Shown piece after piece: positions 1 to 64,000 of a DNA stretch of 64,000 bases. Within the stretch, counting starts at the first letter, position 1. Each line of letters starts with the position of its first letter. A program made the position numbers and the translations under genes. Origin of the DNA: a bacterium SCSIO 12827 (lineage in GTDB: Bacteria; Pseudomonadota; Alphaproteobacteria; Rhodospirillales; Casp-alpha2); contig CP073746.1 in NCBI GenBank assembly GCA_024397995.1, forward strand, positions 1,364,001-1,428,000. The letters are read 5' to 3'. The notes under the pieces were generated by a model. The model searched no databases, was not told where the DNA came from, and was given only the letters and a program-made list of their open reading frames with translations.

Positions 1-829
1 TTCGTGTCGGGACCATGTGGAATCCGCCGGGCGCAATATAGACCTGTCCGTTCTTGATCGGATCACCGTCTTTGCCTTCGGCGCAGGGCCATCCCGTGCG
101 CCGGGTGATGTGTTCGGCGAGCGCGGTCGTGAACCCGGGGGGCATGTGTTGGGTCACGAAGATCGGCTGGGTAACGTTACGGGGCAGGTCCTTAAACAGG
201 GCAAAAAGGGCCTGCGGGCCGCCGGTCGAGCTGGCGATGGCGATGGCTTTCGGGACATGGGGACGACGTTGGCGAACCTCCCCGGAGGGTTGGTGTTCGA
301 AGCGATGGGCGGCCGGCGGCGGGGCGATCACGCGGGTGCCCTTGTCGCGGCGTGCCCGGCCCAGGCCCAGGGACAACTCGGCGATCTGGCGGGTGAATTC
401 GGGCTCGGCAATATGCGGCGTGTGGCGGGACGGTGCCTGGATGAATTCGGCGGCGCCGGCGACCAGGCCGGCCATGGCGTTCTTCACGTTGGCGAAGGTC
501 AGGGTCGCGACCAGCACGACCTGGGCGTCGGGGTCGACCTTCAGCAGACGCGACAAATCGGTCGCCAACTTGACCTTGGCGTCGCCGATGTCGATGAAGA
601 TCACGTCGATGGCCTGGCGGCGCAGATGGCTCACGGCATCGATGCCGTCCGTCGCCTCGGCGGCAACATCGACTCCGTCCAGGTCGCGCAGCACCGTCTT
701 GACGGGCTCCGCGACAACGTCCGATGTGCCGACGACCATGGCCTGGATCGCACCGGAAGGGGTGCCTGAAGTGCTGGTGATGCTGTCCGCCATTGCGGCT
801 ATGCTCGTTTCCTCGTTTTGTCCGACCAT
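1..829 (-). CDS. cheB: Chemotaxis protein-glutamate methylesterase CheB, C-terminus cut by window edge
   Basis: Reading the minus strand from an ATG at 829 gives 276 uninterrupted residues running off the window start. Residues about 30-140 are a receiver-like domain with the presumed phospho-acceptor D80 (motif VIFID). A linker follows, and then the CheB esterase domain starts near 194. The esterase shows the catalytic serine motif ASSTGGP (S201) and the catalytic-site histidine H228 (VTQHMPPGF); the third residue, an Asp, lies outside the window. CheB removes methyl groups from chemoreceptor glutamates in the cytoplasm. The receiver looks degenerate: the N-terminal acidic pair is replaced by GTS (VVGTSD), and the usual Lys before Pro is Ala (FIQAPS). 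No other che gene is visible here, although two chemoreceptor genes lie at 35.6 and 43.9 kb. The esterase identity is secure; phosphorylation control is doubtful. Confidence 0.93.
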   Translation of the reverse strand, partial: MVGQNEETSIAAMADSITSTSGTPSGAIQAMVVGTSDVVAEPVKTVLRDLDGVDVAAEATDGIDAVSHLRRQAIDVIFIDIGDAKVKLATDLSRLLKVDPDAQVVLVATLTFANVKNAMAGLVAGAAEFIQAPSRHTPHIAEPEFTRQIAELSLGLGRARRDKGTRVIAPPPAAHRFEHQPSGEVRQRRPHVPKAIAIASSTGGPQALFALFKDLPRNVTQPIFVTQHMPPGFTTALAEHITRRTGWPCAEGKDGDPIKNGQVYIAPGGFHMVPTR

Positions 830-910
830 AGTCGCTGGACTTGGGCGAGACAATGGCGTGCGGCGGCCAAACGGTGCCTCCCCTGCGGGTGGTGATTGAC
901 CGGAGCCGGG

Positions 911-980
911 CAACGGGCGTATACCCGCCATGGGCCAGGTCCCCCCAACGGGATCGGACCCTTCTGGAAGCGAAGGGAGT
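911..980 (+). promoter_or_regulatory. Structured 5' leader of serC, candidate serC-motif RNA
   Basis: Just before serC lie small hairpins: CGGG/CCCG at 914-917 and 924-927, a CCCC-AAC-GGG segment at about 942-952, and CCCTTC (959-964) pairing with GAAGGG (972-977). The last stem holds the ribosome binding site AGGGAG (975-979 region), so folding would hide it. A short leader with tandem hairpins, the last covering the Shine-Dalgarno, is the described shape of the alphaproteobacterial serC RNA motif. I compared shape only, from memory, not with a covariance model. Confidence 0.42.
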
Positions 981-988
981 AAAATTCG

Positions 989-2170
989 ATGCCAGTTCCT
1001 CAGAAGCCGAGCACCCGCCCGGCCAATCCGTGCTTTTCGTCCGGCCCCTGCGCCAAGCGCCCCGGATGGACCGTAGATGTCCTTAAAGATGCCTTTCTCG
1101 GCCGTTCTCACCGCCATGCCACGGGCAAGGCGAAGCTGAACGAGGTCATCACCCGTTCCCGCAAGATTCTGGGCATTCCCGACGACTATTACGTCGGCAT
1201 TCTGCCCGGTTCCGACACCGGCGCCTTCGAGGCCGCCATGTGGAACCTGCTGGGCGAACGCGGCGTCGATATCCTGTCCTGGGAAAACTTCGGTAATGAA
1301 TGGACCAAGGACGGCGTTCAGGAACTGAAACTGGACAACCTGCGCACCTTCACCGCCCCCTTTGGCGAACTGCCGGATTTGTCCCAGATCGATTTCAACA
1401 ACGACGTGGTGTTCACCTGGAACGGCACCTCGTCGGGCGTCATGGTACCCGACCGTGGGGCCTGGATTCCCGCCGACCGTGGCGGCCTGACCCTGGTTGA
1501 CGCGACGTCCTGCATCTTCGGCGTCGATCTGCCCTGGGACAAGCTGGATGCCGTGTCCTGGTCCTGGCAGAAGGTCATGGGCGGCGAGGCCGCGCACGGC
1601 ATGATCGCGCTGAGCCCGCGCGCGGTGGAACGGCTCAACACCTTCCATCCGGATCGGCCCATCCCCAAGGTCTTCCGCATGAAGAAGAACGGCAAGATCA
1701 ATCCCGAGCCGTTCGAAGGGGCGACCCTCAACACGCCGTCGCTGCTCTGTGTCGAGGACGCGCTCGACGGTCTGCGCTGGGCCGAGGACATCGGCGGCCT
1801 GCCGGTTCTGCTGGGCCGCGTGCAGTCGAACTTCGAAGCCCTCAGCCGTTGGGTCGAGCGTACGCCCTGGATCGACTTCCTGGCTACCGACCCCAAGGTG
1901 CGGTCCTGCACTTCGGTGACGCTGAAGATCGTCGACCCGGCCTTCAACGGCCTGAGCGAGGACGACCTGCGCAAGACGCTGCGCCGCATTCCCAAGATGT
2001 GCGAGGCCGAGAGGGCGGGGTACGACTTCTCCGAACACCGCGCCGCCCCGCCGGGCTTCCGCATCTGGTGCGGCGCCACGGTGGAGACCTCGGACCTGGA
2101 GGCCCTGTTTCCCTGGATCGAGTGGTCGTTCCACCAGATCCGCGCCGAGCTTGCCGGTGAAGCCGCCTAA
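989..2170 (+). CDS. serC: Phosphoserine aminotransferase
   Basis: This 393-residue PLP-dependent aminotransferase converts 3-phosphohydroxypyruvate plus glutamate to phosphoserine, the second step of serine synthesis. It begins with the family's N-terminal region (PNPCFSSGPCAKRPGW) and carries GRSHRHATGKAKL and WNGTSSGVM. The PLP lysine is in SWSWQKVMGGE, near residue 197. Length and motifs match the long form of alphaproteobacteria. The ATG at 989 is preceded by AGGGAG at good spacing. serA follows after 14 bases on the same strand, so the two are almost certainly one operon. Supply of serine and glycine may matter for the betaine methyltransferases at 16-17.8 kb, but that link is inference. 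Confidence 0.95.
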   Translation: MPVPQKPSTRPANPCFSSGPCAKRPGWTVDVLKDAFLGRSHRHATGKAKLNEVITRSRKILGIPDDYYVGILPGSDTGAFEAAMWNLLGERGVDILSWENFGNEWTKDGVQELKLDNLRTFTAPFGELPDLSQIDFNNDVVFTWNGTSSGVMVPDRGAWIPADRGGLTLVDATSCIFGVDLPWDKLDAVSWSWQKVMGGEAAHGMIALSPRAVERLNTFHPDRPIPKVFRMKKNGKINPEPFEGATLNTPSLLCVEDALDGLRWAEDIGGLPVLLGRVQSNFEALSRWVERTPWIDFLATDPKVRSCTSVTLKIVDPAFNGLSEDDLRKTLRRIPKMCEAERAGYDFSEHRAAPPGFRIWCGATVETSDLEALFPWIEWSFHQIRAELAGEAA

Positions 2171-2184
2171 GGGCGGAAACCGTC

Positions 2185-3759
2185 ATGCCAAGAGTGCTGA
2201 TTTCCGACAAGATGTCGGGCCTTGCGGCGGAGGTCTTCCAACGCCGCGGGATCGAAGTGGACGTGAAAACGGGCCTTTCGCCCGAGGATCTGTCCGCCAT
2301 CATCGGGGACTATGACGGCCTGGCCGTGCGCTCGTCGACCAAGGTGCGTGGTCCGATCATCGAGGCCGCCAAAAACCTGAAGGTCATCGGCCGCGCCGGG
2401 ATCGGCGTCGACAATGTCGATCTGAACGCGGCTACGGCCAAGGGCATCGTGGTGATGAATACGCCGTTCGGCAATTCCATCACCACGGCGGAACACGCCA
2501 TTGCCATGCTGATGGCCCTGGCCCGCGACATCCCCGCGGCCAACGCCTCGACCCATGCCGGAAAGTGGGAAAAATCCCGCTTCATGGGGGTCGAGATCAC
2601 GGGCAAGGTGCTGGGCATCATCGGCTGCGGCAACATCGGTTCGGTCGTCGCCGACCGGGCCCAGGGGTTGAAAATGCGGGTTATCGCGTTCGATCCCTAC
2701 CTGGGCGAAGACCGGGCGACGGAACTGGGGGTCGAGAAAGTGACCCTCGACGAGCTTCTGGCCCGCGCCGATTTCATCAGCCTGCACACGCCGTTGATCG
2801 ACGCCACGCGCCATATCATCGACGCCGATGCGCTTGGCAAGACGCGAAAGGGCGTGCGCCTGATCAACTGCGCGCGCGGCGGCCTGGTCGACGAGGCCGC
2901 CCTCAAGGCGGCGCTGGACAGCGGCCATGTGGCGGGGGCGGCGATCGACGTGTTCGAGGAAGAACCGGCGACGCAAAGCCCGCTGTTCGGCATGGACCAG
3001 GTGGTGGCCACGCCGCACCTAGGGGCGGCCACGACGGAAGCCCAGGAAAAGGTGGCCGTGCAGATCGCCGAACAGATGGCCGATTATCTTCTGGATGGGG
3101 CCGTGTCCAACGCGCTCAACATGCCGTCGGTGACGGCGGAAGAAGCGCCGCGCCTGAAACCCTACATGACCCTGGCCCAGCAGCTTGGCAGTTTCGCCGG
3201 GCAGGCGACGCGCTCGGCCATCCGCGAGGTCACGATCTCCTATGAAGGGGTATGCGGCGAACTGAACTGCAAGCCGCTGACCGCCGTGGTTCTGCAGGGG
3301 CTTCTGGGGCCCTCCATGGAAGGCATCAACATGGTCAACGCGCCGACCATCGCCAAGGACCGCGACATCATAGTGCGCGAGGTGCGGACCGACGACGCGG
3401 GGGCATTTCATTCCCGCATCGAGGTGACGGTGACGACGGAAAACCAGACCCGGTCTCTTGCCGGTACCCTGTTCCATGACAGCCCGCGTTTGGTCGAGAT
3501 CAAGGGCATCCCCATCGACGCGACCCTGGGCAGGAACATGCTTTACATCACCAACTACGACAAACCGGGCCTGATCGGGGCGTTGGGATCATTGTTGGGC
3601 GATGCCGGCATCAACATCGCGACCTTCAACCTGGGCCGCGCCCAGGCCGGCGGTGACGCCATCGCGCTGTTGGAAGTGGACGAGGCTCCGCCGCCCACGG
3701 TTCTGGCCAAAATCCAGGGGCTGGAACATGTCATGATCGCCCAGGCGATGAAGTTCTGA
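2185..3759 (+). CDS. serA: D-3-phosphoglycerate dehydrogenase
   Basis: 524 residues, the long SerA form. It oxidises 3-phosphoglycerate to 3-phosphohydroxypyruvate with NAD, the entry step to serine. The nucleotide-binding fold has GKVLGIIGCGNIG (about residues 143-155), followed by the catalytic signatures INCARGGLVDE and TPHLGAATTEAQ (the active-site His lies in TPHLG). After the catalytic core there is an intervening domain and then a C-terminal ACT domain (MLYITNYDKPGLIGALGS), where serine feedback usually acts. The gene lies 14 bases after serC and shares its transcript. Start ATG 2185 agrees with the usual N-terminus (PRVLISDKMS). Confidence 0.96.
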   Translation: MPRVLISDKMSGLAAEVFQRRGIEVDVKTGLSPEDLSAIIGDYDGLAVRSSTKVRGPIIEAAKNLKVIGRAGIGVDNVDLNAATAKGIVVMNTPFGNSITTAEHAIAMLMALARDIPAANASTHAGKWEKSRFMGVEITGKVLGIIGCGNIGSVVADRAQGLKMRVIAFDPYLGEDRATELGVEKVTLDELLARADFISLHTPLIDATRHIIDADALGKTRKGVRLINCARGGLVDEAALKAALDSGHVAGAAIDVFEEEPATQSPLFGMDQVVATPHLGAATTEAQEKVAVQIAEQMADYLLDGAVSNALNMPSVTAEEAPRLKPYMTLAQQLGSFAGQATRSAIREVTISYEGVCGELNCKPLTAVVLQGLLGPSMEGINMVNAPTIAKDRDIIVREVRTDDAGAFHSRIEVTVTTENQTRSLAGTLFHDSPRLVEIKGIPIDATLGRNMLYITNYDKPGLIGALGSLLGDAGINIATFNLGRAQAGGDAIALLEVDEAPPPTVLAKIQGLEHVMIAQAMKF

Positions 3760-3818
3760 GGCTGACGGCGCACCGGCGTTGGCGCGCCTTCGGGCGAGCT
3801 TCCACGGGCAGAATTATA

Positions 3819-3847
3819 TTGACTTGCCATACCCTCGCTGGTGTACG
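3819..3847 (+). promoter_or_regulatory. Possible promoter of the XRE-cupin regulator gene
   Basis: TTGACT at 3819-3824 is followed after 17 bases by TGTACG at 3842-3847, in an otherwise non-coding 140-base gap. The -35 is good and the -10 is poor. Position upstream of the regulator start at 3900 is the main support. Confidence 0.28.
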
Positions 3848-3899
3848 TCACCGCAACATAAAGCAGCTTTCCGAGGGGCATCGTGCGGATTGAGCGAAA

Positions 3900-4517
3900 A
3901 TGACGACGAAACGGGCAGGCCCGGATGCGGGCGGCTTTGGCGTCGCGGGGGCGGACCTTTCCGACAAGATCGCCGGTATCGGTGCGCGCATTCGGTTCAT
4001 GCGTCGCCAGCGCGAGATGTCTCTCGATCAGCTTGGCACCGTATCCGGATTGACCAAGAGCTACCTGTCCAAGGTGGAACGGGGCCTGTCCGTACCGTCC
4101 ATTTCCACGGCCATGAAGGTGGCCGACGGCTTCGGTGTCAGCATCGGTGAATTGCTGGGAGCCGAACAGGGCGACCAGACCGTACATGTCGTCCGCAAGA
4201 GCGAACGCGAGGCCTTCATGGGACCGAGCGGCGGGGCCGGCGGTTACAACTATGAACTCCTGTCCGGCGGCAAACGGTTCAAGACCATGGAACCGTTCAT
4301 CATGCGCCCCCCCTTCGAATTCGAGGGCCGCCGTCTGTTCGAACACCGGGGTGAAGAATTCATATTCGTGCTGTCGGGGGAAATCGAGATTGAGTTCCCG
4401 GCCCGGCGCTTCATCTTGAAAGCCGGGGATTCAATATATTTTGAATCCCATCTGCCCCACCGATCACGGTCCGTGGGCGCGGTGAACGCCGAAGTCTTGG
4501 TTGTCGTCACCGGCTAA
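3900..4517 (+). CDS. XRE-family transcriptional regulator with C-terminal cupin domain
   Basis: 205 residues. Residues about 24-80 form a helix-turn-helix of the XRE type (IGARIRFMRRQREMSLDQLG, then LTKSYLSKVERGLSVPSIST). Residues about 130-205 form a small cupin fold (FIFVLSGEIEIEF, LKAGDSIYFESHLPHRS), the usual ligand-sensing part of this family. Such proteins commonly control an adjacent transport or catabolic operon in response to a small molecule. The next genes on the strand are an ABC importer with a class II aldolase-fold protein, and the intervening 320 bases hold a strong palindrome (4646-4671), so it is probably their regulator. The ligand cannot be read from sequence. Confidence 0.88.
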   Translation: MTTKRAGPDAGGFGVAGADLSDKIAGIGARIRFMRRQREMSLDQLGTVSGLTKSYLSKVERGLSVPSISTAMKVADGFGVSIGELLGAEQGDQTVHVVRKSEREAFMGPSGGAGGYNYELLSGGKRFKTMEPFIMRPPFEFEGRRLFEHRGEEFIFVLSGEIEIEFPARRFILKAGDSIYFESHLPHRSRSVGAVNAEVLVVVTG

Positions 4518-4645
4518 GATCGTGATGCCCACCGGGTTTTATCGCATCCCGGCCCCTTTCCCGCACTTGAACAATGTTTGGAGCCGACCGCTATGCCGCC
4601 TTGCGGCGGCGCGTGCGCATCTGTGAACTTATCCACAGGATACGA

Positions 4646-4671
4646 TGTGTCAGTAGTGACACAGTGTGTCA
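4646..4671. promoter_or_regulatory. Operator-like palindrome: three alternating TGTGTCA half-sites
   Basis: TGTGTCA (4646-4652), a 4-base spacer, TGACACA (4657-4663), one base, then TGTGTCA (4665-4671). Adjacent pairs make two overlapping perfect inverted repeats. The array lies about 170 bases before the binding-protein start and 130 bases after the XRE-cupin gene. It is the best candidate operator for that regulator. The rest of the 4518-4838 gap holds a perfect DnaA-box-like TTATCCACA at 4629-4637 and no convincing ORF. Confidence 0.6.
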
Positions 4672-4838
4672 TTGATGCTAGACATGATTTGGGTGTGCTG
4701 TCATTGGGGGCGAAGAAGGGTACGGACGTTGATGGAACGAAACGTATCGTTGAAGGCGAATTTTGCCTGTCTCAAGGAATTTTGGGACGGCCGCGGCACC
4801 ACCTTCGCAACCCATGTTTCAACAAACAGGAGGTTGCC

Positions 4839-5891
4839 ATGTTTCTCATACCAAAACGAAAATTTCGCCGTGGTCTGATAGCGGCGGTTCTTGCTGCGTT
4901 CGCCTGGGGTTCTGCCCCGGCGGCGGCGGACAGCGCCCCCGCGTTGGTCAAGGCGGCCAAGGCCGAAGGGGAGCTAGTCCTTTACACCGCCATGCAGCGC
5001 AAGGTCATCGCGGATTCCGTCAAGCAGTTCGAAAAGAAATACGGAATCAAGGTGACCTTCGTCCGCAAGGGATCGGGCGGAACGATTCAGTTGATCGAAG
5101 CCGAACGCAAGACCGGGGCCTACAAGGCCGATGTCGTCGATCTTTGGGACCCGGCGACCTTCCGCCTGTGGAAAGAGCAGGGCTTGTTCATGGCCTATAA
5201 GCCAGCTGGTGGCGACAACATCGCCGGTTTCCTGCAGGATAAGGATTGGGAGATCGTCACCGCGTCGCCGGTGACGGAGGTCATCGTCTACAACACCCGG
5301 TTGGTGAAGGCGGAGGACGCGCCGAAAAGCTTCAAGGACCTTCTCGATCCGAAATGGTCGGGCAAACTGGCCCATTCCGATCCCAACTATTCGGGATCGA
5401 CGACCATGGGGGTCAATGTCCTAGCCAACCTGTACGGCTGGGAATTCTACGAAAAGTTGGCCGCGCAGAAGCCGCTGATCGTGCAGAGCATCGGCGCCGT
5501 GCCGCGATTGTTGTTGTCGGGCGAGGCCCATGTCGGGGTGCTGGCCGTCGACGCGGACATCAAGGAGTTCAAGGCCAAGGGCGAGCCGCTGGCCGTCGTC
5601 TACGCCAGCGAAGGAGTGCCGTTCTTCACCTGGGATGCGGGAATTCTCAAAACCGCCACACACGTCAACGCGGCGAAGTTGTGGATGGATTTCCTGATGT
5701 CGAAGGAACATCAGGCTTATCTGGCGACGCGGATGTACTATCCCAGCCGCACCGACGTCGACCCGCCCGTGGGCGCGCCGCCGCTGAAATCCCTCAAGTT
5801 CATGAACCCGGACCTCGCTTGGTTGCAAGTGAACAAGAAGGAACAGAACAACAAGTTTACCGAAACCATGCGTGAAGCGACGCGCAAATGA
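4839..5891 (+). CDS. ABC transporter periplasmic substrate-binding protein (extracellular solute-binding family 1, AfuA/FbpA-like fold)
   Basis: 350 residues from the ATG at 4839, chosen because AGGAGG (4828-4833) precedes it and a clean signal peptide follows (KRKFRR, then a hydrophobic run ending APAAA). The mature part fits the type 2 periplasmic binding proteins used with Fe3+/polyamine/phosphonate-type importers (EGELVLYTAMQRKVIADSV; VDLWDPATF; DLLDPKWSGKLA). In iron-binding FbpA proteins a Tyr-Tyr pair binds Fe3+; the matching region here reads GEAHVGVLAVDADIKEF with no tyrosines, so free ferric iron is an unlikely ligand. It overlaps the permease gene by 4 bases (ATGA). Ligand unknown; the downstream aldolase-fold gene hints at an organic acid. 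Confidence 0.85.
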   Translation: MFLIPKRKFRRGLIAAVLAAFAWGSAPAAADSAPALVKAAKAEGELVLYTAMQRKVIADSVKQFEKKYGIKVTFVRKGSGGTIQLIEAERKTGAYKADVVDLWDPATFRLWKEQGLFMAYKPAGGDNIAGFLQDKDWEIVTASPVTEVIVYNTRLVKAEDAPKSFKDLLDPKWSGKLAHSDPNYSGSTTMGVNVLANLYGWEFYEKLAAQKPLIVQSIGAVPRLLLSGEAHVGVLAVDADIKEFKAKGEPLAVVYASEGVPFFTWDAGILKTATHVNAAKLWMDFLMSKEHQAYLATRMYYPSRTDVDPPVGAPPLKSLKFMNPDLAWLQVNKKEQNNKFTETMREATRK

Positions 5892-7648
5892 CGTCGTCGG
5901 CTTCGTTGCTTCCTTCCTCCGCCGCGGGAGGCCGGGGGATCTCCTCCGGCCTCGCCGTCGCCGCGCTTCGCAAAATCCGTCACGAACGGGGTAAGGCGCT
6001 GCTTCTGGCCGGTTGTGTCGCCGTTCTGGGATACTTTCTCATCTACCCCTTCAGCCTGATGCTGGTTCGGGGGATCCAGGACCCTGTAACCGGTGCGCTG
6101 ACGCTTTCCGTCTACGAGGCCATGATCACCGATCCGGCCTTCTATGCGGCGTTCCAATCGTCCCTGATCATTTCCTTGGGCACGTTGGCCGTCTGCGTTG
6201 TCCTGGCCGTGCCCATGGCCTGGGGCGTGTCGCGGTCCGACATGCCGTATCGGGGAACGATCCGGGTCCTGACCATGCTGACCTTCGCGACGCCCAGTTT
6301 CCTTGGCGCCATCGCTTGGATCCTGTTGCTCGGCCCCGGCGGGGGTGAGTTGAACCTGTTCATCCGCTGGCTATTCGACCTGGAAAGTTCGCCCTTCAAC
6401 ATCTTCGGGACGGGTGGGATCATCTTCGTGTTTTCCCTCTACCTTTATCCCTACGTGTTCTTCGCCGTGTGTACGGCGCTGGACAACATCGATCCGGCGA
6501 TGGAGGAAGCGGCGGCCATGCTGGGCGCCAGCAAGCTGCGGACGACCTTTACCGTGACGCTACCTCTGGTGCTGCCAGCGGTCCTGGCGGGTGGTGCCCT
6601 GGTGTTTCTGGAATCGACGGTCAACTTCGGCGTGCCGGCCATCGTCGGCCTGCCGGTCCATGTCGAGACCCTGACTACGCGCATCTATTCCCTGTTCCAG
6701 TTTCCGCCCCAGTACGAAATGGCGGCGGCCACCGCCGTGCCGATCATCCTGATTGTCGGGCTCTGCGTGCTGATACAGCGGATGGCCATCGGCAACCGCA
6801 CCTACGTCACCGTCGGCGGCATCTCGGGCCGGCGCGACCGGGTTCGGCTCGGCCGCCTCGGCTGGGTGTTGAGCGGCCTGTCCTTCACGGTGATCGCGGC
6901 CAGCATCCTGCTGCCGTTCCTGGCGCTGCTGGTGACCTCGTTAAAACGCACGTTCGGCAATCCGGTCGGGTTCGACAATCTGACGCTGCAGCATTTCAAG
7001 AACGTGCTACTGGGGTCGACGGCGCAGGATGCCATCCTCAACAGTCTGATCCTGGCCGCCGGCGCGGCGACCGTCTGCATGGTGTTGGCGGTGATCGCGG
7101 CCTGGCTTGTCGAGCGCACCAAGCTGCCGGGACGGGGGCTTCTCACCTTGCTGGTCATGGCCTGTTTCAGCTTTCCGGGCGTCGCCCTGGCGGTGGCCTT
7201 GATCTACGCGTTTTCGAACGGGCCGTTGGTGCTTTACGGAACCATGTGGATCCTGCTGCTGTCCTATTCGATCCACGGCCTGCCGGTCGTCTTCAACTAC
7301 GCCCGGATCGGCCTGCGGCAGGTCAATCCGGAACTGTCCGACGCGGCGGAAATTCTCGGCGCGTCCTGGCACCGGGCGTTTCGTGACATCACCGTGCCGC
7401 TGATCAAAAGCGGCATCATTTCCGGCGGATTGATCGTCTTCGTGCTGATGATGCGTGAATTCGGCAGTTCCGTTCTGTTGTCCGGCGGCGGCACCGAAGT
7501 GGTCGCCGTCATCATCTATGAGTTCGCGGAAGAGGGCGACAACGGGCGCATGGCGGCGCTGTCGCTGATCGTGTTCGTCGTCAATTTGATCGTGGTCGCG
7601 GCCGCGCATCATTTGCGGCGGGCTTGGTCTGATCCGGACAATTCGTAA
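5888..7648 (+). CDS. ABC transporter permease, two fused inner-membrane domains
   Basis: 586 residues with about 12 membrane segments and two copies of the binding-protein-dependent permease domain. The EAA-like coupling loops are EEAAAMLGASKLRTTFTVTL (first half) and DAAEILGASWHRAFRDITVP (second half). This duplicated architecture is typical of FbpB/ThiP-type permeases. It forms the channel for the binding protein encoded immediately upstream (ATGA overlap) and the ATPase 15 bases downstream. One polypeptide can supply both halves of the pore. Confidence 0.9.
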   Translation: MTSSASLLPSSAAGGRGISSGLAVAALRKIRHERGKALLLAGCVAVLGYFLIYPFSLMLVRGIQDPVTGALTLSVYEAMITDPAFYAAFQSSLIISLGTLAVCVVLAVPMAWGVSRSDMPYRGTIRVLTMLTFATPSFLGAIAWILLLGPGGGELNLFIRWLFDLESSPFNIFGTGGIIFVFSLYLYPYVFFAVCTALDNIDPAMEEAAAMLGASKLRTTFTVTLPLVLPAVLAGGALVFLESTVNFGVPAIVGLPVHVETLTTRIYSLFQFPPQYEMAAATAVPIILIVGLCVLIQRMAIGNRTYVTVGGISGRRDRVRLGRLGWVLSGLSFTVIAASILLPFLALLVTSLKRTFGNPVGFDNLTLQHFKNVLLGSTAQDAILNSLILAAGAATVCMVLAVIAAWLVERTKLPGRGLLTLLVMACFSFPGVALAVALIYAFSNGPLVLYGTMWILLLSYSIHGLPVVFNYARIGLRQVNPELSDAAEILGASWHRAFRDITVPLIKSGIISGGLIVFVLMMREFGSSVLLSGGGTEVVAVIIYEFAEEGDNGRMAALSLIVFVVNLIVVAAAHHLRRAWSDPDNS

Positions 7649-7663
7649 CAAGGACCGATAGAC

Positions 7664-8755
7664 ATGAGCGAACGCTACAAACTGGAAATCAAGAACGTCA
7701 GCAAGACCTTCGGGGATTTCCAGGCGGTTAAATCCGTATCCCTGGACATTGCCGAGGGTGAATGCTGGGTCTTCCTGGGACCCAGCGGATGCGGCAAGAC
7801 GACGACCCTGCGCATGGTCGCAGGGTTTCTCGCACCAGACGAGGGGGAAATCCACATCGACGGACAATGCGTCGCCGCCGGGGGCCATTTCATTCCGCCC
7901 GACAAGCGGGGTATCGCCATGGTGTTCCAAAGCTACGCCGTGTGGCCCCATAAGACCGTCTACGATAACGTCGCCTACGGCCTTAACCTGCGTGGCGTGT
8001 CAAAGGACGAGGAACGCCGACGGGTCCATGACGCGCTTGCCCTGGTTCAGCTGGACGGTCTGGCAGACCGTTATCCGGGGATGCTCAGCGGCGGACAGCA
8101 GCAACGGGTGTCGCTGGCCCGAGCCATCGTCATTGAACCGAAATTGCTGTTGTTGGACGAGCCGCTCAGCAACCTGGATGCCCGTCTCCGTGAACAGATG
8201 CGATTCGACTTGAAGGAATTGCAGCGGACTCTGGGGCTGACCACCGTCTATGTCACCCATGACCAGTCCGAAGCCATGGTTCTGGCCGATCAGATCGTCG
8301 TCATGGAGAACGGGATGATCGACCAGATCGGCACACCGGCGGAAATCTACGGCCGCCCGCGGACCCGCTTCGTCGCCGATTTCGTGGGCCAGAGCAACCT
8401 GATCGCGGGTGCCGTCGTCGACGTATCCGATGGCAAGTTCACGATCGATCTGGACGGCGCCGGGCGCTTTCAGGTGCCCACGGACATCGCCGTCGACCAC
8501 CGGCCGAAACCGGGCGAGGCGGGATTCCTGTGCATCCGGCCGGAAGACATGAGCCTGGGCCGGGGCGGCGAAGCCACGGGGTTTCACGGTCAGATCAGTT
8601 CCCGCACCTATCTGGGGGCGAGCGTCGATTATCAAGTGCGGGTGGGGGCGTCGGACGATTTGCGGGTCAGTCTCCACGCATCAAACGATTTCAATACCGA
8701 GGAGGCCGTCACCGTCGCCTTCGATCCGGGAAAATGCTCCTGGCTTGTCGGATAA
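7664..8755 (+). CDS. ABC transporter ATP-binding protein (FbpC/PotA-like)
   Basis: 363 residues. The ATPase domain shows Walker A GPSGCGKTTTLR, the Q-loop FQSYAVWPH, the signature LSGGQQQRVSLARA, Walker B LLLLDEPLSNLD and the H-loop YVTHDQSEA. A C-terminal TOBE-like regulatory domain (about residues 240-363) is present, as in importers of the CUT1/Fe/polyamine group. It energises the permease encoded 15 bases upstream. It overlaps nothing and is followed by the aldolase-fold gene after 34 bases. Confidence 0.92.
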   Translation: MSERYKLEIKNVSKTFGDFQAVKSVSLDIAEGECWVFLGPSGCGKTTTLRMVAGFLAPDEGEIHIDGQCVAAGGHFIPPDKRGIAMVFQSYAVWPHKTVYDNVAYGLNLRGVSKDEERRRVHDALALVQLDGLADRYPGMLSGGQQQRVSLARAIVIEPKLLLLDEPLSNLDARLREQMRFDLKELQRTLGLTTVYVTHDQSEAMVLADQIVVMENGMIDQIGTPAEIYGRPRTRFVADFVGQSNLIAGAVVDVSDGKFTIDLDGAGRFQVPTDIAVDHRPKPGEAGFLCIRPEDMSLGRGGEATGFHGQISSRTYLGASVDYQVRVGASDDLRVSLHASNDFNTEEAVTVAFDPGKCSWLVG

Positions 8756-8789
8756 CGGCGTCTGGCGGCGCAAACAAAGGAAAACGTCT

Positions 8790-9572
8790 ATGGAACAACC
8801 CAAGTTCAAAGAAAAAACCACGTTTGAGGCGCGGGCGACCGCGGACATGAAGAAGCATCTTCTGGTCCCCGATTGGTCGGTGCGCGAAAAGCTGGCCCTC
8901 AGTTGCCGCATGCTTGCCGAGGCGGGGCACGAATCCGCCATCGCCGGGCAGATCACGGCGCGCGGCGATGACCCCAGCACCATGTGGACGGCCCGCTTCG
9001 GTCTGGGATTGGAGGAAACCCAGGCGAGCGATTTCATTCTCGTCGATAACGACCTGAACGTGCTTGAGGGCGAAGGCATGCCCAACCCGTCGAACCGGTT
9101 TCACCTTTGGGTCTATCGCGCGCGGCCGGATGTGCGCTCGATCATGCATACCCACCCGCCCTATGTGTCGGCCCTGTCCATGATCGGTGTGCCGTTGAAG
9201 GTCTCGCACATGGACACCGGCATGTTCTATGAGGATTGCGCTTATTTGGACCATTGGCCCGGCCCGCCCATCGGCGATGAGGAAGGGGCCATCATTTCCG
9301 AAGCCCTGGGCGACAAGCGGTCGATCCTGTTGGCTCACCACGGACAACTCTGCGCCTGCGGCACGGTCGAGGAAGCGGCGATCATGTCGATGTTCATCGA
9401 GAAGGCGGCGCGCCTGCAATTACTGGCGATGTCGGCGGGTACGATCCAGGACCTGGAGCCCAAGCACGCCCGGGCCGCGCATGATTATCGCCTTAAGCCG
9501 GAACCGTTGGGGGCCACGTTCCACTATTACGCCCGCCGCGCTCTCAAGGCGGACCCGAATTGCCTGAACTGA
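8790..9572 (+). CDS. Class II aldolase/adducin-fold protein
   Basis: 260 residues from ATG 8790 (AAAGGAAAA precedes). The fold is that of class II aldolases and related decarboxylases: glycine-rich N-terminal part (GHESAIAGQITAR), metal-site histidines in IMHTHPPYVSALS and LLAHHGQLCACG. The glutamate that class II aldolases use near the SE-x-x-H segment is not obvious; the matching stretch reads NPSNRFHLW, so classical aldol cleavage is uncertain and a decarboxylase or other lyase role is possible. It is co-directional with the ABC importer, so it may act on the imported compound. No other catabolic gene is adjacent. Confidence 0.82.
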   Translation: MEQPKFKEKTTFEARATADMKKHLLVPDWSVREKLALSCRMLAEAGHESAIAGQITARGDDPSTMWTARFGLGLEETQASDFILVDNDLNVLEGEGMPNPSNRFHLWVYRARPDVRSIMHTHPPYVSALSMIGVPLKVSHMDTGMFYEDCAYLDHWPGPPIGDEEGAIISEALGDKRSILLAHHGQLCACGTVEEAAIMSMFIEKAARLQLLAMSAGTIQDLEPKHARAAHDYRLKPEPLGATFHYYARRALKADPNCLN

Positions 9573-9733
9573 CCGGACACCCGGGGTGTTCCCGGGCCTG
9601 TTCCGCCGGTGGCGGCGGTCCGGGAACACACTCCTCTCGTAACAAAGTTTGAATATTAGATCTGTATCGTGTTTTCTGGGGACATCGTGGCGCACGTCGT
9701 GCGGTTTCGCGGTGCTTGGCCCGGGAGAGATGG

Positions 9734-10519
9734 ATGCTCCGATTCTGCTGTGTCGCCGTTGCGGTGCTGTTGCTGACCTGGCCGGCGCGGGCGGAAACCA
9801 TCCGTCTGGTTTATGAGCCCGTCGAAAACCCGCCGCGCTATTACGGCACCACGGCCAAGGTTCCGAAAGACAGGCCTGGGGTTACCATCGAGGTTTTCCG
9901 CGAGGCCGCGCGCCGCCTGAATGTTTCGCTCGATTTCGAACGTGTGCCCTGGAACAGGGGACTGTTCATGGTCGAAACAGGCGAAGTCGATGGTATTTTT
10001 CACGCCAGCTACCATCCGGAAAGAGCAGAATTCGGCGTTTATCCGACGCTTGCCGACGGCAAAACGCCGGATGAGTCCCGGGCCGTCTTCTTTCAATCCT
10101 ATTCCTTTTATGCCCGCCGCGAGGCCGGTGTGTCCTTTGACGGGCGCAGGCTGCGCGGCACGCAGGGCCGCGCGGTGGCGGTGACGCGGGGATATTCGAT
10201 TATCGGCGAACTTAAAGCCCTTGGTATTCCTTTTGAGGAAGAACGCACGCAAACATTGAATCTTGCGAAATTAGACAACGGACGCGTTGCGGCCTACGCG
10301 GAACTTGATAACATGATCGCGCCCTACTTGGCGGACAATGGCGGGCCATTCACTGGAATCGTCATGCTGCGGCCCGCGATTTCGGTCAAGGCTTACTATC
10401 TTCTGTTTTCCAAGCCCTTTCATAAGAACAACACAAAACTTGCTGATGCCTTCTGGAATGAAATCCGCGCCATCAACCGCTCGTCCCTTATCGACGAGAT
10501 CATTGGGAAATACCGCTAA
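9734..10519 (+). CDS. Periplasmic solute-binding-like protein (family 3 type), orphan
   Basis: 261 residues from ATG 9734, which sits directly before a signal peptide (MLRFCCVAVAVLLLTWPARA) and after GGGAGAG; an in-frame TTG at 9716 is less likely. The mature protein resembles amino-acid-type binding proteins (VTIEVFREAARRLNVSLDFERVPW; GEVDGIFHASYHPERAEFG; GRAVAVTRGYSIIGELKALG). No permease or ATPase gene accompanies it. The next gene, a membrane histidine kinase, overlaps its 3' end, so a sensory rather than transport role is likely. The ligand is unknown. Confidence 0.78.
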   Translation: MLRFCCVAVAVLLLTWPARAETIRLVYEPVENPPRYYGTTAKVPKDRPGVTIEVFREAARRLNVSLDFERVPWNRGLFMVETGEVDGIFHASYHPERAEFGVYPTLADGKTPDESRAVFFQSYSFYARREAGVSFDGRRLRGTQGRAVAVTRGYSIIGELKALGIPFEEERTQTLNLAKLDNGRVAAYAELDNMIAPYLADNGGPFTGIVMLRPAISVKAYYLLFSKPFHKNNTKLADAFWNEIRAINRSSLIDEIIGKYR

Positions 10520-12044
10520 GGCCAACGGCACGCCGAACGCAGGCAGCCGCACCCTTGCCGGGCGCTTGTTTTCATCCATCTTCCTGGCGTTTCTGGGTAT
10601 CGGCCTTTTGATCACAGCCATTTTGGTCTGGGATGTCCTGCGCCGCGCGGACGAAGAGATCGACCGCGAAATCCGCATCGTCAAAAGCGCCTTCCATGAT
10701 CCCATCGCGGATCAGCTTTGGGCCTATGACGAGAAGGAACTGGGGGCGGTTCTGACGGCCTTGGTGCGGCTGTCCGTGGCCCAGGGGGTGATTGTCGAGG
10801 ACCCGTTCAGCGGCCGCCGCTTGGGGGCCCATGGCGTCATCAGCAGCGGCGACGGCTCCGGCATGGCGGTGCACTCATTCGATGTTCATTACGTCGCCCA
10901 GGGCTCGGACAGGGCCCGGCACCTCGGGCATGTCAGCCTGTTGGTGCCGGCGAACCTGGCGCTTACCCGGTCGTGGCTGTCGATCATGCTGATTTTCACC
11001 GCGGCGATGGTGAAGCTTCTGCTGATCTGGATTTTGTTCAGCTATTTTGCCCAACGCCAATTGGTGCGACCGCTGTCCCGTCTGTCCGATGCGGTCGACC
11101 GCATCGACCCGGGTTTCAGGCCTTACTCGAGCATCCAGGCGGTGGGGCCTGGTGATGGCGAGCTCAAGCATCTTCAGGATGCCTTCAACCGGCTTCTCAA
11201 TCGGCTGGAATCCGCCCATGCGGAACGCGCCGCCTACGAGGAGGAATTGATCGGTGCGCGCGCGCAGTTGGAAGACGCCGTGGCCGAGCGAACCCGGCAG
11301 CTGGACGGGGCGCGGCGCCGTGCCGAAGAGGCCAGCGTCGCCAAGTCGCGGTTCCTTGCCATGATGAGCCACGAATTGCGCACGCCGTTGAATTCGATCC
11401 TGGGGTTCTCGCAATTCATGGTCGATGAGATCATGGGCCGCATGGGCAATGCCCAATACCTGGAATATGCCGGTGACATTCAGCATTCGGCGCGCCACCT
11501 GTTGGATGTCATCAACGATATCCTGGACATCTCCAAGGTCGAGGCCGGTGAAGCCAAACTGGAAGAAGAGGATTTGGATCTGCGCGACCTGGCCGCCGCG
11601 GTACAGCGCCTGATGTCGCCGCGCATCAGCGCGAAAAGCCAGGTCCTGTCCATCAATATTCCCGACAGCATGCCCAAGCTGCGGGCCGATGGCCGCGTGA
11701 TCCGCCAGGTCCTGGTGAACCTGTTTTCCAACGCCAACAAGTTCACGCCCGAAGGCGGCGGCCTGACGATGTCGACCGGCGTCGATTACCGGGGCGGCAT
11801 CCGGATCGAGGTCGCCGACACCGGCATCGGTATCGCCGCCGAAGACGTGACGTTGGTCCTAGAAGCGTTCGGTCAGGTCCGCACCAGCCATACCGTGACT
11901 CATGAGGGCACGGGGCTGGGACTGACCCTGTCCAAGCAACTCGTCGAATTGCACGGCGGCGACCTCGCCATTCAAAGCGAGGTCGGTAAGGGAACGACGG
12001 TGATCCTGCGGTTCCCGGCGGATCGGACGATCCGGCTCAGCTGA
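10458..12044 (+). CDS. Membrane sensor histidine kinase
   Basis: 528 residues if started at ATG 10458 (62 bases inside the upstream gene); a TTG at 10503 is an alternative and would leave a 17-base overlap. Order: membrane segment about 38-58, a periplasmic part of about 115 residues, membrane segment about 174-196, HAMP-like region (LVRPLSRLSDAVDRI), coiled coil, HisKA box MMSHELRTPLNS with H305, and an HATPase domain with N box NLFSNANKF, DTGIGIA and GTGLGLTLSKQLVELHGG. It autophosphorylates at H305 and passes the phosphate to an unidentified regulator; no response regulator is adjacent. The overlap with the binding-protein gene suggests that protein presents a ligand to it. Confidence 0.9.
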   Translation: MKSAPSTARPLSTRSLGNTAKANGTPNAGSRTLAGRLFSSIFLAFLGIGLLITAILVWDVLRRADEEIDREIRIVKSAFHDPIADQLWAYDEKELGAVLTALVRLSVAQGVIVEDPFSGRRLGAHGVISSGDGSGMAVHSFDVHYVAQGSDRARHLGHVSLLVPANLALTRSWLSIMLIFTAAMVKLLLIWILFSYFAQRQLVRPLSRLSDAVDRIDPGFRPYSSIQAVGPGDGELKHLQDAFNRLLNRLESAHAERAAYEEELIGARAQLEDAVAERTRQLDGARRRAEEASVAKSRFLAMMSHELRTPLNSILGFSQFMVDEIMGRMGNAQYLEYAGDIQHSARHLLDVINDILDISKVEAGEAKLEEEDLDLRDLAAAVQRLMSPRISAKSQVLSINIPDSMPKLRADGRVIRQVLVNLFSNANKFTPEGGGLTMSTGVDYRGGIRIEVADTGIGIAAEDVTLVLEAFGQVRTSHTVTHEGTGLGLTLSKQLVELHGGDLAIQSEVGKGTTVILRFPADRTIRLS

Positions 12045-12070
12045 CATTCCACCTTCATGCATGGCATGGA

Positions 12071-12138
12071 CTTTGCTTCATCGGCATTGAGACGAACGTC
12101 ATTGTCAAAATGACACCGTCAAGCCGAAGCATGCAAAG
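12071..12138 (+). promoter_or_regulatory. Possible structured RNA/leader before the first small ORF
   Basis: CTTTGC (12071-12076) can pair with GCAAAG (12133-12138) and TCGGC (12081-12085) with GCCGA (12123-12127), separated by a small internal loop. Inside lies a second stem, GTCATT (12098-12103) with AATGAC (12109-12114). The element ends 12 bases before the start codon at 12151. It could be a cis-regulatory leader or an operator; no known class is recognised. Confidence 0.3.
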
Positions 12139-12150
12139 CCGGAGCCGAAC

Positions 12151-12342
12151 ATGGATAAAGAACTTGCCGCCCTGCACCAGAGAATCAGTCACATCGTGGG
12201 TGACGCCGAAGAAACGGGACGGGCAGATGTTCGCTGTTTCGATCTCAGCAGCCTGACCGAGACGGAATGGCAACAACTCGCGTTACGAAACGAGATCAGC
12301 GTCAAGGGCGCGGCAAGACGACATTCACGGTTTGATAGCTGA
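12151..12342 (+). CDS. Small hypothetical protein, 63 residues
   Basis: A short acidic, soluble ORF (MDKELAALHQRISHIVGD...) with GGAG 6-9 bases before the ATG. Its first 20 residues share the pattern x-E-(I/L)-x-x-LHQ-(R/Q)-I with the ORF at 12408, suggesting a duplicated small gene. It sits between two histidine kinase genes on the same strand. No family is recognised; it could be a small kinase modulator, but that is only position-based. Confidence 0.5.
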   Translation: MDKELAALHQRISHIVGDAEETGRADVRCFDLSSLTETEWQQLALRNEISVKGAARRHSRFDS

Positions 12343-12407
12343 CCGCAGCGGGGGCCGGGGGGTCTTCGTGCCGAGAATGTATTCAGCAGGTCTAAGAGGT
12401 GAAGATA

Positions 12408-12593
12408 ATGAGCGACGAAATCAACACCCTGCACCAACAGATCAAATCCCTGTTGGACGAAACGGTCGGCACCAAAGGCGATGATCTGGGTAAGGACCGG
12501 CGTATGTCCGACGCCGAACGGCGCCTGTTGATCCGTGCCCGGATGGCCAGTGGCCCGCGTGCCGGTGGAGAGTGGCGCAAAGGGGCCTTTTAA
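12408..12593 (+). CDS. Small hypothetical protein, 61 residues
   Basis: Starts at ATG 12408 with AAGAGGTGAAG upstream. The N-terminal half (MSDEINTLHQQIKSLLDE) is a helical segment like that of the ORF at 12151. The C-terminal half is basic (DRRMSDAERRLLIRARMASG). It lies 137 bases before the hybrid kinase, and the tandem duplication at 12634-12689 lies in that gap. Function unknown. Confidence 0.55.
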   Translation: MSDEINTLHQQIKSLLDETVGTKGDDLGKDRRMSDAERRLLIRARMASGPRAGGEWRKGAF

Positions 12594-12633
12594 GACATTA
12601 TTGCATCGTCGATCAGAAAACTTGGTTCAGGCC

Positions 12634-12689
12634 TTAGTGTGAAATCCCGTGTGTTGATGCATTAGTGTGAAATCCCGTGTGTTGATGCA
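12634..12689 (+). repeat. Perfect tandem duplication of a 28-bp unit
   Basis: Bases 12634-12661 and 12662-12689 are identical (unit begins TTAGTGTGAAATCCCG and ends GTTGATGCA). The copies abut with no spacer and end 40 bases before the hybrid kinase start. This looks like a recent slippage or duplication event that doubles any upstream site in the unit. Confidence 0.95.
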
Positions 12690-12729
12690 TTCCTTTACGC
12701 TGGGGAGAATCTGGAAAGGAAGCGCTTAA

Positions 12730-15700
12730 ATGGCCGCTGACCGTGCCATCCGCCCATCCGTTATCGGCATTATCGGGGTCACGCTGACAATCGTGGTGTC
12801 TATTGCCGCGGGAATTTTTCAACATATTGATAACAATAACCGCTATCACGAGCGGCTTTCCGCACTGACCAAGGAATTCACGACGCTGGTCACGGAACGT
12901 TTCCAGCTTTACCAGTACGGTCTGCGGGGAGCGCGCGGCGCGATTATCGCCGGCGGCCGGATAAACATCCCTCGAAACACCTTTGAGGAATACTTCACGT
13001 CGCGTGAAAAATTCCAAGAGTTCCCCGGCGCACGCGGTTTCGGGTTCATCGTCAAAATATCGAACGAACAAACGGCCCGATTCATCGAAGCAGCGCGTGT
13101 GGACGAGTTTCCTTCATTCAATCTGCGCGAACTTGCCCCGAACACGGGCGAACGTTTCATCATCAAGTACATCTATCCCCTCAAGGGCAACGAAGGGGCG
13201 ACGGGGCTTGATATCGCGTCGGAAAGCAATCGGCGAACCGCCGCGTTGAGCGCGGCGCGAAGCGGTGAAACCCGGCTGACGGCACCGATCACTCTGGTAC
13301 AGGCATCGGGTCAAACCAACCACGGGTTTCTTATTCTGATGCCCATCTACTGGCGGGCGAATGTGCCGGATGATCCGGAAAAACGCATCGCGGAAACCGT
13401 CGGGTGGAGCTATGCGCCCCTGGTCGTCAGCGAGGTTTTGAAGGATCTGGGCCCGCGCCGGGAGGAAATCGCGTTTTCGATCACGGACGTCAGCGACGGG
13501 ATCGAATTCTATCGTTCGCCCGGATTCGATCCCAAAGTTGAAGCGGTCGTCGGCAAGGGGGTTGAGGTGTTCGGCCGCAATTGGCGTCTGCGCTTTCATC
13601 CGCGTCCGGCATTCGCCAAACGATACGGGGGCATCCAACCGGGTATGCTCGGCTTGACCCTGGTTTTGCTGGGTATTCTGGGCACCGCCACCGCATTCAA
13701 TTTCGCGCGAAACCGGGCACGGGCCCTGCAGGCTCGGCAGGAAGAAGAGGAACTGGCCTACAAGATCATCGACGCGACGCCCCAGGCGTTGCTTGTTGTC
13801 GACCAGGCCGGAATCATCATCCGCGCGAACGCTTATTGCGAACGTGTTTTCGGCTGGTCCATGTCCGACCTGCTTGGGAAATCCGTCGATGACCTGGTGC
13901 CGCTCGACATGCGGGACGCACACAAGGAACTGCGCGAATGTTACGATTATAAGCCCCGCAATATGGGTAGCCGCCAGGACTTGGAAGCGGTGAGGGCTGA
14001 CGGAACGCGGTTTCCCATTACCGCCCGTCTCGCCCCCTTGTCGATCGGCGACAGAAAGCTGGTTGTCGCGGGTGTCACCGATATTTCGGCAGAACGCGAA
14101 GCCGTCAAGGTCATGGCGGCAAGCGAACAACGCTGGCAGGAGGTGGCGAACTCTCTGCCGCAGCTTGTCTGGACCTGCAATGCCGACGGTGTCTGTGACT
14201 TTCTCAGTCAGCAATGGGCCGACTATACCGGCGCGCTGACAGAACCGCTGTTGGGCACCGGTTGGCTTGACTGGGTCCATCCAGACGATCAAGACGACTT
14301 GATGGCCGTCTGGCGGAAATCGGTTGAAACCAAGGTGCCGTTCGCGTCTGAATTCCGCATCAGGGGGGCTGACGGGACCTACCGGCTGTTTTTCTCCCGC
14401 GCCGATGCCGTCATAGATGCGGATGGAAGCGTCCTGCGGTGGATCGGCTCCAACACGGATATCGAGGATCGGCACCAAGCGGAACTTCAGGTTCGCGGTC
14501 TGTTACAGGACATGGAGGATCGTGTCGCCATGCGCACGGCGGAACTCGATACGGCCCTGCGTGACCTGCGCAACGTGTTGGACAGCGTGCCGTCGATGAT
14601 CGCCTATTGGGACCGCAATCAGCGCAACCGGTTTGCCAACAAGGCCTACGAGGAATGGTTCGGCGTGACCCCCGAATGGCTGCAGGGGCGCCTGATGTCC
14701 GAATTAATGAATGAGGATACCTACCAGGAAAGCCTGCCCTATATCGAAGCCGCATTGAAGGGAGAGCCTCAGTCATTCGAACGGGAACTGACCGATATCC
14801 ACGGCACGGTCCGCTCCTTGCAGGTGCATTACCTGCCGGATGATACCGACGGAGAGATTCTCGGGTTCTATGTCGTCGGTTTCGACGTGACGGAGATCAG
14901 GGCGTCAGAGCTTGCGCAGAAGCAGGCGAGGGAGGCGGCGGAGGCGGCAACCCGCGCCAAATCGGCGTTTCTGACATCCATGAGCCATGAACTGCGCACG
15001 CCGATGAATTCCATCCTCGGGTTCACCGACATTCTGCTCTCACAACATTTCGGCGCACTCAATGACAAGCAGCTTGAACACGCCGGCCTGATCAAAAGCA
15101 GCAGCCGCCACCTGCTGAACCTGATGGACAGCGTGCTCGAATTGAGCAAGATCGAGGCTGGCCGTATCATGATATCGATCGAGCCTGTCAACGTCACCGC
15201 GGTCGTGAAATCCGTCATCGCAACCCTCGAGCCCCTGGCGGAAAAATTCGAGGTTGAAATACGGGCGGAGAACCTGGGCCGGGGTGACGTATTCGTGACG
15301 GCGGACATGACACGTCTGACGCAGGTCCTGATCAATCTTGGTTCCAACGCCATCAAGTACAATCACGCGGGCGGCTGGGTGGAATTTTCGTGCGAGGCCG
15401 TTACGGCGGACATGTCACGCATCATGGTCGCCGATAACGGCCGCGGCATTCCGGCTGACCTGCAAGACGGGGCCTTTCAGCCGTTCAATCGTCTCGGCGC
15501 CGAACAAGGCAAGGTCGAGGGAACCGGAATCGGCCTTGCCTTGGTCAAGAACTATGTCGAGTTGATGGGCGGGCGCATTGATTTCGAAAGTACGGAGGCT
15601 CAGGGAAGCCGGTTCTGGGTCGATCTGCAATCGGCGGACGTCGGCGGCGGCATCAAGACGACGGAGAAGAGCAAAGAGGCTGATGTCAAAACGCGCCGGA

Positions 15701-16110
15701 TGGCCGGCCGTATGAAGGTTCTGTATGTCGAGGACAACGACATCAACCGGGCGCTGTTCGAGAACTTCATGGAGATGCTGGAGGACGTTGACTACCTAGA
15801 GGCGGAAGATGGGACGACGGGGCTGGCCATCGCGCGGGAAGTGCGCCCGGAGGTCATCTTCCTGGACATCGATCTGCCGGACATGAGCGGATACGACGTC
15901 CTTGCGGCAATCAGAGCGGATCCCGACCTGCGTGACACGCCGGTGATCGCCCTGACCGCCAATGCCATGTCCGGCGATGCCGAACGCGGTTTGGAGGCGG
16001 GCTTCGAGAGATATCTACCGAAGCCCTTTGGCCTGGATGAAATTCTCGGGGCCGTGACCGAGCAGCAGGAGGCCATCGAACGCAGAAAGCATCCGCGCAA
16101 AAAGACATGA
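12730..16110 (+). CDS. Hybrid sensor histidine kinase (CHASE-PAS-PAS-PAS-HisKA-HATPase-REC)
   Basis: 1126 residues. Membrane segment about 10-30; periplasmic CHASE domain about 70-290 (FPGARGFGFIVKI; GATGLDIASESNRR); second membrane segment about 303-325. Three PAS domains follow at about 345-460, 470-595 and 605-730. The kinase core has HisKA SMSHELRTPMNS with H753, N box NLGSNAIKYN, DNGRGIP and GTGIGLALVKNYVELMGG. A C-terminal receiver at about 995-1110 has D1046 (VIFLDIDLPDMSG), an acidic EDND start and KPF near its end. No Hpt or DNA-binding output is attached, so an external phosphotransfer partner is needed. CHASE domains usually bind small extracellular ligands; the ligand is unknown. 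The start ATG 12730 follows GGAAAGGAAGC. Confidence 0.93.
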   Translation: MAADRAIRPSVIGIIGVTLTIVVSIAAGIFQHIDNNNRYHERLSALTKEFTTLVTERFQLYQYGLRGARGAIIAGGRINIPRNTFEEYFTSREKFQEFPGARGFGFIVKISNEQTARFIEAARVDEFPSFNLRELAPNTGERFIIKYIYPLKGNEGATGLDIASESNRRTAALSAARSGETRLTAPITLVQASGQTNHGFLILMPIYWRANVPDDPEKRIAETVGWSYAPLVVSEVLKDLGPRREEIAFSITDVSDGIEFYRSPGFDPKVEAVVGKGVEVFGRNWRLRFHPRPAFAKRYGGIQPGMLGLTLVLLGILGTATAFNFARNRARALQARQEEEELAYKIIDATPQALLVVDQAGIIIRANAYCERVFGWSMSDLLGKSVDDLVPLDMRDAHKELRECYDYKPRNMGSRQDLEAVRADGTRFPITARLAPLSIGDRKLVVAGVTDISAEREAVKVMAASEQRWQEVANSLPQLVWTCNADGVCDFLSQQWADYTGALTEPLLGTGWLDWVHPDDQDDLMAVWRKSVETKVPFASEFRIRGADGTYRLFFSRADAVIDADGSVLRWIGSNTDIEDRHQAELQVRGLLQDMEDRVAMRTAELDTALRDLRNVLDSVPSMIAYWDRNQRNRFANKAYEEWFGVTPEWLQGRLMSELMNEDTYQESLPYIEAALKGEPQSFERELTDIHGTVRSLQVHYLPDDTDGEILGFYVVGFDVTEIRASELAQKQAREAAEAATRAKSAFLTSMSHELRTPMNSILGFTDILLSQHFGALNDKQLEHAGLIKSSSRHLLNLMDSVLELSKIEAGRIMISIEPVNVTAVVKSVIATLEPLAEKFEVEIRAENLGRGDVFVTADMTRLTQVLINLGSNAIKYNHAGGWVEFSCEAVTADMSRIMVADNGRGIPADLQDGAFQPFNRLGAEQGKVEGTGIGLALVKNYVELMGGRIDFESTEAQGSRFWVDLQSADVGGGIKTTEKSKEADVKTRRMAGRMKVLYVEDNDINRALFENFMEMLEDVDYLEAEDGTTGLAIAREVRPEVIFLDIDLPDMSGYDVLAAIRADPDLRDTPVIALTANAMSGDAERGLEAGFERYLPKPFGLDEILGAVTEQQEAIERRKHPRKKT

Positions 16111-16111
16111 G

Positions 16112-16134
16112 CCGCCACGGCTTGGCCGTGGCGG
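16112..16134. terminator. Hairpin between convergent genes, likely bidirectional terminator
   Basis: CCGCCACGGC (16112-16121), loop TTG, GCCGTGGCGG (16125-16134): a perfect 10-bp stem. It occupies the 31-base gap between the hybrid kinase stop and the methyltransferase stop on the other strand. There is no U-tract, so termination efficiency is uncertain. Confidence 0.6.
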
Positions 16135-16141
16135 ACAATGC

Positions 16142-16975
16142 TCACCCCTTCTTGAAGTGCAGGATGCCCCAGGCGAGATACCCCTTGTCGGCGCCGTCGA
16201 CCCAATGGTCGAGCCCGCGCAGCATGTTGTCGACGTAGGACTTGCCCGACAGACGGACGATTTCGTCATAACGGCTTTTCAGATCCTCGCCGACCCGGAA
16301 GTAATGGGTGCGAAGCTGGCCCAGCATGGGTGACATTTGCACCTCGTTGAGACCGCGCTTGGCGAATTCCGCCCGGTAGAACGCGAACGACCCCAGGGTG
16401 GACAGATGAATGCGATCCAGGATGGGTTGCAACACGCCTTCGGGTACGTCGTCGGCCTGCATGGGGTCGGTGAAGATGACTTGCCCGCCCGGCGCCAGGA
16501 CCCTGGAAATCTCGTCGAGAACGCGGGGGCGGTCGCCGGAATGGAGAATGGCGTCCTGCGACCACACAAGGTCGATGGAGGCGTCTTCGGCGGGAATGTC
16601 TTCGAACGAGCCGTGAACCACGTCGATCAGGCCTTCCAGGCCTGTTTCCGCGTTCTTGTCGCGGTTCAGGTCGTTCTGGGTCTCGCTCAGGTTCAGACAG
16701 GTCACGTGACAGCCGTAGTGGTCCGCCAGGTAGCGGGCGGAGCCGCCGTATCCGGCTCCCAGATCGATGACTCGTGTCTTCCGTCCCAGTCCCGACACCT
16801 GCAGGGCCATGGTTTCCACGGTGCGCCGACTGGCTTGGGCGATGGCTTCATCAGGGCTGTTGTAGATGCCGATATGAATGTCCTCGCCGCCCCAGACGTT
16901 CTGGTAGAAGGCGTCGGCTTCCGACGAATCGTAATACTCTTCTGCCTTCTGGACCGCCTGTGATCGCCTACTCAT
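16142..16975 (-). CDS. Sarcosine/dimethylglycine N-methyltransferase
   Basis: 277 residues from ATG 16975 (MSRRSQAVQKAEEYYDSSEA). It is an S-adenosylmethionine-dependent methyltransferase: motif I VIDLGAGYGGSARYLA, SEDIPAED-like acidic motif GSFEDIPAEDASIDLVWSQD, and the family start EYYDSSEADAFYQNVWGGEDIHIGIY typical of SDMT enzymes of halophiles. It would carry out the last methylations from sarcosine and dimethylglycine to glycine betaine. Its start overlaps the end of the upstream glycine/sarcosine methyltransferase by 8 bases, so translation is probably coupled. The pair forms a complete de novo betaine pathway, an osmoprotectant route. Confidence 0.9.
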   Translation of the reverse strand: MSRRSQAVQKAEEYYDSSEADAFYQNVWGGEDIHIGIYNSPDEAIAQASRRTVETMALQVSGLGRKTRVIDLGAGYGGSARYLADHYGCHVTCLNLSETQNDLNRDKNAETGLEGLIDVVHGSFEDIPAEDASIDLVWSQDAILHSGDRPRVLDEISRVLAPGGQVIFTDPMQADDVPEGVLQPILDRIHLSTLGSFAFYRAEFAKRGLNEVQMSPMLGQLRTHYFRVGEDLKSRYDEIVRLSGKSYVDNMLRGLDHWVDGADKGYLAWGILHFKKG

Positions 16976-17774
16976 GATAATTCTTCTCCGCAACATGGAT
17001 GAAAAAGTCCGGGTCGTTTTCCTGATAGGTTTCCTGGAAATCGCCGTAGGTCTTGATCTTTTGGAACCCGACGTCGGTCAGCAGCTTGCGCGTATAGGCC
17101 TTGCGCAGGGGAAACATGTTGAGATGGAACTGCGAGCCGTCGGGGAATGAGTAGCAAAAGCGGGCCAGACCATCGTCGATATGCTCTGGCTCGGCCGATA
17201 CCTGATCGCCGCAGTAATAGTATTTGTGCTTCGATGAAAATCCGTGATCGAGCATGCCGTCGTAATTGCGTTGATCGAGAATCAGAATGCCGTCCCATTT
17301 CAGGGCGGCATAGAATTCGGCCAGGGCCCGGCGGCGGTCGTTCTCATCGAACAGATGGGTGAACGAATTTCCCAGGCAGATGATGGCGTCGAACTTGCCG
17401 TGCACGTCTTTGTTCAGCCAGCGCCAGTCGGCATGGGCCGTGTGCAGCACGAGGTTGCGTTCGCGCGCATTTTCGAATGCCTTGGTCAGCATCTCCGCGT
17501 TGCCGTCGGCACTGGTCACGTCGAACCCGGCCTTCAGCAACTGCACGGAATGGAATCCGGTGCCGGTGGCGGCGTCGAGCACGCGATGCTTGCCGCGGGC
17601 CTTCAGGATGTCGATGAAGAATTGGCCTTCACTTCCCGCGCGGGCGTCCCAATCGATCAGTTCGTCCCATTTTTCCACAAACGTTTGGACGTACTCCCGC
17701 TGGTAGTGGTCGGTTTTGCGGGTTTCCAGCGGATTGTCGCCGAAATCCTGTTGTTCTTGATTGATGTCGTCCAT
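16968..17774 (-). CDS. Glycine/sarcosine N-methyltransferase
   Basis: 268 residues from ATG 17774, preceded by GGAGGG at good spacing; a longer in-frame ORF to 17831 lacks this signal. Features: YVQTFVEKWDELIDWDARA near the N-terminus, SAM motif I VLDAATGTGFHSVQLLKAG, acidic motif VTSADGNAEML, and CLGNSFTHLFDEND and LDQRNYDG farther on, all typical of GSMT. The enzyme methylates glycine to sarcosine and on to dimethylglycine. It is the first gene of the betaine pair; the second gene starts within its last codons. The gene is cytoplasmic, with no signal peptide. Confidence 0.91.
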   Translation of the reverse strand: MDDINQEQQDFGDNPLETRKTDHYQREYVQTFVEKWDELIDWDARAGSEGQFFIDILKARGKHRVLDAATGTGFHSVQLLKAGFDVTSADGNAEMLTKAFENARERNLVLHTAHADWRWLNKDVHGKFDAIICLGNSFTHLFDENDRRRALAEFYAALKWDGILILDQRNYDGMLDHGFSSKHKYYYCGDQVSAEPEHIDDGLARFCYSFPDGSQFHLNMFPLRKAYTRKLLTDVGFQKIKTYGDFQETYQENDPDFFIHVAEKNYHE

Positions 17775-18254
17775 TGCGGCCCTCCAAGGCGTCGTAATTG
17801 ATCTATGACCGCCTGAAAACAGACGGCGCACAGCAACGGGCGGACCCGGAAGGGCCCGCTCGAATGGTCAACGGCACGGCGCAACTCGGGGCGACAAGGC
17901 CCGGACGTGCCGAAGCGATCTGGTTTTATTTGGCGGTTGAAAGGATCCAGAACCCGGTCCGCATTATTGCGATGGGGAATCCGAAAGACGCGTTTTCCTG
18001 TTGTCGTTACCCACCCCGTAGGGGTAGCGGGACCGGTGCGATCCCGACGCGTCCACCGCCTGGACAGCAGGTTTTCATGCCCAACCAGCCTTTGCGTTCT
18101 CAGGCAAATGCCAGCATGCCGCCCACGGCCAATGGCGCAAGGGTAACAGTCGGGGAGGGGCGGATCAACCTGACCCCCGGGGAAAACCGGCCGGACAAAG
18201 GATGGGTGGGCGGCAAGGGCCGGATTACCGGGTCTTGCACGGGATGTGAAAGTT
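17775..18254 (-). other. 480-base non-coding gap upstream of the betaine operon
   Basis: No convincing gene on either strand; the open frames here have no supporting features. It holds two adjacent hairpins: ACCCC-GTA-GGGGT (18013-18025) and CGGGA with TCCCG (18028-18046). A promoter for the methyltransferase pair should lie here. I looked for glycine, SAM and SAH riboswitch signatures and did not find a convincing one. Confidence 0.5.
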
Positions 18255-20882
18255 TTATGCCGCCGCTTGATCGGCCGTTTTGGCGGTATCCAGGGCGGGA
18301 TTACAGATGCTGGCCGCCGCCTTGTCACGGGTCAGGCGGGCGGTGTCCCGGCGTTCCAACACGAACATGGCAGTCGCCGCCAGGAACGGCAGGCTCTGCA
18401 CCAACAAGGTTCCGGCGAACAGGTATAGTTCGATGATCCCCGTCGTATTGACCGCGAACAGGGCGGCCGAGCTGGCCATCAGGGCCAGGCCGATGCGGGT
18501 TTCCGTGCGCACGGGTGATGCCGGGGCGGCCTTGGTGGTTGGGCTGCCTGCCTTTTGAGCCTTGCCCTTCTGGGTCACGCTGAACGGCAGGTCCGGCACC
18601 TTGATGCCGTCATAGATGGCGCGTGCCACGGTCCATTGCAGGCTGGCGGCGGCCAGGGCGGCGCCGGCGATGCGCGCCGGGCCGATCTTGACCCGCGCCA
18701 TGTAAAGCAGCACGCAATGCAGCAGCCCGGCACCGAACGCGGCCAGGATCGGCAGGGTGAAGGGGATCGGCGGCAGCATCACGCCGACGAACAAAATGAA
18801 TGGCACCCAGGCCAGGTTGACCACGGCGGCGAGTGCGCCAACCGCGTCCGACAGCCAATGCAGCCAGCCGGTGATGTAATGGACCTTCTGCCCCCGGGTC
18901 AGGGTCTTGGCACCCGGCAGCATATGGCGCCAGTGCTTGAAGAAAATCTGTACGGCGCCGTAGGCCCAGCGATGGCGCTGTGTCTTGAACGCGCGGTAGG
19001 TGTCCGGCAGCAGACCCCAGCCATAGCGCCGGCGCGTATAATGGGCGTGGTATCCCGCCTCGAACAGGCGCAGGCCCAGTTCCGTGTCCTCGGTGATGGT
19101 GTCCGGCGACCAGCCGCCGACGGCATCGAACGCGGCGCGGCGGACCAGCAGCATGGTGCCATGGGCGATGATCGCATCGGCCTCGTTGCGCTGAACCATG
19201 CCGATGTCGAAAAAGCCCGTGTATTCGGCGTTCATGCAGCGCGCCAGCAACGAGCGTTCGCCGTCCCGGTGGTCCTGGGGGGCCTGCACCATCGCCACCT
19301 TGGGGTCGGCAAAGGCGGGCGCCAGATCGCGCAGCCATTTGGGATCGACCACATAGTCGGCGTCGAGCACGGCGAGAATTTCCGCGTCCGGGGCGACATG
19401 GGGCATGGCCGCGGTCAGGGCCCCGGCCTTGAACCCCGCGATCTTGGGGAAGTTGAGGAACTTGAAACGCGGGCCCAGTTTCACGCAATGGGCTCGCACG
19501 GGCCGCCACAGACTTTCGTCGTCCGTGTTGTTGATGATCACCACGACCTCGAAGTCCGGATAATCCAGACCGGCACAGGAATTCAGGGTCTCGATCAGCA
19601 TGTCCGGGTTTTCCCGGTAGGCGGGAATCTGGATCGATACCTTGGGCAGAGGGGCATCCGTTGGTGCGTCTTCGGCCCGCCACAGGCGCTTGGGCCGGGG
19701 GCCCAGGGTGACCTCGGCGACCTCGTCCAGCTTGCCCAGGGTAACCAGGGTCAGCGGCAGCATCAGCACCATGCCCAGGCCCCAGGCGATGGCGGATCCC
19801 ACGTTCAGGTAGTTCTCGAAGGGGTAGAGCAGCGCCACGGCCACGGCGGCGGAGAGCGCGTTGGCGGCAATTGCCATGGCCAGGGCATGGCCGAAGGTCG
19901 GCCGCCGCGTCATCAGCCACAACACGGTCATCACGGCGCCCAGGATTAGCGCCAGGATGCCCCGCCGCCATTGTTCGGGCTGTTCGACCGCGCCGGCCAG
20001 GGAGAACTTGGCAGTGCCGTCATGGTCGAACACACCCCAATAAGGGCCGACGCTTCCTTCCATGGTCTTCCAGGGTTGATCGAAGGCCTCCATCAGGTTG
20101 TAGCCGATGCCGTGGCGCGAGGCCTCGGATATGAACTGGCGGATGATGGTGGCCTGTGTCATGGGGTCGGGGCCGGCCTCGCGGTTGCGGTAGCCGCGTG
20201 ACGGCCAGCCGAATTCGGCGATGATCGCCTCCTTCCCGGGGAAGGTATCAAGCACTTCGCGGTAGCGTTCGAAAGTATAGGAAACGGCATTCTGCGCGCC
20301 GACGGCTTCCCAGTAGGGCAGCACGTGGATCGACATGAAATCAACCTCGTCGACCAGATCAGGATGGGACAGCCAGCGGTCCCAGGTTTCACCGGTGGTC
20401 ACCGGGACGGGCACGCGGGTGCGCACCTCGCGGATGATGGTGATCAATTCTTCCAGCGTCAGGTCTTCGCGGAGCAGCGTTTCGTTGCCGACGAACACGG
20501 CACGGATGTTGGAATACTTGCGCACCAAGGCGACTGCGGTCTCGATCTCCCGCCGGTTGGAGGCCTCGTCGCGGCCCAGCCAGATGCCGAGCATCACCTC
20601 GATCCCGCGGTCCTTGGCAAGCGCGGGCACCTGCGCCTGAATGCCGCTGACCGTGTAGGTGCGCACGGACCGGGATACGGGTTTGATGACGTCCAGGGCG
20701 TGGGCCAGTTCACGCAAGGTTGCCGACCGCCCGAACCAGACTTCGCGCGGGGCGCCGATGTTGAAGGACATGGATTGCACCTTGCCCGTCACGTCGGGCA
20801 GCACGGCCGTTTCCAAGGTCGTGGCCCAGGCCAACCCATGCAGGACGGCGGCGACCAGGGCCGCCGCGAGAACGTTCTTCAT
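18255..20882 (-). CDS. Glycoside hydrolase 17 / glycosyltransferase 2 fusion, beta-glucan synthase-like (NdvC type)
   Basis: 875 residues. After a signal-like N-terminus, residues about 35-290 are a GH17-type barrel with the acid/base candidate E134 (VGNETLL) and nucleophile candidate E223 (IAEFGWPSRG). Membrane segments follow at about 308-325, 333-353 and 363-383. Residues about 412-660 are a family 2 glycosyltransferase with LDAD (D507, D509), TEDTE (E598, D599) and QRHRW (635-639), the hallmarks of processive beta-glycan synthases. More membrane segments and a charged tail finish the protein. This is the arrangement of Bradyrhizobium NdvC, which acts in cyclic beta-1,3/1,6-glucan synthesis in the periplasm, an osmotic-adaptation polymer. 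The single polypeptide could polymerise and remodel or cyclise the chain. Confidence 0.85.
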   Translation of the reverse strand: MKNVLAAALVAAVLHGLAWATTLETAVLPDVTGKVQSMSFNIGAPREVWFGRSATLRELAHALDVIKPVSRSVRTYTVSGIQAQVPALAKDRGIEVMLGIWLGRDEASNRREIETAVALVRKYSNIRAVFVGNETLLREDLTLEELITIIREVRTRVPVPVTTGETWDRWLSHPDLVDEVDFMSIHVLPYWEAVGAQNAVSYTFERYREVLDTFPGKEAIIAEFGWPSRGYRNREAGPDPMTQATIIRQFISEASRHGIGYNLMEAFDQPWKTMEGSVGPYWGVFDHDGTAKFSLAGAVEQPEQWRRGILALILGAVMTVLWLMTRRPTFGHALAMAIAANALSAAVAVALLYPFENYLNVGSAIAWGLGMVLMLPLTLVTLGKLDEVAEVTLGPRPKRLWRAEDAPTDAPLPKVSIQIPAYRENPDMLIETLNSCAGLDYPDFEVVVIINNTDDESLWRPVRAHCVKLGPRFKFLNFPKIAGFKAGALTAAMPHVAPDAEILAVLDADYVVDPKWLRDLAPAFADPKVAMVQAPQDHRDGERSLLARCMNAEYTGFFDIGMVQRNEADAIIAHGTMLLVRRAAFDAVGGWSPDTITEDTELGLRLFEAGYHAHYTRRRYGWGLLPDTYRAFKTQRHRWAYGAVQIFFKHWRHMLPGAKTLTRGQKVHYITGWLHWLSDAVGALAAVVNLAWVPFILFVGVMLPPIPFTLPILAAFGAGLLHCVLLYMARVKIGPARIAGAALAAASLQWTVARAIYDGIKVPDLPFSVTQKGKAQKAGSPTTKAAPASPVRTETRIGLALMASSAALFAVNTTGIIELYLFAGTLLVQSLPFLAATAMFVLERRDTARLTRDKAAASICNPALDTAKTADQAAA

Positions 20883-21137
20883 CTTATTTCAGGCACCCAA
20901 GAGCGGTAACGCGGTTGAACCGCTTCACGCGGCGCTTCCGGGCCGCACGGCAGAACGACGGATACTTAAGGCGCGCTGTACCCCGCGCAAGGGGCGGTGA
21001 GGCGACACTGCCGGAGTTTCAGGCTCTTTTGGTCACCACGGCGCAGAGATTGCGCCAGTTTGCACCTGCGAACAAGAGGCAGAATTCACAAATTTTCAAT
21101 CACCCGTAACGGCAGCCGGGAGCAAACGAAACGGACG

Positions 21138-22538
21138 TTAAGCTTTCGTTTCCATGAGCTTGACGAGTTCGGGAATGCTGGCCGCGGTCTCCAGGGACAT
21201 CAGGCCGTCGAACAGCGGGCGCAGGCTGCCATGAGGCAGGGCCCGGCCGGCGCAATCTTCGAATTTGTCCCACAGTTCGTCCCGCGACATGGTGTTGTCG
21301 CCGCTGCGTCCGATGAGGTTCGACACGGTTTCCGAAAGCTTGCGCCCGTCCTTCAGGGTGACGATGACTTCCGCCCCCCAATTGTCCTTGTCGTCGCCGT
21401 CCAGGTCGGGGTGGGGGCGTGCCGTGGTGACCGCGACCAGGCGTCTGACGGCATCCTCGCGGAAGGCGTCACCCTCGAAGTCCTTCAGCTTCACGGTGCC
21501 GTCCAGAAGCGCGCGCGCGACTGTGTATTGGACCGAGAACTTGGCTTCCAGCTCGCTATCGGGCATCGGCGTGTTGGTATGCCTGAGGCGCCGTTGATGC
21601 GGCATGATCTCGATTCCCGCGACGGCTTCGGCCGGGATGTCATGCTTGCCGGCCAAACGCTGCATGGCGGTGATGCATTGATGGGTCGATCCGCAGCAAG
21701 GGAATTGCTTGATCGCCAGGTCCTCGGCCTCGATCGCCCAGGGGCCGTTGTCCCAGCCGTCCAGCAGGCGTTCGGCGGCATAGGTGCCGGGGCCGTTGAA
21801 GACCTCGAAAAAGCCCTGATGGTGTTCCATGGCTCCGGGGTTGGCGTCATGGCCCTGTTCGGCCAGCAGCACGGCCAGTACGCCGGACCGTGCCGAATGA
21901 CCGACATGCAGCGGCTTGGTCATGGTGCCGAAATTGGCCTTCAGGCCGCTTGCCATGGACGCCGCCATGGCCAGCGCCATGGCCGTCTGTTCCGTGGACA
22001 GGCCGATCAGACGCGCCGCACCCGCGACGGTTCCGAAAATGCCCAGCGTCGCGGTCGGGTGCCAGCCCTTGTCGTAGTGATGGGGGTGGACGGCACGGGC
22101 CAGGCGCATTTCCGCCTCCAGCCCGACGGCGTAGGCGGTGATCAGGCTTTGGCCGGAAAGCCCCCGGTCTTCGGCCAGGGCGAACAGGGGGGCGACCAGC
22201 GGCACCGACTGATGGCCGCCGAACACGGAGGAGAAATCGTCGAAATCAAGCGCGTGTGACGCGATGCCGTTGACGAAGGCGGCGTCGAGCGCGCTGGTCC
22301 GGCGTCCCGTGCCGAACACCAGTGCCGAACCCGGCGCCGTGGCGACGCCCGGCGTACCGAGGGCGATCTGCGTGCTGGCTTCGGGCAGGCCCGCCAGGGT
22401 CACGCCGACGGTATCGGTGATGCCCAGTTTGGCGAGCCACAGACCCTTTTCGGAAATCACCTTGGGGTCGTAGCCGATGATACGCTCCGCCAAACGCGTC
22501 AAAAGCGCGCGCTGGTCCGTTGCGGAAATATTGTTCAT
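21138..22538 (-). CDS. MmgE/PrpD family protein
   Basis: 466 residues, matching the MmgE/PrpD family (2-methylcitrate dehydratase-like and related enzymes). Family features include NGIASHALDFDDF near residue 90, VGLEAEMRLARAVHPHHYDKGWHPTATLG around 140-170, and KANFGTMTKPLHVGHSARSG around 200-220. The substrate is not predictable: many members act on citrate-like acids or aconitate-like isomers, and others are uncharacterised. No methylcitrate-cycle genes are near. The intergenic stretch 20883-21137 between it and the glucan synthase has no gene I can support. Confidence 0.85.
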   Translation of the reverse strand: MNNISATDQRALLTRLAERIIGYDPKVISEKGLWLAKLGITDTVGVTLAGLPEASTQIALGTPGVATAPGSALVFGTGRRTSALDAAFVNGIASHALDFDDFSSVFGGHQSVPLVAPLFALAEDRGLSGQSLITAYAVGLEAEMRLARAVHPHHYDKGWHPTATLGIFGTVAGAARLIGLSTEQTAMALAMAASMASGLKANFGTMTKPLHVGHSARSGVLAVLLAEQGHDANPGAMEHHQGFFEVFNGPGTYAAERLLDGWDNGPWAIEAEDLAIKQFPCCGSTHQCITAMQRLAGKHDIPAEAVAGIEIMPHQRRLRHTNTPMPDSELEAKFSVQYTVARALLDGTVKLKDFEGDAFREDAVRRLVAVTTARPHPDLDGDDKDNWGAEVIVTLKDGRKLSETVSNLIGRSGDNTMSRDELWDKFEDCAGRALPHGSLRPLFDGLMSLETAASIPELVKLMETKA

Positions 22539-22619
22539 GGTTGCCTCATCCCTTTATCGCCGGGTTTTTAAGCCCGTGCGCCTCCCTTGATTGTATACAA
22601 TATCAAGGTGCGGCCGGCG

Positions 22620-23540
22620 TCAATCCTCGCCGATCCTCTGGGGATCGAATGGCGTCGACTGATAGACCATGTTGATCCAGTTGCCGAACAGGATGTGAGC
22701 ATAGGCGCGCCAGCGGTTGACCGGCGTCTTGGCCGGGTCGTTGCCGGGGTAGTAGTTGGCGGGGACCTGAATGTCCGCGCCCTTTTCGGCATCACGGCGG
22801 TATTCGGCGTCCAGCGTGTCGGAATCGTATTCCAGATGATTGAACATGTGGACGTGATTGAGCTTGTGGTCGTGGACGAGGGCGATGCCCGTGGCCGCCC
22901 CCTCCATGAGGATTTCCAACTGTGGGAAGGGCTTGAGGTCGGCGGCGTGATTTTCCGTGTGGCGTGACACGGGAATGTTCAGGCTGTCGTTCAGGCCCCG
23001 GCACAGTTCCGACGCGGTGTTGAGCACCTGGTGTTCGAACACACCGAACGCCTTGTGCGGCAACTGATACTTGGGAATGCCGTAGAAATGGTGAAGCGCC
23101 GCCTGAGCACCCCAGCACAGGTTGAACAGGCTGTGCACATTGCCCCGCGACCAGTCGAAGATCTGGCACAGTTCATCCCAATAGGTGACGGCTTCGAACG
23201 GCAGTTGTTCGATGGGGGCGCCAGTGACGATCAGCCCGTCGAACTTCTGGTCCGTGACCTGGGTCCACGGATGATAGAAGTCGATCATGTGCTGTTCGTC
23301 GACGGTCTTGGGTTTGTGCGTCGTCAGCGCCAACAGATGCATCTCGATCTGCAGGGGTGTCGCGCCCAGCACGCGGGCCAACTGGGTTTCCGTCTTCTGC
23401 TTCAACGGCATCAGGTTCAGCACCGCGATGCGCAGCGGGCGAATATCCTGAAGCATCGCCTGGTCATCGCCGATGATCGGCACGCCCTCTTTTTCCAGGA
23501 CGGCGCGGGCGGGAAGGTCTGACGGAATCTTGATCGGCAT
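22620..23540 (-). CDS. metA: Homoserine O-acyltransferase, MetA family; predicted acetyl-CoA specific
   Basis: 306 residues from ATG 23540, chosen because family proteins begin MPIKIP; the longer open frame upstream is unsupported. Catalytic residues are visible at their canonical numbers: C142 (FNLCWGAQAALH), H235 and E237 (MFNHLEYDSD). The residue known to select the acyl donor, position 111, is Glu (TGAPIEQLPF). Glu111 marks acetyl-CoA users (Bacillus cereus type), Gly marks succinyl-CoA users. The protein should therefore make O-acetylhomoserine, the activated precursor for methionine. It lies 77 bases after an unknown P-loop gene. No SAM-II riboswitch was recognised in that gap. Confidence 0.93.
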   Translation of the reverse strand: MPIKIPSDLPARAVLEKEGVPIIGDDQAMLQDIRPLRIAVLNLMPLKQKTETQLARVLGATPLQIEMHLLALTTHKPKTVDEQHMIDFYHPWTQVTDQKFDGLIVTGAPIEQLPFEAVTYWDELCQIFDWSRGNVHSLFNLCWGAQAALHHFYGIPKYQLPHKAFGVFEHQVLNTASELCRGLNDSLNIPVSRHTENHAADLKPFPQLEILMEGAATGIALVHDHKLNHVHMFNHLEYDSDTLDAEYRRDAEKGADIQVPANYYPGNDPAKTPVNRWRAYAHILFGNWINMVYQSTPFDPQRIGED

Positions 23541-23617
23541 GGCGGCCTGTCCGGCGTTGGTTTCAGGTTGGGTCTGTACGTGTTTGGTGCGGTGCCGCGG
23601 GCGCGGCGGAGACGGTA

Positions 23618-24595
23618 TTAGAAATCCAATGCCCGGCGTTGGGCGCGGGCAAGGCATGCGTTCACATAGTGTGTGGCATTGGCCGCTGCAACCTCGTTGT
23701 CGGCGGATTGGGCGCGCATGGTTTCCAGCACCCGCCACAAAATTTTGTTGGCGTCAGGCACCAATTGACCCTGGGGCGGGTCGGTGAACAGGTCGGCGAC
23801 GTCGATGGTGAAGCCGTATTTTTCCGCCATCCGGGCATAGCGCGGCTTGCGGTCCTGGACCAGGGCGGGGAACAGGGTGCGGGCAAAATCCTTGGGCCCG
23901 ACACCCTTGCCGTCGGCAGGTTGGCCGGCCAGGTGCTTTTCGATAAACGAGGGGTAATAGAACAGGGGCTTGGGGTCGCTCTCGGCGCGTTCCTTCAGCG
24001 CATCCTCGTCGGTTTTACCGGCCCGGATATAGAGGATCAGGGTATCGGCGCGGAGTGCCGTGATCACGGGGTCGTCGGGATCGTCCAGATCGACGATTTC
24101 GCACAGGCTGCCCGAGGCATCGTTGATGAAATCCTTGCAGCGGTAGATTTCCCAGGCCTTGGCGATGAAGTGACCGGTGTCCTTCATGGCTTCCTGTTCG
24201 CCCCAGCGATAAAGTCCCTGGCGCTTCAGGAACGTGGCCTTGTCCAGGCCGCCTTCGGCAGGGTCACCGTACATGCCCAGGAACGTGGATACGGGATCCA
24301 GGTTGTCGACGCTGATGTTGTGGTTGATGTAGATGGAATCCGAGCGCAGGAGGTTGGCCACGAACCTGTCCTGCATGTGCATGATCTTGTACTTGATGTT
24401 GTCCAGGATGTGTTCGGCGAGGTAGCGCGTGCCGATGCGGTAGTCGGCCGAATAGTGATACCAGTCCGCATGGCGGCGCAGGCTGGTGGACAGCATGGTT
24501 TTGCCCACGCCGGACATGCCCAGCAGCGTGATCGCGTGGGGCAGTTGGCGGAACGCCTCGAAATCGTTGAGATATGCTTCAGAACTCATGCCCAT
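23618..24595 (-). CDS. P-loop ATPase of unknown function
   Basis: 325 residues with a clear Walker A, GMSGVGKT (residues 26-33), close to the N-terminus in an otherwise soluble protein. Other recurring segments include SADYRIGTRYLAEHILDNIKY, DPVSTFLGMYG, SGSLCEIVDLDDPDD and RADTLILYIRAG. Start could be ATG 24595 or 24589. I recognise the nucleotide-binding site but not the family; a kinase-like NTPase is possible. It is followed by metA after 77 bases on the same strand, so the two may share a transcript. No partner gene reveals its job. Confidence 0.75.
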   Translation of the reverse strand: MGMSSEAYLNDFEAFRQLPHAITLLGMSGVGKTMLSTSLRRHADWYHYSADYRIGTRYLAEHILDNIKYKIMHMQDRFVANLLRSDSIYINHNISVDNLDPVSTFLGMYGDPAEGGLDKATFLKRQGLYRWGEQEAMKDTGHFIAKAWEIYRCKDFINDASGSLCEIVDLDDPDDPVITALRADTLILYIRAGKTDEDALKERAESDPKPLFYYPSFIEKHLAGQPADGKGVGPKDFARTLFPALVQDRKPRYARMAEKYGFTIDVADLFTDPPQGQLVPDANKILWRVLETMRAQSADNEVAAANATHYVNACLARAQRRALDF

Positions 24596-24780
24596 GGTTT
24601 GGCGTGCGGCGTTTCGCTTGTAAAGAGCTTTGATTGCGCCCTGGCCCGCAAAAATTAATTCCAGGCCCCCGTGGGTGGAGTGCTAAGCTTGTGTCAGGAT
24701 AAATATGGCGTCCGGGACCGCGAAACTGCGGGAAACCGACCGGAACGCCTCGACCAGCAAACACCGAACGGGAGGATTTC

Positions 24781-25260
24781 ATGCTGAAAGCCTTGAACAT
24801 TGATCCGGGCAAATGCACGGGCTGTCTGCAGTGCGAACTTGCCTGCTCTTTCGAAAACGAGGGCGTGTTCAATCCGTCCAAGTCACGGATCAAGGTCTTC
24901 AATTTCCACGACCAGGGCCGCTTCGTGCCTTATACCTGCACGCAATGCGACGAGGCCTGGTGCATGCACGCCTGTCCGGTCGACGCCATATCCCTGAACA
25001 AGTTGACCGGGGCCAAAGAGGTCAACGACAACCTCTGCGTCGGCTGCAAGGTCTGCACCATCGCCTGTCCCTTCGGCACGGTGAACTACAACTCCGCCAC
25101 CGGCAAGGTCATCAAGTGCGACCTGTGCGGCGGCGATCCGGAATGCGCCAAGGCCTGCCCGACCGACGCCATCACCTATGTGGACGCCGATTGGACCGGC
25201 TTGGACAAGATGCGCAAATGGGCGGCCAAGACCGACGCCGGCCAGCAAGCCGCGCACTGA
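24781..25260 (+). CDS. aorA: Ferredoxin-type electron transfer subunit with four [4Fe-4S] motifs (AorA-like)
   Basis: 159 residues with 16 cysteines in four motifs: CTGCLQCELAC, CTQCDEAWCMHAC, CVGCKVCTIAC and CDLCGGDPECAKAC, enough for four [4Fe-4S] clusters. Such HycB/CooF-like subunits shuttle electrons between oxidoreductases. It is the first gene of a set with the tungsten oxidoreductase (16 bases on) and an FAD reductase, as in the Aromatoleum aromaticum AorABC enzyme, where the AorA chain links AorB and AorC. GGGAGGA precedes the ATG. Confidence 0.88.
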   Translation: MLKALNIDPGKCTGCLQCELACSFENEGVFNPSKSRIKVFNFHDQGRFVPYTCTQCDEAWCMHACPVDAISLNKLTGAKEVNDNLCVGCKVCTIACPFGTVNYNSATGKVIKCDLCGGDPECAKACPTDAITYVDADWTGLDKMRKWAAKTDAGQQAAH

Positions 25261-25276
25261 AGGGGAGGACAATGTC

Positions 25277-27124
25277 ATGGCATGGGCACGGCGGATTCTG
25301 CGGGTCAACCTGACCAAGGGCACCTGCACGCATGAACCCCTCAACATGGAATGGGCCAAGCGCTATCTGGGTCAGCGCGGCCTGGCGACCAAATACCTGA
25401 CGGAAGAGATCGACCCCAAGGTCGATCCCCTTGCACCGGAAAACAAGCTGATCATGGCGACCGGTCCGCTGACCGGCACCTGCGCGTCCACGGCCGGGCG
25501 CTATTCGGTGATCACCAAGGGGGCGCTGACGGGCGCCATCGCCTGTTCCAATTCGGGCGGTTTCTTCGGCAACGAAATGAAGAACGCCGGGCTGGACATG
25601 ATCATCTTCGAAGGCCGCGCCAAGGCGCCGGTCTATCTGTTCATCGATAACGATGACTGCCGGCTGCTCGATGCCTCGGGCTATTGGGGCACCTCCGTGT
25701 GGGACACGGAAGAAGGCATTAAGGAAGCCCATGGCGACGCCCAGATCCGCGTCGCCTCGATTGGCGTGGCGGGCGAAAAGGGCGTCAAATTCGCCTGTGT
25801 CGTCAATGACATGCACCGCGCTGCCGGGCGATCCGGGGTGGGTACGGTGATGGGGTCCAAGAACCTGAAGGCCGTCGCCATCCGCGGCACCAAGGGGGGG
25901 TCCGTCGATGACATGCCGGCCTTCCTCAAGGCCACGGCCGAGGGCAAGAAGGTGCTGGCGGAAAACGCGGTGACGGGCCAGGGACTGCCGGCCTACGGCA
26001 CCCAGGTTCTGATGAACGTGATCAACGAAACCGGCGCCTTGCCGACCCGCAATCACCGCGACATTCAGTTCGAGGGGGCGTCTAAAATTTCCGCCGAGGC
26101 CATGGCCGAACCGCGTGAATCGGACGGCAAGCCCAATCTGGTGCGCAATGCCGCCTGCTTCGGTTGCACCATCGCCTGCGGGCGGGTGTCGACCATCGAC
26201 CGCACTCATTACACGGTGGCTGATCGGCCGCAGTATCAGAAGGCATCGGGCGGGTTGGAATACGAGGCCGCCTGGGCGCTAGGGGCGGCGACTGGCGTCG
26301 ACGATCTGGACGCCCTGACCTTCGCCAACTTCATCTGCAACGAACAGGGGATTGACCCCATCTCGTTCGGCGCCACGGTGGGGGCGGCGATGGAGATGTT
26401 CGAGGATGGTGTCATCACCACCAAGGAGACCGGCGGGATCGAGGTCACATTCGGGTCCGCCAAGGCGCTGACGGATCTGGCCGAGCTTTGCGGCCGGGGC
26501 GAAGGCTTCGGGGCGGAGATCGGCCTGGGGTCCAAGCTGCTCTGCGCAAAATACGGCAAGCCGGAACTGTCCATGTCCGTGAAAGGTCAGGAGTTCCCGG
26601 CTTATGACGGCCGGGGCATCCAGGGCATGGGGCTGACCTATGCCACCTCCAACCGGGGGGCCTGCCATCTGCGTAGCTATACCGTTGCGTCGGAAATCCT
26701 GGGCATTCCGGAAAAGACCGATCCCCTCGTCACCGACGGTAAGGCGGGTTTGGTCAAGGCGTTCCAGGACGCGACGGCGGCGGTCGACAGTGCGGGCATC
26801 TGCGTGTTCACCACCTTTGCCTGGACGCTGGAGGACATCGCGCCTCAGATCGACGCCGCCTGCGAGGGCGACTGGAGCGTCGAGGCCCTGTTGGCAACGG
26901 GGGAACGGATCTGGAACCTGGAACGCCAGTTTAATCTGGCAGCGGGCTTCACCGGCAAGGACGACAATCTGCCTCCGCGCCTGATGAAAGATGCGGCCAA
27001 GACCGGTCCGGCCAAGGGCCTGACCAGTGGTTTGGACAAGATGCTGCCGGAATATTATCAGCTGCGCGGCTGGTCCAAGGACGGCGTGCCGACCAACGAG
27101 ACCGTCAGCAGGCTGGGGCTGTAG
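25277..27124 (+). CDS. aorB: Aldehyde:ferredoxin oxidoreductase, tungsten-pterin catalytic subunit (AorB-like)
   Basis: 615 residues from ATG 25277 (GGGGAGGA precedes). The N-terminal part (LRVNLTKGTCTHEPL; ATGPLTGTCASTAGRYSV; NSGGFFGNEMKNAG) and the region around C294, C297, C301 (CFGCTIAC) and C509 (SAGICVF) match the AOR family; the four cysteines bind a [4Fe-4S] cluster at places equivalent to Pyrococcus AOR. The enzyme oxidises aldehydes to carboxylic acids and can reduce acids, using a tungsten (rarely molybdenum) bis-pterin cofactor. It sits between the ferredoxin and FAD-reductase genes. Substrate range is not predictable. Confidence 0.93.
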   Translation: MAWARRILRVNLTKGTCTHEPLNMEWAKRYLGQRGLATKYLTEEIDPKVDPLAPENKLIMATGPLTGTCASTAGRYSVITKGALTGAIACSNSGGFFGNEMKNAGLDMIIFEGRAKAPVYLFIDNDDCRLLDASGYWGTSVWDTEEGIKEAHGDAQIRVASIGVAGEKGVKFACVVNDMHRAAGRSGVGTVMGSKNLKAVAIRGTKGGSVDDMPAFLKATAEGKKVLAENAVTGQGLPAYGTQVLMNVINETGALPTRNHRDIQFEGASKISAEAMAEPRESDGKPNLVRNAACFGCTIACGRVSTIDRTHYTVADRPQYQKASGGLEYEAAWALGAATGVDDLDALTFANFICNEQGIDPISFGATVGAAMEMFEDGVITTKETGGIEVTFGSAKALTDLAELCGRGEGFGAEIGLGSKLLCAKYGKPELSMSVKGQEFPAYDGRGIQGMGLTYATSNRGACHLRSYTVASEILGIPEKTDPLVTDGKAGLVKAFQDATAAVDSAGICVFTTFAWTLEDIAPQIDAACEGDWSVEALLATGERIWNLERQFNLAAGFTGKDDNLPPRLMKDAAKTGPAKGLTSGLDKMLPEYYQLRGWSKDGVPTNETVSRLGL

Positions 27125-27128
27125 GGAC

Positions 27129-28364
27129 ATGACCTATGTCATCATCGGCGCCGGCCCGGCGGGGGTCGTCGCGGCGGAAACGCTTGCCAAGACGGACCCG
27201 GGGTCTGACATCGTGCTGTTGGGCGGAGAAGCCGATCCGCCTTATTCCCGCATGGCCATTCCCTATGTGCTGACCGGCATCATCGACCACGGCGGCACGC
27301 ACCTGCGCAAGACGGCCGGGCATTACGACACGCTCGGCATCATCTATCGCCAGGTCAAGGCGGCGGGTATCGACGTCAAGGGCAAGAAGGTCGCCCTGGA
27401 AGGCGGCGGCGAACAGCCCTACGACAAACTGCTGATCGCCACCGGGGCGAGCCCCATCAAGCCGCCGGTGCCGGGGCTCGACCTGCCCAGGGTGCATCAT
27501 TGCTGGACCCTCGACGACTGTCGGGAGATCGAGAAGTTGGCTCAGAAAGGCTCCGAGGTCGTCCTCATGGGGGCCGGCTTTATCGGCTGTATCATCTTGG
27601 AAGCCCTGGTCGAACGGGGCGTCAAGCTTACTGTGGTCGAGGCGTTGGATCGCATGGTGCCGCGCATGATGAACGAGACGGCGGGCACCCTGATCAAGGA
27701 CTGGTGTCAGGCCAAGGGCATCACGGTCCATACCTCGACTAAGGTGACGGAGGTCGGCGAACAGAACGGCCGCCTGGCCGTCGCCATGGATAATGGGGAA
27801 ACGGCGTCCGCCGACTTGGTGGTCGTCGCCGCCGGGGTGAAATCCAATATCGGCTTCATCGACGGCACCGGCATGAAGGCGGAACAGGGCATTCTGGTGG
27901 ACGAGTTCCTGCGCACCTCCGTCGACGGCGTCTATGCCGCCGGCGACTGCGCTCAGGGACCGGATTTCGGCGGCGGTTTCAACGTCCACGCCATTCAGCC
28001 GACCTCGACCGAGCACGGCCGCTTCGCCGCCCTCAACATGGCGGGTAAGGTCACGCCCTATCGGGGCTCGTTGCAGATGAACGTGCTGGACACGGCGGGG
28101 CTGATCTCGACCTCGTTCGGCGACTGGGAAGGAGGCGAGGGCACGCAGAGTGCCGAAGCCCTGGACCGCGCGCGTTTCAAGTACCTGCGCCTGAACTTCA
28201 AGGACGACGTGCTGGTCGGTGCCCTGTCGCTTGGGCGCACGGACCACATGGGCGTGCTGCGTGGCCTGATTCAGAACCGCACGCCGCTGGGCCTGTGGAA
28301 GGCACGACTGATGGACGACCCGCACCGCATCATGGAAGCCTATGTCGCCCATGCCTATGCCTGA
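27129..28364 (+). CDS. aorC: FAD-dependent NAD(P)H oxidoreductase subunit (AorC-like)
   Basis: 411 residues from ATG 27129, four bases after the AOR stop. It is a two-dinucleotide-fold flavoprotein: FAD motif VIIGAGPAGVVAAETL at the start, second fold VVLMGAGFIGCIILEAL near 140, and VYAAGDCAQG near 265. In the Aromatoleum enzyme the AorC chain passes electrons between ferredoxin-type clusters and NAD+, and this order supports the same role. The C-terminal 120 residues are typical of class-III-like reductases. It is followed by a MoaD-like gene after 15 bases. Confidence 0.86.
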   Translation: MTYVIIGAGPAGVVAAETLAKTDPGSDIVLLGGEADPPYSRMAIPYVLTGIIDHGGTHLRKTAGHYDTLGIIYRQVKAAGIDVKGKKVALEGGGEQPYDKLLIATGASPIKPPVPGLDLPRVHHCWTLDDCREIEKLAQKGSEVVLMGAGFIGCIILEALVERGVKLTVVEALDRMVPRMMNETAGTLIKDWCQAKGITVHTSTKVTEVGEQNGRLAVAMDNGETASADLVVVAAGVKSNIGFIDGTGMKAEQGILVDEFLRTSVDGVYAAGDCAQGPDFGGGFNVHAIQPTSTEHGRFAALNMAGKVTPYRGSLQMNVLDTAGLISTSFGDWEGGEGTQSAEALDRARFKYLRLNFKDDVLVGALSLGRTDHMGVLRGLIQNRTPLGLWKARLMDDPHRIMEAYVAHAYA

Positions 28365-28379
28365 CGGCGGGGGTAACCC

Positions 28380-28631
28380 ATGAAGATCCGGGTCAAGCTC
28401 TATGCTTCCCTCGCCGAACATCTGCCGGCGGGGACCAAGGGCAACGAGGCGGATCTGGAGGTTGCCGCCGACGCGACCCCGGCTACGGTCATCGCCCAGC
28501 TCGGCTTGCCGGAAAAGATGTGTCATCTGGTGTTGCTGAACGGCGTCTATGTGGAACCCTCGGCGCGGGCGGCCACGATCTTCAACGACGGCGATGCGCT
28601 CGCCATGTGGCCGCCGGTGGCGGGGGGCTGA
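28380..28631 (+). CDS. MoaD/ThiS-family sulfur carrier, dedicated to the tungsten cofactor
   Basis: 83 residues ending in the di-glycine tail VAGG that MoaD/ThiS proteins need for adenylation and thiocarboxylation. Core beta-grasp features: IRVKLYASLAEHLPAG at the start and LLNGVYVEPSA with DGDALAMWPPVAGG at the end. It supplies sulfur to metallopterin biosynthesis. A MoaD paralogue in the AOR operon is typical and suggests an AOR-specific cofactor supply. The next gene begins 5 bases after its stop. Confidence 0.88.
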   Translation: MKIRVKLYASLAEHLPAGTKGNEADLEVAADATPATVIAQLGLPEKMCHLVLLNGVYVEPSARAATIFNDGDALAMWPPVAGG

Positions 28632-28635
28632 CCCC

Positions 28636-28938
28636 GTGGCTGGCGAAGAGGCACCCGTCATCATCAGAAAGGAAATGGCCCTGACGCGGGCGGCTTTCTT
28701 TCGCGGCATCGCCAAGGCGCTGAGCACCGAGGCCTTCGTCGAGACGGCGGATGGCGTTGTGCTGGAGCAGGACGGCAAACGTCTGGAGATCGCCTTAGGG
28801 GCTGAACGCATGCGCCGCATCGCGCTGATCGAGATCGAAGTCATGGATGTGACGCTTGGGTTCCACGGCTATACCGGGGAGGATCGAGCTGCGGCGCTGG
28901 TGGCGTTCGACCGGGCGTTTCAGCGGGGTGGGGGTTGA
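28636..28938 (+). CDS. Uncharacterised small protein, last gene of the AOR operon
   Basis: 100 residues if started at GTG 28636, or 87 from ATG 28675, which has GAAAGGAA before it. Sequence (LTRAAFFRGIAKALSTEAFVETADGVVLEQDGKRLEIALGAERMRRIALIEIEVMDV...) resembles no family I can name. It is soluble, with beta-strand-rich alternation and no membrane segment. Tight spacing to the MoaD gene places it in the operon, so a role in cofactor insertion or AOR maturation is plausible. Function unproven. Confidence 0.62.
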   Translation: MAGEEAPVIIRKEMALTRAAFFRGIAKALSTEAFVETADGVVLEQDGKRLEIALGAERMRRIALIEIEVMDVTLGFHGYTGEDRAAALVAFDRAFQRGGG

Positions 28939-28951
28939 TTAGGATAGTTTT

Positions 28952-28966
28952 TTAGAAACATTCTAA
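28952..28966. promoter_or_regulatory. Iron control element (Irr box), TTAGAA-ACA-TTCTAA
   Basis: A perfect inverted repeat, TTAGAA (28952-28957), spacer ACA, TTCTAA (28961-28966), flanked by T on the left. This is the core of the ICE motif recognised by the Irr regulator of alphaproteobacteria. It lies 73 bases upstream of the EncFtn start, in the right place for control of iron storage. Irr genes are not in this window. Confidence 0.72.
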
Positions 28967-29038
28967 CTTTGAGTGTTGATCCCGATGGTGTATCCACTAT
29001 CTTTAATGTCCACACACGATTTGTATTAAGGAGCTCCC

Positions 29039-29341
29039 ATGTCGAGTGAAGGTTTCCACGAACCCCTGGAAAAGCTGTCCGAAGAGACCATGGACCGTCA
29101 TCGCGCCATTGTTTCCCTGATGGAGGAACTGGAGGCCGTCGATTGGTATCAGCAGCGCGTCGATGCCACCTCGGATCCGGAGCTCAAGGCGATCCTGGCC
29201 CATAATCGGGACGAGGAAATCGAGCACGCCGCCATGGTCCTGGAATGGCTGCGCCGCAGCATGCCGCAGTTCGACAAGGAACTCCGTGAAACCCTGTTCA
29301 AGGACGGCCCGATCACCGGCCATCACGGCGACGACCACTAA
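29039..29341 (+). CDS. Encapsulated ferritin-like protein (EncFtn) without adjacent encapsulin
   Basis: 100 residues. It closely follows the R. rubrum EncFtn sequence: HEPLEKLSEETMDRHRAIVS, MEELEAVDWYQQRVDA, DPELKAILAHNRDEEIEHAAMVLEWLRR. Ferroxidase residues map to E30, E60 and H63, with E32 and W36 conserved. EncFtn proteins form ring-like decamers of antiparallel dimers that oxidise Fe2+ inside an encapsulin shell. Normally a shell gene is next door and a C-terminal targeting peptide (-SLGIGSL like) ends the protein; here the protein ends ITGHHGDDH and the next gene is der on the opposite strand. AAGGAG precedes the ATG. Iron control is suggested by the box at 28952-28966. Confidence 0.9.
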   Translation: MSSEGFHEPLEKLSEETMDRHRAIVSLMEELEAVDWYQQRVDATSDPELKAILAHNRDEEIEHAAMVLEWLRRSMPQFDKELRETLFKDGPITGHHGDDH

Positions 29342-29342
29342 A

Positions 29343-29356
29343 CCGCCGTCCGGCGG
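29343..29356. terminator. GC-rich hairpin at the EncFtn/der convergent junction
   Basis: CCGCC (29343-29347), GTCC loop, GGCGG (29352-29356), in the 21-base gap between convergent stops. No U-run follows; weak but placed where a bidirectional terminator would be. Confidence 0.35.
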
Positions 29357-29362
29357 CGGGGC

Positions 29363-30769
29363 CTATTTCCGGTCCGCGTAGGGGTTGTCGCTCTTGCGGT
29401 AGATCAGGCGGATCGGCACGCCGTCGAGCCCGAAGTGGTCGCGCAGGCCGTTGACCAGAAAGCGGGTGTAGCTGTCCGGTAATTCGGTCGCCCGCGTGCA
29501 GAACACGATGAACGTGGGCGGGCGGGCCTTGGCCTGGGTCGCGTAGCGCAGGCGGATGCGCTTGCCGCCCTTGCCCATGGGGGCGGGGTGGACTTCCTGC
29601 ATATCGCTCAACCAGCGGTTCAGGTCGCCCGTGCCGATGCGCGTGTTCCACAGGTCATAGGTTTCGGTGACCGTGGGCAGAAGCTTATCCAGCCCCTGGC
29701 CGGTCAGGGCGGAGCAGGTAATGACGGGTATGCCCCGGACCTGCGGCAGGCTGGTCTGCAGGCGGTCGCCGAGGCGTTGGATCGTCTCGCCCCGGTCCTT
29801 GGCGGCGTCCCACTTGTTGACAGCGATGATCAGCGCGCGGCCTTCTTCGATAACCTGGCGGGCGATGGTCAGGTCCTGCTTTTCCAGGACCGCGTCGGCG
29901 TCCAGCACCAGCACCACGACATGGGCGAAGCGCACGGCGCGCAGGGTGTCGCGGGTGCTGAGGGATTCCAGCTTGTCGGTGATCCGTGCCTTGCGCCGCA
30001 GGCCAGCCGTGTCGATCAGCCGGTAATCGCGCCCGCCATGGTGCCAGGAAATGGAGATTGCGTCGCGGGTGATCCCGGCCTCGGGCCCGGTCAGCATGCG
30101 GTCTTCGCCGAGCAGGCGGTTGATCATGGTCGACTTGCCCACATTGGGCCGGCCGACGATGGCGAGTTGCAGGGCCTTGGGCTCGGCTGCGTCGTCGCAG
30201 TCTTCTTCGTCGTTGAATTCCTCGAGGTCGGCGAATTCATCTTCAATGTCGTAGGCTTGCGTGCCTTCGGCGGCGGCCTCGGCAAAGGGGATAAGCCGGT
30301 CGTACAGGTCCGACAGGCCGAGCCCGTGTTCCGCCGAAAAGGCGACAGGTTCGTCCAGGCCCAGGGAATAGGCGTCGAACAGTCCGGACTCGCCGGCCCG
30401 GCCCTCGCACTTGTTGGCGACCAGGATCGACGGCGTGCCGCGGGCCCGCAGCCAGGACACGAAATGCTGATCCATGGGCGTCACCCCGGCCCGCGCGTCG
30501 ATTACCATCAGCGCCACGTCGGCTTCGTCCAAGGCCCGTTCTGTCTGGCCGCGCATGCGGGCTTCCAGGCTGTCGTCGGTGACGTCCTCGAGCCCGGCGG
30601 TGTCGATCAGCCGGAATTTCAGGTCGGCAAGCTTGCCCTCGCCCTCGCGGCGGTCGCGGGTCACCCCCGGCGTATCGTCGACGATGGCCAATTTGCGCCC
30701 AACCAGACGGTTGAACAGGGTCGATTTGCCGACGTTGGGGCGGCCGATGATGGCGATGGTGAAGGGCAT
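29363..30769 (-). CDS. der: GTPase Der (EngA), ribosome assembly factor
   Basis: 468 residues with two tandem GTPase domains. First: GRPNVGKSTLFNRLVG at residue 8, DTPG, and NKCE. Second: GRPNVGKSTMINRLLGEDR near 210, DTAGLRRKA and NKWD. A C-terminal KH-like domain follows (NRWLSDMQEVHPAPMGKGG...). Der aids 50S ribosomal subunit maturation in the cytoplasm. The gene is downstream of bamB on the minus strand, an arrangement seen widely with yfgM and bamB. An acidic linker (about 175-205) joins the two G domains. Confidence 0.96.
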   Translation of the reverse strand: MPFTIAIIGRPNVGKSTLFNRLVGRKLAIVDDTPGVTRDRREGEGKLADLKFRLIDTAGLEDVTDDSLEARMRGQTERALDEADVALMVIDARAGVTPMDQHFVSWLRARGTPSILVANKCEGRAGESGLFDAYSLGLDEPVAFSAEHGLGLSDLYDRLIPFAEAAAEGTQAYDIEDEFADLEEFNDEEDCDDAAEPKALQLAIVGRPNVGKSTMINRLLGEDRMLTGPEAGITRDAISISWHHGGRDYRLIDTAGLRRKARITDKLESLSTRDTLRAVRFAHVVVLVLDADAVLEKQDLTIARQVIEEGRALIIAVNKWDAAKDRGETIQRLGDRLQTSLPQVRGIPVITCSALTGQGLDKLLPTVTETYDLWNTRIGTGDLNRWLSDMQEVHPAPMGKGGKRIRLRYATQAKARPPTFIVFCTRATELPDSYTRFLVNGLRDHFGLDGVPIRLIYRKSDNPYADRK

Positions 30770-30827
30770 GACATTGGCCGGGCGCGTGTCCGATCCTGAT
30801 TACCTAAACTGGGTTACGGGTACTGGG

Positions 30828-32225
30828 TTACTGATAAACGATCAATTCCGCGTCGTCGGACAGGAAGATGACCCGGCCGTCGGCGACGATGGGCGGCACG
30901 GAAATGCCGTCGGGCATTTCGACCTCGCCGATGAACTTACCCGAATAGGGCGACAAAGCCCAGGCCACACCATGCGATCCGGCCACGATCAGGCGGTCGG
31001 AGGCCAGGATGGGGCCGGTCCAGACGACGGGATCGCGCTGCTTTTCCGGGTTTTCGAAACGGGGCAGGGGGCGGACCCAATAGACGCCGCCGGTATCGCG
31101 GCTGACGGCGGCGACTTCGGCGTCGTTGGTCAACACGAAGATGTAGTCCCCGGCGATCCAGGGGCTTTCGATGCCGCCGATATCCCGCTCCCAGATGCGC
31201 CGGCCCGTGCGCAGGTCATAGGCCGCCATGATCCCGGAATGGCTGATCGCGATGACCCGGCCGCGATCGATGATCGGGCGGCCCCGGATATGCGACAGGG
31301 CGGAGACGATGTCCGAACGCTTCAGGGACGCCAGGGAATCCGACCACAGCAGGCGGCCGTTTTCGGCCCGCAGCGCCACCAGTTCGCCGGACGAATAAGG
31401 GACGACGACCACACCTTGATCGACGGCCGGGCTGCCGCTGCCGAGAAGGGAGGCGGACTCGGTAATGCCCGAATGATCCCAAAGCTGCTGGCCCGTGTTG
31501 GCGTCCAGGGCGAAGGTGCGGTTATCCAGGGTAATGACGAAGACCCGTCCGCCGCGCACCGTGGGGGCGGCGTGCATGGGGCCGCTCAGCACCGTGCGCC
31601 AGATTTCCTTGCCCGTCGCGGCATCCAGGGCGATGACATGGCCGAACCCGGTCGCGGCATAGACGCGGCCGCCCTCGGTGGTGACGCCGCCGGATAACAG
31701 ACCATCGTCGGCTTCGGCCTTGGGCGCCAGTTCGACGTCCCAGATGGTGTCGCCGGACTTCATGTCGACGGCATAGACCTCGGACTCGGAATCCATGGTG
31801 AAGATGCGCCCGCCCGCGGCGACGGGGGAGCCGAGAATGCGTAACTCGTCATCAACGCCCTTGCCGACGTTCGTGCTCCAGGCCTTGGTGATGTTCTCCG
31901 GCACCAGGATGTGGTGCATGGCATGGTTCGGGTAGCCGCCCGGCTGCGGCCATTCCGGATTTGGCGAGGGGGCCGGTAGCAGGATCTGATGATCCTTCAA
32001 TTCGGCATCGGCCGCCAAGGTCCGCTGATTTGTGAGGATCGCGATGCGCGTGCCCGGCAGCGGGACCTCTTCCTTGGAAAACAGGTCTGTCAAATAAGTG
32101 CAGCCGCCGACACTTAAGGGCGCCGCCAGGGCGATGGCGATGGACAATGCCATGCCTCGGGCCGTGCCGCGCGAACAAGCCCGCAGGCCCCGTTCCCGGC
32201 GATTTCCGCTATTCGGCGCAGCCAT
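30828..32225 (-). CDS. bamB: Outer membrane assembly factor BamB-like lipoprotein (PQQ-repeat beta-propeller)
   Basis: 465 residues from ATG 32225, which has AGGGGA upstream; an internal ATG at 32153 is possible. A hydrophobic segment ends with a lipobox-like VGGC near residue 42. The rest is a beta-propeller of PQQ-type blades, e.g. GGRIFTMDSESEVYAVDMKSGDTIWDVEL and GGRVFVITLDNRTFALDANTG. BamB binds BamA to help fold outer membrane proteins; it is a lipoprotein facing the periplasm. It is flanked by the yfgM-like gene upstream and der downstream. Confidence 0.88.
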   Translation of the reverse strand: MAAPNSGNRRERGLRACSRGTARGMALSIAIALAAPLSVGGCTYLTDLFSKEEVPLPGTRIAILTNQRTLAADAELKDHQILLPAPSPNPEWPQPGGYPNHAMHHILVPENITKAWSTNVGKGVDDELRILGSPVAAGGRIFTMDSESEVYAVDMKSGDTIWDVELAPKAEADDGLLSGGVTTEGGRVYAATGFGHVIALDAATGKEIWRTVLSGPMHAAPTVRGGRVFVITLDNRTFALDANTGQQLWDHSGITESASLLGSGSPAVDQGVVVVPYSSGELVALRAENGRLLWSDSLASLKRSDIVSALSHIRGRPIIDRGRVIAISHSGIMAAYDLRTGRRIWERDIGGIESPWIAGDYIFVLTNDAEVAAVSRDTGGVYWVRPLPRFENPEKQRDPVVWTGPILASDRLIVAGSHGVAWALSPYSGKFIGEVEMPDGISVPPIVADGRVIFLSDDAELIVYQ

Positions 32226-32278
32226 ACCGATTGTTCCCCTGTTCCCCGTGGCCTACCCTGATTAATTCAGGGGCCCTT

Positions 32279-32938
32279 TTAACGCAATATCGTTAACAAT
32301 TCCGTTGCGCGTTGGCGCATGCGGGCCGGCGTTTCCGCATCCTTCGACAGGGTGCTGTAGATTTCCACTGCCTTGGCCTTGTCCCCGGCGCGAAGCGCCA
32401 GCGCCGCCGCCAGTTCCTGGGCGCTGAATCGCCACGGATTGCCCGCCTCCATAAGCGGCATCAGGCGGTCCTGAACCTTTTTGGGATCGGCGCTGGGGTC
32501 ATTCACTTCCAGCCCAGCCGCCAGGACCACAGCAAGGTCCTGATACAGTTTTCCGGCCCCCGTGTCCGCCGCGATGGCGTTATAGGCGGCGATGGCCCCG
32601 GCCGTATCACCGTTCTTGGCGCGCAGTCCCGCTTCCTGAATGCGGGCAAGCAGGCCGTAACCGCCGCCTTCGCCGGACAGGTTTTTGAACGCGCCGGCCG
32701 CTGCTTCCGTGCTGCCGGTTTCGGCCAGTTTCTGGGCGGCGGCAAACCGGTCACCCAGGGTCTGGCGGGTTTCCAGGTCGTATTTGACCCAGAACTGGTA
32801 CCCGGCGGCGGCCGCAACGCACAGCCCCGCCGCGACGAGAATGATCTTGCCGTAGCGGCTCCAGACCTTGTGGAACTGTTCCTGGCGCAGTTCCTCGTCG
32901 ATTTCGCGGATCAGGCTGTTTTCTGTATGATCGGCCAC
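32279..32938 (-). CDS. YfgM-like tetratricopeptide membrane protein
   Basis: 219 residues from GTG 32938, preceded by GGGAG and giving the usual N-terminus ADHTENSLIREIDEELRQEQ; a longer ATG frame is less likely. One membrane segment at about 30-50 (IILVAAGLCVAAAAGYQFWV) follows a short cytoplasmic helix, and TPR-like helices fill the periplasmic part. YfgM acts as an ancillary partner of the SecYEG translocon and periplasmic chaperones in E. coli. It precedes bamB by 53 bases. Confidence 0.82.
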   Translation of the reverse strand: MADHTENSLIREIDEELRQEQFHKVWSRYGKIILVAAGLCVAAAAGYQFWVKYDLETRQTLGDRFAAAQKLAETGSTEAAAGAFKNLSGEGGGYGLLARIQEAGLRAKNGDTAGAIAAYNAIAADTGAGKLYQDLAVVLAAGLEVNDPSADPKKVQDRLMPLMEAGNPWRFSAQELAAALALRAGDKAKAVEIYSTLSKDAETPARMRQRATELLTILR

Positions 32939-33123
32939 TTTTGGCTCCCGTCGGTAACGGTTGGAATTGGCGGGGAAAATAGTGGCCTTTTCCCGCGATA
33001 GCAACTGGCGGTGGCGGGGGACGGTTATGAAGGGATTTACGGCTCCTTAACAATGATGGGCGACAATGCACGGTGGTGGCGGTCTAATGCGCCGTATCCC
33101 GTATCGAAGGGCGACCCAAGGGA

Positions 33124-33435
33124 ATGAAACGACTTCTTGCGATTTTCACCGTCTGTTTGCTGACGGCCGGCTGCGTCGGCATTGTCGGGGCCGAGGGCGT
33201 ATCCGTCATGGCGACGGATAAGACGGTCGTTGATCATGTCATCTCGTTGTCGAGCGGCAAGAACTGTTCGACCCTCCGCAAGGACCTGGGCATGACCTAT
33301 TGCGAGGAGGACGAGAAGGTCCCGCAGATGAACGTGTTCTGCTACCGCACGCTGGGTGAGATCACCTGCTATGACAGGCCGGTGTACGACGGCAAGCAGG
33401 AGCAGGTCCGCCAGGGCGGCGAAAAACCCCGCTGA
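33124..33435 (+). CDS. Small predicted lipoprotein with extra cysteines
   Basis: 103 residues. A short signal ends in the lipobox LTAGC (C17). The mature part has four more cysteines (GKNCSTL, TYCEEDE, VFCYRT, ITCYD), which could form two disulfides in the periplasm. No known family. It starts a plus-strand cluster with a Sel1-repeat protein and a glutamine amidotransferase. Function unknown. Confidence 0.72.
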   Translation: MKRLLAIFTVCLLTAGCVGIVGAEGVSVMATDKTVVDHVISLSSGKNCSTLRKDLGMTYCEEDEKVPQMNVFCYRTLGEITCYDRPVYDGKQEQVRQGGEKPR

Positions 33436-33489
33436 TCGCCGTAACGGACGCTTGTCCTTAAGGGCCTGCCGTCGTTCAATGGCCGCTCC

Positions 33490-34209
33490 ATGCGATTCCT
33501 TGCCTATACATTGTTGCTGTCCACGCTCCTGGGTTCCGGCTGGGCCGCCTGGTTCTTTTTCGGCGCGCCTGCCCAGGATGATGATCCCGAACTGACCGCG
33601 TTGAAACAGCGCGTGGCGCAGCTCGAGCAATCCGTGGAGAAGGGCGATCTGAACGCCCGGGTCGACCTGGGGTGGATCTTGATCCGCAAAAATTCCCGAC
33701 TGCCCGATCCGGACCGCGCCGTCGCCCTATTTCGCGAGGCCGCCGGCAAGGGGGCCGTCAGGGCGCAATACGCCCTCGGTTGGGCCTACGCCAAAGGGCG
33801 CGGCGTGCCCGTCGACTATACCCAGGCGGCGGAATGGTACCGTGTGGCGGCGACGGCAGGCGGCGACGCCGATGCCCAGTTCGCGTTGGGTGAGCTCTAT
33901 TTCCGAGGCCTTGGCGTGGCCAACGACTACGGCCGCGCGATCGACCTGTACCGCGCTGCTGCGATGCGCGGCCATCCGATCGCTCAATACCTCATGGGCG
34001 TCATGTACCAGGAAGGTTGGGGCGTGAAACGCGATCTGGTCGAGGCCTACAAGTGGCTGACCTTGGCAGCCCCCCATGCGGCGCGCATCCAGGCCCATAA
34101 CCCTCAGTTCGACCCCCGGGGGCAGCGTGAGCAACTGATGGTCAAGCTGAACCGAACCCAGATCAATCTGGCTGAACGCAGGGCCCGTGAGATGACGACA
34201 GGCAAATGA
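33490..34209 (+). CDS. Sel1-like repeat protein
   Basis: 239 residues with an N-terminal hydrophobic anchor (residues 2-18), a coiled-coil-prone stretch, and about four Sel1-type repeats, e.g. AVALFREAAGKGAVRAQYALGWAYAKGRG, AEWYRVAATAGGDADAQFALGELYFRG and AIDLYRAAAMRGHPIAQYLMGVMYQ. Sel1 repeats mediate protein binding; partners are unknown. It lies 54 bases after the small lipoprotein gene and 24 bases before a glutamine amidotransferase gene. Confidence 0.85.
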   Translation: MRFLAYTLLLSTLLGSGWAAWFFFGAPAQDDDPELTALKQRVAQLEQSVEKGDLNARVDLGWILIRKNSRLPDPDRAVALFREAAGKGAVRAQYALGWAYAKGRGVPVDYTQAAEWYRVAATAGGDADAQFALGELYFRGLGVANDYGRAIDLYRAAAMRGHPIAQYLMGVMYQEGWGVKRDLVEAYKWLTLAAPHAARIQAHNPQFDPRGQREQLMVKLNRTQINLAERRAREMTTGK

Positions 34210-34233
34210 GGAACAGGGCATGGGGGATTTAAC

Positions 34234-35091
34234 ATGACCGCGCCGACGCTGCGTCTTCTCATCATTGAAGGCAACACGGCGGCTGGTAACGCGGCCATGG
34301 CGGCTGCGGGGGCGGGCAGCAATGCCGATCAGTACGCGGATGCGGTCCGGCGCTCGGTCCCTGATGCGGACATCCATGTCGCCCATCCCGCCGATGGAGC
34401 GGTCGTCCTGCCGGCGGGGGCGGCCTTAAGTGATTTCGACGGCGCGATCCTGGGGGGCTCGGGCCTATTCGTGCGCGCCCAGGGAAATGCCCCCGAGGTT
34501 CAGCGCCAGGTTGATCTGGTGCAGGCCCTGTTCGAGGCCGGCGTGCCGATGTTGGGAAGTTGCTGGGGGCTGCAGGTCGCGGTGGTTGCCGCCGGGGGCG
34601 ACGTGGCGCCGAGCCCCAACGGCCGCGAGGTCGGTATCTGCCGCGCCATCACGCTAAGCGACGCGGGGGCTGTGTTTCCCATGTTCGCGGGAAAGCCGGG
34701 AACGTTCGACTCCCTCGCCATTCATTACGACGAGGTCACCCGCCTGCCGTCCGGCGCCGCCGTGCTTGCCGCCAATGCTCACAGTCCGATCCAGGCGGCG
34801 GCGTTCACCTTCGGAAAAGGCGCGTTTTGGGGTGTCCAGTATCATCCTGAATTTTCATTTCCCCACATGGCGCGGCTGATCCGGCGCTACGGCGCAGACA
34901 TGGTGACGCAGGGCATCTATCCCGATCAGGCGGCCATGGACCGGGAGACCGAGGCCATGCTGCGCTTGGATGTCGATGCCGAAGAGCCGGTGGCGAACCT
35001 GGATTTTGGTGAAACGGTAACGGATACGTCGATGCGATGTCGGGAAATCGACAATTGGCTGCAGTTTTGTCGAAATGAAAAATCGAACTGA
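34234..35091 (+). CDS. Class I glutamine amidotransferase domain protein
   Basis: 285 residues. The GATase core has the catalytic cysteine in LGSCWGLQ (near residue 110) and the His-Glu pair in VQYHPEFS (near 205). No synthetase domain is fused, so it is a stand-alone GATase of the GuaA-N-like type; some relatives hydrolyse gamma-glutamyl compounds. Start ATG 34234 follows GGGGGA. The downstream region is the AT-rich island. Confidence 0.87.
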   Translation: MTAPTLRLLIIEGNTAAGNAAMAAAGAGSNADQYADAVRRSVPDADIHVAHPADGAVVLPAGAALSDFDGAILGGSGLFVRAQGNAPEVQRQVDLVQALFEAGVPMLGSCWGLQVAVVAAGGDVAPSPNGREVGICRAITLSDAGAVFPMFAGKPGTFDSLAIHYDEVTRLPSGAAVLAANAHSPIQAAAFTFGKGAFWGVQYHPEFSFPHMARLIRRYGADMVTQGIYPDQAAMDRETEAMLRLDVDAEEPVANLDFGETVTDTSMRCREIDNWLQFCRNEKSN

Positions 35092-35099
35092 ATGCGGTG

Positions 35100-35290
35100 T
35101 TGGTGGTCAATTTTTTAGTTTTTTGCGCATTAATTATTAGGATAATATTATTTAAAATAAATATATAAATTATTTTTCTTAAGAAATTTAATATTTATAA
35201 TTATAATATAATAAAATTAACCATATTAATTATTTGTATATTTAAAATATTAATTTGGTCATAAAAATTACTGGATGTTTTGTATCTAGT
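35100..35290. other. Sharply AT-rich island in a GC-rich chromosome
   Basis: About 35106-35290 is almost wholly A and T, full of short runs such as TTTAAAATA, AATTATTT and TATTAATT, while both flanks are GC-rich. No ORF of significance exists. It lies in the 497-base gap before the chemoreceptor gene. Such tracts may bind xenogeneic-silencer-type proteins (MucR/Ros in alphaproteobacteria) or be a decayed insertion; the cause is not visible. The rest of the gap (35291-35588) has mixed composition, with no convincing gene. Confidence 0.85.
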
Positions 35291-35455
35291 ACTTTTGTAT
35301 AGCTAGGATCCCTTGAAGATTCAGGGGTACCCTTTGGCCATGCTGGGGAATTGGGAGTGGCATTCATTTCATGGACACACAGGGGCTTGTCATATCTGCG
35401 TCCGTAATCAGGGCAGAGGTGAGGTGTTCCTGATGGCATTCAGCCGGATGAGGAA

Positions 35456-35479
35456 CTCGTCTGTTTCGAAACTGACGAG
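35456..35479. promoter_or_regulatory. 24-bp near-perfect palindrome upstream of the chemoreceptor
   Basis: CTCGTC-T-GTTTC (35456-35467) mirrors GAAAC-T-GACGAG (35468-35479) with one mismatch pair; the centre is GTTTCGAAAC. It lies about 110 bases before the start codon at 35589. It is a good operator candidate or a strong hairpin. Confidence 0.55.
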
Positions 35480-35588
35480 ATTAGAATTTTCGCATAGGAT
35501 GCATGGCCCTTGAGGGGGAGGACTGCCCGTACCTGCAGGAAACAATGTGGGACGGAGGATCAAATAACCAAGAAAAGGGTTTGGGACG

Positions 35589-38165
35589 ATGAATGACCAA
35601 GAAAAGCCCGTCGCCGAGGATGCGGTGGAGGCCCCTTCCGTGGACGAGGTGGGGCCGGAATCTGCGCCTGATGAGGTGACGGCGGAAGTTGAAGATCACG
35701 CGGCCGTCGATGATGCCGCGACGCCGGATAACCTGGGGCAGGAAACACCTCCCGAAGAGCAAACCGCATCACTGCCTGGGAGGACGAGGCGTAGCGGAAT
35801 GGGCATCGGGGGACGGCTGCTGTTGTCCGTTCTGGCGATTTTCGCGACGACGGTTGTCGCCATTGTCATCGGGTGGGTGTCGATGACCTCGTCATCGAAT
35901 ACCTTGAGCGAAATCTCTCATGTGAAATCTCCGGCCGTGGCGGATGCGCTTCGCCTTTCGGAAACGGTCGCGCGCATTACCTCCATCGCGCCGGCCCTGG
36001 TCGCCGCGAAGACGACCGATGAACGCGAAAATATCGCCGCGCGGGTACAGTCGATCTTCGAGCAATTCGCCGGGATCGTCGCCAGTGCCAAGATCGGCGC
36101 CGAGGTCATGACCAATCTGCAGTCCGGTGCCGACGAGTTGAAGGCGCTGCTCGGTGAGATCGAGGCAAAGGTCACCGAACGCAATAGGCTGGCCGGCGCC
36201 CGCGTCGCGTCAATGGAGAAATTGCGGGCCCTGCACAAAGAATTCGCCGTCGGCGCCGCCGGGATTATTGACGACGTGACCTTCAATCTTTCCCTCGGCG
36301 TCGAGGCCGTTGATGTAACCCAACCGGGCGCGTTGCTGGAATTCGTCGAGTCCGGGGTGGAACCCCTGGCGGCGGCCATGAACGTGAAGGCGGAAGCCAA
36401 CCAGATCGTTGGTCTGCTGGGCAATGCGGCGACGGAAACCCAAAGCGAAAACCTGCAGTCGCTGCGGGAACGCTTCCTCACATCAAAGTCACAATTCCTG
36501 GACGCGATGTCGCTGACCGGTGAGTCCGATGCGGCGCAAAACCTGGCCGATCAAGGCGGCAAGTTGCTTGCCTTTGGTGTCGACGAAGGCAATGTCTTCG
36601 ACAACCGCATCGCCGAACTGAAGACGCAGGATGACATCGAAGCCCTGATGGCCAAAAGCCGCGAGCTTTCGGCAAAATTCAGCGACGACATCGCAGGCGT
36701 GGTCGATGTGGCGGAAACGCAGATGGCAGAAGAGGCGGCGGCGGCGGAAGCCTCCGCTGCGGCGAACAAGAAGGTTCTCATGTTCCTGGCCGGGTTCTCG
36801 CTGCTGATCGCCGCGGGGGTCTACCTGATGTACGTGCGCCGGCTGGTGGCCCGCCTCGTGACCCTGTCGGGCAATATGGTGGCGCTTGCCGATGGTGACC
36901 TGACCATCGCGGTTGATACCCACGGATCGGACGAGATCGCCTCCATGGCCGGCACGGTTCAGGTGTTCAAGGAGAACGCCCAGGAAGTGAACCGCATGGC
37001 GTCGGAGCGCGAGATCGAAGACCGCCGCAACCGGCGACGGTTGCGCAGTCAGGTTTTGGCGCTCAATGCCGCGTTGGAGGAAGAAGTCGCCAAGGCCGTT
37101 GATCTGGTCAAGGAGCGGGTATCGACGGTCGAGAACTCCGCCCGCTCGGCGGCGGACCTGTCGCAGTCGGCCCATACACAGGCCTCGACCGTGGCATCGG
37201 CGGCCGAGGAAGCGACGATCAACGTGCAGACCGTCGCGTCGGCGGCGGAGGAACTCTCGGCCTCGATCAACGAGATTTCCTCTCAGGTCGGTCAGTCGTC
37301 GCAAATCGCGCGGCAGGCGACCGAGGAAGCGGACCGCACCAACGCCCAGATCCAGGGCCTGGCCCAGGCGGCGGAGAAGATCGGCGAGGTCGTCAGTTTG
37401 ATCACCGACATCGCCGAGCAGACCAACCTTCTGGCCCTCAACGCCACCATCGAGGCGGCCCGCGCCGGCGACGCCGGCAAGGGCTTCGCCGTGGTCGCAA
37501 GCGAGGTCAAGAACCTGGCCAATCAGACCGCCAAGGCGACGGAGGAAATCGGCAAGCAGATCGGCGACATTCAGTCGGCGACGCAGAACAGTGTCGAAGC
37601 CATCGCCGGCATCACCAAGACGATCTCGGACATCAACGAGATTTCATCGTCGGTGGCGGCGGCGGTCGAACAGCAGGGCATGGCGACCCAGGAGATCGCC
37701 CGCAACGTGGAGCAGGCGGCATCGGGCACCCAGGAAGTGTCGTCGAACATCATCCAGGTGACAGAGGTCGCGGGCCAGTCCGGCGACGCGGCGTCGCAGC
37801 AGTTGGAGGCGGCGGCCCAGGTCAAGTCGGGCATCGACCACATGAACGAACGCCTGTTGGAGATCATCCGCGACAGCCAGGACCCGGACTATTCGACGCG
37901 CCATCCAATGGGGCAGACGGTCACGGTCACGGTGGCGGGAGTGGCCAAGGAGACAACGTTGCACAGCCTGTCCATGGGTGGCGGTGTGGTGCTCGACCGC
38001 GGTCTTGAGGTTACGGAAGGCGATACCTTCACCATCGATCTGCCGGATCTTGGGACTTACGAGGCTTCCATCGTGGCCAAGACCGAAGATCATACCCATG
38101 CCCGTCTGGATATGAATGACGCGGATGCGGAGCGCCTCATGGCGTTTGTCAGGGGCCTGGGTTAG
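35589..38165 (+). CDS. Methyl-accepting chemotaxis protein with C-terminal PilZ-like domain
   Basis: 858 residues. A very acidic N-terminal stretch (1-65) precedes a membrane segment at about 75-98. The periplasmic part is long (about 290 residues, helical). A second membrane segment lies near 395-415 ([20 protein letters not shown]), followed by HAMP ([21 protein letters not shown]) and the chemoreceptor signalling hairpin with the conserved tip ([21 protein letters not shown]). The last ~100 residues look like a PilZ domain ([22 protein letters not shown]), but the second Arg of the RxxxR c-di-GMP motif is missing. No che genes flank it. A possible second site of this gene's control is the palindrome at 35456-35479. 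The ligand is unknown. Confidence 0.92.
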
Positions 38166-38188
38166 ATCGTCATTGCGGAATTTGGGGC

Positions 38189-38211
38189 CGCCGGAAGTTA
38201 TACCTCCGGCG
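38189..38211. terminator. Hairpin at a convergent junction, overlapping the glycosylase stop
   Basis: CGCCGGA (38189-38195) pairs with TCCGGCG (38205-38211) around a 9-base loop that contains the glycosylase stop codon. The chemoreceptor ends at 38165 on the other strand. No T-run is present. Confidence 0.4.
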
Positions 38212-38818
38212 CGCCAGGTCCGCCCGTGAAGCGGTAGTAATACCACAGCATCAGGGCCGCGGTGGACCGCCACGGCCGCCAGCGCTCGGCGATGACGGCC
38301 AGTTCCTTGGGCTTGGGCCGGGCGTCAAGGCCCATCAGGCGGGCGGCTGATTCCGCCAAGGCCAGATCACCCGACGGCATGACGTCGGGCCGTCCCAGCG
38401 CGAACATCAGATAGATTTCCGCCGTCCATTGGCCGATGCCCTTCAGCCGGGTCAGGGTCTCCAGGACCTCGTCGTCGGGGGCGTGGTGCAGGGCGTCGAA
38501 ATCCAGTTCGCCCGACACCACGGCGTCGGCCACGCCGCGGATGTATTTGACCTTCGGCCGGGACAGGCCGAAGGCGCGCAGGTCATCGTCGGTCTTGGCG
38601 AGAACGGCCTCGGCGCTCACCGTGCCCAATCCGGCTTCGACCCGGCGCAGGATGGCGGCCCCGGCATGGGCGGATACCTGCTGGCCGATGATGCTGGCGA
38701 CGATGGCCGGGAATCCGTCCGGGCGGCGGCGGGGCAGGGGGGCACCGGCTTCGGCATAGGCGCGGGCCATGTATTCGCATTGGTCGACCAGTTCCAGAAG
38801 GCCGGGTGTGGCGGGCAT
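38198..38818 (-). CDS. DNA-3-methyladenine glycosylase II-like protein (HhH-GPD)
   Basis: 206 residues. The helix-hairpin-helix region LTRLKGIGQWTAEIYL precedes the catalytic aspartate in the segment MPSGDLALA, as in AlkA-type alkylbase glycosylases. It removes damaged bases for base-excision repair. The length is that of the short AlkA domain without the N-terminal extension of E. coli AlkA. It lies directly downstream (9 bases) of the alcohol dehydrogenase gene on the same strand. Confidence 0.86.
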   Translation of the reverse strand: MPATPGLLELVDQCEYMARAYAEAGAPLPRRRPDGFPAIVASIIGQQVSAHAGAAILRRVEAGLGTVSAEAVLAKTDDDLRAFGLSRPKVKYIRGVADAVVSGELDFDALHHAPDDEVLETLTRLKGIGQWTAEIYLMFALGRPDVMPSGDLALAESAARLMGLDARPKPKELAVIAERWRPWRSTAALMLWYYYRFTGGPGAPEV

Positions 38819-38827
38819 GGCGGTGTC

Positions 38828-40018
38828 CTATCCCAGAGTGCCGGAAAGGGCGCGGACCATGACGCCGCGCAGTGCCGCCGCGTCCACGGGTACCGGGTTT
38901 TCACGCGCGGTGACGTCGGCGGCGGCGGTTTCCGACAGGGCATTCAAATCGTCCGTGCCGACCCCAAGGCCGTCCAAGGTATGGGGAATGTCGAAGGTGT
39001 CGCGGATCGTCAGTGTCCAATCCATCAGGCCGGTGAAATCGGCCCGGGGCAGACCCATGCAGCGGGCCAGTACGGCGCAGCGTTCGTCGATGGCTGCCCG
39101 GTTGTGGTCCAGAACATAGGGCAGCACCACGGCGTTGGTCAGGCCGTGGTGGCTGTCCTTATGTGCGCCGATGGCGTGGGAGATCGCATGTACCGCGCCC
39201 AAGCCTTTGTTGAAGGCGACGGCGCCCATGGCGGCGGCGGCCATCATCTGGCTCCGCGCTTCGATATCGTTGCCGTCGGCGACGGCGCGCGGCAGCCAGG
39301 CGGCGATCAGGCGCATGCCCTCGGCGGCGATGCCATCACACAGGGGATTGTAGGTGGTGGCGCAATAGGCCTCGATACAATGAACGGCGGCATCCATGCC
39401 GGTCCAGGCGGTCAGGTTCGCGGGCAGGCCGGTGACCAATTCCGGGTCGCATATCACCGTGCGGGCCAGCAGGTTTGCGTGATAGAGGATGCGTTTGGTC
39501 CGCGCGTCTTCGTCGGAGATGACGGCGGCATAGCCCATTTCCGACCCGGTGCCGGATGTCGTCGGCACGGCGATCAAGGGAGCGATGGCCGTCCCATTGA
39601 TTTCCCGGTAGCGCGGCCCGCCCACGGCATAGTCGAGGGCGGGGCCATCGTGGTCGGCCTGCAGGGCGATGGCCTTGGCCGCATCCATGGCGGATCCGCC
39701 GCCGATGGCGATGATGCCGTCGTGCCCGCCGTCCCGAAATGCGGCGGCCCCGGCAGCGACGTTGGCCGCCGTGGGGTTGGATTTGACCTGGGAAAACACC
39801 TCGCCGTCTAGGCCCGCGTCGGCCAGGGAGGCTCCGGCCGCGGCGACGATGTCAGATGCCGCTAACCCCGCGTCGGTGACGATCAGGGGTCGCTTGATGC
39901 CCAGACGCGCCGTCGTCTTACCCAATTCGATCAGGCGCCCAGGTCCGAAGCGCACGGTGGTGGGAAAAGGCCAGATGGCGGACAGGCGGGCAAGGTCGAC
40001 GGTCATGGAGAAAGGCAT
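38828..40018 (-). CDS. Iron-containing alcohol dehydrogenase
   Basis: 396 residues of the group III (Fe-ADH) family. Metal-site residues fall in TGMDAAVHCIEAY and GAVHAISHAIGAHKDSHHGL, and the nucleotide region includes GGGSAMDAAKAIAL and VPTTSGTGSEM. Members reduce or oxidise simple alcohols and aldehydes, with NAD(P) as cofactor; substrate unknown. Start is ATG 40018, or 40006. The next gene on the strand, the glycosylase, starts 9 bases on, so co-transcription is possible. Confidence 0.88.
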   Translation of the reverse strand: MPFSMTVDLARLSAIWPFPTTVRFGPGRLIELGKTTARLGIKRPLIVTDAGLAASDIVAAAGASLADAGLDGEVFSQVKSNPTAANVAAGAAAFRDGGHDGIIAIGGGSAMDAAKAIALQADHDGPALDYAVGGPRYREINGTAIAPLIAVPTTSGTGSEMGYAAVISDEDARTKRILYHANLLARTVICDPELVTGLPANLTAWTGMDAAVHCIEAYCATTYNPLCDGIAAEGMRLIAAWLPRAVADGNDIEARSQMMAAAAMGAVAFNKGLGAVHAISHAIGAHKDSHHGLTNAVVLPYVLDHNRAAIDERCAVLARCMGLPRADFTGLMDWTLTIRDTFDIPHTLDGLGVGTDDLNALSETAAADVTARENPVPVDAAALRGVMVRALSGTLG

Positions 40019-40076
40019 CCTGTGAGTCAGTTACGGGGCGCCAGTTTCCCCAGGCCGGGGTTAAATGTCCACTGCC

Positions 40077-40706
40077 CTAGAAATCGACCGTCGCCAGCGC
40101 GCGGGTCACCTTCGTCTGGGCCCAGGTGATGGGGGGTGCTGGCGGCTGGTTTTCCGATGGGATGCTCGTCCCCTGGCCGACGGTGTTCAGTTCCACCGTT
40201 CCCGCCCGCGTGGTGACCGTGACGGCGGTGCCCTCCAGCAGGGCGACCTCGAACGTCGTGTCCAACGTGCCGCCCCAAACGGTGGTACCACGGATGCCGA
40301 TGGTTGCTGTGTTGGTGGCGACGGTCATGGCGTCGGGGTTCCGTGCGGCAATCGCGCCGGACGCCGCCTTGAACGCACCGGAAAGAAGACGCAGGGTGAT
40401 ATTTTCCTTGGACGGCGCATCCTCGAAATCCGACAGCGCGAAGGTTGCCCGTTCGCCCAAGGTCACGACCGACCCGTCGCGCAGGGAAAATTCAAGACGG
40501 GCACCTGCGCCGGTTGAAATCACGTCACCGACAAGAACGTTGCTGCCGACCATCAGGGGCCGGGGTGTCGCATCCTGCATGGCCATGGCGCCGTCTTTCA
40601 GGCGCAGGACTTTGCCCGCGACGTCGCCCTCGGCAGCCTGCGCCGCCGGCCCCGCGATCATCAGGAACAGGGCGGCCAACAGCCCCATGGCCAGTGTCCT
40701 GCGCAT
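40077..40706 (-). CDS. Secreted FecR-domain protein
   Basis: 209 residues from ATG 40706, chosen for AGGAGAA upstream and a signal peptide (MRRTLAMGLLAALFLMIAGPAAQA). The mature part is a FecR-type beta-rich domain (VGDVISTGAGARLEFSLRDGSVVTLGERATFALSDFE; ATIGIRGTTVWG). FecR domains occur in periplasmic anti-sigma or matrix proteins; no sigma factor or TonB receptor is adjacent, and there is no membrane anchor other than the signal, so the protein is probably free in the periplasm. Function unknown. Confidence 0.8.
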   Translation of the reverse strand: MRRTLAMGLLAALFLMIAGPAAQAAEGDVAGKVLRLKDGAMAMQDATPRPLMVGSNVLVGDVISTGAGARLEFSLRDGSVVTLGERATFALSDFEDAPSKENITLRLLSGAFKAASGAIAARNPDAMTVATNTATIGIRGTTVWGGTLDTTFEVALLEGTAVTVTTRAGTVELNTVGQGTSIPSENQPPAPPITWAQTKVTRALATVDF

Positions 40707-40897
40707 AAGCGATTCTCCTTCTCTCCCGGATCGGCACAACCGCCGAGACGACCAACATCATCGTCCAATTGGGCGACAATGTGGCCTACCTTGGGGCTTT
40801 CGTCCATGGTCGGGAGGGTGTTAGTGATCCTGCGGGGCGGCCCGGTATGGGGTGGCTGCGAAATGGGGATAGACTGACCCGCAGATAGGGAGCATCC

Positions 40898-41941
40898 GTG
40901 CCACAGCAAGACGACGAATTCGGGGTTGAAGGTCACGGTGGTGACCTCGCTGCTGCCACGGTGCGTTTCGGCGCGCCGTCGGCCGGCTGGATTGATCTGT
41001 CCACGGGCATCAATCCGACGCCATATCCAGTGACCGAGCTATCGTCCGATGCTTGGACGCGGCTGCCGCAGTCGACCGGCCTGAAGGCCCTGAAGACGGC
41101 GGCGGCGGATGCCTATGGCGCCGCCGGGCCGGAGTTGGTGGCCTGCGCGCCGGGGACCCAGGCGTTGATCCAGGTGCTGCCCCGGGTGCTGGGCGCATGC
41201 CGGGTGGCGGTTCTCGGCCCGACCTATGCCGAACATGCCGCGGCCTGGCGGGCATCGGGAGCGGAGGTGGAAGACCTGGCGGATCTGCCGCCGCCGGATC
41301 GCTCATTGGTGTTGATTAATCCCAACAATCCGGACGGCCGTGCGGTTGATCCGGAACGGCTGACGGCCTGGGCCCGTGACGCGGCCGAGGCCGATCACTG
41401 GCTGATCGTTGACGAGGCCTTTGCCGATGTCCGCCCGGACATTAGCCTTGTCCCCGCCCTGCCTTTGACGAACGTCATCATCCTTCGATCCTTCGGTAAG
41501 TTCCATGGGCTTGCGGGACTGCGCCTGGGCTTCGCCCTTGTCATGCCGCGCATGGCGCGCCGACTGGAAGCGGATATGGGGCCCTGGGCCGTGTCCGGGC
41601 CGGCCCAGGAAATCGGCGCCCGGGCACTGTCCGATCAGGTCTGGGCGGCGGCGGAACGCGCTCGTTTAGCGGGCCACATGGTCCGCCTTCGAGGTCTTCT
41701 GACCGGCGCCGGTCTGGGTGTTGTCGGTGGCACCGATCTGTTCGTGCTGGCTGATCATGCCGACGCTCCGGCCCTCTACGATCATCTGGCGGGGGCGGGG
41801 ATCCTGGTTCGGCGGTTCCGGACAAATTCAAACTGGCTGCGGTTCGGCCTGCCGGGAGAGGAAGATCAGTGGCAACGCCTGGAAAAGGCGCTTTCGGCCT
41901 TCGCCGGAACCGCGCCGATCCTGGACCGTCGTCATGGCTGA
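40898..41941 (+). CDS. cobC: Threonine-phosphate decarboxylase / cobalamin-type class I/II aminotransferase (CobC-like)
   Basis: 347 residues from GTG 40898, preceded by AGGGAG. It begins EFGVEGHGGDLAAA-like, as CobC proteins do, and has WIDLSTGINPTPYP. The PLP lysine is expected in LRSFGKFHGLAGLRLGFA. CobC/CobD make (R)-1-amino-2-propanol phosphate for the cobalamin nucleotide loop. No other cobalamin gene is in the window, so the role is less certain. Its stop overlaps the TPR glycosyltransferase start by 8 bases. Confidence 0.82.
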   Translation: MPQQDDEFGVEGHGGDLAAATVRFGAPSAGWIDLSTGINPTPYPVTELSSDAWTRLPQSTGLKALKTAAADAYGAAGPELVACAPGTQALIQVLPRVLGACRVAVLGPTYAEHAAAWRASGAEVEDLADLPPPDRSLVLINPNNPDGRAVDPERLTAWARDAAEADHWLIVDEAFADVRPDISLVPALPLTNVIILRSFGKFHGLAGLRLGFALVMPRMARRLEADMGPWAVSGPAQEIGARALSDQVWAAAERARLAGHMVRLRGLLTGAGLGVVGGTDLFVLADHADAPALYDHLAGAGILVRRFRTNSNWLRFGLPGEEDQWQRLEKALSAFAGTAPILDRRHG

Positions 41942-43703
41942 GACGATGGATGCCCTGGCGCGGGGGATCGCCCGCCATCAGGCCGGCGACCTGGCAGCTG
42001 CCGAAAAAGCCTACCGAGCGATCCTTGCCGACCATCCTGATCATGCTGATGCCCTGCACCTTCTGGGGCTGGTGTTCTATCAAAAAGGCGATGCGGCGAC
42101 AGCCATGGAGCATATCCGCCGGGCCATCAAAACCGATCCCCGCGCGGCCATGTATCACGCCAACCTGGGGCGGGTGCTGATGGCCCAGGGGCGGGCGTCC
42201 GAGGCCGCGGAGGCCTATCGGGATGCCGTGGCATTGACCCCCAACGACGCCGCCGTGCATTCGGACATGGCGGCCGCCTTGGTGACCGCGGGTGATTTCG
42301 ATGCCGCGCGGTCGCGCGCACGGCTGGCCCTGGAACTTGCTCCTGATCTGGCGCCGGCCCATCTCAATCTGGGTCTCGCTCTGCAGGGCGGCGGGGCGTC
42401 GGCGGCGGCCGGTGCCGAGGCCTGCTTTCGGCGGGCGGCGACGCTCGACCCCAATTTGGCCGACGCCCATCAGGCCCTGGGCCAATTGCATCAGGGGCGC
42501 GGCGAGGACGATGTGGCCATGGAATGCTACCGTCAGGCGATCCAGGCAAACCCCGGCATGGCAGAGGCCCATTGCAATCTGGGCAACATCCTGCGTGAAC
42601 GCCTGGATCTGACCGCCGCCATGGCCCAGTACGATGCCGGCCTGTCGGCGGCCCCCGACATCGCCGCCCTGTATGCCAATAAGGGCGTGGCGCTGCACGA
42701 ACTGGGGCGCTTCGACGACGCATTGCTATCCTATGACCGTGCGCTGGCGCTTGATCCGGAGGATGCGGAATGTCGGCGTAACCGCGCCATGACTCTGCTG
42801 TTGCTGGGCCGCTTGGCGGAAGGCTGGCAGGCCTATGAGGCGCGCTGGAACACGGCCCGTTTCAAGGGTCAGGGCCGGGGTGGAAAGGTGCCGCGCTGGA
42901 CCGCCGCCGAGGCCGAACCCGGGGCGACGGTTCTGGTGCGGGCGGAACAAGGGTTTGGCGACACGATCCAGTTCGCCCGCTACACGGCGCTGCTGGCGGC
43001 AGCTGACCAGCATGTCATCCTGGAGTGCCCGGCAGCCTTGAGACGGCTGATGACGTCCCTTGATGGGGTCATTCAGGTGGTCGAGCAAGGGGACGACAGG
43101 CTGCCCGGCCATGATTATCAGATCCCCCTGATGTCGCTACCGGCTGCCTTCGCCACCGACCTTGCGACGATCCCCGCCGACGTGCCTTATCTTCGGGCTC
43201 CCGATCAGGATTGCGCCGATTGGCGCCGACGCCTGGACAAGCTTGCGGGCCCGCGCATCGGCATCGTCTGGAAGGGCAGCCCCGATCACCCCCGCGACCG
43301 GGTGCGCAGCCCCGGTCTGGCGCCGCTGTTGCCCCTGTTCGACCTGCCGGGAGTGGTCTTCGTCTCGCTGCAGAAGGATGGCGGTGACGCGGATCTGGCC
43401 GCCCATGGTGCCGATGCCGTTGTCGATATGACGCCGGACCTGCGTGACTTCGCCGCGACGGCGGCGCTGATCGAATGCCTTGATCTTGTCGTGACCTGCG
43501 ATACCGCCGTCGGTCATCTGGCCGGGGCGTTGGGAAGGCCCGTGGCGATGATGTTGCCCCAGGTGCCTGAATGGCGCTGGTTGTTGGACCGGGATGACAC
43601 GCCTTGGTACCCGACCATGCGACTGTTCCGCCAACCGGCCGCCGACGACTGGGAGGGTGTGGTCAAATCCCTGGTTTCTTATATCCGCCGACATTGGTTG
43701 TGA
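41934..43703 (+). CDS. TPR-repeat glycosyltransferase-like protein
   Basis: 589 residues from ATG 41934. The first ~330 residues are about nine TPR repeats (AAEKAYRAILADHPDHADALHLLGLV, AAEAYRDAVALTPNDAAVHSDM, etc.). The C-terminal ~240 residues resemble a GT41/GT9-type glycosyltransferase or O-GlcNAc-transferase-like fold (VLVRAEQGFGDTIQFARYT; RIGIVWKGSPDH; VVTCDTAVGHLAGALGRPV). The start lies inside the CobC stop codon region, so translation is coupled, although the two functions are not obviously linked. It could glycosylate a surface or flagellar protein. Confidence 0.82.
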   Translation: MAETMDALARGIARHQAGDLAAAEKAYRAILADHPDHADALHLLGLVFYQKGDAATAMEHIRRAIKTDPRAAMYHANLGRVLMAQGRASEAAEAYRDAVALTPNDAAVHSDMAAALVTAGDFDAARSRARLALELAPDLAPAHLNLGLALQGGGASAAAGAEACFRRAATLDPNLADAHQALGQLHQGRGEDDVAMECYRQAIQANPGMAEAHCNLGNILRERLDLTAAMAQYDAGLSAAPDIAALYANKGVALHELGRFDDALLSYDRALALDPEDAECRRNRAMTLLLLGRLAEGWQAYEARWNTARFKGQGRGGKVPRWTAAEAEPGATVLVRAEQGFGDTIQFARYTALLAAADQHVILECPAALRRLMTSLDGVIQVVEQGDDRLPGHDYQIPLMSLPAAFATDLATIPADVPYLRAPDQDCADWRRRLDKLAGPRIGIVWKGSPDHPRDRVRSPGLAPLLPLFDLPGVVFVSLQKDGGDADLAAHGADAVVDMTPDLRDFAATAALIECLDLVVTCDTAVGHLAGALGRPVAMMLPQVPEWRWLLDRDDTPWYPTMRLFRQPAADDWEGVVKSLVSYIRRHWL

Positions 43704-43849
43704 ATTCATAACAATACATTCGTGAAATAACCCCCCTGCCATGTAAAATTTTGGACGAACACTTGGCGTTCGAAGAAGATCGTGGCACCCTTTTTCGAAC
43801 GCTATGTAAGCTACCGAAAAGAGTGGCTGTTTTGCATGGGGAGGTGCAA

Positions 43850-45283
43850 ATGACCGACGTCCAGAGCAGGGCGGAGGCTGATATCACGCCGTCCGCAGCC
43901 CAGCAGATCGACTACAACGCATTTGCCAACGAAATCCTGAAACGGGTCGAGGATCTGAGCCTGGAACTGGCCGATGTGGCCGGCGATGTGGAATCCATCA
44001 CAAGTCACTTCCAACAGCAGACGGATATGGTCGATCAGATGCGACAGAAGGCGCAGGAACTGATAGACGCCTTCAATCGCATCGACGCAGCCGGTGGCGA
44101 TACCTCGCGGGCGGCCCAGGAAGCCGGGTCAGTGATGAATGACTCCCGCGAACAGGTGACCGGCGCCGTGTCGCGCATCGCAGCCTTGGTCTCTTCCGTG
44201 ACCAACATCGAACAATCTCTGGGCGTGCTGGAAAATTCCCTTTCCGGGGTGACCAAGATCACCCAGGACATCGAGGCCGTATCCAAGCAGACCAACCTTC
44301 TTGCCCTTAATGCCACGATAGAGGCGGCCCGCGCGGGTGAGGCGGGCAAGGGGTTCGCGGTCGTCGCGGGCGAGGTCAAGGCGCTGGCCAATCAAACGGG
44401 CAAGGCCACCGGCGCCATCGACGAGGCGGTCGCTGATCTGGCGTCCAACGTGTCCGGGCTGATGAACACCAGCCAGAAGACCATCGGTATGGCTGAGGAA
44501 GTGAACGCCGGCGTCGGCCAGATCAACAGCGCCGTCGACGGCATCGGTCAATCCATCGGCACCGTGGAAAACCAGATCGCCGAAATCGTCGGCGCATCGT
44601 CGTCGTCGCGCGAGCAATGCAACGGGTTCATTAACGAGATGGAGCGCCTTGTTTCCAGCTTCAAAGAAACAGGCGATAAGCTGCAAACGGCGGAACAACG
44701 CGTCAGTTCTTTGCTGGAACGCGGCGAAGGCATGATCGGCCAGATCAATCAAGCCGGGCTTGAAACTTCGGACAGCCGCTTCATTCGGGAAATCCAATCC
44801 CGAGCCAATGAGATCGCCCGTCGCTTCGAAGCCGCCTTGGACTCAGGTGAGATCACCGAAGAGGCCCTGTTTTCGGAGGCATATGAGCCGATCCCCGGCA
44901 CCAACCCGGAACAATGCATGACGCCCTTCGTTACGCTGGCTGATCGTCTGTTGCCGGACATCCAGGAGCCTATGCTGACCTTCGATGACAAGGTCGTGTT
45001 CTGCGCCGCCGTCGACCGCAATGGGTTTTTGCCGACCCATAACCTAAAGTTTTCGCAGCCCCAGGGCGATGATCCCGTGTGGAATAACGGTAACTGCCGC
45101 AATCGGCGCCTGTTCAACGACCGCACGGGCCTACGTGCTGGCCAGAACACGCGGCCTTTCTTCCTGCAAACCTACCGCCGCGACATGGGCGGGGGAAATT
45201 TCGTTCTGATGAAGGACCTGTCGGCTCCGATCACTGTACGCGGGCGCCATTGGGGTGGGTTGCGCCTGGGCTACAAAATCTAA
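43850..45283 (+). CDS. Soluble methyl-accepting chemotaxis protein with C-terminal sensory domain
   Basis: 477 residues from ATG 43850 (GGGGAGGTG before it); the open frame upstream of this is unsupported. There is no membrane segment. The MCP signalling module is in the N-terminal two-thirds, with the tip [14 protein letters not shown] and [17 protein letters not shown]. The last ~130 residues form a separate domain ([56 protein letters not shown]), a Cache-like segment seen in other alphaproteobacterial receptors. The 146-base gap before it holds CGAAC/GTTCG repeats at 43756-43772 and 43796-43800. The stimulus is unknown. Confidence 0.88.
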
Positions 45284-45417
45284 AGCGCTCAGCCCGGCCT
45301 TGTTGCCTTCGTGCATTGCGCCGGGGGCGCCTCATCTGTTAAGTCCAGCCTTGGAATTCATCCTTCCGGGCCGCCTTCCGGCGGTCCGGCGGCTTCGCCG
45401 ATCGGAGAGACGTGAGA

Positions 45418-46380
45418 ATGACAAGGCTATTGGTGCGCCTGGCGGCCATTCTGTTGCTGACGGTTGCCGTGATCTGGCCGTCCGGCCCCGCTCAAGCCCA
45501 GGCAGCCCAGGATTTCGAAGCCGGCGTCGCCGCGGCCAAGGCCGGCAGTCTACAGCAGGCGATCGACCTGTTCACCAAGGCGATCGACGCGGACACGCTG
45601 AACGATGGTGACCTGGCACGGGTTCACAACAACCGGGGCGCGACCTATCGACGGCTGGGCAATATCAATGCCGCGATCCGCGATTTCTCCCGGGCCATCA
45701 AGTTGCGCCCCAAATATTACCGAGCCCATGTCAACCGGGGAGCAGCCTACGGTGATGCCGGGAAATTCAAGGATGCGGAAGAAGACTATGCCGAGGCGGC
45801 CAAGCTTCGCCCCCAGGAGATGACGACGTTCATGGAACGGGCAAAGACCCGTGCCCAAAGCGGCCGCCTGGATACCGCCATTCTGGACCTCAACGAAGTC
45901 CTGCGCGTGCAGCCGCGCAACCGTGAGGCCCTGGTTCTGCGCGGCAAGTACTATCGATCCCAGGGTGATTATAAGCGGGCGCTCGGTGATTTTTCCTTGG
46001 CCATCGAGTTGAAGGGTACGGAATCCGATTATTTCACCGAACGGGGCCTGACCCAGGCCTATCTCGAAGACTATCCGGCGGCTCTGTCCGACATGAACAT
46101 GGCGGTCAATCTAGGCGCGGGTGATCCGGAAAACTTTTATTACCGGGGGCTGGTCCATGGCGCGCTCGGCAATCATGTCAGCGCGATCGAGGATTACAGC
46201 CGCGCCATCGCGCTTAAACCGGGATATCTGGCGGCGCTTTACGCCCGCGCGCTGGCTGCCCTGGGCGCGGGCGACGCCAAGATGGCGCGGGCTGACGCCC
46301 TCAAGGTTCTGGAACTGGACGCGGCCCATGGCGGCGCTGCTCGGGTGATCAAGACCCTGGACGAACCGCCGGTTCGTTGA
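45418..46380 (+). CDS. Secreted or periplasmic TPR protein
   Basis: 320 residues from ATG 45418 (GGAGAG 8 bases before). A signal peptide (RLAAILLLTVAVIWPSGPAQAQA) precedes a chain of tetratricopeptide repeats, e.g. AIRDFSRAIKLRPKYYRAHVNRG and AIEDYSRAIALKPGYLAALYAR. TPR chains bind proteins; the partner is unknown. It is the last plus-strand gene before a minus-strand glycosyltransferase, separated by 9 bases. The end of the gene forms a hairpin. Confidence 0.85.
   Translation: MTRLLVRLAAILLLTVAVIWPSGPAQAQAAQDFEAGVAAAKAGSLQQAIDLFTKAIDADTLNDGDLARVHNNRGATYRRLGNINAAIRDFSRAIKLRPKYYRAHVNRGAAYGDAGKFKDAEEDYAEAAKLRPQEMTTFMERAKTRAQSGRLDTAILDLNEVLRVQPRNREALVLRGKYYRSQGDYKRALGDFSLAIELKGTESDYFTERGLTQAYLEDYPAALSDMNMAVNLGAGDPENFYYRGLVHGALGNHVSAIEDYSRAIALKPGYLAALYARALAALGAGDAKMARADALKVLELDAAHGGAARVIKTLDEPPVR
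46361..46377. terminator. Hairpin across the TPR gene end, at a convergent junction
   Basis: ACGAACC (46361-46367), loop GCC, GGTTCGT (46371-46377): a perfect 7-bp stem that includes the last codons of the TPR gene and faces the glycosyltransferase stop at 46390. No U-run. Confidence 0.4.
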
Positions 46381-46389
46381 CCGCAGCAT

Positions 46390-47580
46390 TCAAGGCGTCA
46401 GTCGATCCAATTCCGTCAACAGCCTGCCGATCTGGTTGCGCCAGGACCAATCCTGCATGAAGGCGTTGGCGGCCTGTCCCCTGCGGCGGGCTTCCGTGCG
46501 GTCCTGATAGATCGCCTCCAGGCTCTCGACGATTTCCTCCACATCGGGCTCGCGCCAATGGTCAGATCCTTGCGGGCCGAAGGCGACGGGCGTCTGGCGG
46601 GTCAGCGGATAGCAGTGATCGTCGGTCCCTTGTGCGCCGATCAGGTCCAGGTGTCCGCTGTTGGCCGACAGCACGCAGGGCAGACCGGCGGCCAAGGCTT
46701 CCATGGCGACCAGATTGGTGCCGCCTTCACAGCGGTTGGGAAACACGGTCGCGTCGCATTCACGCAATAGCGCCGGCATGTCGGCGTTGAAGGTCGGGCT
46801 GAGGTCCATATGGGCCCCTTCCGGCACGCCCTGGGCGCGGACCCAGTCGTTGATGCAATTGGGGAACGGCTGGTCCATGGCGGGCGGTCCGCTGACATGG
46901 GGGCTTGCCGCCATATCAGCCATGATTTCCGGCCAGGGGTTCAGCCAGACGGTGACCAGAAGGGCGTCCGGATGGCGGGCATGGAACTTCTTGAACGCGG
47001 CGACGACCAGATCCTGGCCCTTGCGCAGTTCCAGCTTGCCGCCGGAAAACACCACGAAGCGGTCGCCGAACCGGCCCGTGCGCGGACCGGGGGTGAAGGC
47101 GTCGGGGTCGATGCCCTGGAACACGCAGCCGACGCGGGGAAACCCCAGGTCGCGCAGGATGTCGGCGTTCCAGGTCGACCCTGCCATCATGATCTGGAAA
47201 TGGGCGTTGCGGGCGACCACGTCGTCGCCAAACACCATGTTTTCGAAGAACGTGAAGCCCACGTTCGGCTCGCCCCGAAAACGCGCGGCGGCGGGCGGCT
47301 CCTCCAGATTGTTGCCGAGGGAATGCAGGACATGGACGCCACCCAAGGTTACATTCCCCTGCGCGGCGCCGACCTGTTGTTCGATCTGGCGCTGTTCGGC
47401 CATCAGGGGCTGGAAAAGGGTGCGATCGCTGGCGTCAATCAATTCCGGTTGCATGGCGAACAGGGTGACCGGTTTGGGCGTCCCCCGGCGCAGAACTTCG
47501 CGCAGCAGGTTGGCCCCGAACACGCCCCAGCCGTGAACGGCGGAAGGCGGCCAGGTCAGGGCGATGGCGTTGACTGCCAT
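46390..47580 (-). CDS. Family 1-type glycosyltransferase
   Basis: 396 residues of the GT4/GT1 fold: N-terminal acceptor half beginning AIALTWPPSAVHGWGVFG, and the donor-binding half with FSGGKLELRKGQDL and FPNRCEGGTNLVAMEALAAGLPCVLS, the E-x7-E type signature. It transfers a sugar from a nucleotide-sugar; acceptor unknown. No export or polysaccharide operon is attached; the next minus-strand gene upstream is an SDR with 1 base between. Confidence 0.82.
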   Translation of the reverse strand: MAVNAIALTWPPSAVHGWGVFGANLLREVLRRGTPKPVTLFAMQPELIDASDRTLFQPLMAEQRQIEQQVGAAQGNVTLGGVHVLHSLGNNLEEPPAAARFRGEPNVGFTFFENMVFGDDVVARNAHFQIMMAGSTWNADILRDLGFPRVGCVFQGIDPDAFTPGPRTGRFGDRFVVFSGGKLELRKGQDLVVAAFKKFHARHPDALLVTVWLNPWPEIMADMAASPHVSGPPAMDQPFPNCINDWVRAQGVPEGAHMDLSPTFNADMPALLRECDATVFPNRCEGGTNLVAMEALAAGLPCVLSANSGHLDLIGAQGTDDHCYPLTRQTPVAFGPQGSDHWREPDVEEIVESLEAIYQDRTEARRRGQAANAFMQDWSWRNQIGRLLTELDRLTP

Positions 47581-47581
47581 G

Positions 47582-48313
47582 TCAGGTTTCCGCTGGGGTT
47601 TCCTTCGCGGTCACGATCTCGCCATGCAGGGTGCAGGCGGGTTCGCACAAACGCACGAAATCATCTGTGATCGAGGCCGGGTCCTTGACCGTTTCCGGGT
47701 CTTCACCGGGGAAGGCGCGGGCGCGCATGTTGGTCCGCGTTGCGCCGGGGTTGAGGATGTTGACCTTGACGTTGGTCGTCACGGTTTCCTCGGCATAGAT
47801 CCGTGTGGCCATTTCCAGCGCTGCCTTGGACACGGCATAGGCCGACCAGTAGGCGCGCGCCTCGTGCCCGACCGTGGAGGTGACCATCACCACGCGCCCG
47901 GCGTCGGAGGTGCGCAGCAGCGGGTCGAACGAACGGATCAGGCGCCAGTTGGCGGTCGTGTTGATAGCCATGACCTGATCCCAGACCTTGGGGTCCGTAT
48001 GGGCCAGCGGACTGAGGTTGCCCAGCATGCCGGCATTGCCGACCAGGATGTCGAGCTTGCCGTGGCGATCGAATAGGGCGGCACCCAGGCGGTCGATGGC
48101 GTCGAAATCGGTCAGATCCATGGGGACCAGCGTGGCGTTGCGGCCCGATGCGGCGCGGACCTCGTCGTCCACTTCCTCAAGCGCGCCGGTGGTGCGGCCG
48201 ATCAGGATCAGTTCCGCGCCCTCGGCGGCGAAGCGTTTTGCCACGGCGCGGCCGATGCCCCGGGTCGCCCCGGTGATCACTGCGATCCGGTTTTCGAGAC
48301 GGCCGCCCGACAA
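47582..48313 (-). CDS. Short-chain dehydrogenase/reductase
   Basis: 243 residues if started at TTG 48313, five bases after the purF stop; no ATG or GTG gives the usual N-terminus (ENRIAVITGATRGIGRAVAK). NAD(P) motif TGATRGIG, catalytic S in VTSTVGH and YxxxK in YAVSK. The radA-cvpA-purF-SDR order is common in alphaproteobacteria, where the SDR is uncharacterised. Substrate unknown. It ends 1 base before the glycosyltransferase start. Confidence 0.84.
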   Translation of the reverse strand: MSGGRLENRIAVITGATRGIGRAVAKRFAAEGAELILIGRTTGALEEVDDEVRAASGRNATLVPMDLTDFDAIDRLGAALFDRHGKLDILVGNAGMLGNLSPLAHTDPKVWDQVMAINTTANWRLIRSFDPLLRTSDAGRVVMVTSTVGHEARAYWSAYAVSKAALEMATRIYAEETVTTNVKVNILNPGATRTNMRARAFPGEDPETVKDPASITDDFVRLCEPACTLHGEIVTAKETPAET

Positions 48314-48318
48314 AAGCC

Positions 48319-49821
48319 CTAGCCCTCTTCCAGAAGGGAAAGCTGGCGTGGGCCCCGGTCCGCTTCGCGGTCGGTCAGGGGAATGGGATACTCGCCGGTG
48401 AAGCAAGCGTCGCAATAGCGCGGGATTTCCATGTCGCGGCCAACCTCTCCGACAGCCCGGTAAAGTCCGTCCCAGGAAATGAAGGCCAAGCTGTCGACGC
48501 CGATGATGTCGGCCATGCCTTGGAGGTCGTGCTGGGCGGCGAGCAGTTGCGAGCGTTCCGGTGTATCGATGCCGTAAAAGCAGGAATGGGTCGTCGGCGG
48601 GCTGGAAATCCGCATGTGGACCTCGGTGGCCCCTGCGTCGCGCACCATTTCGACGATCTTCACGGACGTCGTGCCGCGGACGATGGAATCGTCAACCAGA
48701 ACGACGCGCTTGCCCTTCAGTTCGGCAACGTTGCCGTTGTGCTTCAGGCGCACACCCAGGTGGCGGATGTTATCCGTCGGTTCGATGAAGGTGCGCCCGA
48801 CGTAATGGTTGCGGATGATCCCCAGTTCGAAGGGAATTCCCGTCTCGCGCGCGAAACCGATGGCCGACGGCACGCCGGAATCCGGCACGGGCACGATGAC
48901 GTCCGCCTCAATGGGGGATTCATGGGCCAGTTCAGCGCCGATGCGCTTGCGCACTTCGTAGACGTTCTGCCCTTCGATGATGGAATCGGGGCGCGCGAAA
49001 TAGATATGTTCGAATATGCAGAACCGACGTGTGCGGCTTGTGCCGAAGGGGTGGTAGCTATTCACGCCATCGGCGTCGATGACGATGATTTCGCCCGGCT
49101 CCACGTCGCGGATGAAGTCGGCGCCGATGATGTCCAGCGCGCAGGTTTCCGATGCCAGGATGTGGGAATCGCCCAGCCGGCCCAGGACCAGCGGCCGCAC
49201 GCCCATGGGGTCGCGTACGCCGATCAGCTTTTTCTGTGTCATGGCGACCAGGGAATAGGCACCTTCGATCTGGCGCAGGGCGTCGATCAGCCGGTCGATG
49301 ACATGGCCGGCGTCGCTGACGGCCATCAGGTGAATGATGACCTCGGTGTCGCTGGTCGACTGGAAGATGTTGCCCCGTTCGACCAAGGCCTGGCGCAGTT
49401 GATAGGCGTTGGTCAGGTTACCGTTATGGGCGACGGCCAAGCCGCCGAAGATGAATTCGGCGAAAAGGGGCTGGATGTTGCGGATAAACCCGCCGCCGGA
49501 TGTTGAATAACGCACATGGCCCATGGCAACGCTGCCCTGCAGGCGGGCCATGGTGTCCAGGTCGTTGAAGTTGTCGCCGACGAGGCCAAGGGCCCGGTGG
49601 CTGTGGAACTGTTCGCCGTCGTAGGCGACGATCCCGGCCGATTCCTGGCCTCGATGCTGAAGCGCGTGCAGGCCCAGCGCCGTATGCGCGGCGGCGTCTT
49701 CATGGCCGTAGATGCCGAATACGCCGCATTCCTCGCGCAGCTTGTCGTCGTCCCAGGGGCCGGCTTTGCGATGGGCCGACGCCGTGAAGGGAGAGGCGGG
49801 CAGGAGCAAGGGAGAATTCAT
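48319..49821 (-). CDS. purF: Amidophosphoribosyltransferase
   Basis: 500 residues. It catalyses the first committed step of purine synthesis, making phosphoribosylamine from PRPP and glutamine. The nucleophilic cysteine is C32 (REECGVFGIYG) after a short propeptide that is removed. The PRPP site is VVLVDDSIVRGTT. The central order (NNRGQESAG-like HRGQESAG; GHVRYSTSG) is canonical. It stands between cvpA and the SDR gene, the usual neighbourhood. Confidence 0.97.
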   Translation of the reverse strand: MNSPLLLPASPFTASAHRKAGPWDDDKLREECGVFGIYGHEDAAAHTALGLHALQHRGQESAGIVAYDGEQFHSHRALGLVGDNFNDLDTMARLQGSVAMGHVRYSTSGGGFIRNIQPLFAEFIFGGLAVAHNGNLTNAYQLRQALVERGNIFQSTSDTEVIIHLMAVSDAGHVIDRLIDALRQIEGAYSLVAMTQKKLIGVRDPMGVRPLVLGRLGDSHILASETCALDIIGADFIRDVEPGEIIVIDADGVNSYHPFGTSRTRRFCIFEHIYFARPDSIIEGQNVYEVRKRIGAELAHESPIEADVIVPVPDSGVPSAIGFARETGIPFELGIIRNHYVGRTFIEPTDNIRHLGVRLKHNGNVAELKGKRVVLVDDSIVRGTTSVKIVEMVRDAGATEVHMRISSPPTTHSCFYGIDTPERSQLLAAQHDLQGMADIIGVDSLAFISWDGLYRAVGEVGRDMEIPRYCDACFTGEYPIPLTDREADRGPRQLSLLEEG

Positions 49822-49881
49822 GTCGGGTATGTACTCCGGATTGGATCGCTTTTCATCGTTATTTTGCTCCGGCGGGCCCGA

Positions 49882-50580
49882 TTATTTGCTTTGGCCGGTG
49901 GCGTTTTCGATGGCGCGGTCCATGATCGCCCGCTCTTTCGAGCCATAGGCGTCCTTTGGTGTGGTTTTCCCGCCGTCCGCCGGCGGGGTGAACAGGCGTT
50001 TGAGGGCTTCGCCCTCGGTCTTCGGGACATTGGGCATGCGTCCGGAAAAGCCCGAGGGGGCGGCTTCCTTCAACTTGTCTTCCAGGTTTTCGGGAATCAG
50101 GCCGCGCAGGGTGTCAGATCCCCGTAAAATCAGGGGCATGGACTTGGCCTCGCGGATCCATTTCGGCTGTTCCTCGGGCGTCATCAGGAATTCGATGCCG
50201 AGGTAAATCAGGCAGACCATGAGCCCCCCCCGCACCAGGCCGAACAGAAAGCCCAGGGATCGGTCGAGCACGTTAAGCGAACTTTGCTGGATGTGCCGGG
50301 CGATGGCGCGGATGATGAAGGACAGGGAAAACAGGGTGAACACGAAAACCACGACGCCGGCCGCCAGATCCGCCGCAAGCTGGATGGGGATCAGGTCGCG
50401 GGCATAGGGCTGGACATGGGGAAAGCCGTAGATGGTCGCGAAGATGGCGCCGATCCAGCCGCCGATCGACAGGATTTCGTGCATGAAGCCCCGGGCATAA
50501 GCGAACACGGCGGATACCAGCAGCACCGCGAGGACGGCAAGATCAACCACGTTCACCGGCAGGTCCTTGAGGGTTTCCAT
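49882..50580 (-). CDS. cvpA: CvpA family membrane protein
   Basis: 232 residues from ATG 50580 (METLKDLPVNVVDLAVLAVL). Four predicted membrane segments lie within residues 8-125, with the family signatures FAYARGFMHEILSIGGWIGA and LNVLDRSLGFLFGLVRG. The C-terminal 80 residues are soluble. CvpA is linked genetically to colicin V production and envelope stability, but its role is unclear. radA is directly upstream (25 bases) and purF follows. Confidence 0.9.
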   Translation of the reverse strand: METLKDLPVNVVDLAVLAVLLVSAVFAYARGFMHEILSIGGWIGAIFATIYGFPHVQPYARDLIPIQLAADLAAGVVVFVFTLFSLSFIIRAIARHIQQSSLNVLDRSLGFLFGLVRGGLMVCLIYLGIEFLMTPEEQPKWIREAKSMPLILRGSDTLRGLIPENLEDKLKEAAPSGFSGRMPNVPKTEGEALKRLFTPPADGGKTTPKDAYGSKERAIMDRAIENATGQSK

Positions 50581-50605
50581 GTCGCGGTTCGCTTCCGGCG
50601 CCGGG

Positions 50606-52030
50606 TCACGAAGCGGACCGGGCGGGCTGCCTGGGCGCAGCACCTGTTTCGAATAGGGTTACAAGGTCGTCCAACCGTTCCAGCGCCTTCACCGTCAGGC
50701 CCGCGTCGCGGGCGGCCGCCCCTTCCTTGCTTTTGCCCCGGACCTTCGGCACGAAGGCGCCGGTAAAGCCCAGTTTGCCGGCCTCTTTCAGGCGCACATC
50801 CGTGCGGCTGACGGGGCGGATTTCCCCGGACAGGCCGATCTCGCCGAACACCACCGTTTCCGGCGGTAGGGCCACGCCCGTCAGGGACGACACCAAGGCC
50901 GCGGCGACGGCAAGGTCCGCCGCCGGCTCACCGATGCGAAGTCCACCGGCCACGTTTAGGTACACGTCACATGCCCCCAGCGCAAGGCCGCACCGGGCTT
51001 CGAGAACGGCCAGGATCATGGACAGGCGGCCGGAATCCCAGCCGACCACGGCGCGCCGCGGCGTGCCCAGGCTGGAATGCGCCACCAGGGCCTGAATTTC
51101 GACCAGCACCGGCCGTGATCCCTCGATTCCGGCGAACACGGCGGAACCGGCCTCACGGCCGTCGCCATCATCGCGGTCGCCCAGGAACAGGGCCGAGGGA
51201 TTAGTGATTTCCTTGAGGCCGCCGTCGGTCATTTCGAACACGCCGATCTCGTCGGCGGGACCGAAGCGGTTTTTGACGGCGCGCAGGATGCGGAATTGGT
51301 GGCCGCGCTCGCCCTCGAAATACAGCACCGTATCGACCATGTGCTCAAGCACCCGGGGGCCGGCAATGGTGCCTTCCTTGGTCACATGGCCGACCAGGAT
51401 CAGGGCGAAGCCCCGGCGCTTGGCCAGACGGATCAACTCCTGGGCCGAGGTCCGCACCTGCGCCACCGTGCCGGGGGCCGATTCCAGGGTATCGACGAAC
51501 ATGGTCTGGATGCTGTCGATGATGACCAGATCCGGGCCGCCGGGGGCGTCCAGGGTGGCCACGATGTCGCGCACGTTGGTCGCCGCCGTCAGCTGCACGG
51601 GGGCATCAGACAGGCCCAAGCGCCGGGCGCGCAGGCGAAGCTGTTCGACCGCTTCCTCGCCCGAGATATAGGCCGTCGAGTGATTGGCGGCCAGTTTGGC
51701 CGCGACCTGCATGAGAAGGGTCGATTTGCCGATTCCCGGATCGCCGCCGACCAGCACGGCGGAGCCCTGCACCAGACCGCCGCCGGTAACCCGGTCGAAC
51801 TCTTCCATATTGGCGACCCAGCGGGGCGGTTGGGGGGTTTCACCCTTCAGGCCGACGAATTCGATCCTGCGGCCTTTGCGTCCGGTGCCCAGGCCCTTGG
51901 GCGTGGCGTCACCTTGGGATTCCTCGACCAGGGTATTCCAGGCGTCGCAGCCGTCGCACTTGCCCGACCACCGGTGATGGACGGCGCCGCATTCCTGACA
52001 GACGTACTGGCTCGCCGGGCGCTTGGCCAA
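50606..52030 (-). CDS. radA: DNA repair protein RadA
   Basis: 474 residues. N-terminal zinc finger CQECGAVHHRWSGKCDGC, ATPase Walker A GGDPGIGKST, the RadA-specific KNRFG motif (LRAVKNRFGPADEIG), and a C-terminal Lon-protease-like domain (LAVAAALVSSLTG; VFGEIGLSGEIRPV). RadA is a RecA-like helicase that helps branch migration during recombination repair. The ATG 52030 begins MAKRPASQYV, as in other RadA proteins. Confidence 0.96.
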   Translation of the reverse strand: MAKRPASQYVCQECGAVHHRWSGKCDGCDAWNTLVEESQGDATPKGLGTGRKGRRIEFVGLKGETPQPPRWVANMEEFDRVTGGGLVQGSAVLVGGDPGIGKSTLLMQVAAKLAANHSTAYISGEEAVEQLRLRARRLGLSDAPVQLTAATNVRDIVATLDAPGGPDLVIIDSIQTMFVDTLESAPGTVAQVRTSAQELIRLAKRRGFALILVGHVTKEGTIAGPRVLEHMVDTVLYFEGERGHQFRILRAVKNRFGPADEIGVFEMTDGGLKEITNPSALFLGDRDDGDGREAGSAVFAGIEGSRPVLVEIQALVAHSSLGTPRRAVVGWDSGRLSMILAVLEARCGLALGACDVYLNVAGGLRIGEPAADLAVAAALVSSLTGVALPPETVVFGEIGLSGEIRPVSRTDVRLKEAGKLGFTGAFVPKVRGKSKEGAAARDAGLTVKALERLDDLVTLFETGAAPRQPARSAS

Positions 52031-52189
52031 TGGAACCTTGCCTTTCCGGGGTGATCGAGATGGGCAGTTCGAATTTGCTTCTCATATCGCGTGGGGCGGG
52101 CAGGGGCAAGGCAAACCCGGGCTGACGCCAGTTGCGAATCTTGCCCGTCGCCCGGTTTGCCGCCATAAGAATGCGGTCGGGAGGACATC

Positions 52190-52738
52190 ATGAGCGACGA
52201 TAACGACGCAGCACCGGAGCTTACACCGGAGGCCGCCGAACGCCATGTTGAGCGGGGCATGGTATTAGCTGACCGCATGGATCTGGACGGGGCGCTTGCC
52301 GATTTCGCCGCCGTTGAGGCCGCTTTGCGGTTTTCCCACGATCCGGCGGCGCGTGTGCAATGGGCACGATCTCTTAATGGCCTCGGGTTCATCGATCTGA
52401 TGGATGCCAAGACGGCGCGGGCGGCGGTTTCGGAACTGGATCAAGAGACCGAACGGGCAGTTCGCTGGGGGCTGAAACAGGCGCTTGCGCGGTTCGATCA
52501 ATCTCTCGCAATTCAGGCTGAACCTGCCTATCGAGCCGATGCGGCAGGTAACAGGGCCTACGCCTTGGCCTTGCTGGGGCGCACCAATGATGCGCGGGAG
52601 GCCTTCCGCCGTCTGTTCACGGAAGGTGGGCGCGATGCCTATGACGGCCAGGTGCGGGATATGGAACGCCACGCGATCCCTGAGGACCGGGCGGTCCGGC
52701 GGTTAATCGACGAAATCTGGGAGGAAATTGCAGAATGA
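52190..52738 (+). CDS. Small TPR-like hypothetical protein
   Basis: 182 residues, largely helical with weak TPR-like repeats (HVERGMVLADRMDLDGALADFAAVEAAL; AYRADAAGNRAYALALLGRTNDAREAFRRL). No signal or membrane part. GGAGG precedes the ATG. Its stop overlaps the CitE-like gene start by 4 bases (ATGA), so the pair is likely coexpressed. Function unknown. Confidence 0.76.
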   Translation: MSDDNDAAPELTPEAAERHVERGMVLADRMDLDGALADFAAVEAALRFSHDPAARVQWARSLNGLGFIDLMDAKTARAAVSELDQETERAVRWGLKQALARFDQSLAIQAEPAYRADAAGNRAYALALLGRTNDAREAFRRLFTEGGRDAYDGQVRDMERHAIPEDRAVRRLIDEIWEEIAE

Positions 52739-53583
52739 CATTACGGCGAAGCGTGCTGTTTTATCCGGCGCTGAGTGTGGAACGTTGGGACGAGGCCATG
52801 GGCTCGGGGGCCGATATGGTCGTGTTCGATCTGGAGGATGGCACCGTGCCCGCCCGCCGGGCCGAAGCCCGCGTCGCCGTACTGCCGCTGTATGCCGGGC
52901 AACGCAAGGAAGGCCAGCCGCTGCGCCTGCTCAGGGTCAACAACCCGCGCACGGAGGACGGCCTGCGCGATCTTCTGGCCGTGGTTGACTGCGCCGATGC
53001 GCCGGACGGCCTGATCCTGCCCAAGATCGAACACGCGGAGGAAGTGCGCTGGGTCGCGGACGTCCTGCGCCCGCGCCATCCCAATCTGGAACTCGTGGTG
53101 CTGATCGAAAGCCCGCGCGGGATCAAGAACGCCATGGAAATCGCCTGTTCGACCGCCGGGCGGGACGGCCCTCAAATCACTTGTCTGTTCTTGGGTACGG
53201 CGGACTTTTCCGCCTCCATCGGCTCGGACCTGGGATGGGACGCGCTGGCCCATGCGCGGGCGGAAACGGTCCTGGCGGCGCAGGAAGCCGGGATCGATGC
53301 CATGGATGGCGTGTGGTTCGACCCGTCGGACGAAGCAGGGTTGATCGATGAGGCCGGGCGCATTGCAGCCATGGGCTTCACGGGAAAGGCGTCCTATGAC
53401 CAAGTCCAGATCCCGCATATCCACGCGGCATTCACGCCAACCCCGGCGCAGGTCGATTGGGCGGAACGGGTGCTGACCGCCGCCGCCGCCGATCCCTTAG
53501 GCACGGCCCGCGTCGACGGAAAGATGGTCAATGAATCCATCGCCCGCCGCGCCCGGCGTATTCTTGATCGCCGACCGGCGTAG
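52735..53583 (+). CDS. CitE/HpcH-family aldolase or lyase
   Basis: 282 residues of the HpcH/HpaI (citrate lyase beta-like) family: RRSVLFYPALSVERW, VVFDLEDGTVPARR (metal-linked acid residues), LPKIEHAEEVRWV and LVVLIESPRGIKNA, with TADFSASIGSDLGW. These enzymes cleave or form C-C bonds of CoA-linked or free dicarboxylates with Mg2+. Substrate unknown. No alpha or gamma citrate lyase genes are near, so citrate lyase proper is unlikely. Confidence 0.85.
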   Translation: MTLRRSVLFYPALSVERWDEAMGSGADMVVFDLEDGTVPARRAEARVAVLPLYAGQRKEGQPLRLLRVNNPRTEDGLRDLLAVVDCADAPDGLILPKIEHAEEVRWVADVLRPRHPNLELVVLIESPRGIKNAMEIACSTAGRDGPQITCLFLGTADFSASIGSDLGWDALAHARAETVLAAQEAGIDAMDGVWFDPSDEAGLIDEAGRIAAMGFTGKASYDQVQIPHIHAAFTPTPAQVDWAERVLTAAAADPLGTARVDGKMVNESIARRARRILDRRPA

Positions 53584-53644
53584 GCTAATCTCCGGGGCAG
53601 TGTTCTTGGCCCTCTGGACGGGGGTTAAGGGACGCGATGCTGAC

Positions 53645-54658
53645 CTACTTCAGGTATTTTCCAAAGGTGTCCGACGCCCGCCCGCATCGGCTGGCCGGAT
53701 GGTCTCTTGTATCCATGGGGATCGCCAGGAGAATGCGTGTGACCACAGGGGTTTCGAGCCTGGAATTCAAGATGGGTCCGACACGCCGCGCAACGCCCGC
53801 AAGAACCTGTTCGTCGAACACCTCGATATCCTGGAACGCCTTGCTGAGTTCCACGTTCAGGATACTCAGGATATAGGGAAATTGCCGGCATACGTCGGAA
53901 ACGGCGCGTTCGTCCGTGATGAAGATAAAGGGCATGACGTGGGTCGGGCCGCGCTTCCACTTACCCAAGCTGCGCGGAAGGGTGACGTGACGTAGAACGA
54001 TCGCCACGGGTGCGATCGTGGTGTCGCGCACCGTCGGGGTAAATGCGGGCAGGGGCATGTCCTGCTGGGATGGCTTGGTCTTTGGCGTGTCCGCGACGTC
54101 TTTTTGTGGATCGGCGGGGCCCTGGCCGGCCGCATGCTCTGTGCGGTCAATATTTTCAGTCGTCGGGGCACCGCCGATGGCCAGGGCCGCGATCACACCG
54201 ATCAACAGGACCGTCAGGACGAGGCCCAGGCCAATGAAGTATTTGGGGTTCTTGAAAAGAAGGTAGATGGTGTTTTGCGCAGATGCCGAACCGGCCGCGC
54301 TGCGCCGGTTCTTTCGGCGTTTCTTTCTTTTCTTGTCGGCCAGATAGGCCTGGGCCATTTCCTGCCGCTGAACCTTGATTTGGCGCAGCATGGCGATGGC
54401 GGCATCCGATGGGACGGCGCCACCCGATTGGGCCAGCAGGTCGTCAAGTTGCCGGATTAATTGTGCAACCTGAAGCTCGTCGTCATCCCGGGTGAACAAC
54501 TGCCGGATCACGATCATCATGCAGGCGCGCAGATTTTCCGACGTTTGGGCGGTGCGGATCACCGAAACCAAACCCTGATCGGGGTCTTCGAAGACTTTTT
54601 CCCAATCGGTGACGCCGTCCGGCGTTTGCGGAAAGGCCGGTTTGTTCGTCTCAGCCAT
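53645..54658 (-). CDS. Single-pass membrane protein of unknown function
   Basis: 337 residues from ATG 54658; ATG 54664 is a close alternative. The N-terminal ~130 residues are helical (RTAQTSENLRACMMIVIRQL), then a basic stretch KKRKKRRKNRR and one membrane segment (YFIGLGLVLTVLLIGVIAAL, about 158-177). A proline-rich linker leads to a C-terminal domain ending near VTRILLAIPMD. The arrangement (basic patch, one helix, soluble outer part) recalls FliL-like stator proteins, but the match is weak. It is 81 bases after mlaF on the same strand. Confidence 0.68.
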   Translation of the reverse strand: MAETNKPAFPQTPDGVTDWEKVFEDPDQGLVSVIRTAQTSENLRACMMIVIRQLFTRDDDELQVAQLIRQLDDLLAQSGGAVPSDAAIAMLRQIKVQRQEMAQAYLADKKRKKRRKNRRSAAGSASAQNTIYLLFKNPKYFIGLGLVLTVLLIGVIAALAIGGAPTTENIDRTEHAAGQGPADPQKDVADTPKTKPSQQDMPLPAFTPTVRDTTIAPVAIVLRHVTLPRSLGKWKRGPTHVMPFIFITDERAVSDVCRQFPYILSILNVELSKAFQDIEVFDEQVLAGVARRVGPILNSRLETPVVTRILLAIPMDTRDHPASRCGRASDTFGKYLK

Positions 54659-54739
54659 TTTCATCACATTCTTTTTCAGGTGTGATGCCCATAAGACAGG
54701 CAAGCATTCCCCAACCATCTAATTGGGGACGGGAAATTC

Positions 54740-55510
54740 TCAGGCCCGCACCTGCATCTTGATCGGCCCGTCGACGCGGCCATGGACGAACTGGTCGACG
54801 ACCGGATTGGCCGCCGCTTCGGCGGAATCCGGGTCACCTGCCCAGACGATCCTGCCCTGGTACAGCATGGCGATGCGGTCGCCGATCTTGCGCGCGGATT
54901 CCATGTCATGAGAGATCGACAGTGCGGTCGCCCCGACCTCGCGGTTCACGTGGACGATCAGTTCGGTGATCATGTCGGCCATGATCGGGTCCAGCCCCGT
55001 CGTCGGTTCGTCGAAGAAGATGATTTCAGGGTCCGTGGCGATGGCGCGGGCAAGACCCACGCGTTTCTGCATGCCGATGGACAGGTCCGATGGCGAGGCG
55101 TCGGCCAGATGCGGCTTGAGGCCGACCAGGGCAAGCTTCTTCAGGGCGATCTCGCGGGCTTCGTCGCGCCCGCATTGCTTCCGCGACAGCAGCCCGAAGG
55201 CGACATTTTCCCACACGGGCAGGGAATCGAACAAGGCGCCGCCCTGAAACAGCATGCCGACCTGGCGGTTGACCTGGTCGCGTTCCGAGGTCGAAAGGCC
55301 CGTCACTTCACGGCCGTCGATTTTGATGGACCCCGCATCGGGCCGCAGCAGGCCCAGGATGCACTTCAGGGTCACCGACTTGCCCGTGCCCGAACCGCCG
55401 ATGATGACCACGCTTTCGCCGCGGGCGATGTCCAGATCGATCCCGGTCAGAACCTTCTTGGGCCCGAAGGCCTTGGTCACGCCACGCAATTGGATTTTCG
55501 GCTCGGCCAT
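54740..55510 (-). CDS. mlaF: ABC transporter ATP-binding protein MlaF-like
   Basis: 256 residues: Walker A IGGSGTGKSVTLK, signature LSIGMQKRVGLARAI, Walker B IIFFDEPTTGLDP and the switch histidine in SISHDME. This matches MlaF/Ttg2A-type ATPases that power phospholipid (Mla) transport between membranes. It lies next to its permease gene mlaE. The MlaD (MCE-domain) component is absent from the immediate neighbourhood; the next minus-strand gene is the unknown membrane protein. Confidence 0.9.
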   Translation of the reverse strand: MAEPKIQLRGVTKAFGPKKVLTGIDLDIARGESVVIIGGSGTGKSVTLKCILGLLRPDAGSIKIDGREVTGLSTSERDQVNRQVGMLFQGGALFDSLPVWENVAFGLLSRKQCGRDEAREIALKKLALVGLKPHLADASPSDLSIGMQKRVGLARAIATDPEIIFFDEPTTGLDPIMADMITELIVHVNREVGATALSISHDMESARKIGDRIAMLYQGRIVWAGDPDSAEAAANPVVDQFVHGRVDGPIKMQVRA

Positions 55511-55520
55511 GATGCCCGCC

Positions 55521-56294
55521 TTACAAGCCGAAGAACGCTTCGGTCAGGATGTAGTTGAAGCAGAGGATAAGGATCGAGGCCGAGACCACGGAATTGGTCG
55601 TCGCCGCCCCCACGCCCTGGGCGCCGCCCTTGGAATAATAGCCGTGGTAGCAGCCCATCAATGCCACCAGGAAGCCGAACACCGACGCCTTCACAAGGCC
55701 GGAGATGACGTCCAGCGGCTCCAGGAAGTCCCAGGTGTTCTGCAGGTAGATGGCCGGATTGAAGCCCAGCTTATAAACGGCGACCAGGAAGCCACCGAAC
55801 ACGCCGATGATGTCGGCGACGAAAATCAGGATCGGCAGCATGATCACGCCGGCGATGATGCGCGGCACCACCAGATATTTGATGGCGTTAGTGGACAAGG
55901 TGGTCAGTGCGTCGATTTGTTCGGTCACCCGCATGGTGCCGATTTCGGCCGCCATGGAAGCCCCAACGCGCCCGGCGATCATCAGGCCACCCAACACGGG
56001 GGCCAGTTCGCGGGTCACGGACAGCACGACCACGTTGGCGATGGCGCCCTCGGCCGAGAAGCGGGCGAAGCCGGTATAGCTTTGCAGCGCCAGCACCATG
56101 CCCGCGAAGATCGCCGTCAGGCCGACCACGGGCAGGGAGAAATACCCGATCTCGATCATCTGGCGGATCATGATGCGGGGGTAATAGGGGGGCAGGAAGC
56201 AATGGGTGACCGCAGTGGTGGCAAACATGATCAACCGCCCTGCGGCGCCGAGAAAGGCCAGGAAGACCCGGCCGATGGCTTGCAGAAGCTTCAT
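55521..56294 (-). CDS. mlaE: Phospholipid ABC permease MlaE-like
   Basis: 257 residues with about five to six membrane segments and the MlaE/Ttg2B conserved core (VTRELAPVLGGLMIAGRVGASMAAEIGTMRVTEQIDAL). It is the permease of the Mla system that maintains outer membrane lipid asymmetry. It lies 5 bases after alr and 10 before mlaF, suggesting one transcript. Confidence 0.92.
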   Translation of the reverse strand: MKLLQAIGRVFLAFLGAAGRLIMFATTAVTHCFLPPYYPRIMIRQMIEIGYFSLPVVGLTAIFAGMVLALQSYTGFARFSAEGAIANVVVLSVTRELAPVLGGLMIAGRVGASMAAEIGTMRVTEQIDALTTLSTNAIKYLVVPRIIAGVIMLPILIFVADIIGVFGGFLVAVYKLGFNPAIYLQNTWDFLEPLDVISGLVKASVFGFLVALMGCYHGYYSKGGAQGVGAATTNSVVSASILILCFNYILTEAFFGL

Positions 56295-56299
56295 CGTGG

Positions 56300-57436
56300 C
56301 TAGGCCGCGCCGCCCGCGTAAACGCGGTGGTATCGATGGCCGAGCGAGGTCAGAATTTCATAGCCGATGGTACCGGCCTGGGCGGCCAGGTCGTCGACCG
56401 TGTGATGCTGGCCGATCAGGTCGACCGTCATGCCGGGCCGGCATTGGGCCTCGGGGACGGTTGTCACGTCGATGGTGATGAGATCCATGGATACCCGTCC
56501 CACTAGGGGCGCCTCGTAGTCCCCGATATACGCCGTCGCCCGGTTGCCGAGGGAACGGAGATAGCCGTCCGCATAGCCCACGGGCAGGGTCGCGATGCGG
56601 GAAGGGCCCGCGATCCGGTGGGTGGCACCGTAGCCAACGGTCTCGGTACTGTCAACGTCCCGAACTTGCAGGATTTTTGCTTTTAGACGAACGACTTGCG
56701 CCATGGGATTGGGGCTGCCGGGGGTTGGGTTGACGCCGTAGAGGGCGACCCCCGGACGGGCCAGATCGAAGTGATAATCGGGTCCCAGGAACACGCCTGA
56801 TGAATTGGCGAAGGACGCCCGTCCCATGGGCAGATGCGTTCGTGCGCTCCGGAACAGGGCAAGCTGCTCTGCATTCTGCGGGCTGTCTTCGTCGGCGGAG
56901 GCGAGATGGCTCATCACGGTTTGGATGTCGAGACCGTCGAGCAGGGAGGGGTCGGCTACTACGCGGGCAAATTCATGCCGGTCCAGGCCCAGGCGGCACA
57001 TGCCGGTATCGACATGCAGGACACAGGGCAGGAGCTGTCCTACCTTGGCGCAGAAGGCGCGCCAGCGCGCGACATCGTCCAGGCAATTGAGGGCGGGGAC
57101 CAGATTGTGTTCCAGGAACGCTGCTTCGGCCCCTGCATGGGCCCCATTCAGGACATGGATGCGGGCGTCGGCCAAATGCCTGCGCAGGGCCACGCCTTCG
57201 TCCGCATGGGCGACGAAAAAGTCGCGGGCCCCTGCCGTCCACAGCGCCGTGGCCGCCGGGCCGATGCCGATGCCATAGGCATCCGCTTTGACCACGGCCG
57301 CCGCCGTGGCGCCGTCGGTAAGCCTACTTGAAATGAGTCGGTAATTGGCTTGAAGGGCGGCCAGGTCGACGGTCAATACAGCGCCGGCCAGATGCGCATC
57401 GACGCCGCCGGATTGCTGTTCGTCAGTCTTCGCCAT
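56300..57436 (-). CDS. alr: Alanine racemase
   Basis: 378 residues. The PLP lysine is in AAVVKADAYGIG, and the catalytic tyrosine region reads VGYGATHRIAG. D-alanine is needed for peptidoglycan. Its start overlaps the dnaB stop by 14 bases. This dnaB-alr order is common in alphaproteobacteria. The final residues (GTIGYEILTSLGHRYHRVYAGG) are typical. Confidence 0.93.
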   Translation of the reverse strand: MAKTDEQQSGGVDAHLAGAVLTVDLAALQANYRLISSRLTDGATAAAVVKADAYGIGIGPAATALWTAGARDFFVAHADEGVALRRHLADARIHVLNGAHAGAEAAFLEHNLVPALNCLDDVARWRAFCAKVGQLLPCVLHVDTGMCRLGLDRHEFARVVADPSLLDGLDIQTVMSHLASADEDSPQNAEQLALFRSARTHLPMGRASFANSSGVFLGPDYHFDLARPGVALYGVNPTPGSPNPMAQVVRLKAKILQVRDVDSTETVGYGATHRIAGPSRIATLPVGYADGYLRSLGNRATAYIGDYEAPLVGRVSMDLITIDVTTVPEAQCRPGMTVDLIGQHHTVDDLAAQAGTIGYEILTSLGHRYHRVYAGGAA

Positions 57437-59003
57437 GGAAGCGCTGGCGGTAGGGGTGGTCCTTCGACAGGTTGCCGAACCGCGTGAAGGCGCCGTTGAA
57501 GTGCATGGGCACGTTGCCGATGGGGCCGTGGCGCTGCTTGGCGACGATCACTTCGGCGACCTGATGGATATCCTGCAAGGCGCCTTCCCAGCGCTCCAGA
57601 CGTTCGACCAGCTTGCCGTCGTCTTCGTCGGCGCGGCGCGACGGCTTCTTGCGCTCCATGTAATATTCTTCGCGGTAGATGAACATGACCACGTCGGCGT
57701 CCTGTTCGATGGAACCCGATTCACGCAAATCGGCGAGCTGCGGACGGGGCGGGTCGCGCTGTTCGACCGTTCGCGACAGCTGCGACAGAGCCAGCACGGG
57801 AACTTCCAGTTCCTTGGCCAGGGTCTTCAGGCCCCGGGTGATTTCCGACACTTCCTGGACGCGGCCATCGCTGCGGCTGGTCGAGCTGCCGGACACCAGC
57901 TGAAGATAATCGATCACGATCAGGCCCAGGTTATGGCGGCGCTTCAGGCGCCGGGCGCGGGTGCGAAGCGCGCTGACAGTCAACGCCGGGGTGTCGTCGA
58001 TGAACAGCGGAATGTTGTGCAGGGTGGTCGAGGCACTGACCAGCTTGGTGAACTCGTCGTTCTCCAGAAGTCCCTTGCGGATGCGGTCGGAGCCGATTTC
58101 CGCCTGTTCCGAAAGAATACGGCTGGCCAACTGTTCGGCCGACATTTCCAGCGAGAAAAAGCCGACCACGGCCCCCTCGGCTCCCTGGGTGCGGGAATGG
58201 TTCCAGGCCACGTTGAAGGCAATGTTGGTGGCCAGGGCTGTTTTACCCATGGAAGGCCGGCCGGCCAGGATGATCAAATCCGATGAATGCAGACCGCCCA
58301 GCAGCGCGTCCATGTCGATGAAGTCGGTGGCCACACCGGCCAGCCCGCCGTCGCGTTTGTGGGCCAGTTCGGCGGAATTGATGGCGGCGACGACCGAGGA
58401 CTTGAAGTCCTGGAACCCACCTTCGTAATTGCCCGAGGTGGCAAGATCGTACAGCGCCTGTTCGGCACGCTCGATCTGGTCCGTCGCGGTCTCGTCGACC
58501 TCGCCGCCGTAGGCGCCGTTGACCACGTCCTCGCCCAGGTTGATCAGCTCGCGCCGCAGGTACAGGTCATAGACGATGCGCCCGTATTCGCGGGCGTTGA
58601 TGACGGTGACGGCGCTGGCGGCAAGGTCGGTCAGATAGGCCGGACCGCCGATTTCCGACAGGGAATTCTCGTTTTCGAAAAACCGTTTCAGGGTCACCGG
58701 GTCGGCGATCTGTCCGTGGTCGATCAGCTTTTCCGCCGCCTGATACACCCGGGCGTGCTGTTCGACGGCGAAGTGCTCCGGCTTGAGGAACTCGGCGACC
58801 TGCTCATACGCACGATTGTTGACCAGAAGCGCGCCGAGCAGCGCCTTCTCCGCATCCAGGTTGTGCGGCATGGAACGGAACCCCGCCGCCGCGCCATGGT
58901 CATGACCACCGCCCGGATCGCCATGGTGGGGCGCGCTGTCGTGGTACGGATCTTCGGGATGCGACAGGGTGTCTTCGGGGGGATCGGTGAGGGTCGTGTT
59001 CAT
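57423..59003 (-). CDS. dnaB: Replicative DNA helicase DnaB
   Basis: 526 residues from ATG 59003, where the canonical N-terminus begins; an in-frame extension upstream is unsupported. The Walker A is GRPSMGKTAL, with LVIIDYLQL-like IVIDYLQLVSGSS and LSQLSRTVEQRDPPRP in the RecA-type domain. Residues 17-42 are rich in His, Asp and Pro (DPYHDSAPHHGDPGGGHDHG), unusual for DnaB. DnaB unwinds the chromosomal fork. The downstream alr gene overlaps its end. Confidence 0.96.
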   Translation of the reverse strand: MNTTLTDPPEDTLSHPEDPYHDSAPHHGDPGGGHDHGAAAGFRSMPHNLDAEKALLGALLVNNRAYEQVAEFLKPEHFAVEQHARVYQAAEKLIDHGQIADPVTLKRFFENENSLSEIGGPAYLTDLAASAVTVINAREYGRIVYDLYLRRELINLGEDVVNGAYGGEVDETATDQIERAEQALYDLATSGNYEGGFQDFKSSVVAAINSAELAHKRDGGLAGVATDFIDMDALLGGLHSSDLIILAGRPSMGKTALATNIAFNVAWNHSRTQGAEGAVVGFFSLEMSAEQLASRILSEQAEIGSDRIRKGLLENDEFTKLVSASTTLHNIPLFIDDTPALTVSALRTRARRLKRRHNLGLIVIDYLQLVSGSSTSRSDGRVQEVSEITRGLKTLAKELEVPVLALSQLSRTVEQRDPPRPQLADLRESGSIEQDADVVMFIYREEYYMERKKPSRRADEDDGKLVERLERWEGALQDIHQVAEVIVAKQRHGPIGNVPMHFNGAFTRFGNLSKDHPYRQRFHGED

Positions 59004-59171
59004 GGCTCTGTGGTAATCCAAAGCCCGCGCGACGGGGAGAGGAATAAGGAATCGCAGGGTGGATGAAACCGCATACCCAGCGGTCGGAATGTGAGTATGG
59101 GGATGAATTGTGGGTAAATTCAAGGCGGCGGGCCGAATGCCGGGGCAGGCGCGGGCTTGGGCCTTATGGCG

Positions 59172-60416
59172 TCAGGCGGCGGCGCCGTCGCGGGTTGATG
59201 CCTTTTGCCGGCGATTCGCGCGCTTTTCCCATTCGGTAATGTAATCGCGGGTCAGCGGCAGCGCGTCGCGCTTCTTCGTTAGCTGAATCTGGAACACCAC
59301 GTTGTCCATGTTTCGGAACGAACATTCGCTGGCTGCCAGATAGTACTCCCACATGCGGCAGAAACGCTCGTCATAAAGCGCTTTGGCCTCATTACGCCGC
59401 TTGTGGAAGCGGTGGCGCCAGTGTTTCAGGGTTTCGGCGTAGTGCAGGCGCAGGATTTCCACGTCCGTGGTGATCAGGCGTGTTTGTTCGACGCTGCGCA
59501 TGACCTCGGACAGGGCCGGGACATAGCCGCCGGGGAAGATGTATTTGCGGATCCAGGGGTTGGTTGCGCGTGGAGTTTCCGATCGCCCAATGGTGTGGAT
59601 CAGCGCCACGCCGTCGTCGGTCAAAAGCTTCTTCACGGTGTTGAAGTATTCCCGGTAATGCGTGATGCCGACATGTTCGAACATGCCGACGGATACGATG
59701 CGGTCGAAGGTGCCCGTCTGTTCCCGGTAGTCGCGTAAGTGGAATTCAACCCGGTCGGACAGCCCCGCCTTTTCCGCCCGTTCCCGGGCCACGCCGAGTT
59801 GCTCCGTCGACAAGGTCAGGCCCGTGACCTGGGCCCCGAGTTCACCGGCCAGATAGATGCCCAAACCACCCCAACCGCAGCCGATGTCCAGCACCTTCAT
59901 GCCGGGTCCGATCATCAGCTTGGCCGCCAAGTGGCGCTTTTTGTTCAACTGCGCGGTATCCAGGCTGTCCTGTGGGGTCTGGAAATAGGCGCAGGAATAC
60001 TGCCGGTCCCGGTCCAGGAACAATTCGTACAACCGGCCGTTGAGGTCGTAATGATGGGCCACGTTCTTCCGTGCCCGTGACGCAGGGTTGTACTGCTGCA
60101 AGCGGCGGAAAAGCGTATCCGCGGCGGCGACCCAGGTCATCATCGGGTGTTCCCCGCTGCCATCCATATTGGCGGTGATGAAGTCTAGGAAATCGAAGAT
60201 CGTGCCGTCCTCGACTGTGAAGGTGCCGTTCATATAAGCCTCGCCCAGGTATAGGCCCGGGTTGAAGAACAGCTTCCAGTGTAGGGACGGGTCGTGGAAC
60301 CGAATGGTCAGATTGGCGCCGGGGGAACCGGAAAAGACGTGTTCACGTCCGTGGGCGTCGATGGCCGTCAACCTGCCGGTCTGAACGATATGGCGTAGAA
60401 CATGCGCGAACAACAT
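59172..60416 (-). CDS. cfa: Cyclopropane-fatty-acyl-phospholipid synthase
   Basis: 414 residues from ATG 60416, preceded by GGGGAGGTG. S-adenosylmethionine motif VLDIGCGWGGLGIYLA, with family motifs HHYDLNGRLYELFLD and SCAYFQTPQDSLDTAQ. It adds a methylene bridge to membrane unsaturated acyl chains, an acid and stationary-phase adaptation. It is inserted between rplI and dnaB, on the same strand. It consumes SAM, as do the betaine methyltransferases. Confidence 0.93.
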   Translation of the reverse strand: MLFAHVLRHIVQTGRLTAIDAHGREHVFSGSPGANLTIRFHDPSLHWKLFFNPGLYLGEAYMNGTFTVEDGTIFDFLDFITANMDGSGEHPMMTWVAAADTLFRRLQQYNPASRARKNVAHHYDLNGRLYELFLDRDRQYSCAYFQTPQDSLDTAQLNKKRHLAAKLMIGPGMKVLDIGCGWGGLGIYLAGELGAQVTGLTLSTEQLGVARERAEKAGLSDRVEFHLRDYREQTGTFDRIVSVGMFEHVGITHYREYFNTVKKLLTDDGVALIHTIGRSETPRATNPWIRKYIFPGGYVPALSEVMRSVEQTRLITTDVEILRLHYAETLKHWRHRFHKRRNEAKALYDERFCRMWEYYLAASECSFRNMDNVVFQIQLTKKRDALPLTRDYITEWEKRANRRQKASTRDGAAA

Positions 60417-60554
60417 TTCCACCTCCCCGGGGCAGGAATGTCTGTTCTTACCCCTGGGCGTTTCCCTGAAACGCAAAAGCAACCGTGGGACTTTATAATT
60501 GTTCTAAAAAATGCCGACGGAGTCAATCCGTCCTAATCCGTGGTGTCCGGGCAC

Positions 60555-60587
60555 GAAAAAAGGCGGCCCCGGTGGGACCGCCTTCTT
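60555..60587 (-). terminator. Rho-independent terminator after rplI
   Basis: On the minus strand AAGGCGG (60585-60579) pairs with CCGCCTT (60566-60560) and a T-run (60561-60556) follows. It sits about 35 bases past the rplI stop at 60617. Confidence 0.78.
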
Positions 60588-60616
60588 TCACCTGTTCCGC
60601 CGGATGGGCGGGAGGC

Positions 60617-61375
60617 TTACTTGTCTTCGTCGGCCTTTTCGGCGTCATCGCCTTCGGCTTCAGCAGCTTCGGCCGCTGCTGCGGCTTCCGCGGCAGCGGC
60701 GGCGGCAACGGCGCGGGCTTCGGCATCGGCCTTTTTCTTGGCGGCGGCTTCGGCCTCGTCAGCGGCGTCTTCGGCGGCTTCGGCGACGGCTTCGCCGGCG
60801 ACGTCTTCCTCGAACACGGCATCGGCCTGGGCTGCAACGGCTTCGGCGGCTTCGGCCGCGATGTCGGCGGCTTCCTTGGCATCATCGCCGACCAGCGCCA
60901 CGCCGGTATCGGCCTGGACTTGGGCTTCGTCCGGGGTGCGGGCGACGTTGGCGGTGATGGTCACCGTGACTTCCGGGTGCAGGCGCACGATCACGTCATG
61001 CAGGCCCAGGGTCTTGATCGGGCGGGCCAGTTCGACCTGGTGGCGGGCGACGGTGAAGCCGGCGGCTTCCAGGGACTCGGCGACGTCGCGGGCGTTGACC
61101 GAACCGTACAGTTGCCCGGCTTCGCCGGCCTGACGGATCAGGACGACCTTTTCGCCGTCCATCTTGGTCGAGACGGCTTCCGCTTCCTTGCGGTTTTCCA
61201 GGTTCTGGGCTTCGAGCTGCGCCTTCTGGGCCTCGAACACGCGCTTGTTGTCTTCGGTTGCGCGCAGGGCTTTCTTTTGGGGCAGCAGGTAATTGCGGGC
61301 AAAGCCGGCCTTGACCTTAACCACGTCGCCCATCTGGCCCAGTTTCTCGATACGTTCCAACAGGATCACGTCCAT
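60617..61375 (-). CDS. rplI: 50S ribosomal protein L9 with long acidic C-terminal extension
   Basis: 252 residues; the first ~148 are ordinary bL9 ([37 protein letters not shown]). The remaining ~100 residues are an Ala/Glu/Asp-rich repeat-like tail ([22 protein letters not shown]...), well beyond the usual 149-residue length. bL9 spans the ribosome and affects frame maintenance. Start ATG 61375. The tail could be a low-complexity expansion. Confidence 0.95.
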
Positions 61376-61390
61376 TGCGATCTCTCCTAC

Positions 61391-62341
61391 TCAATCATCA
61401 TGCGGCGAGGTGCCGCCTGCGGGGCCGGTTAGCCGGTGGCGAATGCCGCCCCATTGTTCCAGAACGCCGACCGCGGCGGTCACAAGAAGACCGGCCCAAC
61501 CGACAATGAAAATTAGAAAGTAGACAGCCACCAGGGCCAACGTCCCGTTCCGGACCCGCCGCGCCCAGTGATGGATGACGGCGAGGCCCAACAGGAAGAA
61601 CGGTACGGCCAGGGCCAAGGTCAAGTTGCGGGCGAGGAACTGGACCTCGCCGCTTGCGACCAGGGACACCAAGGCCGTCCCCACCATGGCCCAGGAAATC
61701 CATTCCGGCAGGACCATGTTGGCGTACCGCGGAGTCGGACGCAGGTTGCGCCCCATCCGGGCCAGGAAGGCCTGCGCCACGGCGGCGCTGACCAGGGCCA
61801 TGATGACCCAGCTCGATCCCAGGGATGCCGGCAGAAGCGGGCCGTAAAGCTCCACCATTTCGTCACGCGCCGCCTGCGGCGTGTTTGGCGACACGGCCGC
61901 CAGAACGTCGGTCAGACGGTCGGTAACGATGGTGCTGAGGCCCGTGCCGTTGGCATAGAACACCAGACCCGCCAGAAGCATCATCGTCGCCGCCATACCG
62001 GACAGGCCGGCGACGATCGGACCCGGGGCCATCCATTCCGTATGGCCGTCGGGTGCCGTGCGTTGAAGCATCGCCTGCCGGATCACGGTCCAGGCCGGCA
62101 GCAGGTGGACCAGGGCGAATACCCCGGCCACCAGCACGCCGCCCAAAGCCGTTGCCGCGACGAAACCGCTGAGCGTCGCCACCGTGCCCGCCGTCGCGCC
62201 GAAGGCGAAACCGGCCATATAGATGGGCAGGGCGGCAACATAGAACAGCAACAACCCACGGGGGGCGCCGTTCAGGGCCGGCATGGCCGCCACCAGGCTT
62301 AAAAGACCTGCACAGATGGCGATCAGAAACGATTTCGGCAT
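61391..62341 (-). CDS. DUF2232 membrane protein
   Basis: 316 residues with about eight to nine membrane segments. The DUF2232 (YybS-like) gene sits between rpsR and rplI in many alphaproteobacteria. Role unknown. The start ATG 62341 begins MPKSFLIAICAGLLSLVAAMP. The rplI gene starts 15 bases after its stop, which suggests shared transcription. Confidence 0.86.
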   Translation of the reverse strand: MPKSFLIAICAGLLSLVAAMPALNGAPRGLLLFYVAALPIYMAGFAFGATAGTVATLSGFVAATALGGVLVAGVFALVHLLPAWTVIRQAMLQRTAPDGHTEWMAPGPIVAGLSGMAATMMLLAGLVFYANGTGLSTIVTDRLTDVLAAVSPNTPQAARDEMVELYGPLLPASLGSSWVIMALVSAAVAQAFLARMGRNLRPTPRYANMVLPEWISWAMVGTALVSLVASGEVQFLARNLTLALAVPFFLLGLAVIHHWARRVRNGTLALVAVYFLIFIVGWAGLLVTAAVGVLEQWGGIRHRLTGPAGGTSPHDD

Positions 62342-62393
62342 CGGCTTAAGTATCCCTGTTCCGTGCCCCGTTTCCGCGGGGCACGGTTAGCAG

Positions 62394-62654
62394 TTACTTC
62401 ACCACGTAGGGAAGCAAGGCAAGGAAGCGGGCTTGTTTGATGGCTTTGGCAAGTTCACGCTGTTTCTTGTTGGAAACGGCAGTGATACGCGAGGGGACGA
62501 TCTTTCCGCGTTCGGAAATAAAGCGGCCCAGCAGGCGCGTGTCCTTGTAATCGATCTTCGGACCATTCGGCCCGGCGAACGGGCAGCTTTTACGGCGCCG
62601 ATTGAAGACCGGGCGGGCGCTACGGCCGGCCGGCTTTCCGGTTTCTTCACTCAT
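62394..62654 (-). CDS. rpsR: 30S ribosomal protein S18
   Basis: 86 residues with the bS18 core ([65 protein letters not shown] shortened here) typical of alphaproteobacteria. It overlaps the rpsF stop by 4 bases (ATGA) and binds near bS6 on the platform of the 30S subunit. Confidence 0.96.
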
Positions 62655-63100
62655 GCGTCGTCTCCTTTGTCGCGATTGCGACCGGAGTCGCCACCATCGG
62701 AATCAGGGCGCGGGCCACGGTCGGGGCGGTCGCCCCGGTCAGGGCGCGGGCCCCGGCGCGGACGTTCGTCGCCGCGGTCCTTGTTCTGGATGATCACGGA
62801 CGGACCTTCTTCAAGTTCGTCGACGCGCAGGGTCATGTGACGCATGACGTCTTCGTTGATCCGCATCTGGCGCTCCATCTCGGCGACGGCATTGGCCGGC
62901 GCGTCGATGTTCATGAGCATGTAGTGGCCCTTGCGGTTCTTCTTGATCCGGTATGCGAGGTTGCGCAGCCCCCAGTATTCTTTCTTCTGGATGCTGCCGC
63001 CGCCGCCGGCGATGGCTTTTTCGAAGGTTTCTACCAGACCGTCGACCTGTGCGGACGAAATGTCGGGTCGCGCGATGAACACGCTTTCGTAATAAGGCAT
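62651..63100 (-). CDS. rpsF: 30S ribosomal protein S6 with Arg/Asp/Gly-rich tail
   Basis: 149 residues. bS6 core ([57 protein letters not shown]) followed by a ~40-residue low-complexity tail ([19 protein letters not shown]...). It is the first gene of the rpsF-rpsR-DUF2232-rplI set, reading to the minus side. AAGGGAG precedes the start. The tail is longer than the E. coli one. Confidence 0.95.
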
Positions 63101-63178
63101 ATAAGCTCCCTTTGGCTTGTCTCAGCCCCCACCCTGGGGACATAGCCGGTCATCAGAGTTTCCTGACCGACAAGGAGG

Positions 63179-63232
63179 TCGGGGAATTTGCCCCGAGGCG
63201 GCGCACTATACACATTCCCGGAACCGGCGCAA
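63179..63232 (-). promoter_or_regulatory. rpsF promoter and 5' hairpin
   Basis: On the minus strand -35 TTGCGC (63232-63227), 16 bases, -10 TATAGT (63210-63205). A stem TCGGGG/CCCCGA (63179-63196) begins at the expected transcription start. The leader then runs about 95 bases to rpsF and includes another G/C stem. An S6:S18 autoregulatory leader is possible but was not confirmed by a model search. Confidence 0.5.
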
Positions 63233-63274
63233 GCGCGCAGAATTCTTGGATTTAGGTGTCAATGAAGGGAGGGA

Positions 63275-63793
63275 TCAGCCCTCCTTTTTCGTCAACTGTG
63301 CCGCCTTTGCGTTCAGCCATTGGAACACGCCGAGGCCCAGGGTGATGACGACGGCGGTCAACAGCAGGTACACCGGATAGATCAGGCGCGGAATATCGTT
63401 GTCCTTGATCGAGCCGAAGATCAGCACGATGGCCTCCAGGCTGATGGCGATGGTGATGATGGTGAAGAACTTTGTCAGCGTCGCCCGGGCTTCCGATGCG
63501 GCGCCCAATTCCCGGTTGCGGAACACCTCTTCGTCCAGCAGGTACTTCGACACGTCGATGACCGCCAACCCCAGAACCGACAGGGCGACGCCGTCCAGCA
63601 GGGGCGTGATGATGCCCGTACCGGCATGGAACGCTTTCCAGATCTCGCCAAGGCCATAACCGACAATGCCGATTGAAATTCCCAGCAGGATCAGGGCGAC
63701 AATGAAATAGATCATTTTTCCGCACATCACGGAAATCCGCACCTGGGCGTCCTCGACGTCGTAACCCTTGGTTTCCTGGGCTTCGTCAGTCAC
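63275..63793 (-). CDS. Membrane protein with four predicted segments, unknown function
   Basis: 172 residues from GTG 63793, with AAGGAA upstream. Predicted membrane segments at about 27-47 (IYFIVALILLGISIGIVGYGL), 60-80, 105-127 and 135-155. No recognised domain. It has its own position between the rpsF promoter region and the divergent gene at 63986. Function unknown. Confidence 0.78.
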   Translation of the reverse strand: MTDEAQETKGYDVEDAQVRISVMCGKMIYFIVALILLGISIGIVGYGLGEIWKAFHAGTGIITPLLDGVALSVLGLAVIDVSKYLLDEEVFRNRELGAASEARATLTKFFTIITIAISLEAIVLIFGSIKDNDIPRLIYPVYLLLTAVVITLGLGVFQWLNAKAAQLTKKEG

Positions 63794-63917
63794 GTTCGGG
63801 GTTCCTTATCGATTGGTAGATTTCAGAGCATCTGATATCTTATTCAGTAATTTCAATATTTTAAAGCCGTGGGCGGTGATGTGACCGCGGTGGGGATGGG
63901 GGCGCGACCGTGTGCCC

Positions 63918-63946
63918 TTGACAGGCCGGGGGCGGGGCGGCAATAC
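63918..63946 (+). promoter_or_regulatory. Probable promoter for the gene starting at 63986
   Basis: TTGACA (63918-63923), 17 bases, CAATAC (63941-63946). The -35 is consensus and the -10 weak; distance to the start codon is about 40 bases. Confidence 0.45.
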
Positions 63947-63985
63947 CTCTCGCCCCAATTCAACGAAGGGAGCACAGTCGCTTTC

Positions 63986-64000
63986 ATGGCACGCGCACTG
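63986..64000 (+). CDS. 5' end of a gene, probably malonyl-CoA:ACP transacylase FabD
   Basis: Only ATG and four codons (MARAL) lie in the window, after GAAGGGAG. In many alphaproteobacteria fabD is divergent from rpsF in this spot, and FabD proteins begin with a similar short leader before the FPGQGSQ motif. Identity rests on synteny alone. Confidence 0.35.

Follow-up and report, generated by a model that had tools for sequence, protein, structure and literature searches.

The window, the whole 64,000-nucleotide stretch of DNA that was analysed, carries at positions 29039-29341 of the forward strand an open reading frame for a 100-residue ferritin-like protein of the EncFtn family. It starts with ATG and is preceded by the ribosome-binding site AAGGAG. 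Its neighbours are those named in the preliminary description, an AOR operon upstream and, downstream, der, which is encoded on the other strand. The features considered below are as follows.

24781..28938, forward strand: AOR operon encoding a 4Fe-4S protein, an aldehyde:ferredoxin oxidoreductase, an FAD reductase, a MoaD-like protein and a small protein (profile matches)
28939..29038, forward strand: intergenic region between the AOR operon and the EncFtn gene, with a candidate operator and the ribosome-binding site AAGGAG
28952..28966, forward strand: palindrome TTAGAAACATTCTAA, 72 bp upstream of the ATG, a Fur-family (Irr/PerR-like) operator candidate
29039..29341, forward strand: shell-less EncFtn (s-FLP / Non-EncFtn class), 100 aa (profile, structure and residue matches)
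29363..30769, reverse strand: der GTPase, a convergent neighbour judged to lie outside the system (profile match)
60493..60507, reverse strand: one-mismatch copy of the palindrome, TTAGAACAATTATAA, preceding cfa (cyclopropane fatty acid synthase, 59172-60482, reverse strand) by about 75 bp
L239 6485-9131, elsewhere in this genome: rbr, RFO and DUF3501, forming one operon

The protein matches the profiles TIGR04535 ("encapsulin-associated ferritin-like"; 142 bits, cut-off 125) and PF22277 (EncFtn-like; 147 bits, cut-off 27), and it is 71% identical to Rhodospirillum rubrum EncFtn (PDB 5da5; E 5e-39) and about 67% identical to Nitrosomonas europaea NE0167 (PDB 3k6c; E 4e-36). The ferroxidase residues E30, Y37, E60 and H63 are present (E32, Y39, E62 and H65 in R. 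rubrum), as are the entry-site residues E29 and E32 and the exit-site residues H55, E59 and E62; the preliminary description, which had noted the R. rubrum match with E30, E60 and H63 kept, was right about these residues, and Y37 and the two sites can be added to them. The AlphaFold model (pLDDT 90.7) contains helices at residues 15-43, 47-74 and 76-85, that is, the two long antiparallel helices and short third helix of the EncFtn-family fold, and a Foldseek search with this model returned 5da5 and its variants as the top PDB matches (TM to target 0.95-0.97), with 3k6c also found. The ferroxidase set is invariant across 113 tailless and 37 tailed sequences, and active, entry and exit residues together are near-invariant among the 113 distinct tailless sequences. 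This invariant active site rules out a non-ferritin paralogue, one of the cases that had been named as refuting the assignment. The C-terminal segment GPITGHHGDDH, modelled at low confidence (block mean 60), is short and His-rich and contains no targeting-peptide motif, in keeping with the earlier claim that the protein ends in ITGHHGDDH with no encapsulin-targeting peptide. With its EncFtn core, its 100 residues and its lack of a targeting peptide, the protein has the attributes of the s-FLP / Non-EncFtn class, whose members are about 95-103 aa long, and we regard it as virtually certain that the reading frame encodes a true EncFtn of this class. By analogy with its 71%- and 67%-identical relatives, it would form an annular decamer with the ferroxidase centre between subunits, and it is presumably active as a ferroxidase.

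Shell and targeting tail in the genome and its relatives

A shell-less class of EncFtn was named "Non-EncFtn" by He et al. in 2016 (PMC5012862) and "s-FLP" in a 2024 review (PMC11202242), and the protein encoded here belongs to this known class. That review leaves the encapsulation of s-FLP open, and reviews still place tailless EncFtns among the "encapsulated" ferritins while calling the involvement of a shell unclear. A genome-wide encapsulin search was among the checks suggested in the preliminary description. Across the genome (a single contig of 3.93 Mb, 99% complete), a profile search found no PF04454 encapsulin, although the control genomes gave matches, and no SrpI-type shell (PF19307), the model for which does match another alphaproteobacterium. 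Neither the shell gene nor the targeting tail of an encapsulated ferritin system is thus present, and it is close to certain that this bacterium has no encapsulin shell.

The same pairing of tail and shell is found among relatives. A survey of the order covered 297 genomes, 69 of which have a strong EncFtn match. Encapsulin is encoded in 27 of the 69, in all 27 within a few hundred bases of a tailed EncFtn, and the other 42 carry no encapsulin anywhere in the genome. The preliminary description had treated an EncFtn with no shell as exceptional, a view at odds both with these 42 of 69 genomes and with the class having been named twice. It had also left a choice between a protein free in the cytoplasm and one served by a shell encoded elsewhere: no shell was found nearby or elsewhere, and in the wider survey shell absence is the rule of the tailless class. 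A targeting-peptide tail was present in 37 of 37 distinct shell-linked EncFtns (36 recognized by pattern, one by eye) and in 0 of 113 distinct tailless ones; L167 was left out of this count, as it has a tail and no shell in its 16-kb locus. The L167 gene (7536-8375) encodes a Myxococcota EncFtn whose targeting-type tail reads STVGSLRG. In all, the search for EncFtn took in about 700 genomes. A phylum-wide sample gave 20 further strong matches, comprising 2 adjacent EncFtn-encapsulin pairs, 16 genomes with no encapsulin, and 2 genomes (G347 and G367) in which a distant encapsulin accompanies a divergent EncFtn-like protein with no targeting tail. The latter two belong to a group of four loci (L227-L230, from G367, G347, G419 and G567) encoding divergent EncFtn-like proteins (MGFDQYHEPPEEL..., EEFKHF) that lack a targeting tail, a distant encapsulin being present in two of the four genomes.

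In a tree of the EncFtn core, with the tail excluded, tailed and tailless forms interleave, requiring at least 14 changes, of which well-supported branches force 6; many forks are unresolved because the alignment has only 87 columns. Together with the pairing seen in the survey, this interleaving of states indicates that tail and shell come and go jointly. The all-or-none pairing across genomes argues, moreover, that tailless EncFtn functions with no encapsulin at all. Tailless EncFtns from three groups of genera of the family to which this genome belongs (g1, g2/g9 and g3/g5) fall in separate parts of the tree, a scatter that hints at transfer or old duplicates. The tails also differ in composition, with 15% His in tailless forms and 1% in shell-linked forms; His-rich tails such as GHHGDDH and TGHHHDH possibly bind metal. 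One gene, L049 8241-8621 (G140), encodes an EncFtn whose tail stops right after SDGPIR, in a genome with no encapsulin whose close kin keep both tail and shell, and a recent joint loss may have occurred there. A search for encapsulin remnants near genes with truncated or intermediate tails (L049, L043, L057, L059 and L064) found none; the matches fell only on EncFtn itself, since some of the query frames carry part of EncFtn.

A shared Irr/PerR-like box

A scan of the intergenic region 28939-29038 for promoters and terminators gave nothing useful, and no consensus sigma-70 promoter was found there. The region does contain the palindrome TTAGAAACATTCTAA, which resembles an iron control element (ICE), as expected of a member of an Irr regulon. 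The perfect form, TTAGAANNNTTCTAA, occurs once in this genome, upstream of EncFtn (28952-28966), and once each in G095, G103 and G206, always before EncFtn and with partly different spacers; G191 has a one-mismatch box at the same place. Five of seven genus members thus have the box at EncFtn. The EncFtn genes of the sister species G232 and G111 have no such box upstream, nor do those of genus g2, which is in the same family, or of other families. A search of the regions before other tailless EncFtn genes for Fur or PerR boxes gave no consistent motif outside this genus.

Related boxes precede other genes. The TTAGAACAATTATAA-type box is found upstream of cfa in all seven EncFtn-bearing genus members, and Cfa may belong to the same regulon as EncFtn. 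A box lies 107 bp upstream of katG, present in the three cases examined, and another 80 bp upstream of rbr-RFO-DUF3501, with two mismatches here and one in four sister species; the rbr box was present in six of six genus members. In G232 a box is situated 66 bp upstream of dps (L241 1501-2085), and G111 has the same site (L246), the dps gene itself having been identified in L241. No box was found upstream of bfr in this genome. Across the sites, 0-1 of 500 local shuffles scored as well as the box, the count being 0 of 500 for the EncFtn box. Counted over a whole genome, box-like sites are no more numerous than matches to a reversed-pattern control, and the argument for a shared box therefore rests on position and conservation.

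The genome encodes three Fur-family proteins: a Fur, a Zur and, at 223 bits on NF045678 (cut-off 150), an unambiguous Irr, whose gene lies directly upstream of rbr-RFO-DUF3501. The iron control element of Sinorhizobium meliloti mbfA has TTCTAA as a half-site (PMC7540006). Irr acts as a repressor of bfr and mbfA, and haem iron or H2O2 leads to its degradation (PMC4902296). This half-site, together with the irr gene and the literature, is the reason for calling the element an Irr/PerR-like box. Judged from sequence, Irr may be the regulator that binds at 28952-28966, and the direction of control would likewise be read from what is known of Irr.

The aerobic rubrerythrin operon

Blind clustering of the neighbours of EncFtn genes yielded two recurrent genes on the same strand, one ending just upstream and the other starting just downstream. 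They encode a CCG Fe-S protein and DUF3501, and a rubrerythrin gene lies further upstream. Together the three make up RBR-RFO-DUF3501, the rubrerythrin system of aerobic type that Cardenas et al. reported in 2016 (PMC5114695). The order rbr-RFO-EncFtn-DUF3501, on one strand and with gaps mostly below 100 bp, was found at 31 loci (in two of which rbr would lie beyond the end of a short contig) from Thioalkalivibrio, Acidiferrobacteraceae (Acidiferrobacter), the alphaproteobacterium G399 and several unclassified Proteobacteria. A hemW-like neighbour in Acidithiobacillus, convergent and on the opposite strand, was judged incidental.

None of the 37 shell-linked EncFtn loci has this operon link. 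On a thinned tree, 12 of the 82 tailless rows have it, against none of the 34 shell-linked ones (Fisher p 0.017, ignoring kinship), and the trait requires at least 7 changes, only 2 of them forced by well-supported branches. Most of the 31 loci belong to a set that was chosen because it resembled the query; among the 16 typical EncFtn loci of the phylum sample, which is unbiased, the link occurs once (G399), and it is lineage-limited. In the present genome the trio lies at 3.91 Mb, beside irr and 1.4 Mb from EncFtn on the circular map, so that EncFtn is not within the rbr operon. DUF3501 is encoded by 33 of the 41 tailless genomes and by 10 of the 27 that are shell-linked. All 12 of the checked family members with no EncFtn encode it too, and its co-occurrence alone is therefore unspecific and weak as proof. 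The preliminary description had supposed either another partner or a new role for the protein; the direction of that suggestion holds, and the operons and the shared box make rbr-RFO-DUF3501 the best candidate partner.

Possible function and comparison with known systems

We propose that this EncFtn is a free cytosolic decameric ferroxidase in iron and peroxide defence, with Bfr storing the iron, a reading of role and regulation to which we give an even chance. The gene would be transcribed as a separate unit. Its probable regulator is Irr, a Fur-family sensor of haem/iron and peroxide that would act through the box at 28952-28966, and the co-controlled set would include the aerobic rubrerythrin operon, the catalase-peroxidase KatG and, in relatives, Dps. 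The shell-free annular decamer, with ferroxidase centres between its subunits, would most likely oxidize Fe(II) with O2 or H2O2 under iron or peroxide stress, which would take Fenton-active iron out of the cytosol, and would pass the iron to two bacterioferritins and not mineralize it itself. Two tandem bfr genes (591480-592368 of this genome, L235) lie beside a gene for a MauG/MbnH-like di-haem protein and could take part in such a hand-over. EncFtn alone is known to oxidize iron but not to mineralize it, and to aggregate (He et al., PMC5012862); the in vitro behaviour of R. rubrum EncFtn in the absence of its shell, iron precipitation and aggregation, speaks against the proposal. No Dps was found in this genome, and G232 and G111, where the box stands at dps instead of EncFtn, are consistent with a duty that EncFtn and Dps share.

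The absence of Dps here and the placement of the box in those two species could also be read to mean that EncFtn is a stand-alone, Dps-like store, a decamer that holds tens of irons on its surface, with its His-rich tail and no partner, and that replaces Dps. The His content of tailless tails would suit this idea, which we nonetheless consider improbable: the R. rubrum EncFtn decamer takes up only 10-48 irons and aggregates (PMC5012862); the tail is all but absent from many tailless members (IAHK, GKD); and two Bfr are already encoded in the genome. Somewhat better placed, though still unlikely, is the view that EncFtn is not an iron-detoxifying ferroxidase but a second di-iron peroxidase, or an electron-accepting partner, with RFO as its electron donor; RFO is GlpC-like, an Fe-S protein for which a role in passing on electrons has been proposed (PMC5114695). 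The position of the gene between RFO and DUF3501 at 31 loci in several lineages, and the box common to EncFtn and rbr in this genus, speak for such an enzyme; yet the ferroxidase centre and the iron entry and exit sites are fully conserved, the operon link is lineage-limited, and the trio occurs with no EncFtn in many genomes, so that EncFtn is not essential to it.

Two further explanations would place EncFtn with other partners. A hidden or unrelated shell, such as a divergent encapsulin or a phage-capsid-like protein, might house it through an undefined tail, a possibility that PMC11202242 leaves open for s-FLP and that the 10-residue tail could in principle serve. We strongly disfavour this explanation, given a complete genome with no PF04454 or SrpI-like gene, the absence of encapsulin from 42 of 42 tailless-only genomes, the location of 27 of 27 encapsulins beside a tailed form, and the lack of a common motif among the tails of tailless forms. 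Membership of the AOR operon, for example in protecting or maturing the tungsten/iron-sulphur enzyme, is suggested by the adjacent, co-directional arrangement in most genus members and is the least credible of the four: the 100-bp intergenic gap has its own candidate operator, no AOR lies near EncFtn in any other genus, the same family included, and the linkage, confined to this genus, is broken even in the sister species G191, where about 2.3 kb separate the two. The AOR operon was accordingly judged incidental and not part of the system. It is an observation in its own right that an alphaproteobacterium carries, at 24781-28938, a complete five-gene AOR operon that includes an FAD reductase and a MoaD-like protein of its own.

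If the proposed defence role is correct, it would mean that a ferritin fold serves peroxide and iron defence as a free enzyme. The rbr-RFO-DUF3501 operon and the shared Irr/PerR-like box provide concrete candidate partners for tailless EncFtn, and the link could help to explain the roles of RFO and DUF3501. More tentatively, and with the balance of probability against it, tailless EncFtn could be a shell-free fourth component of this system (RBR-RFO-EncFtn-DUF3501), an enzyme and not a store, in a lineage that moved several times between storage in a shell and an enzymatic life outside one, each time through joint gain or loss of tail and shell.

Several known systems bear comparison with the one described here. 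R. rubrum EncFtn (Rru_A0973, 5da5) shares 71% identity, the ferroxidase, entry and exit residues, and the fold, but is longer (140 aa), carries a GSLGIGSLK-type tail and has an encapsulin gene next to it; tail and encapsulin are both missing here. N. europaea NE0167, a member of the same class for which a decameric crystal structure (3k6c) is already available, is closer in kind: it is of the same length class, about 67% identical and of the same fold, and neither protein has a targeting peptide. The context and function of NE0167 are absent from PMC11202242 and PMC5012862, whereas an Irr/PerR-like box and links to the rubrerythrin system were found here. With the alphaproteobacterial Irr regulon and its ICE (PMC3413700, PMC7540006, PMC4902296), of which iron-storage and peroxide genes are typical targets, the present system has in common the TTCTAA half-site and an irr gene; it differs in that the 7-1-7 layout of the box also resembles PerR boxes and in that bfr has no box. 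Finally, the three genes of the aerobic rubrerythrin system of PMC5114695, a paper in which EncFtn is unmentioned, are all present here beside irr and preceded by a related box. EncFtn is encoded at a distant locus in this genome, whereas in 31 other loci a tailless EncFtn lies inside the operon itself.
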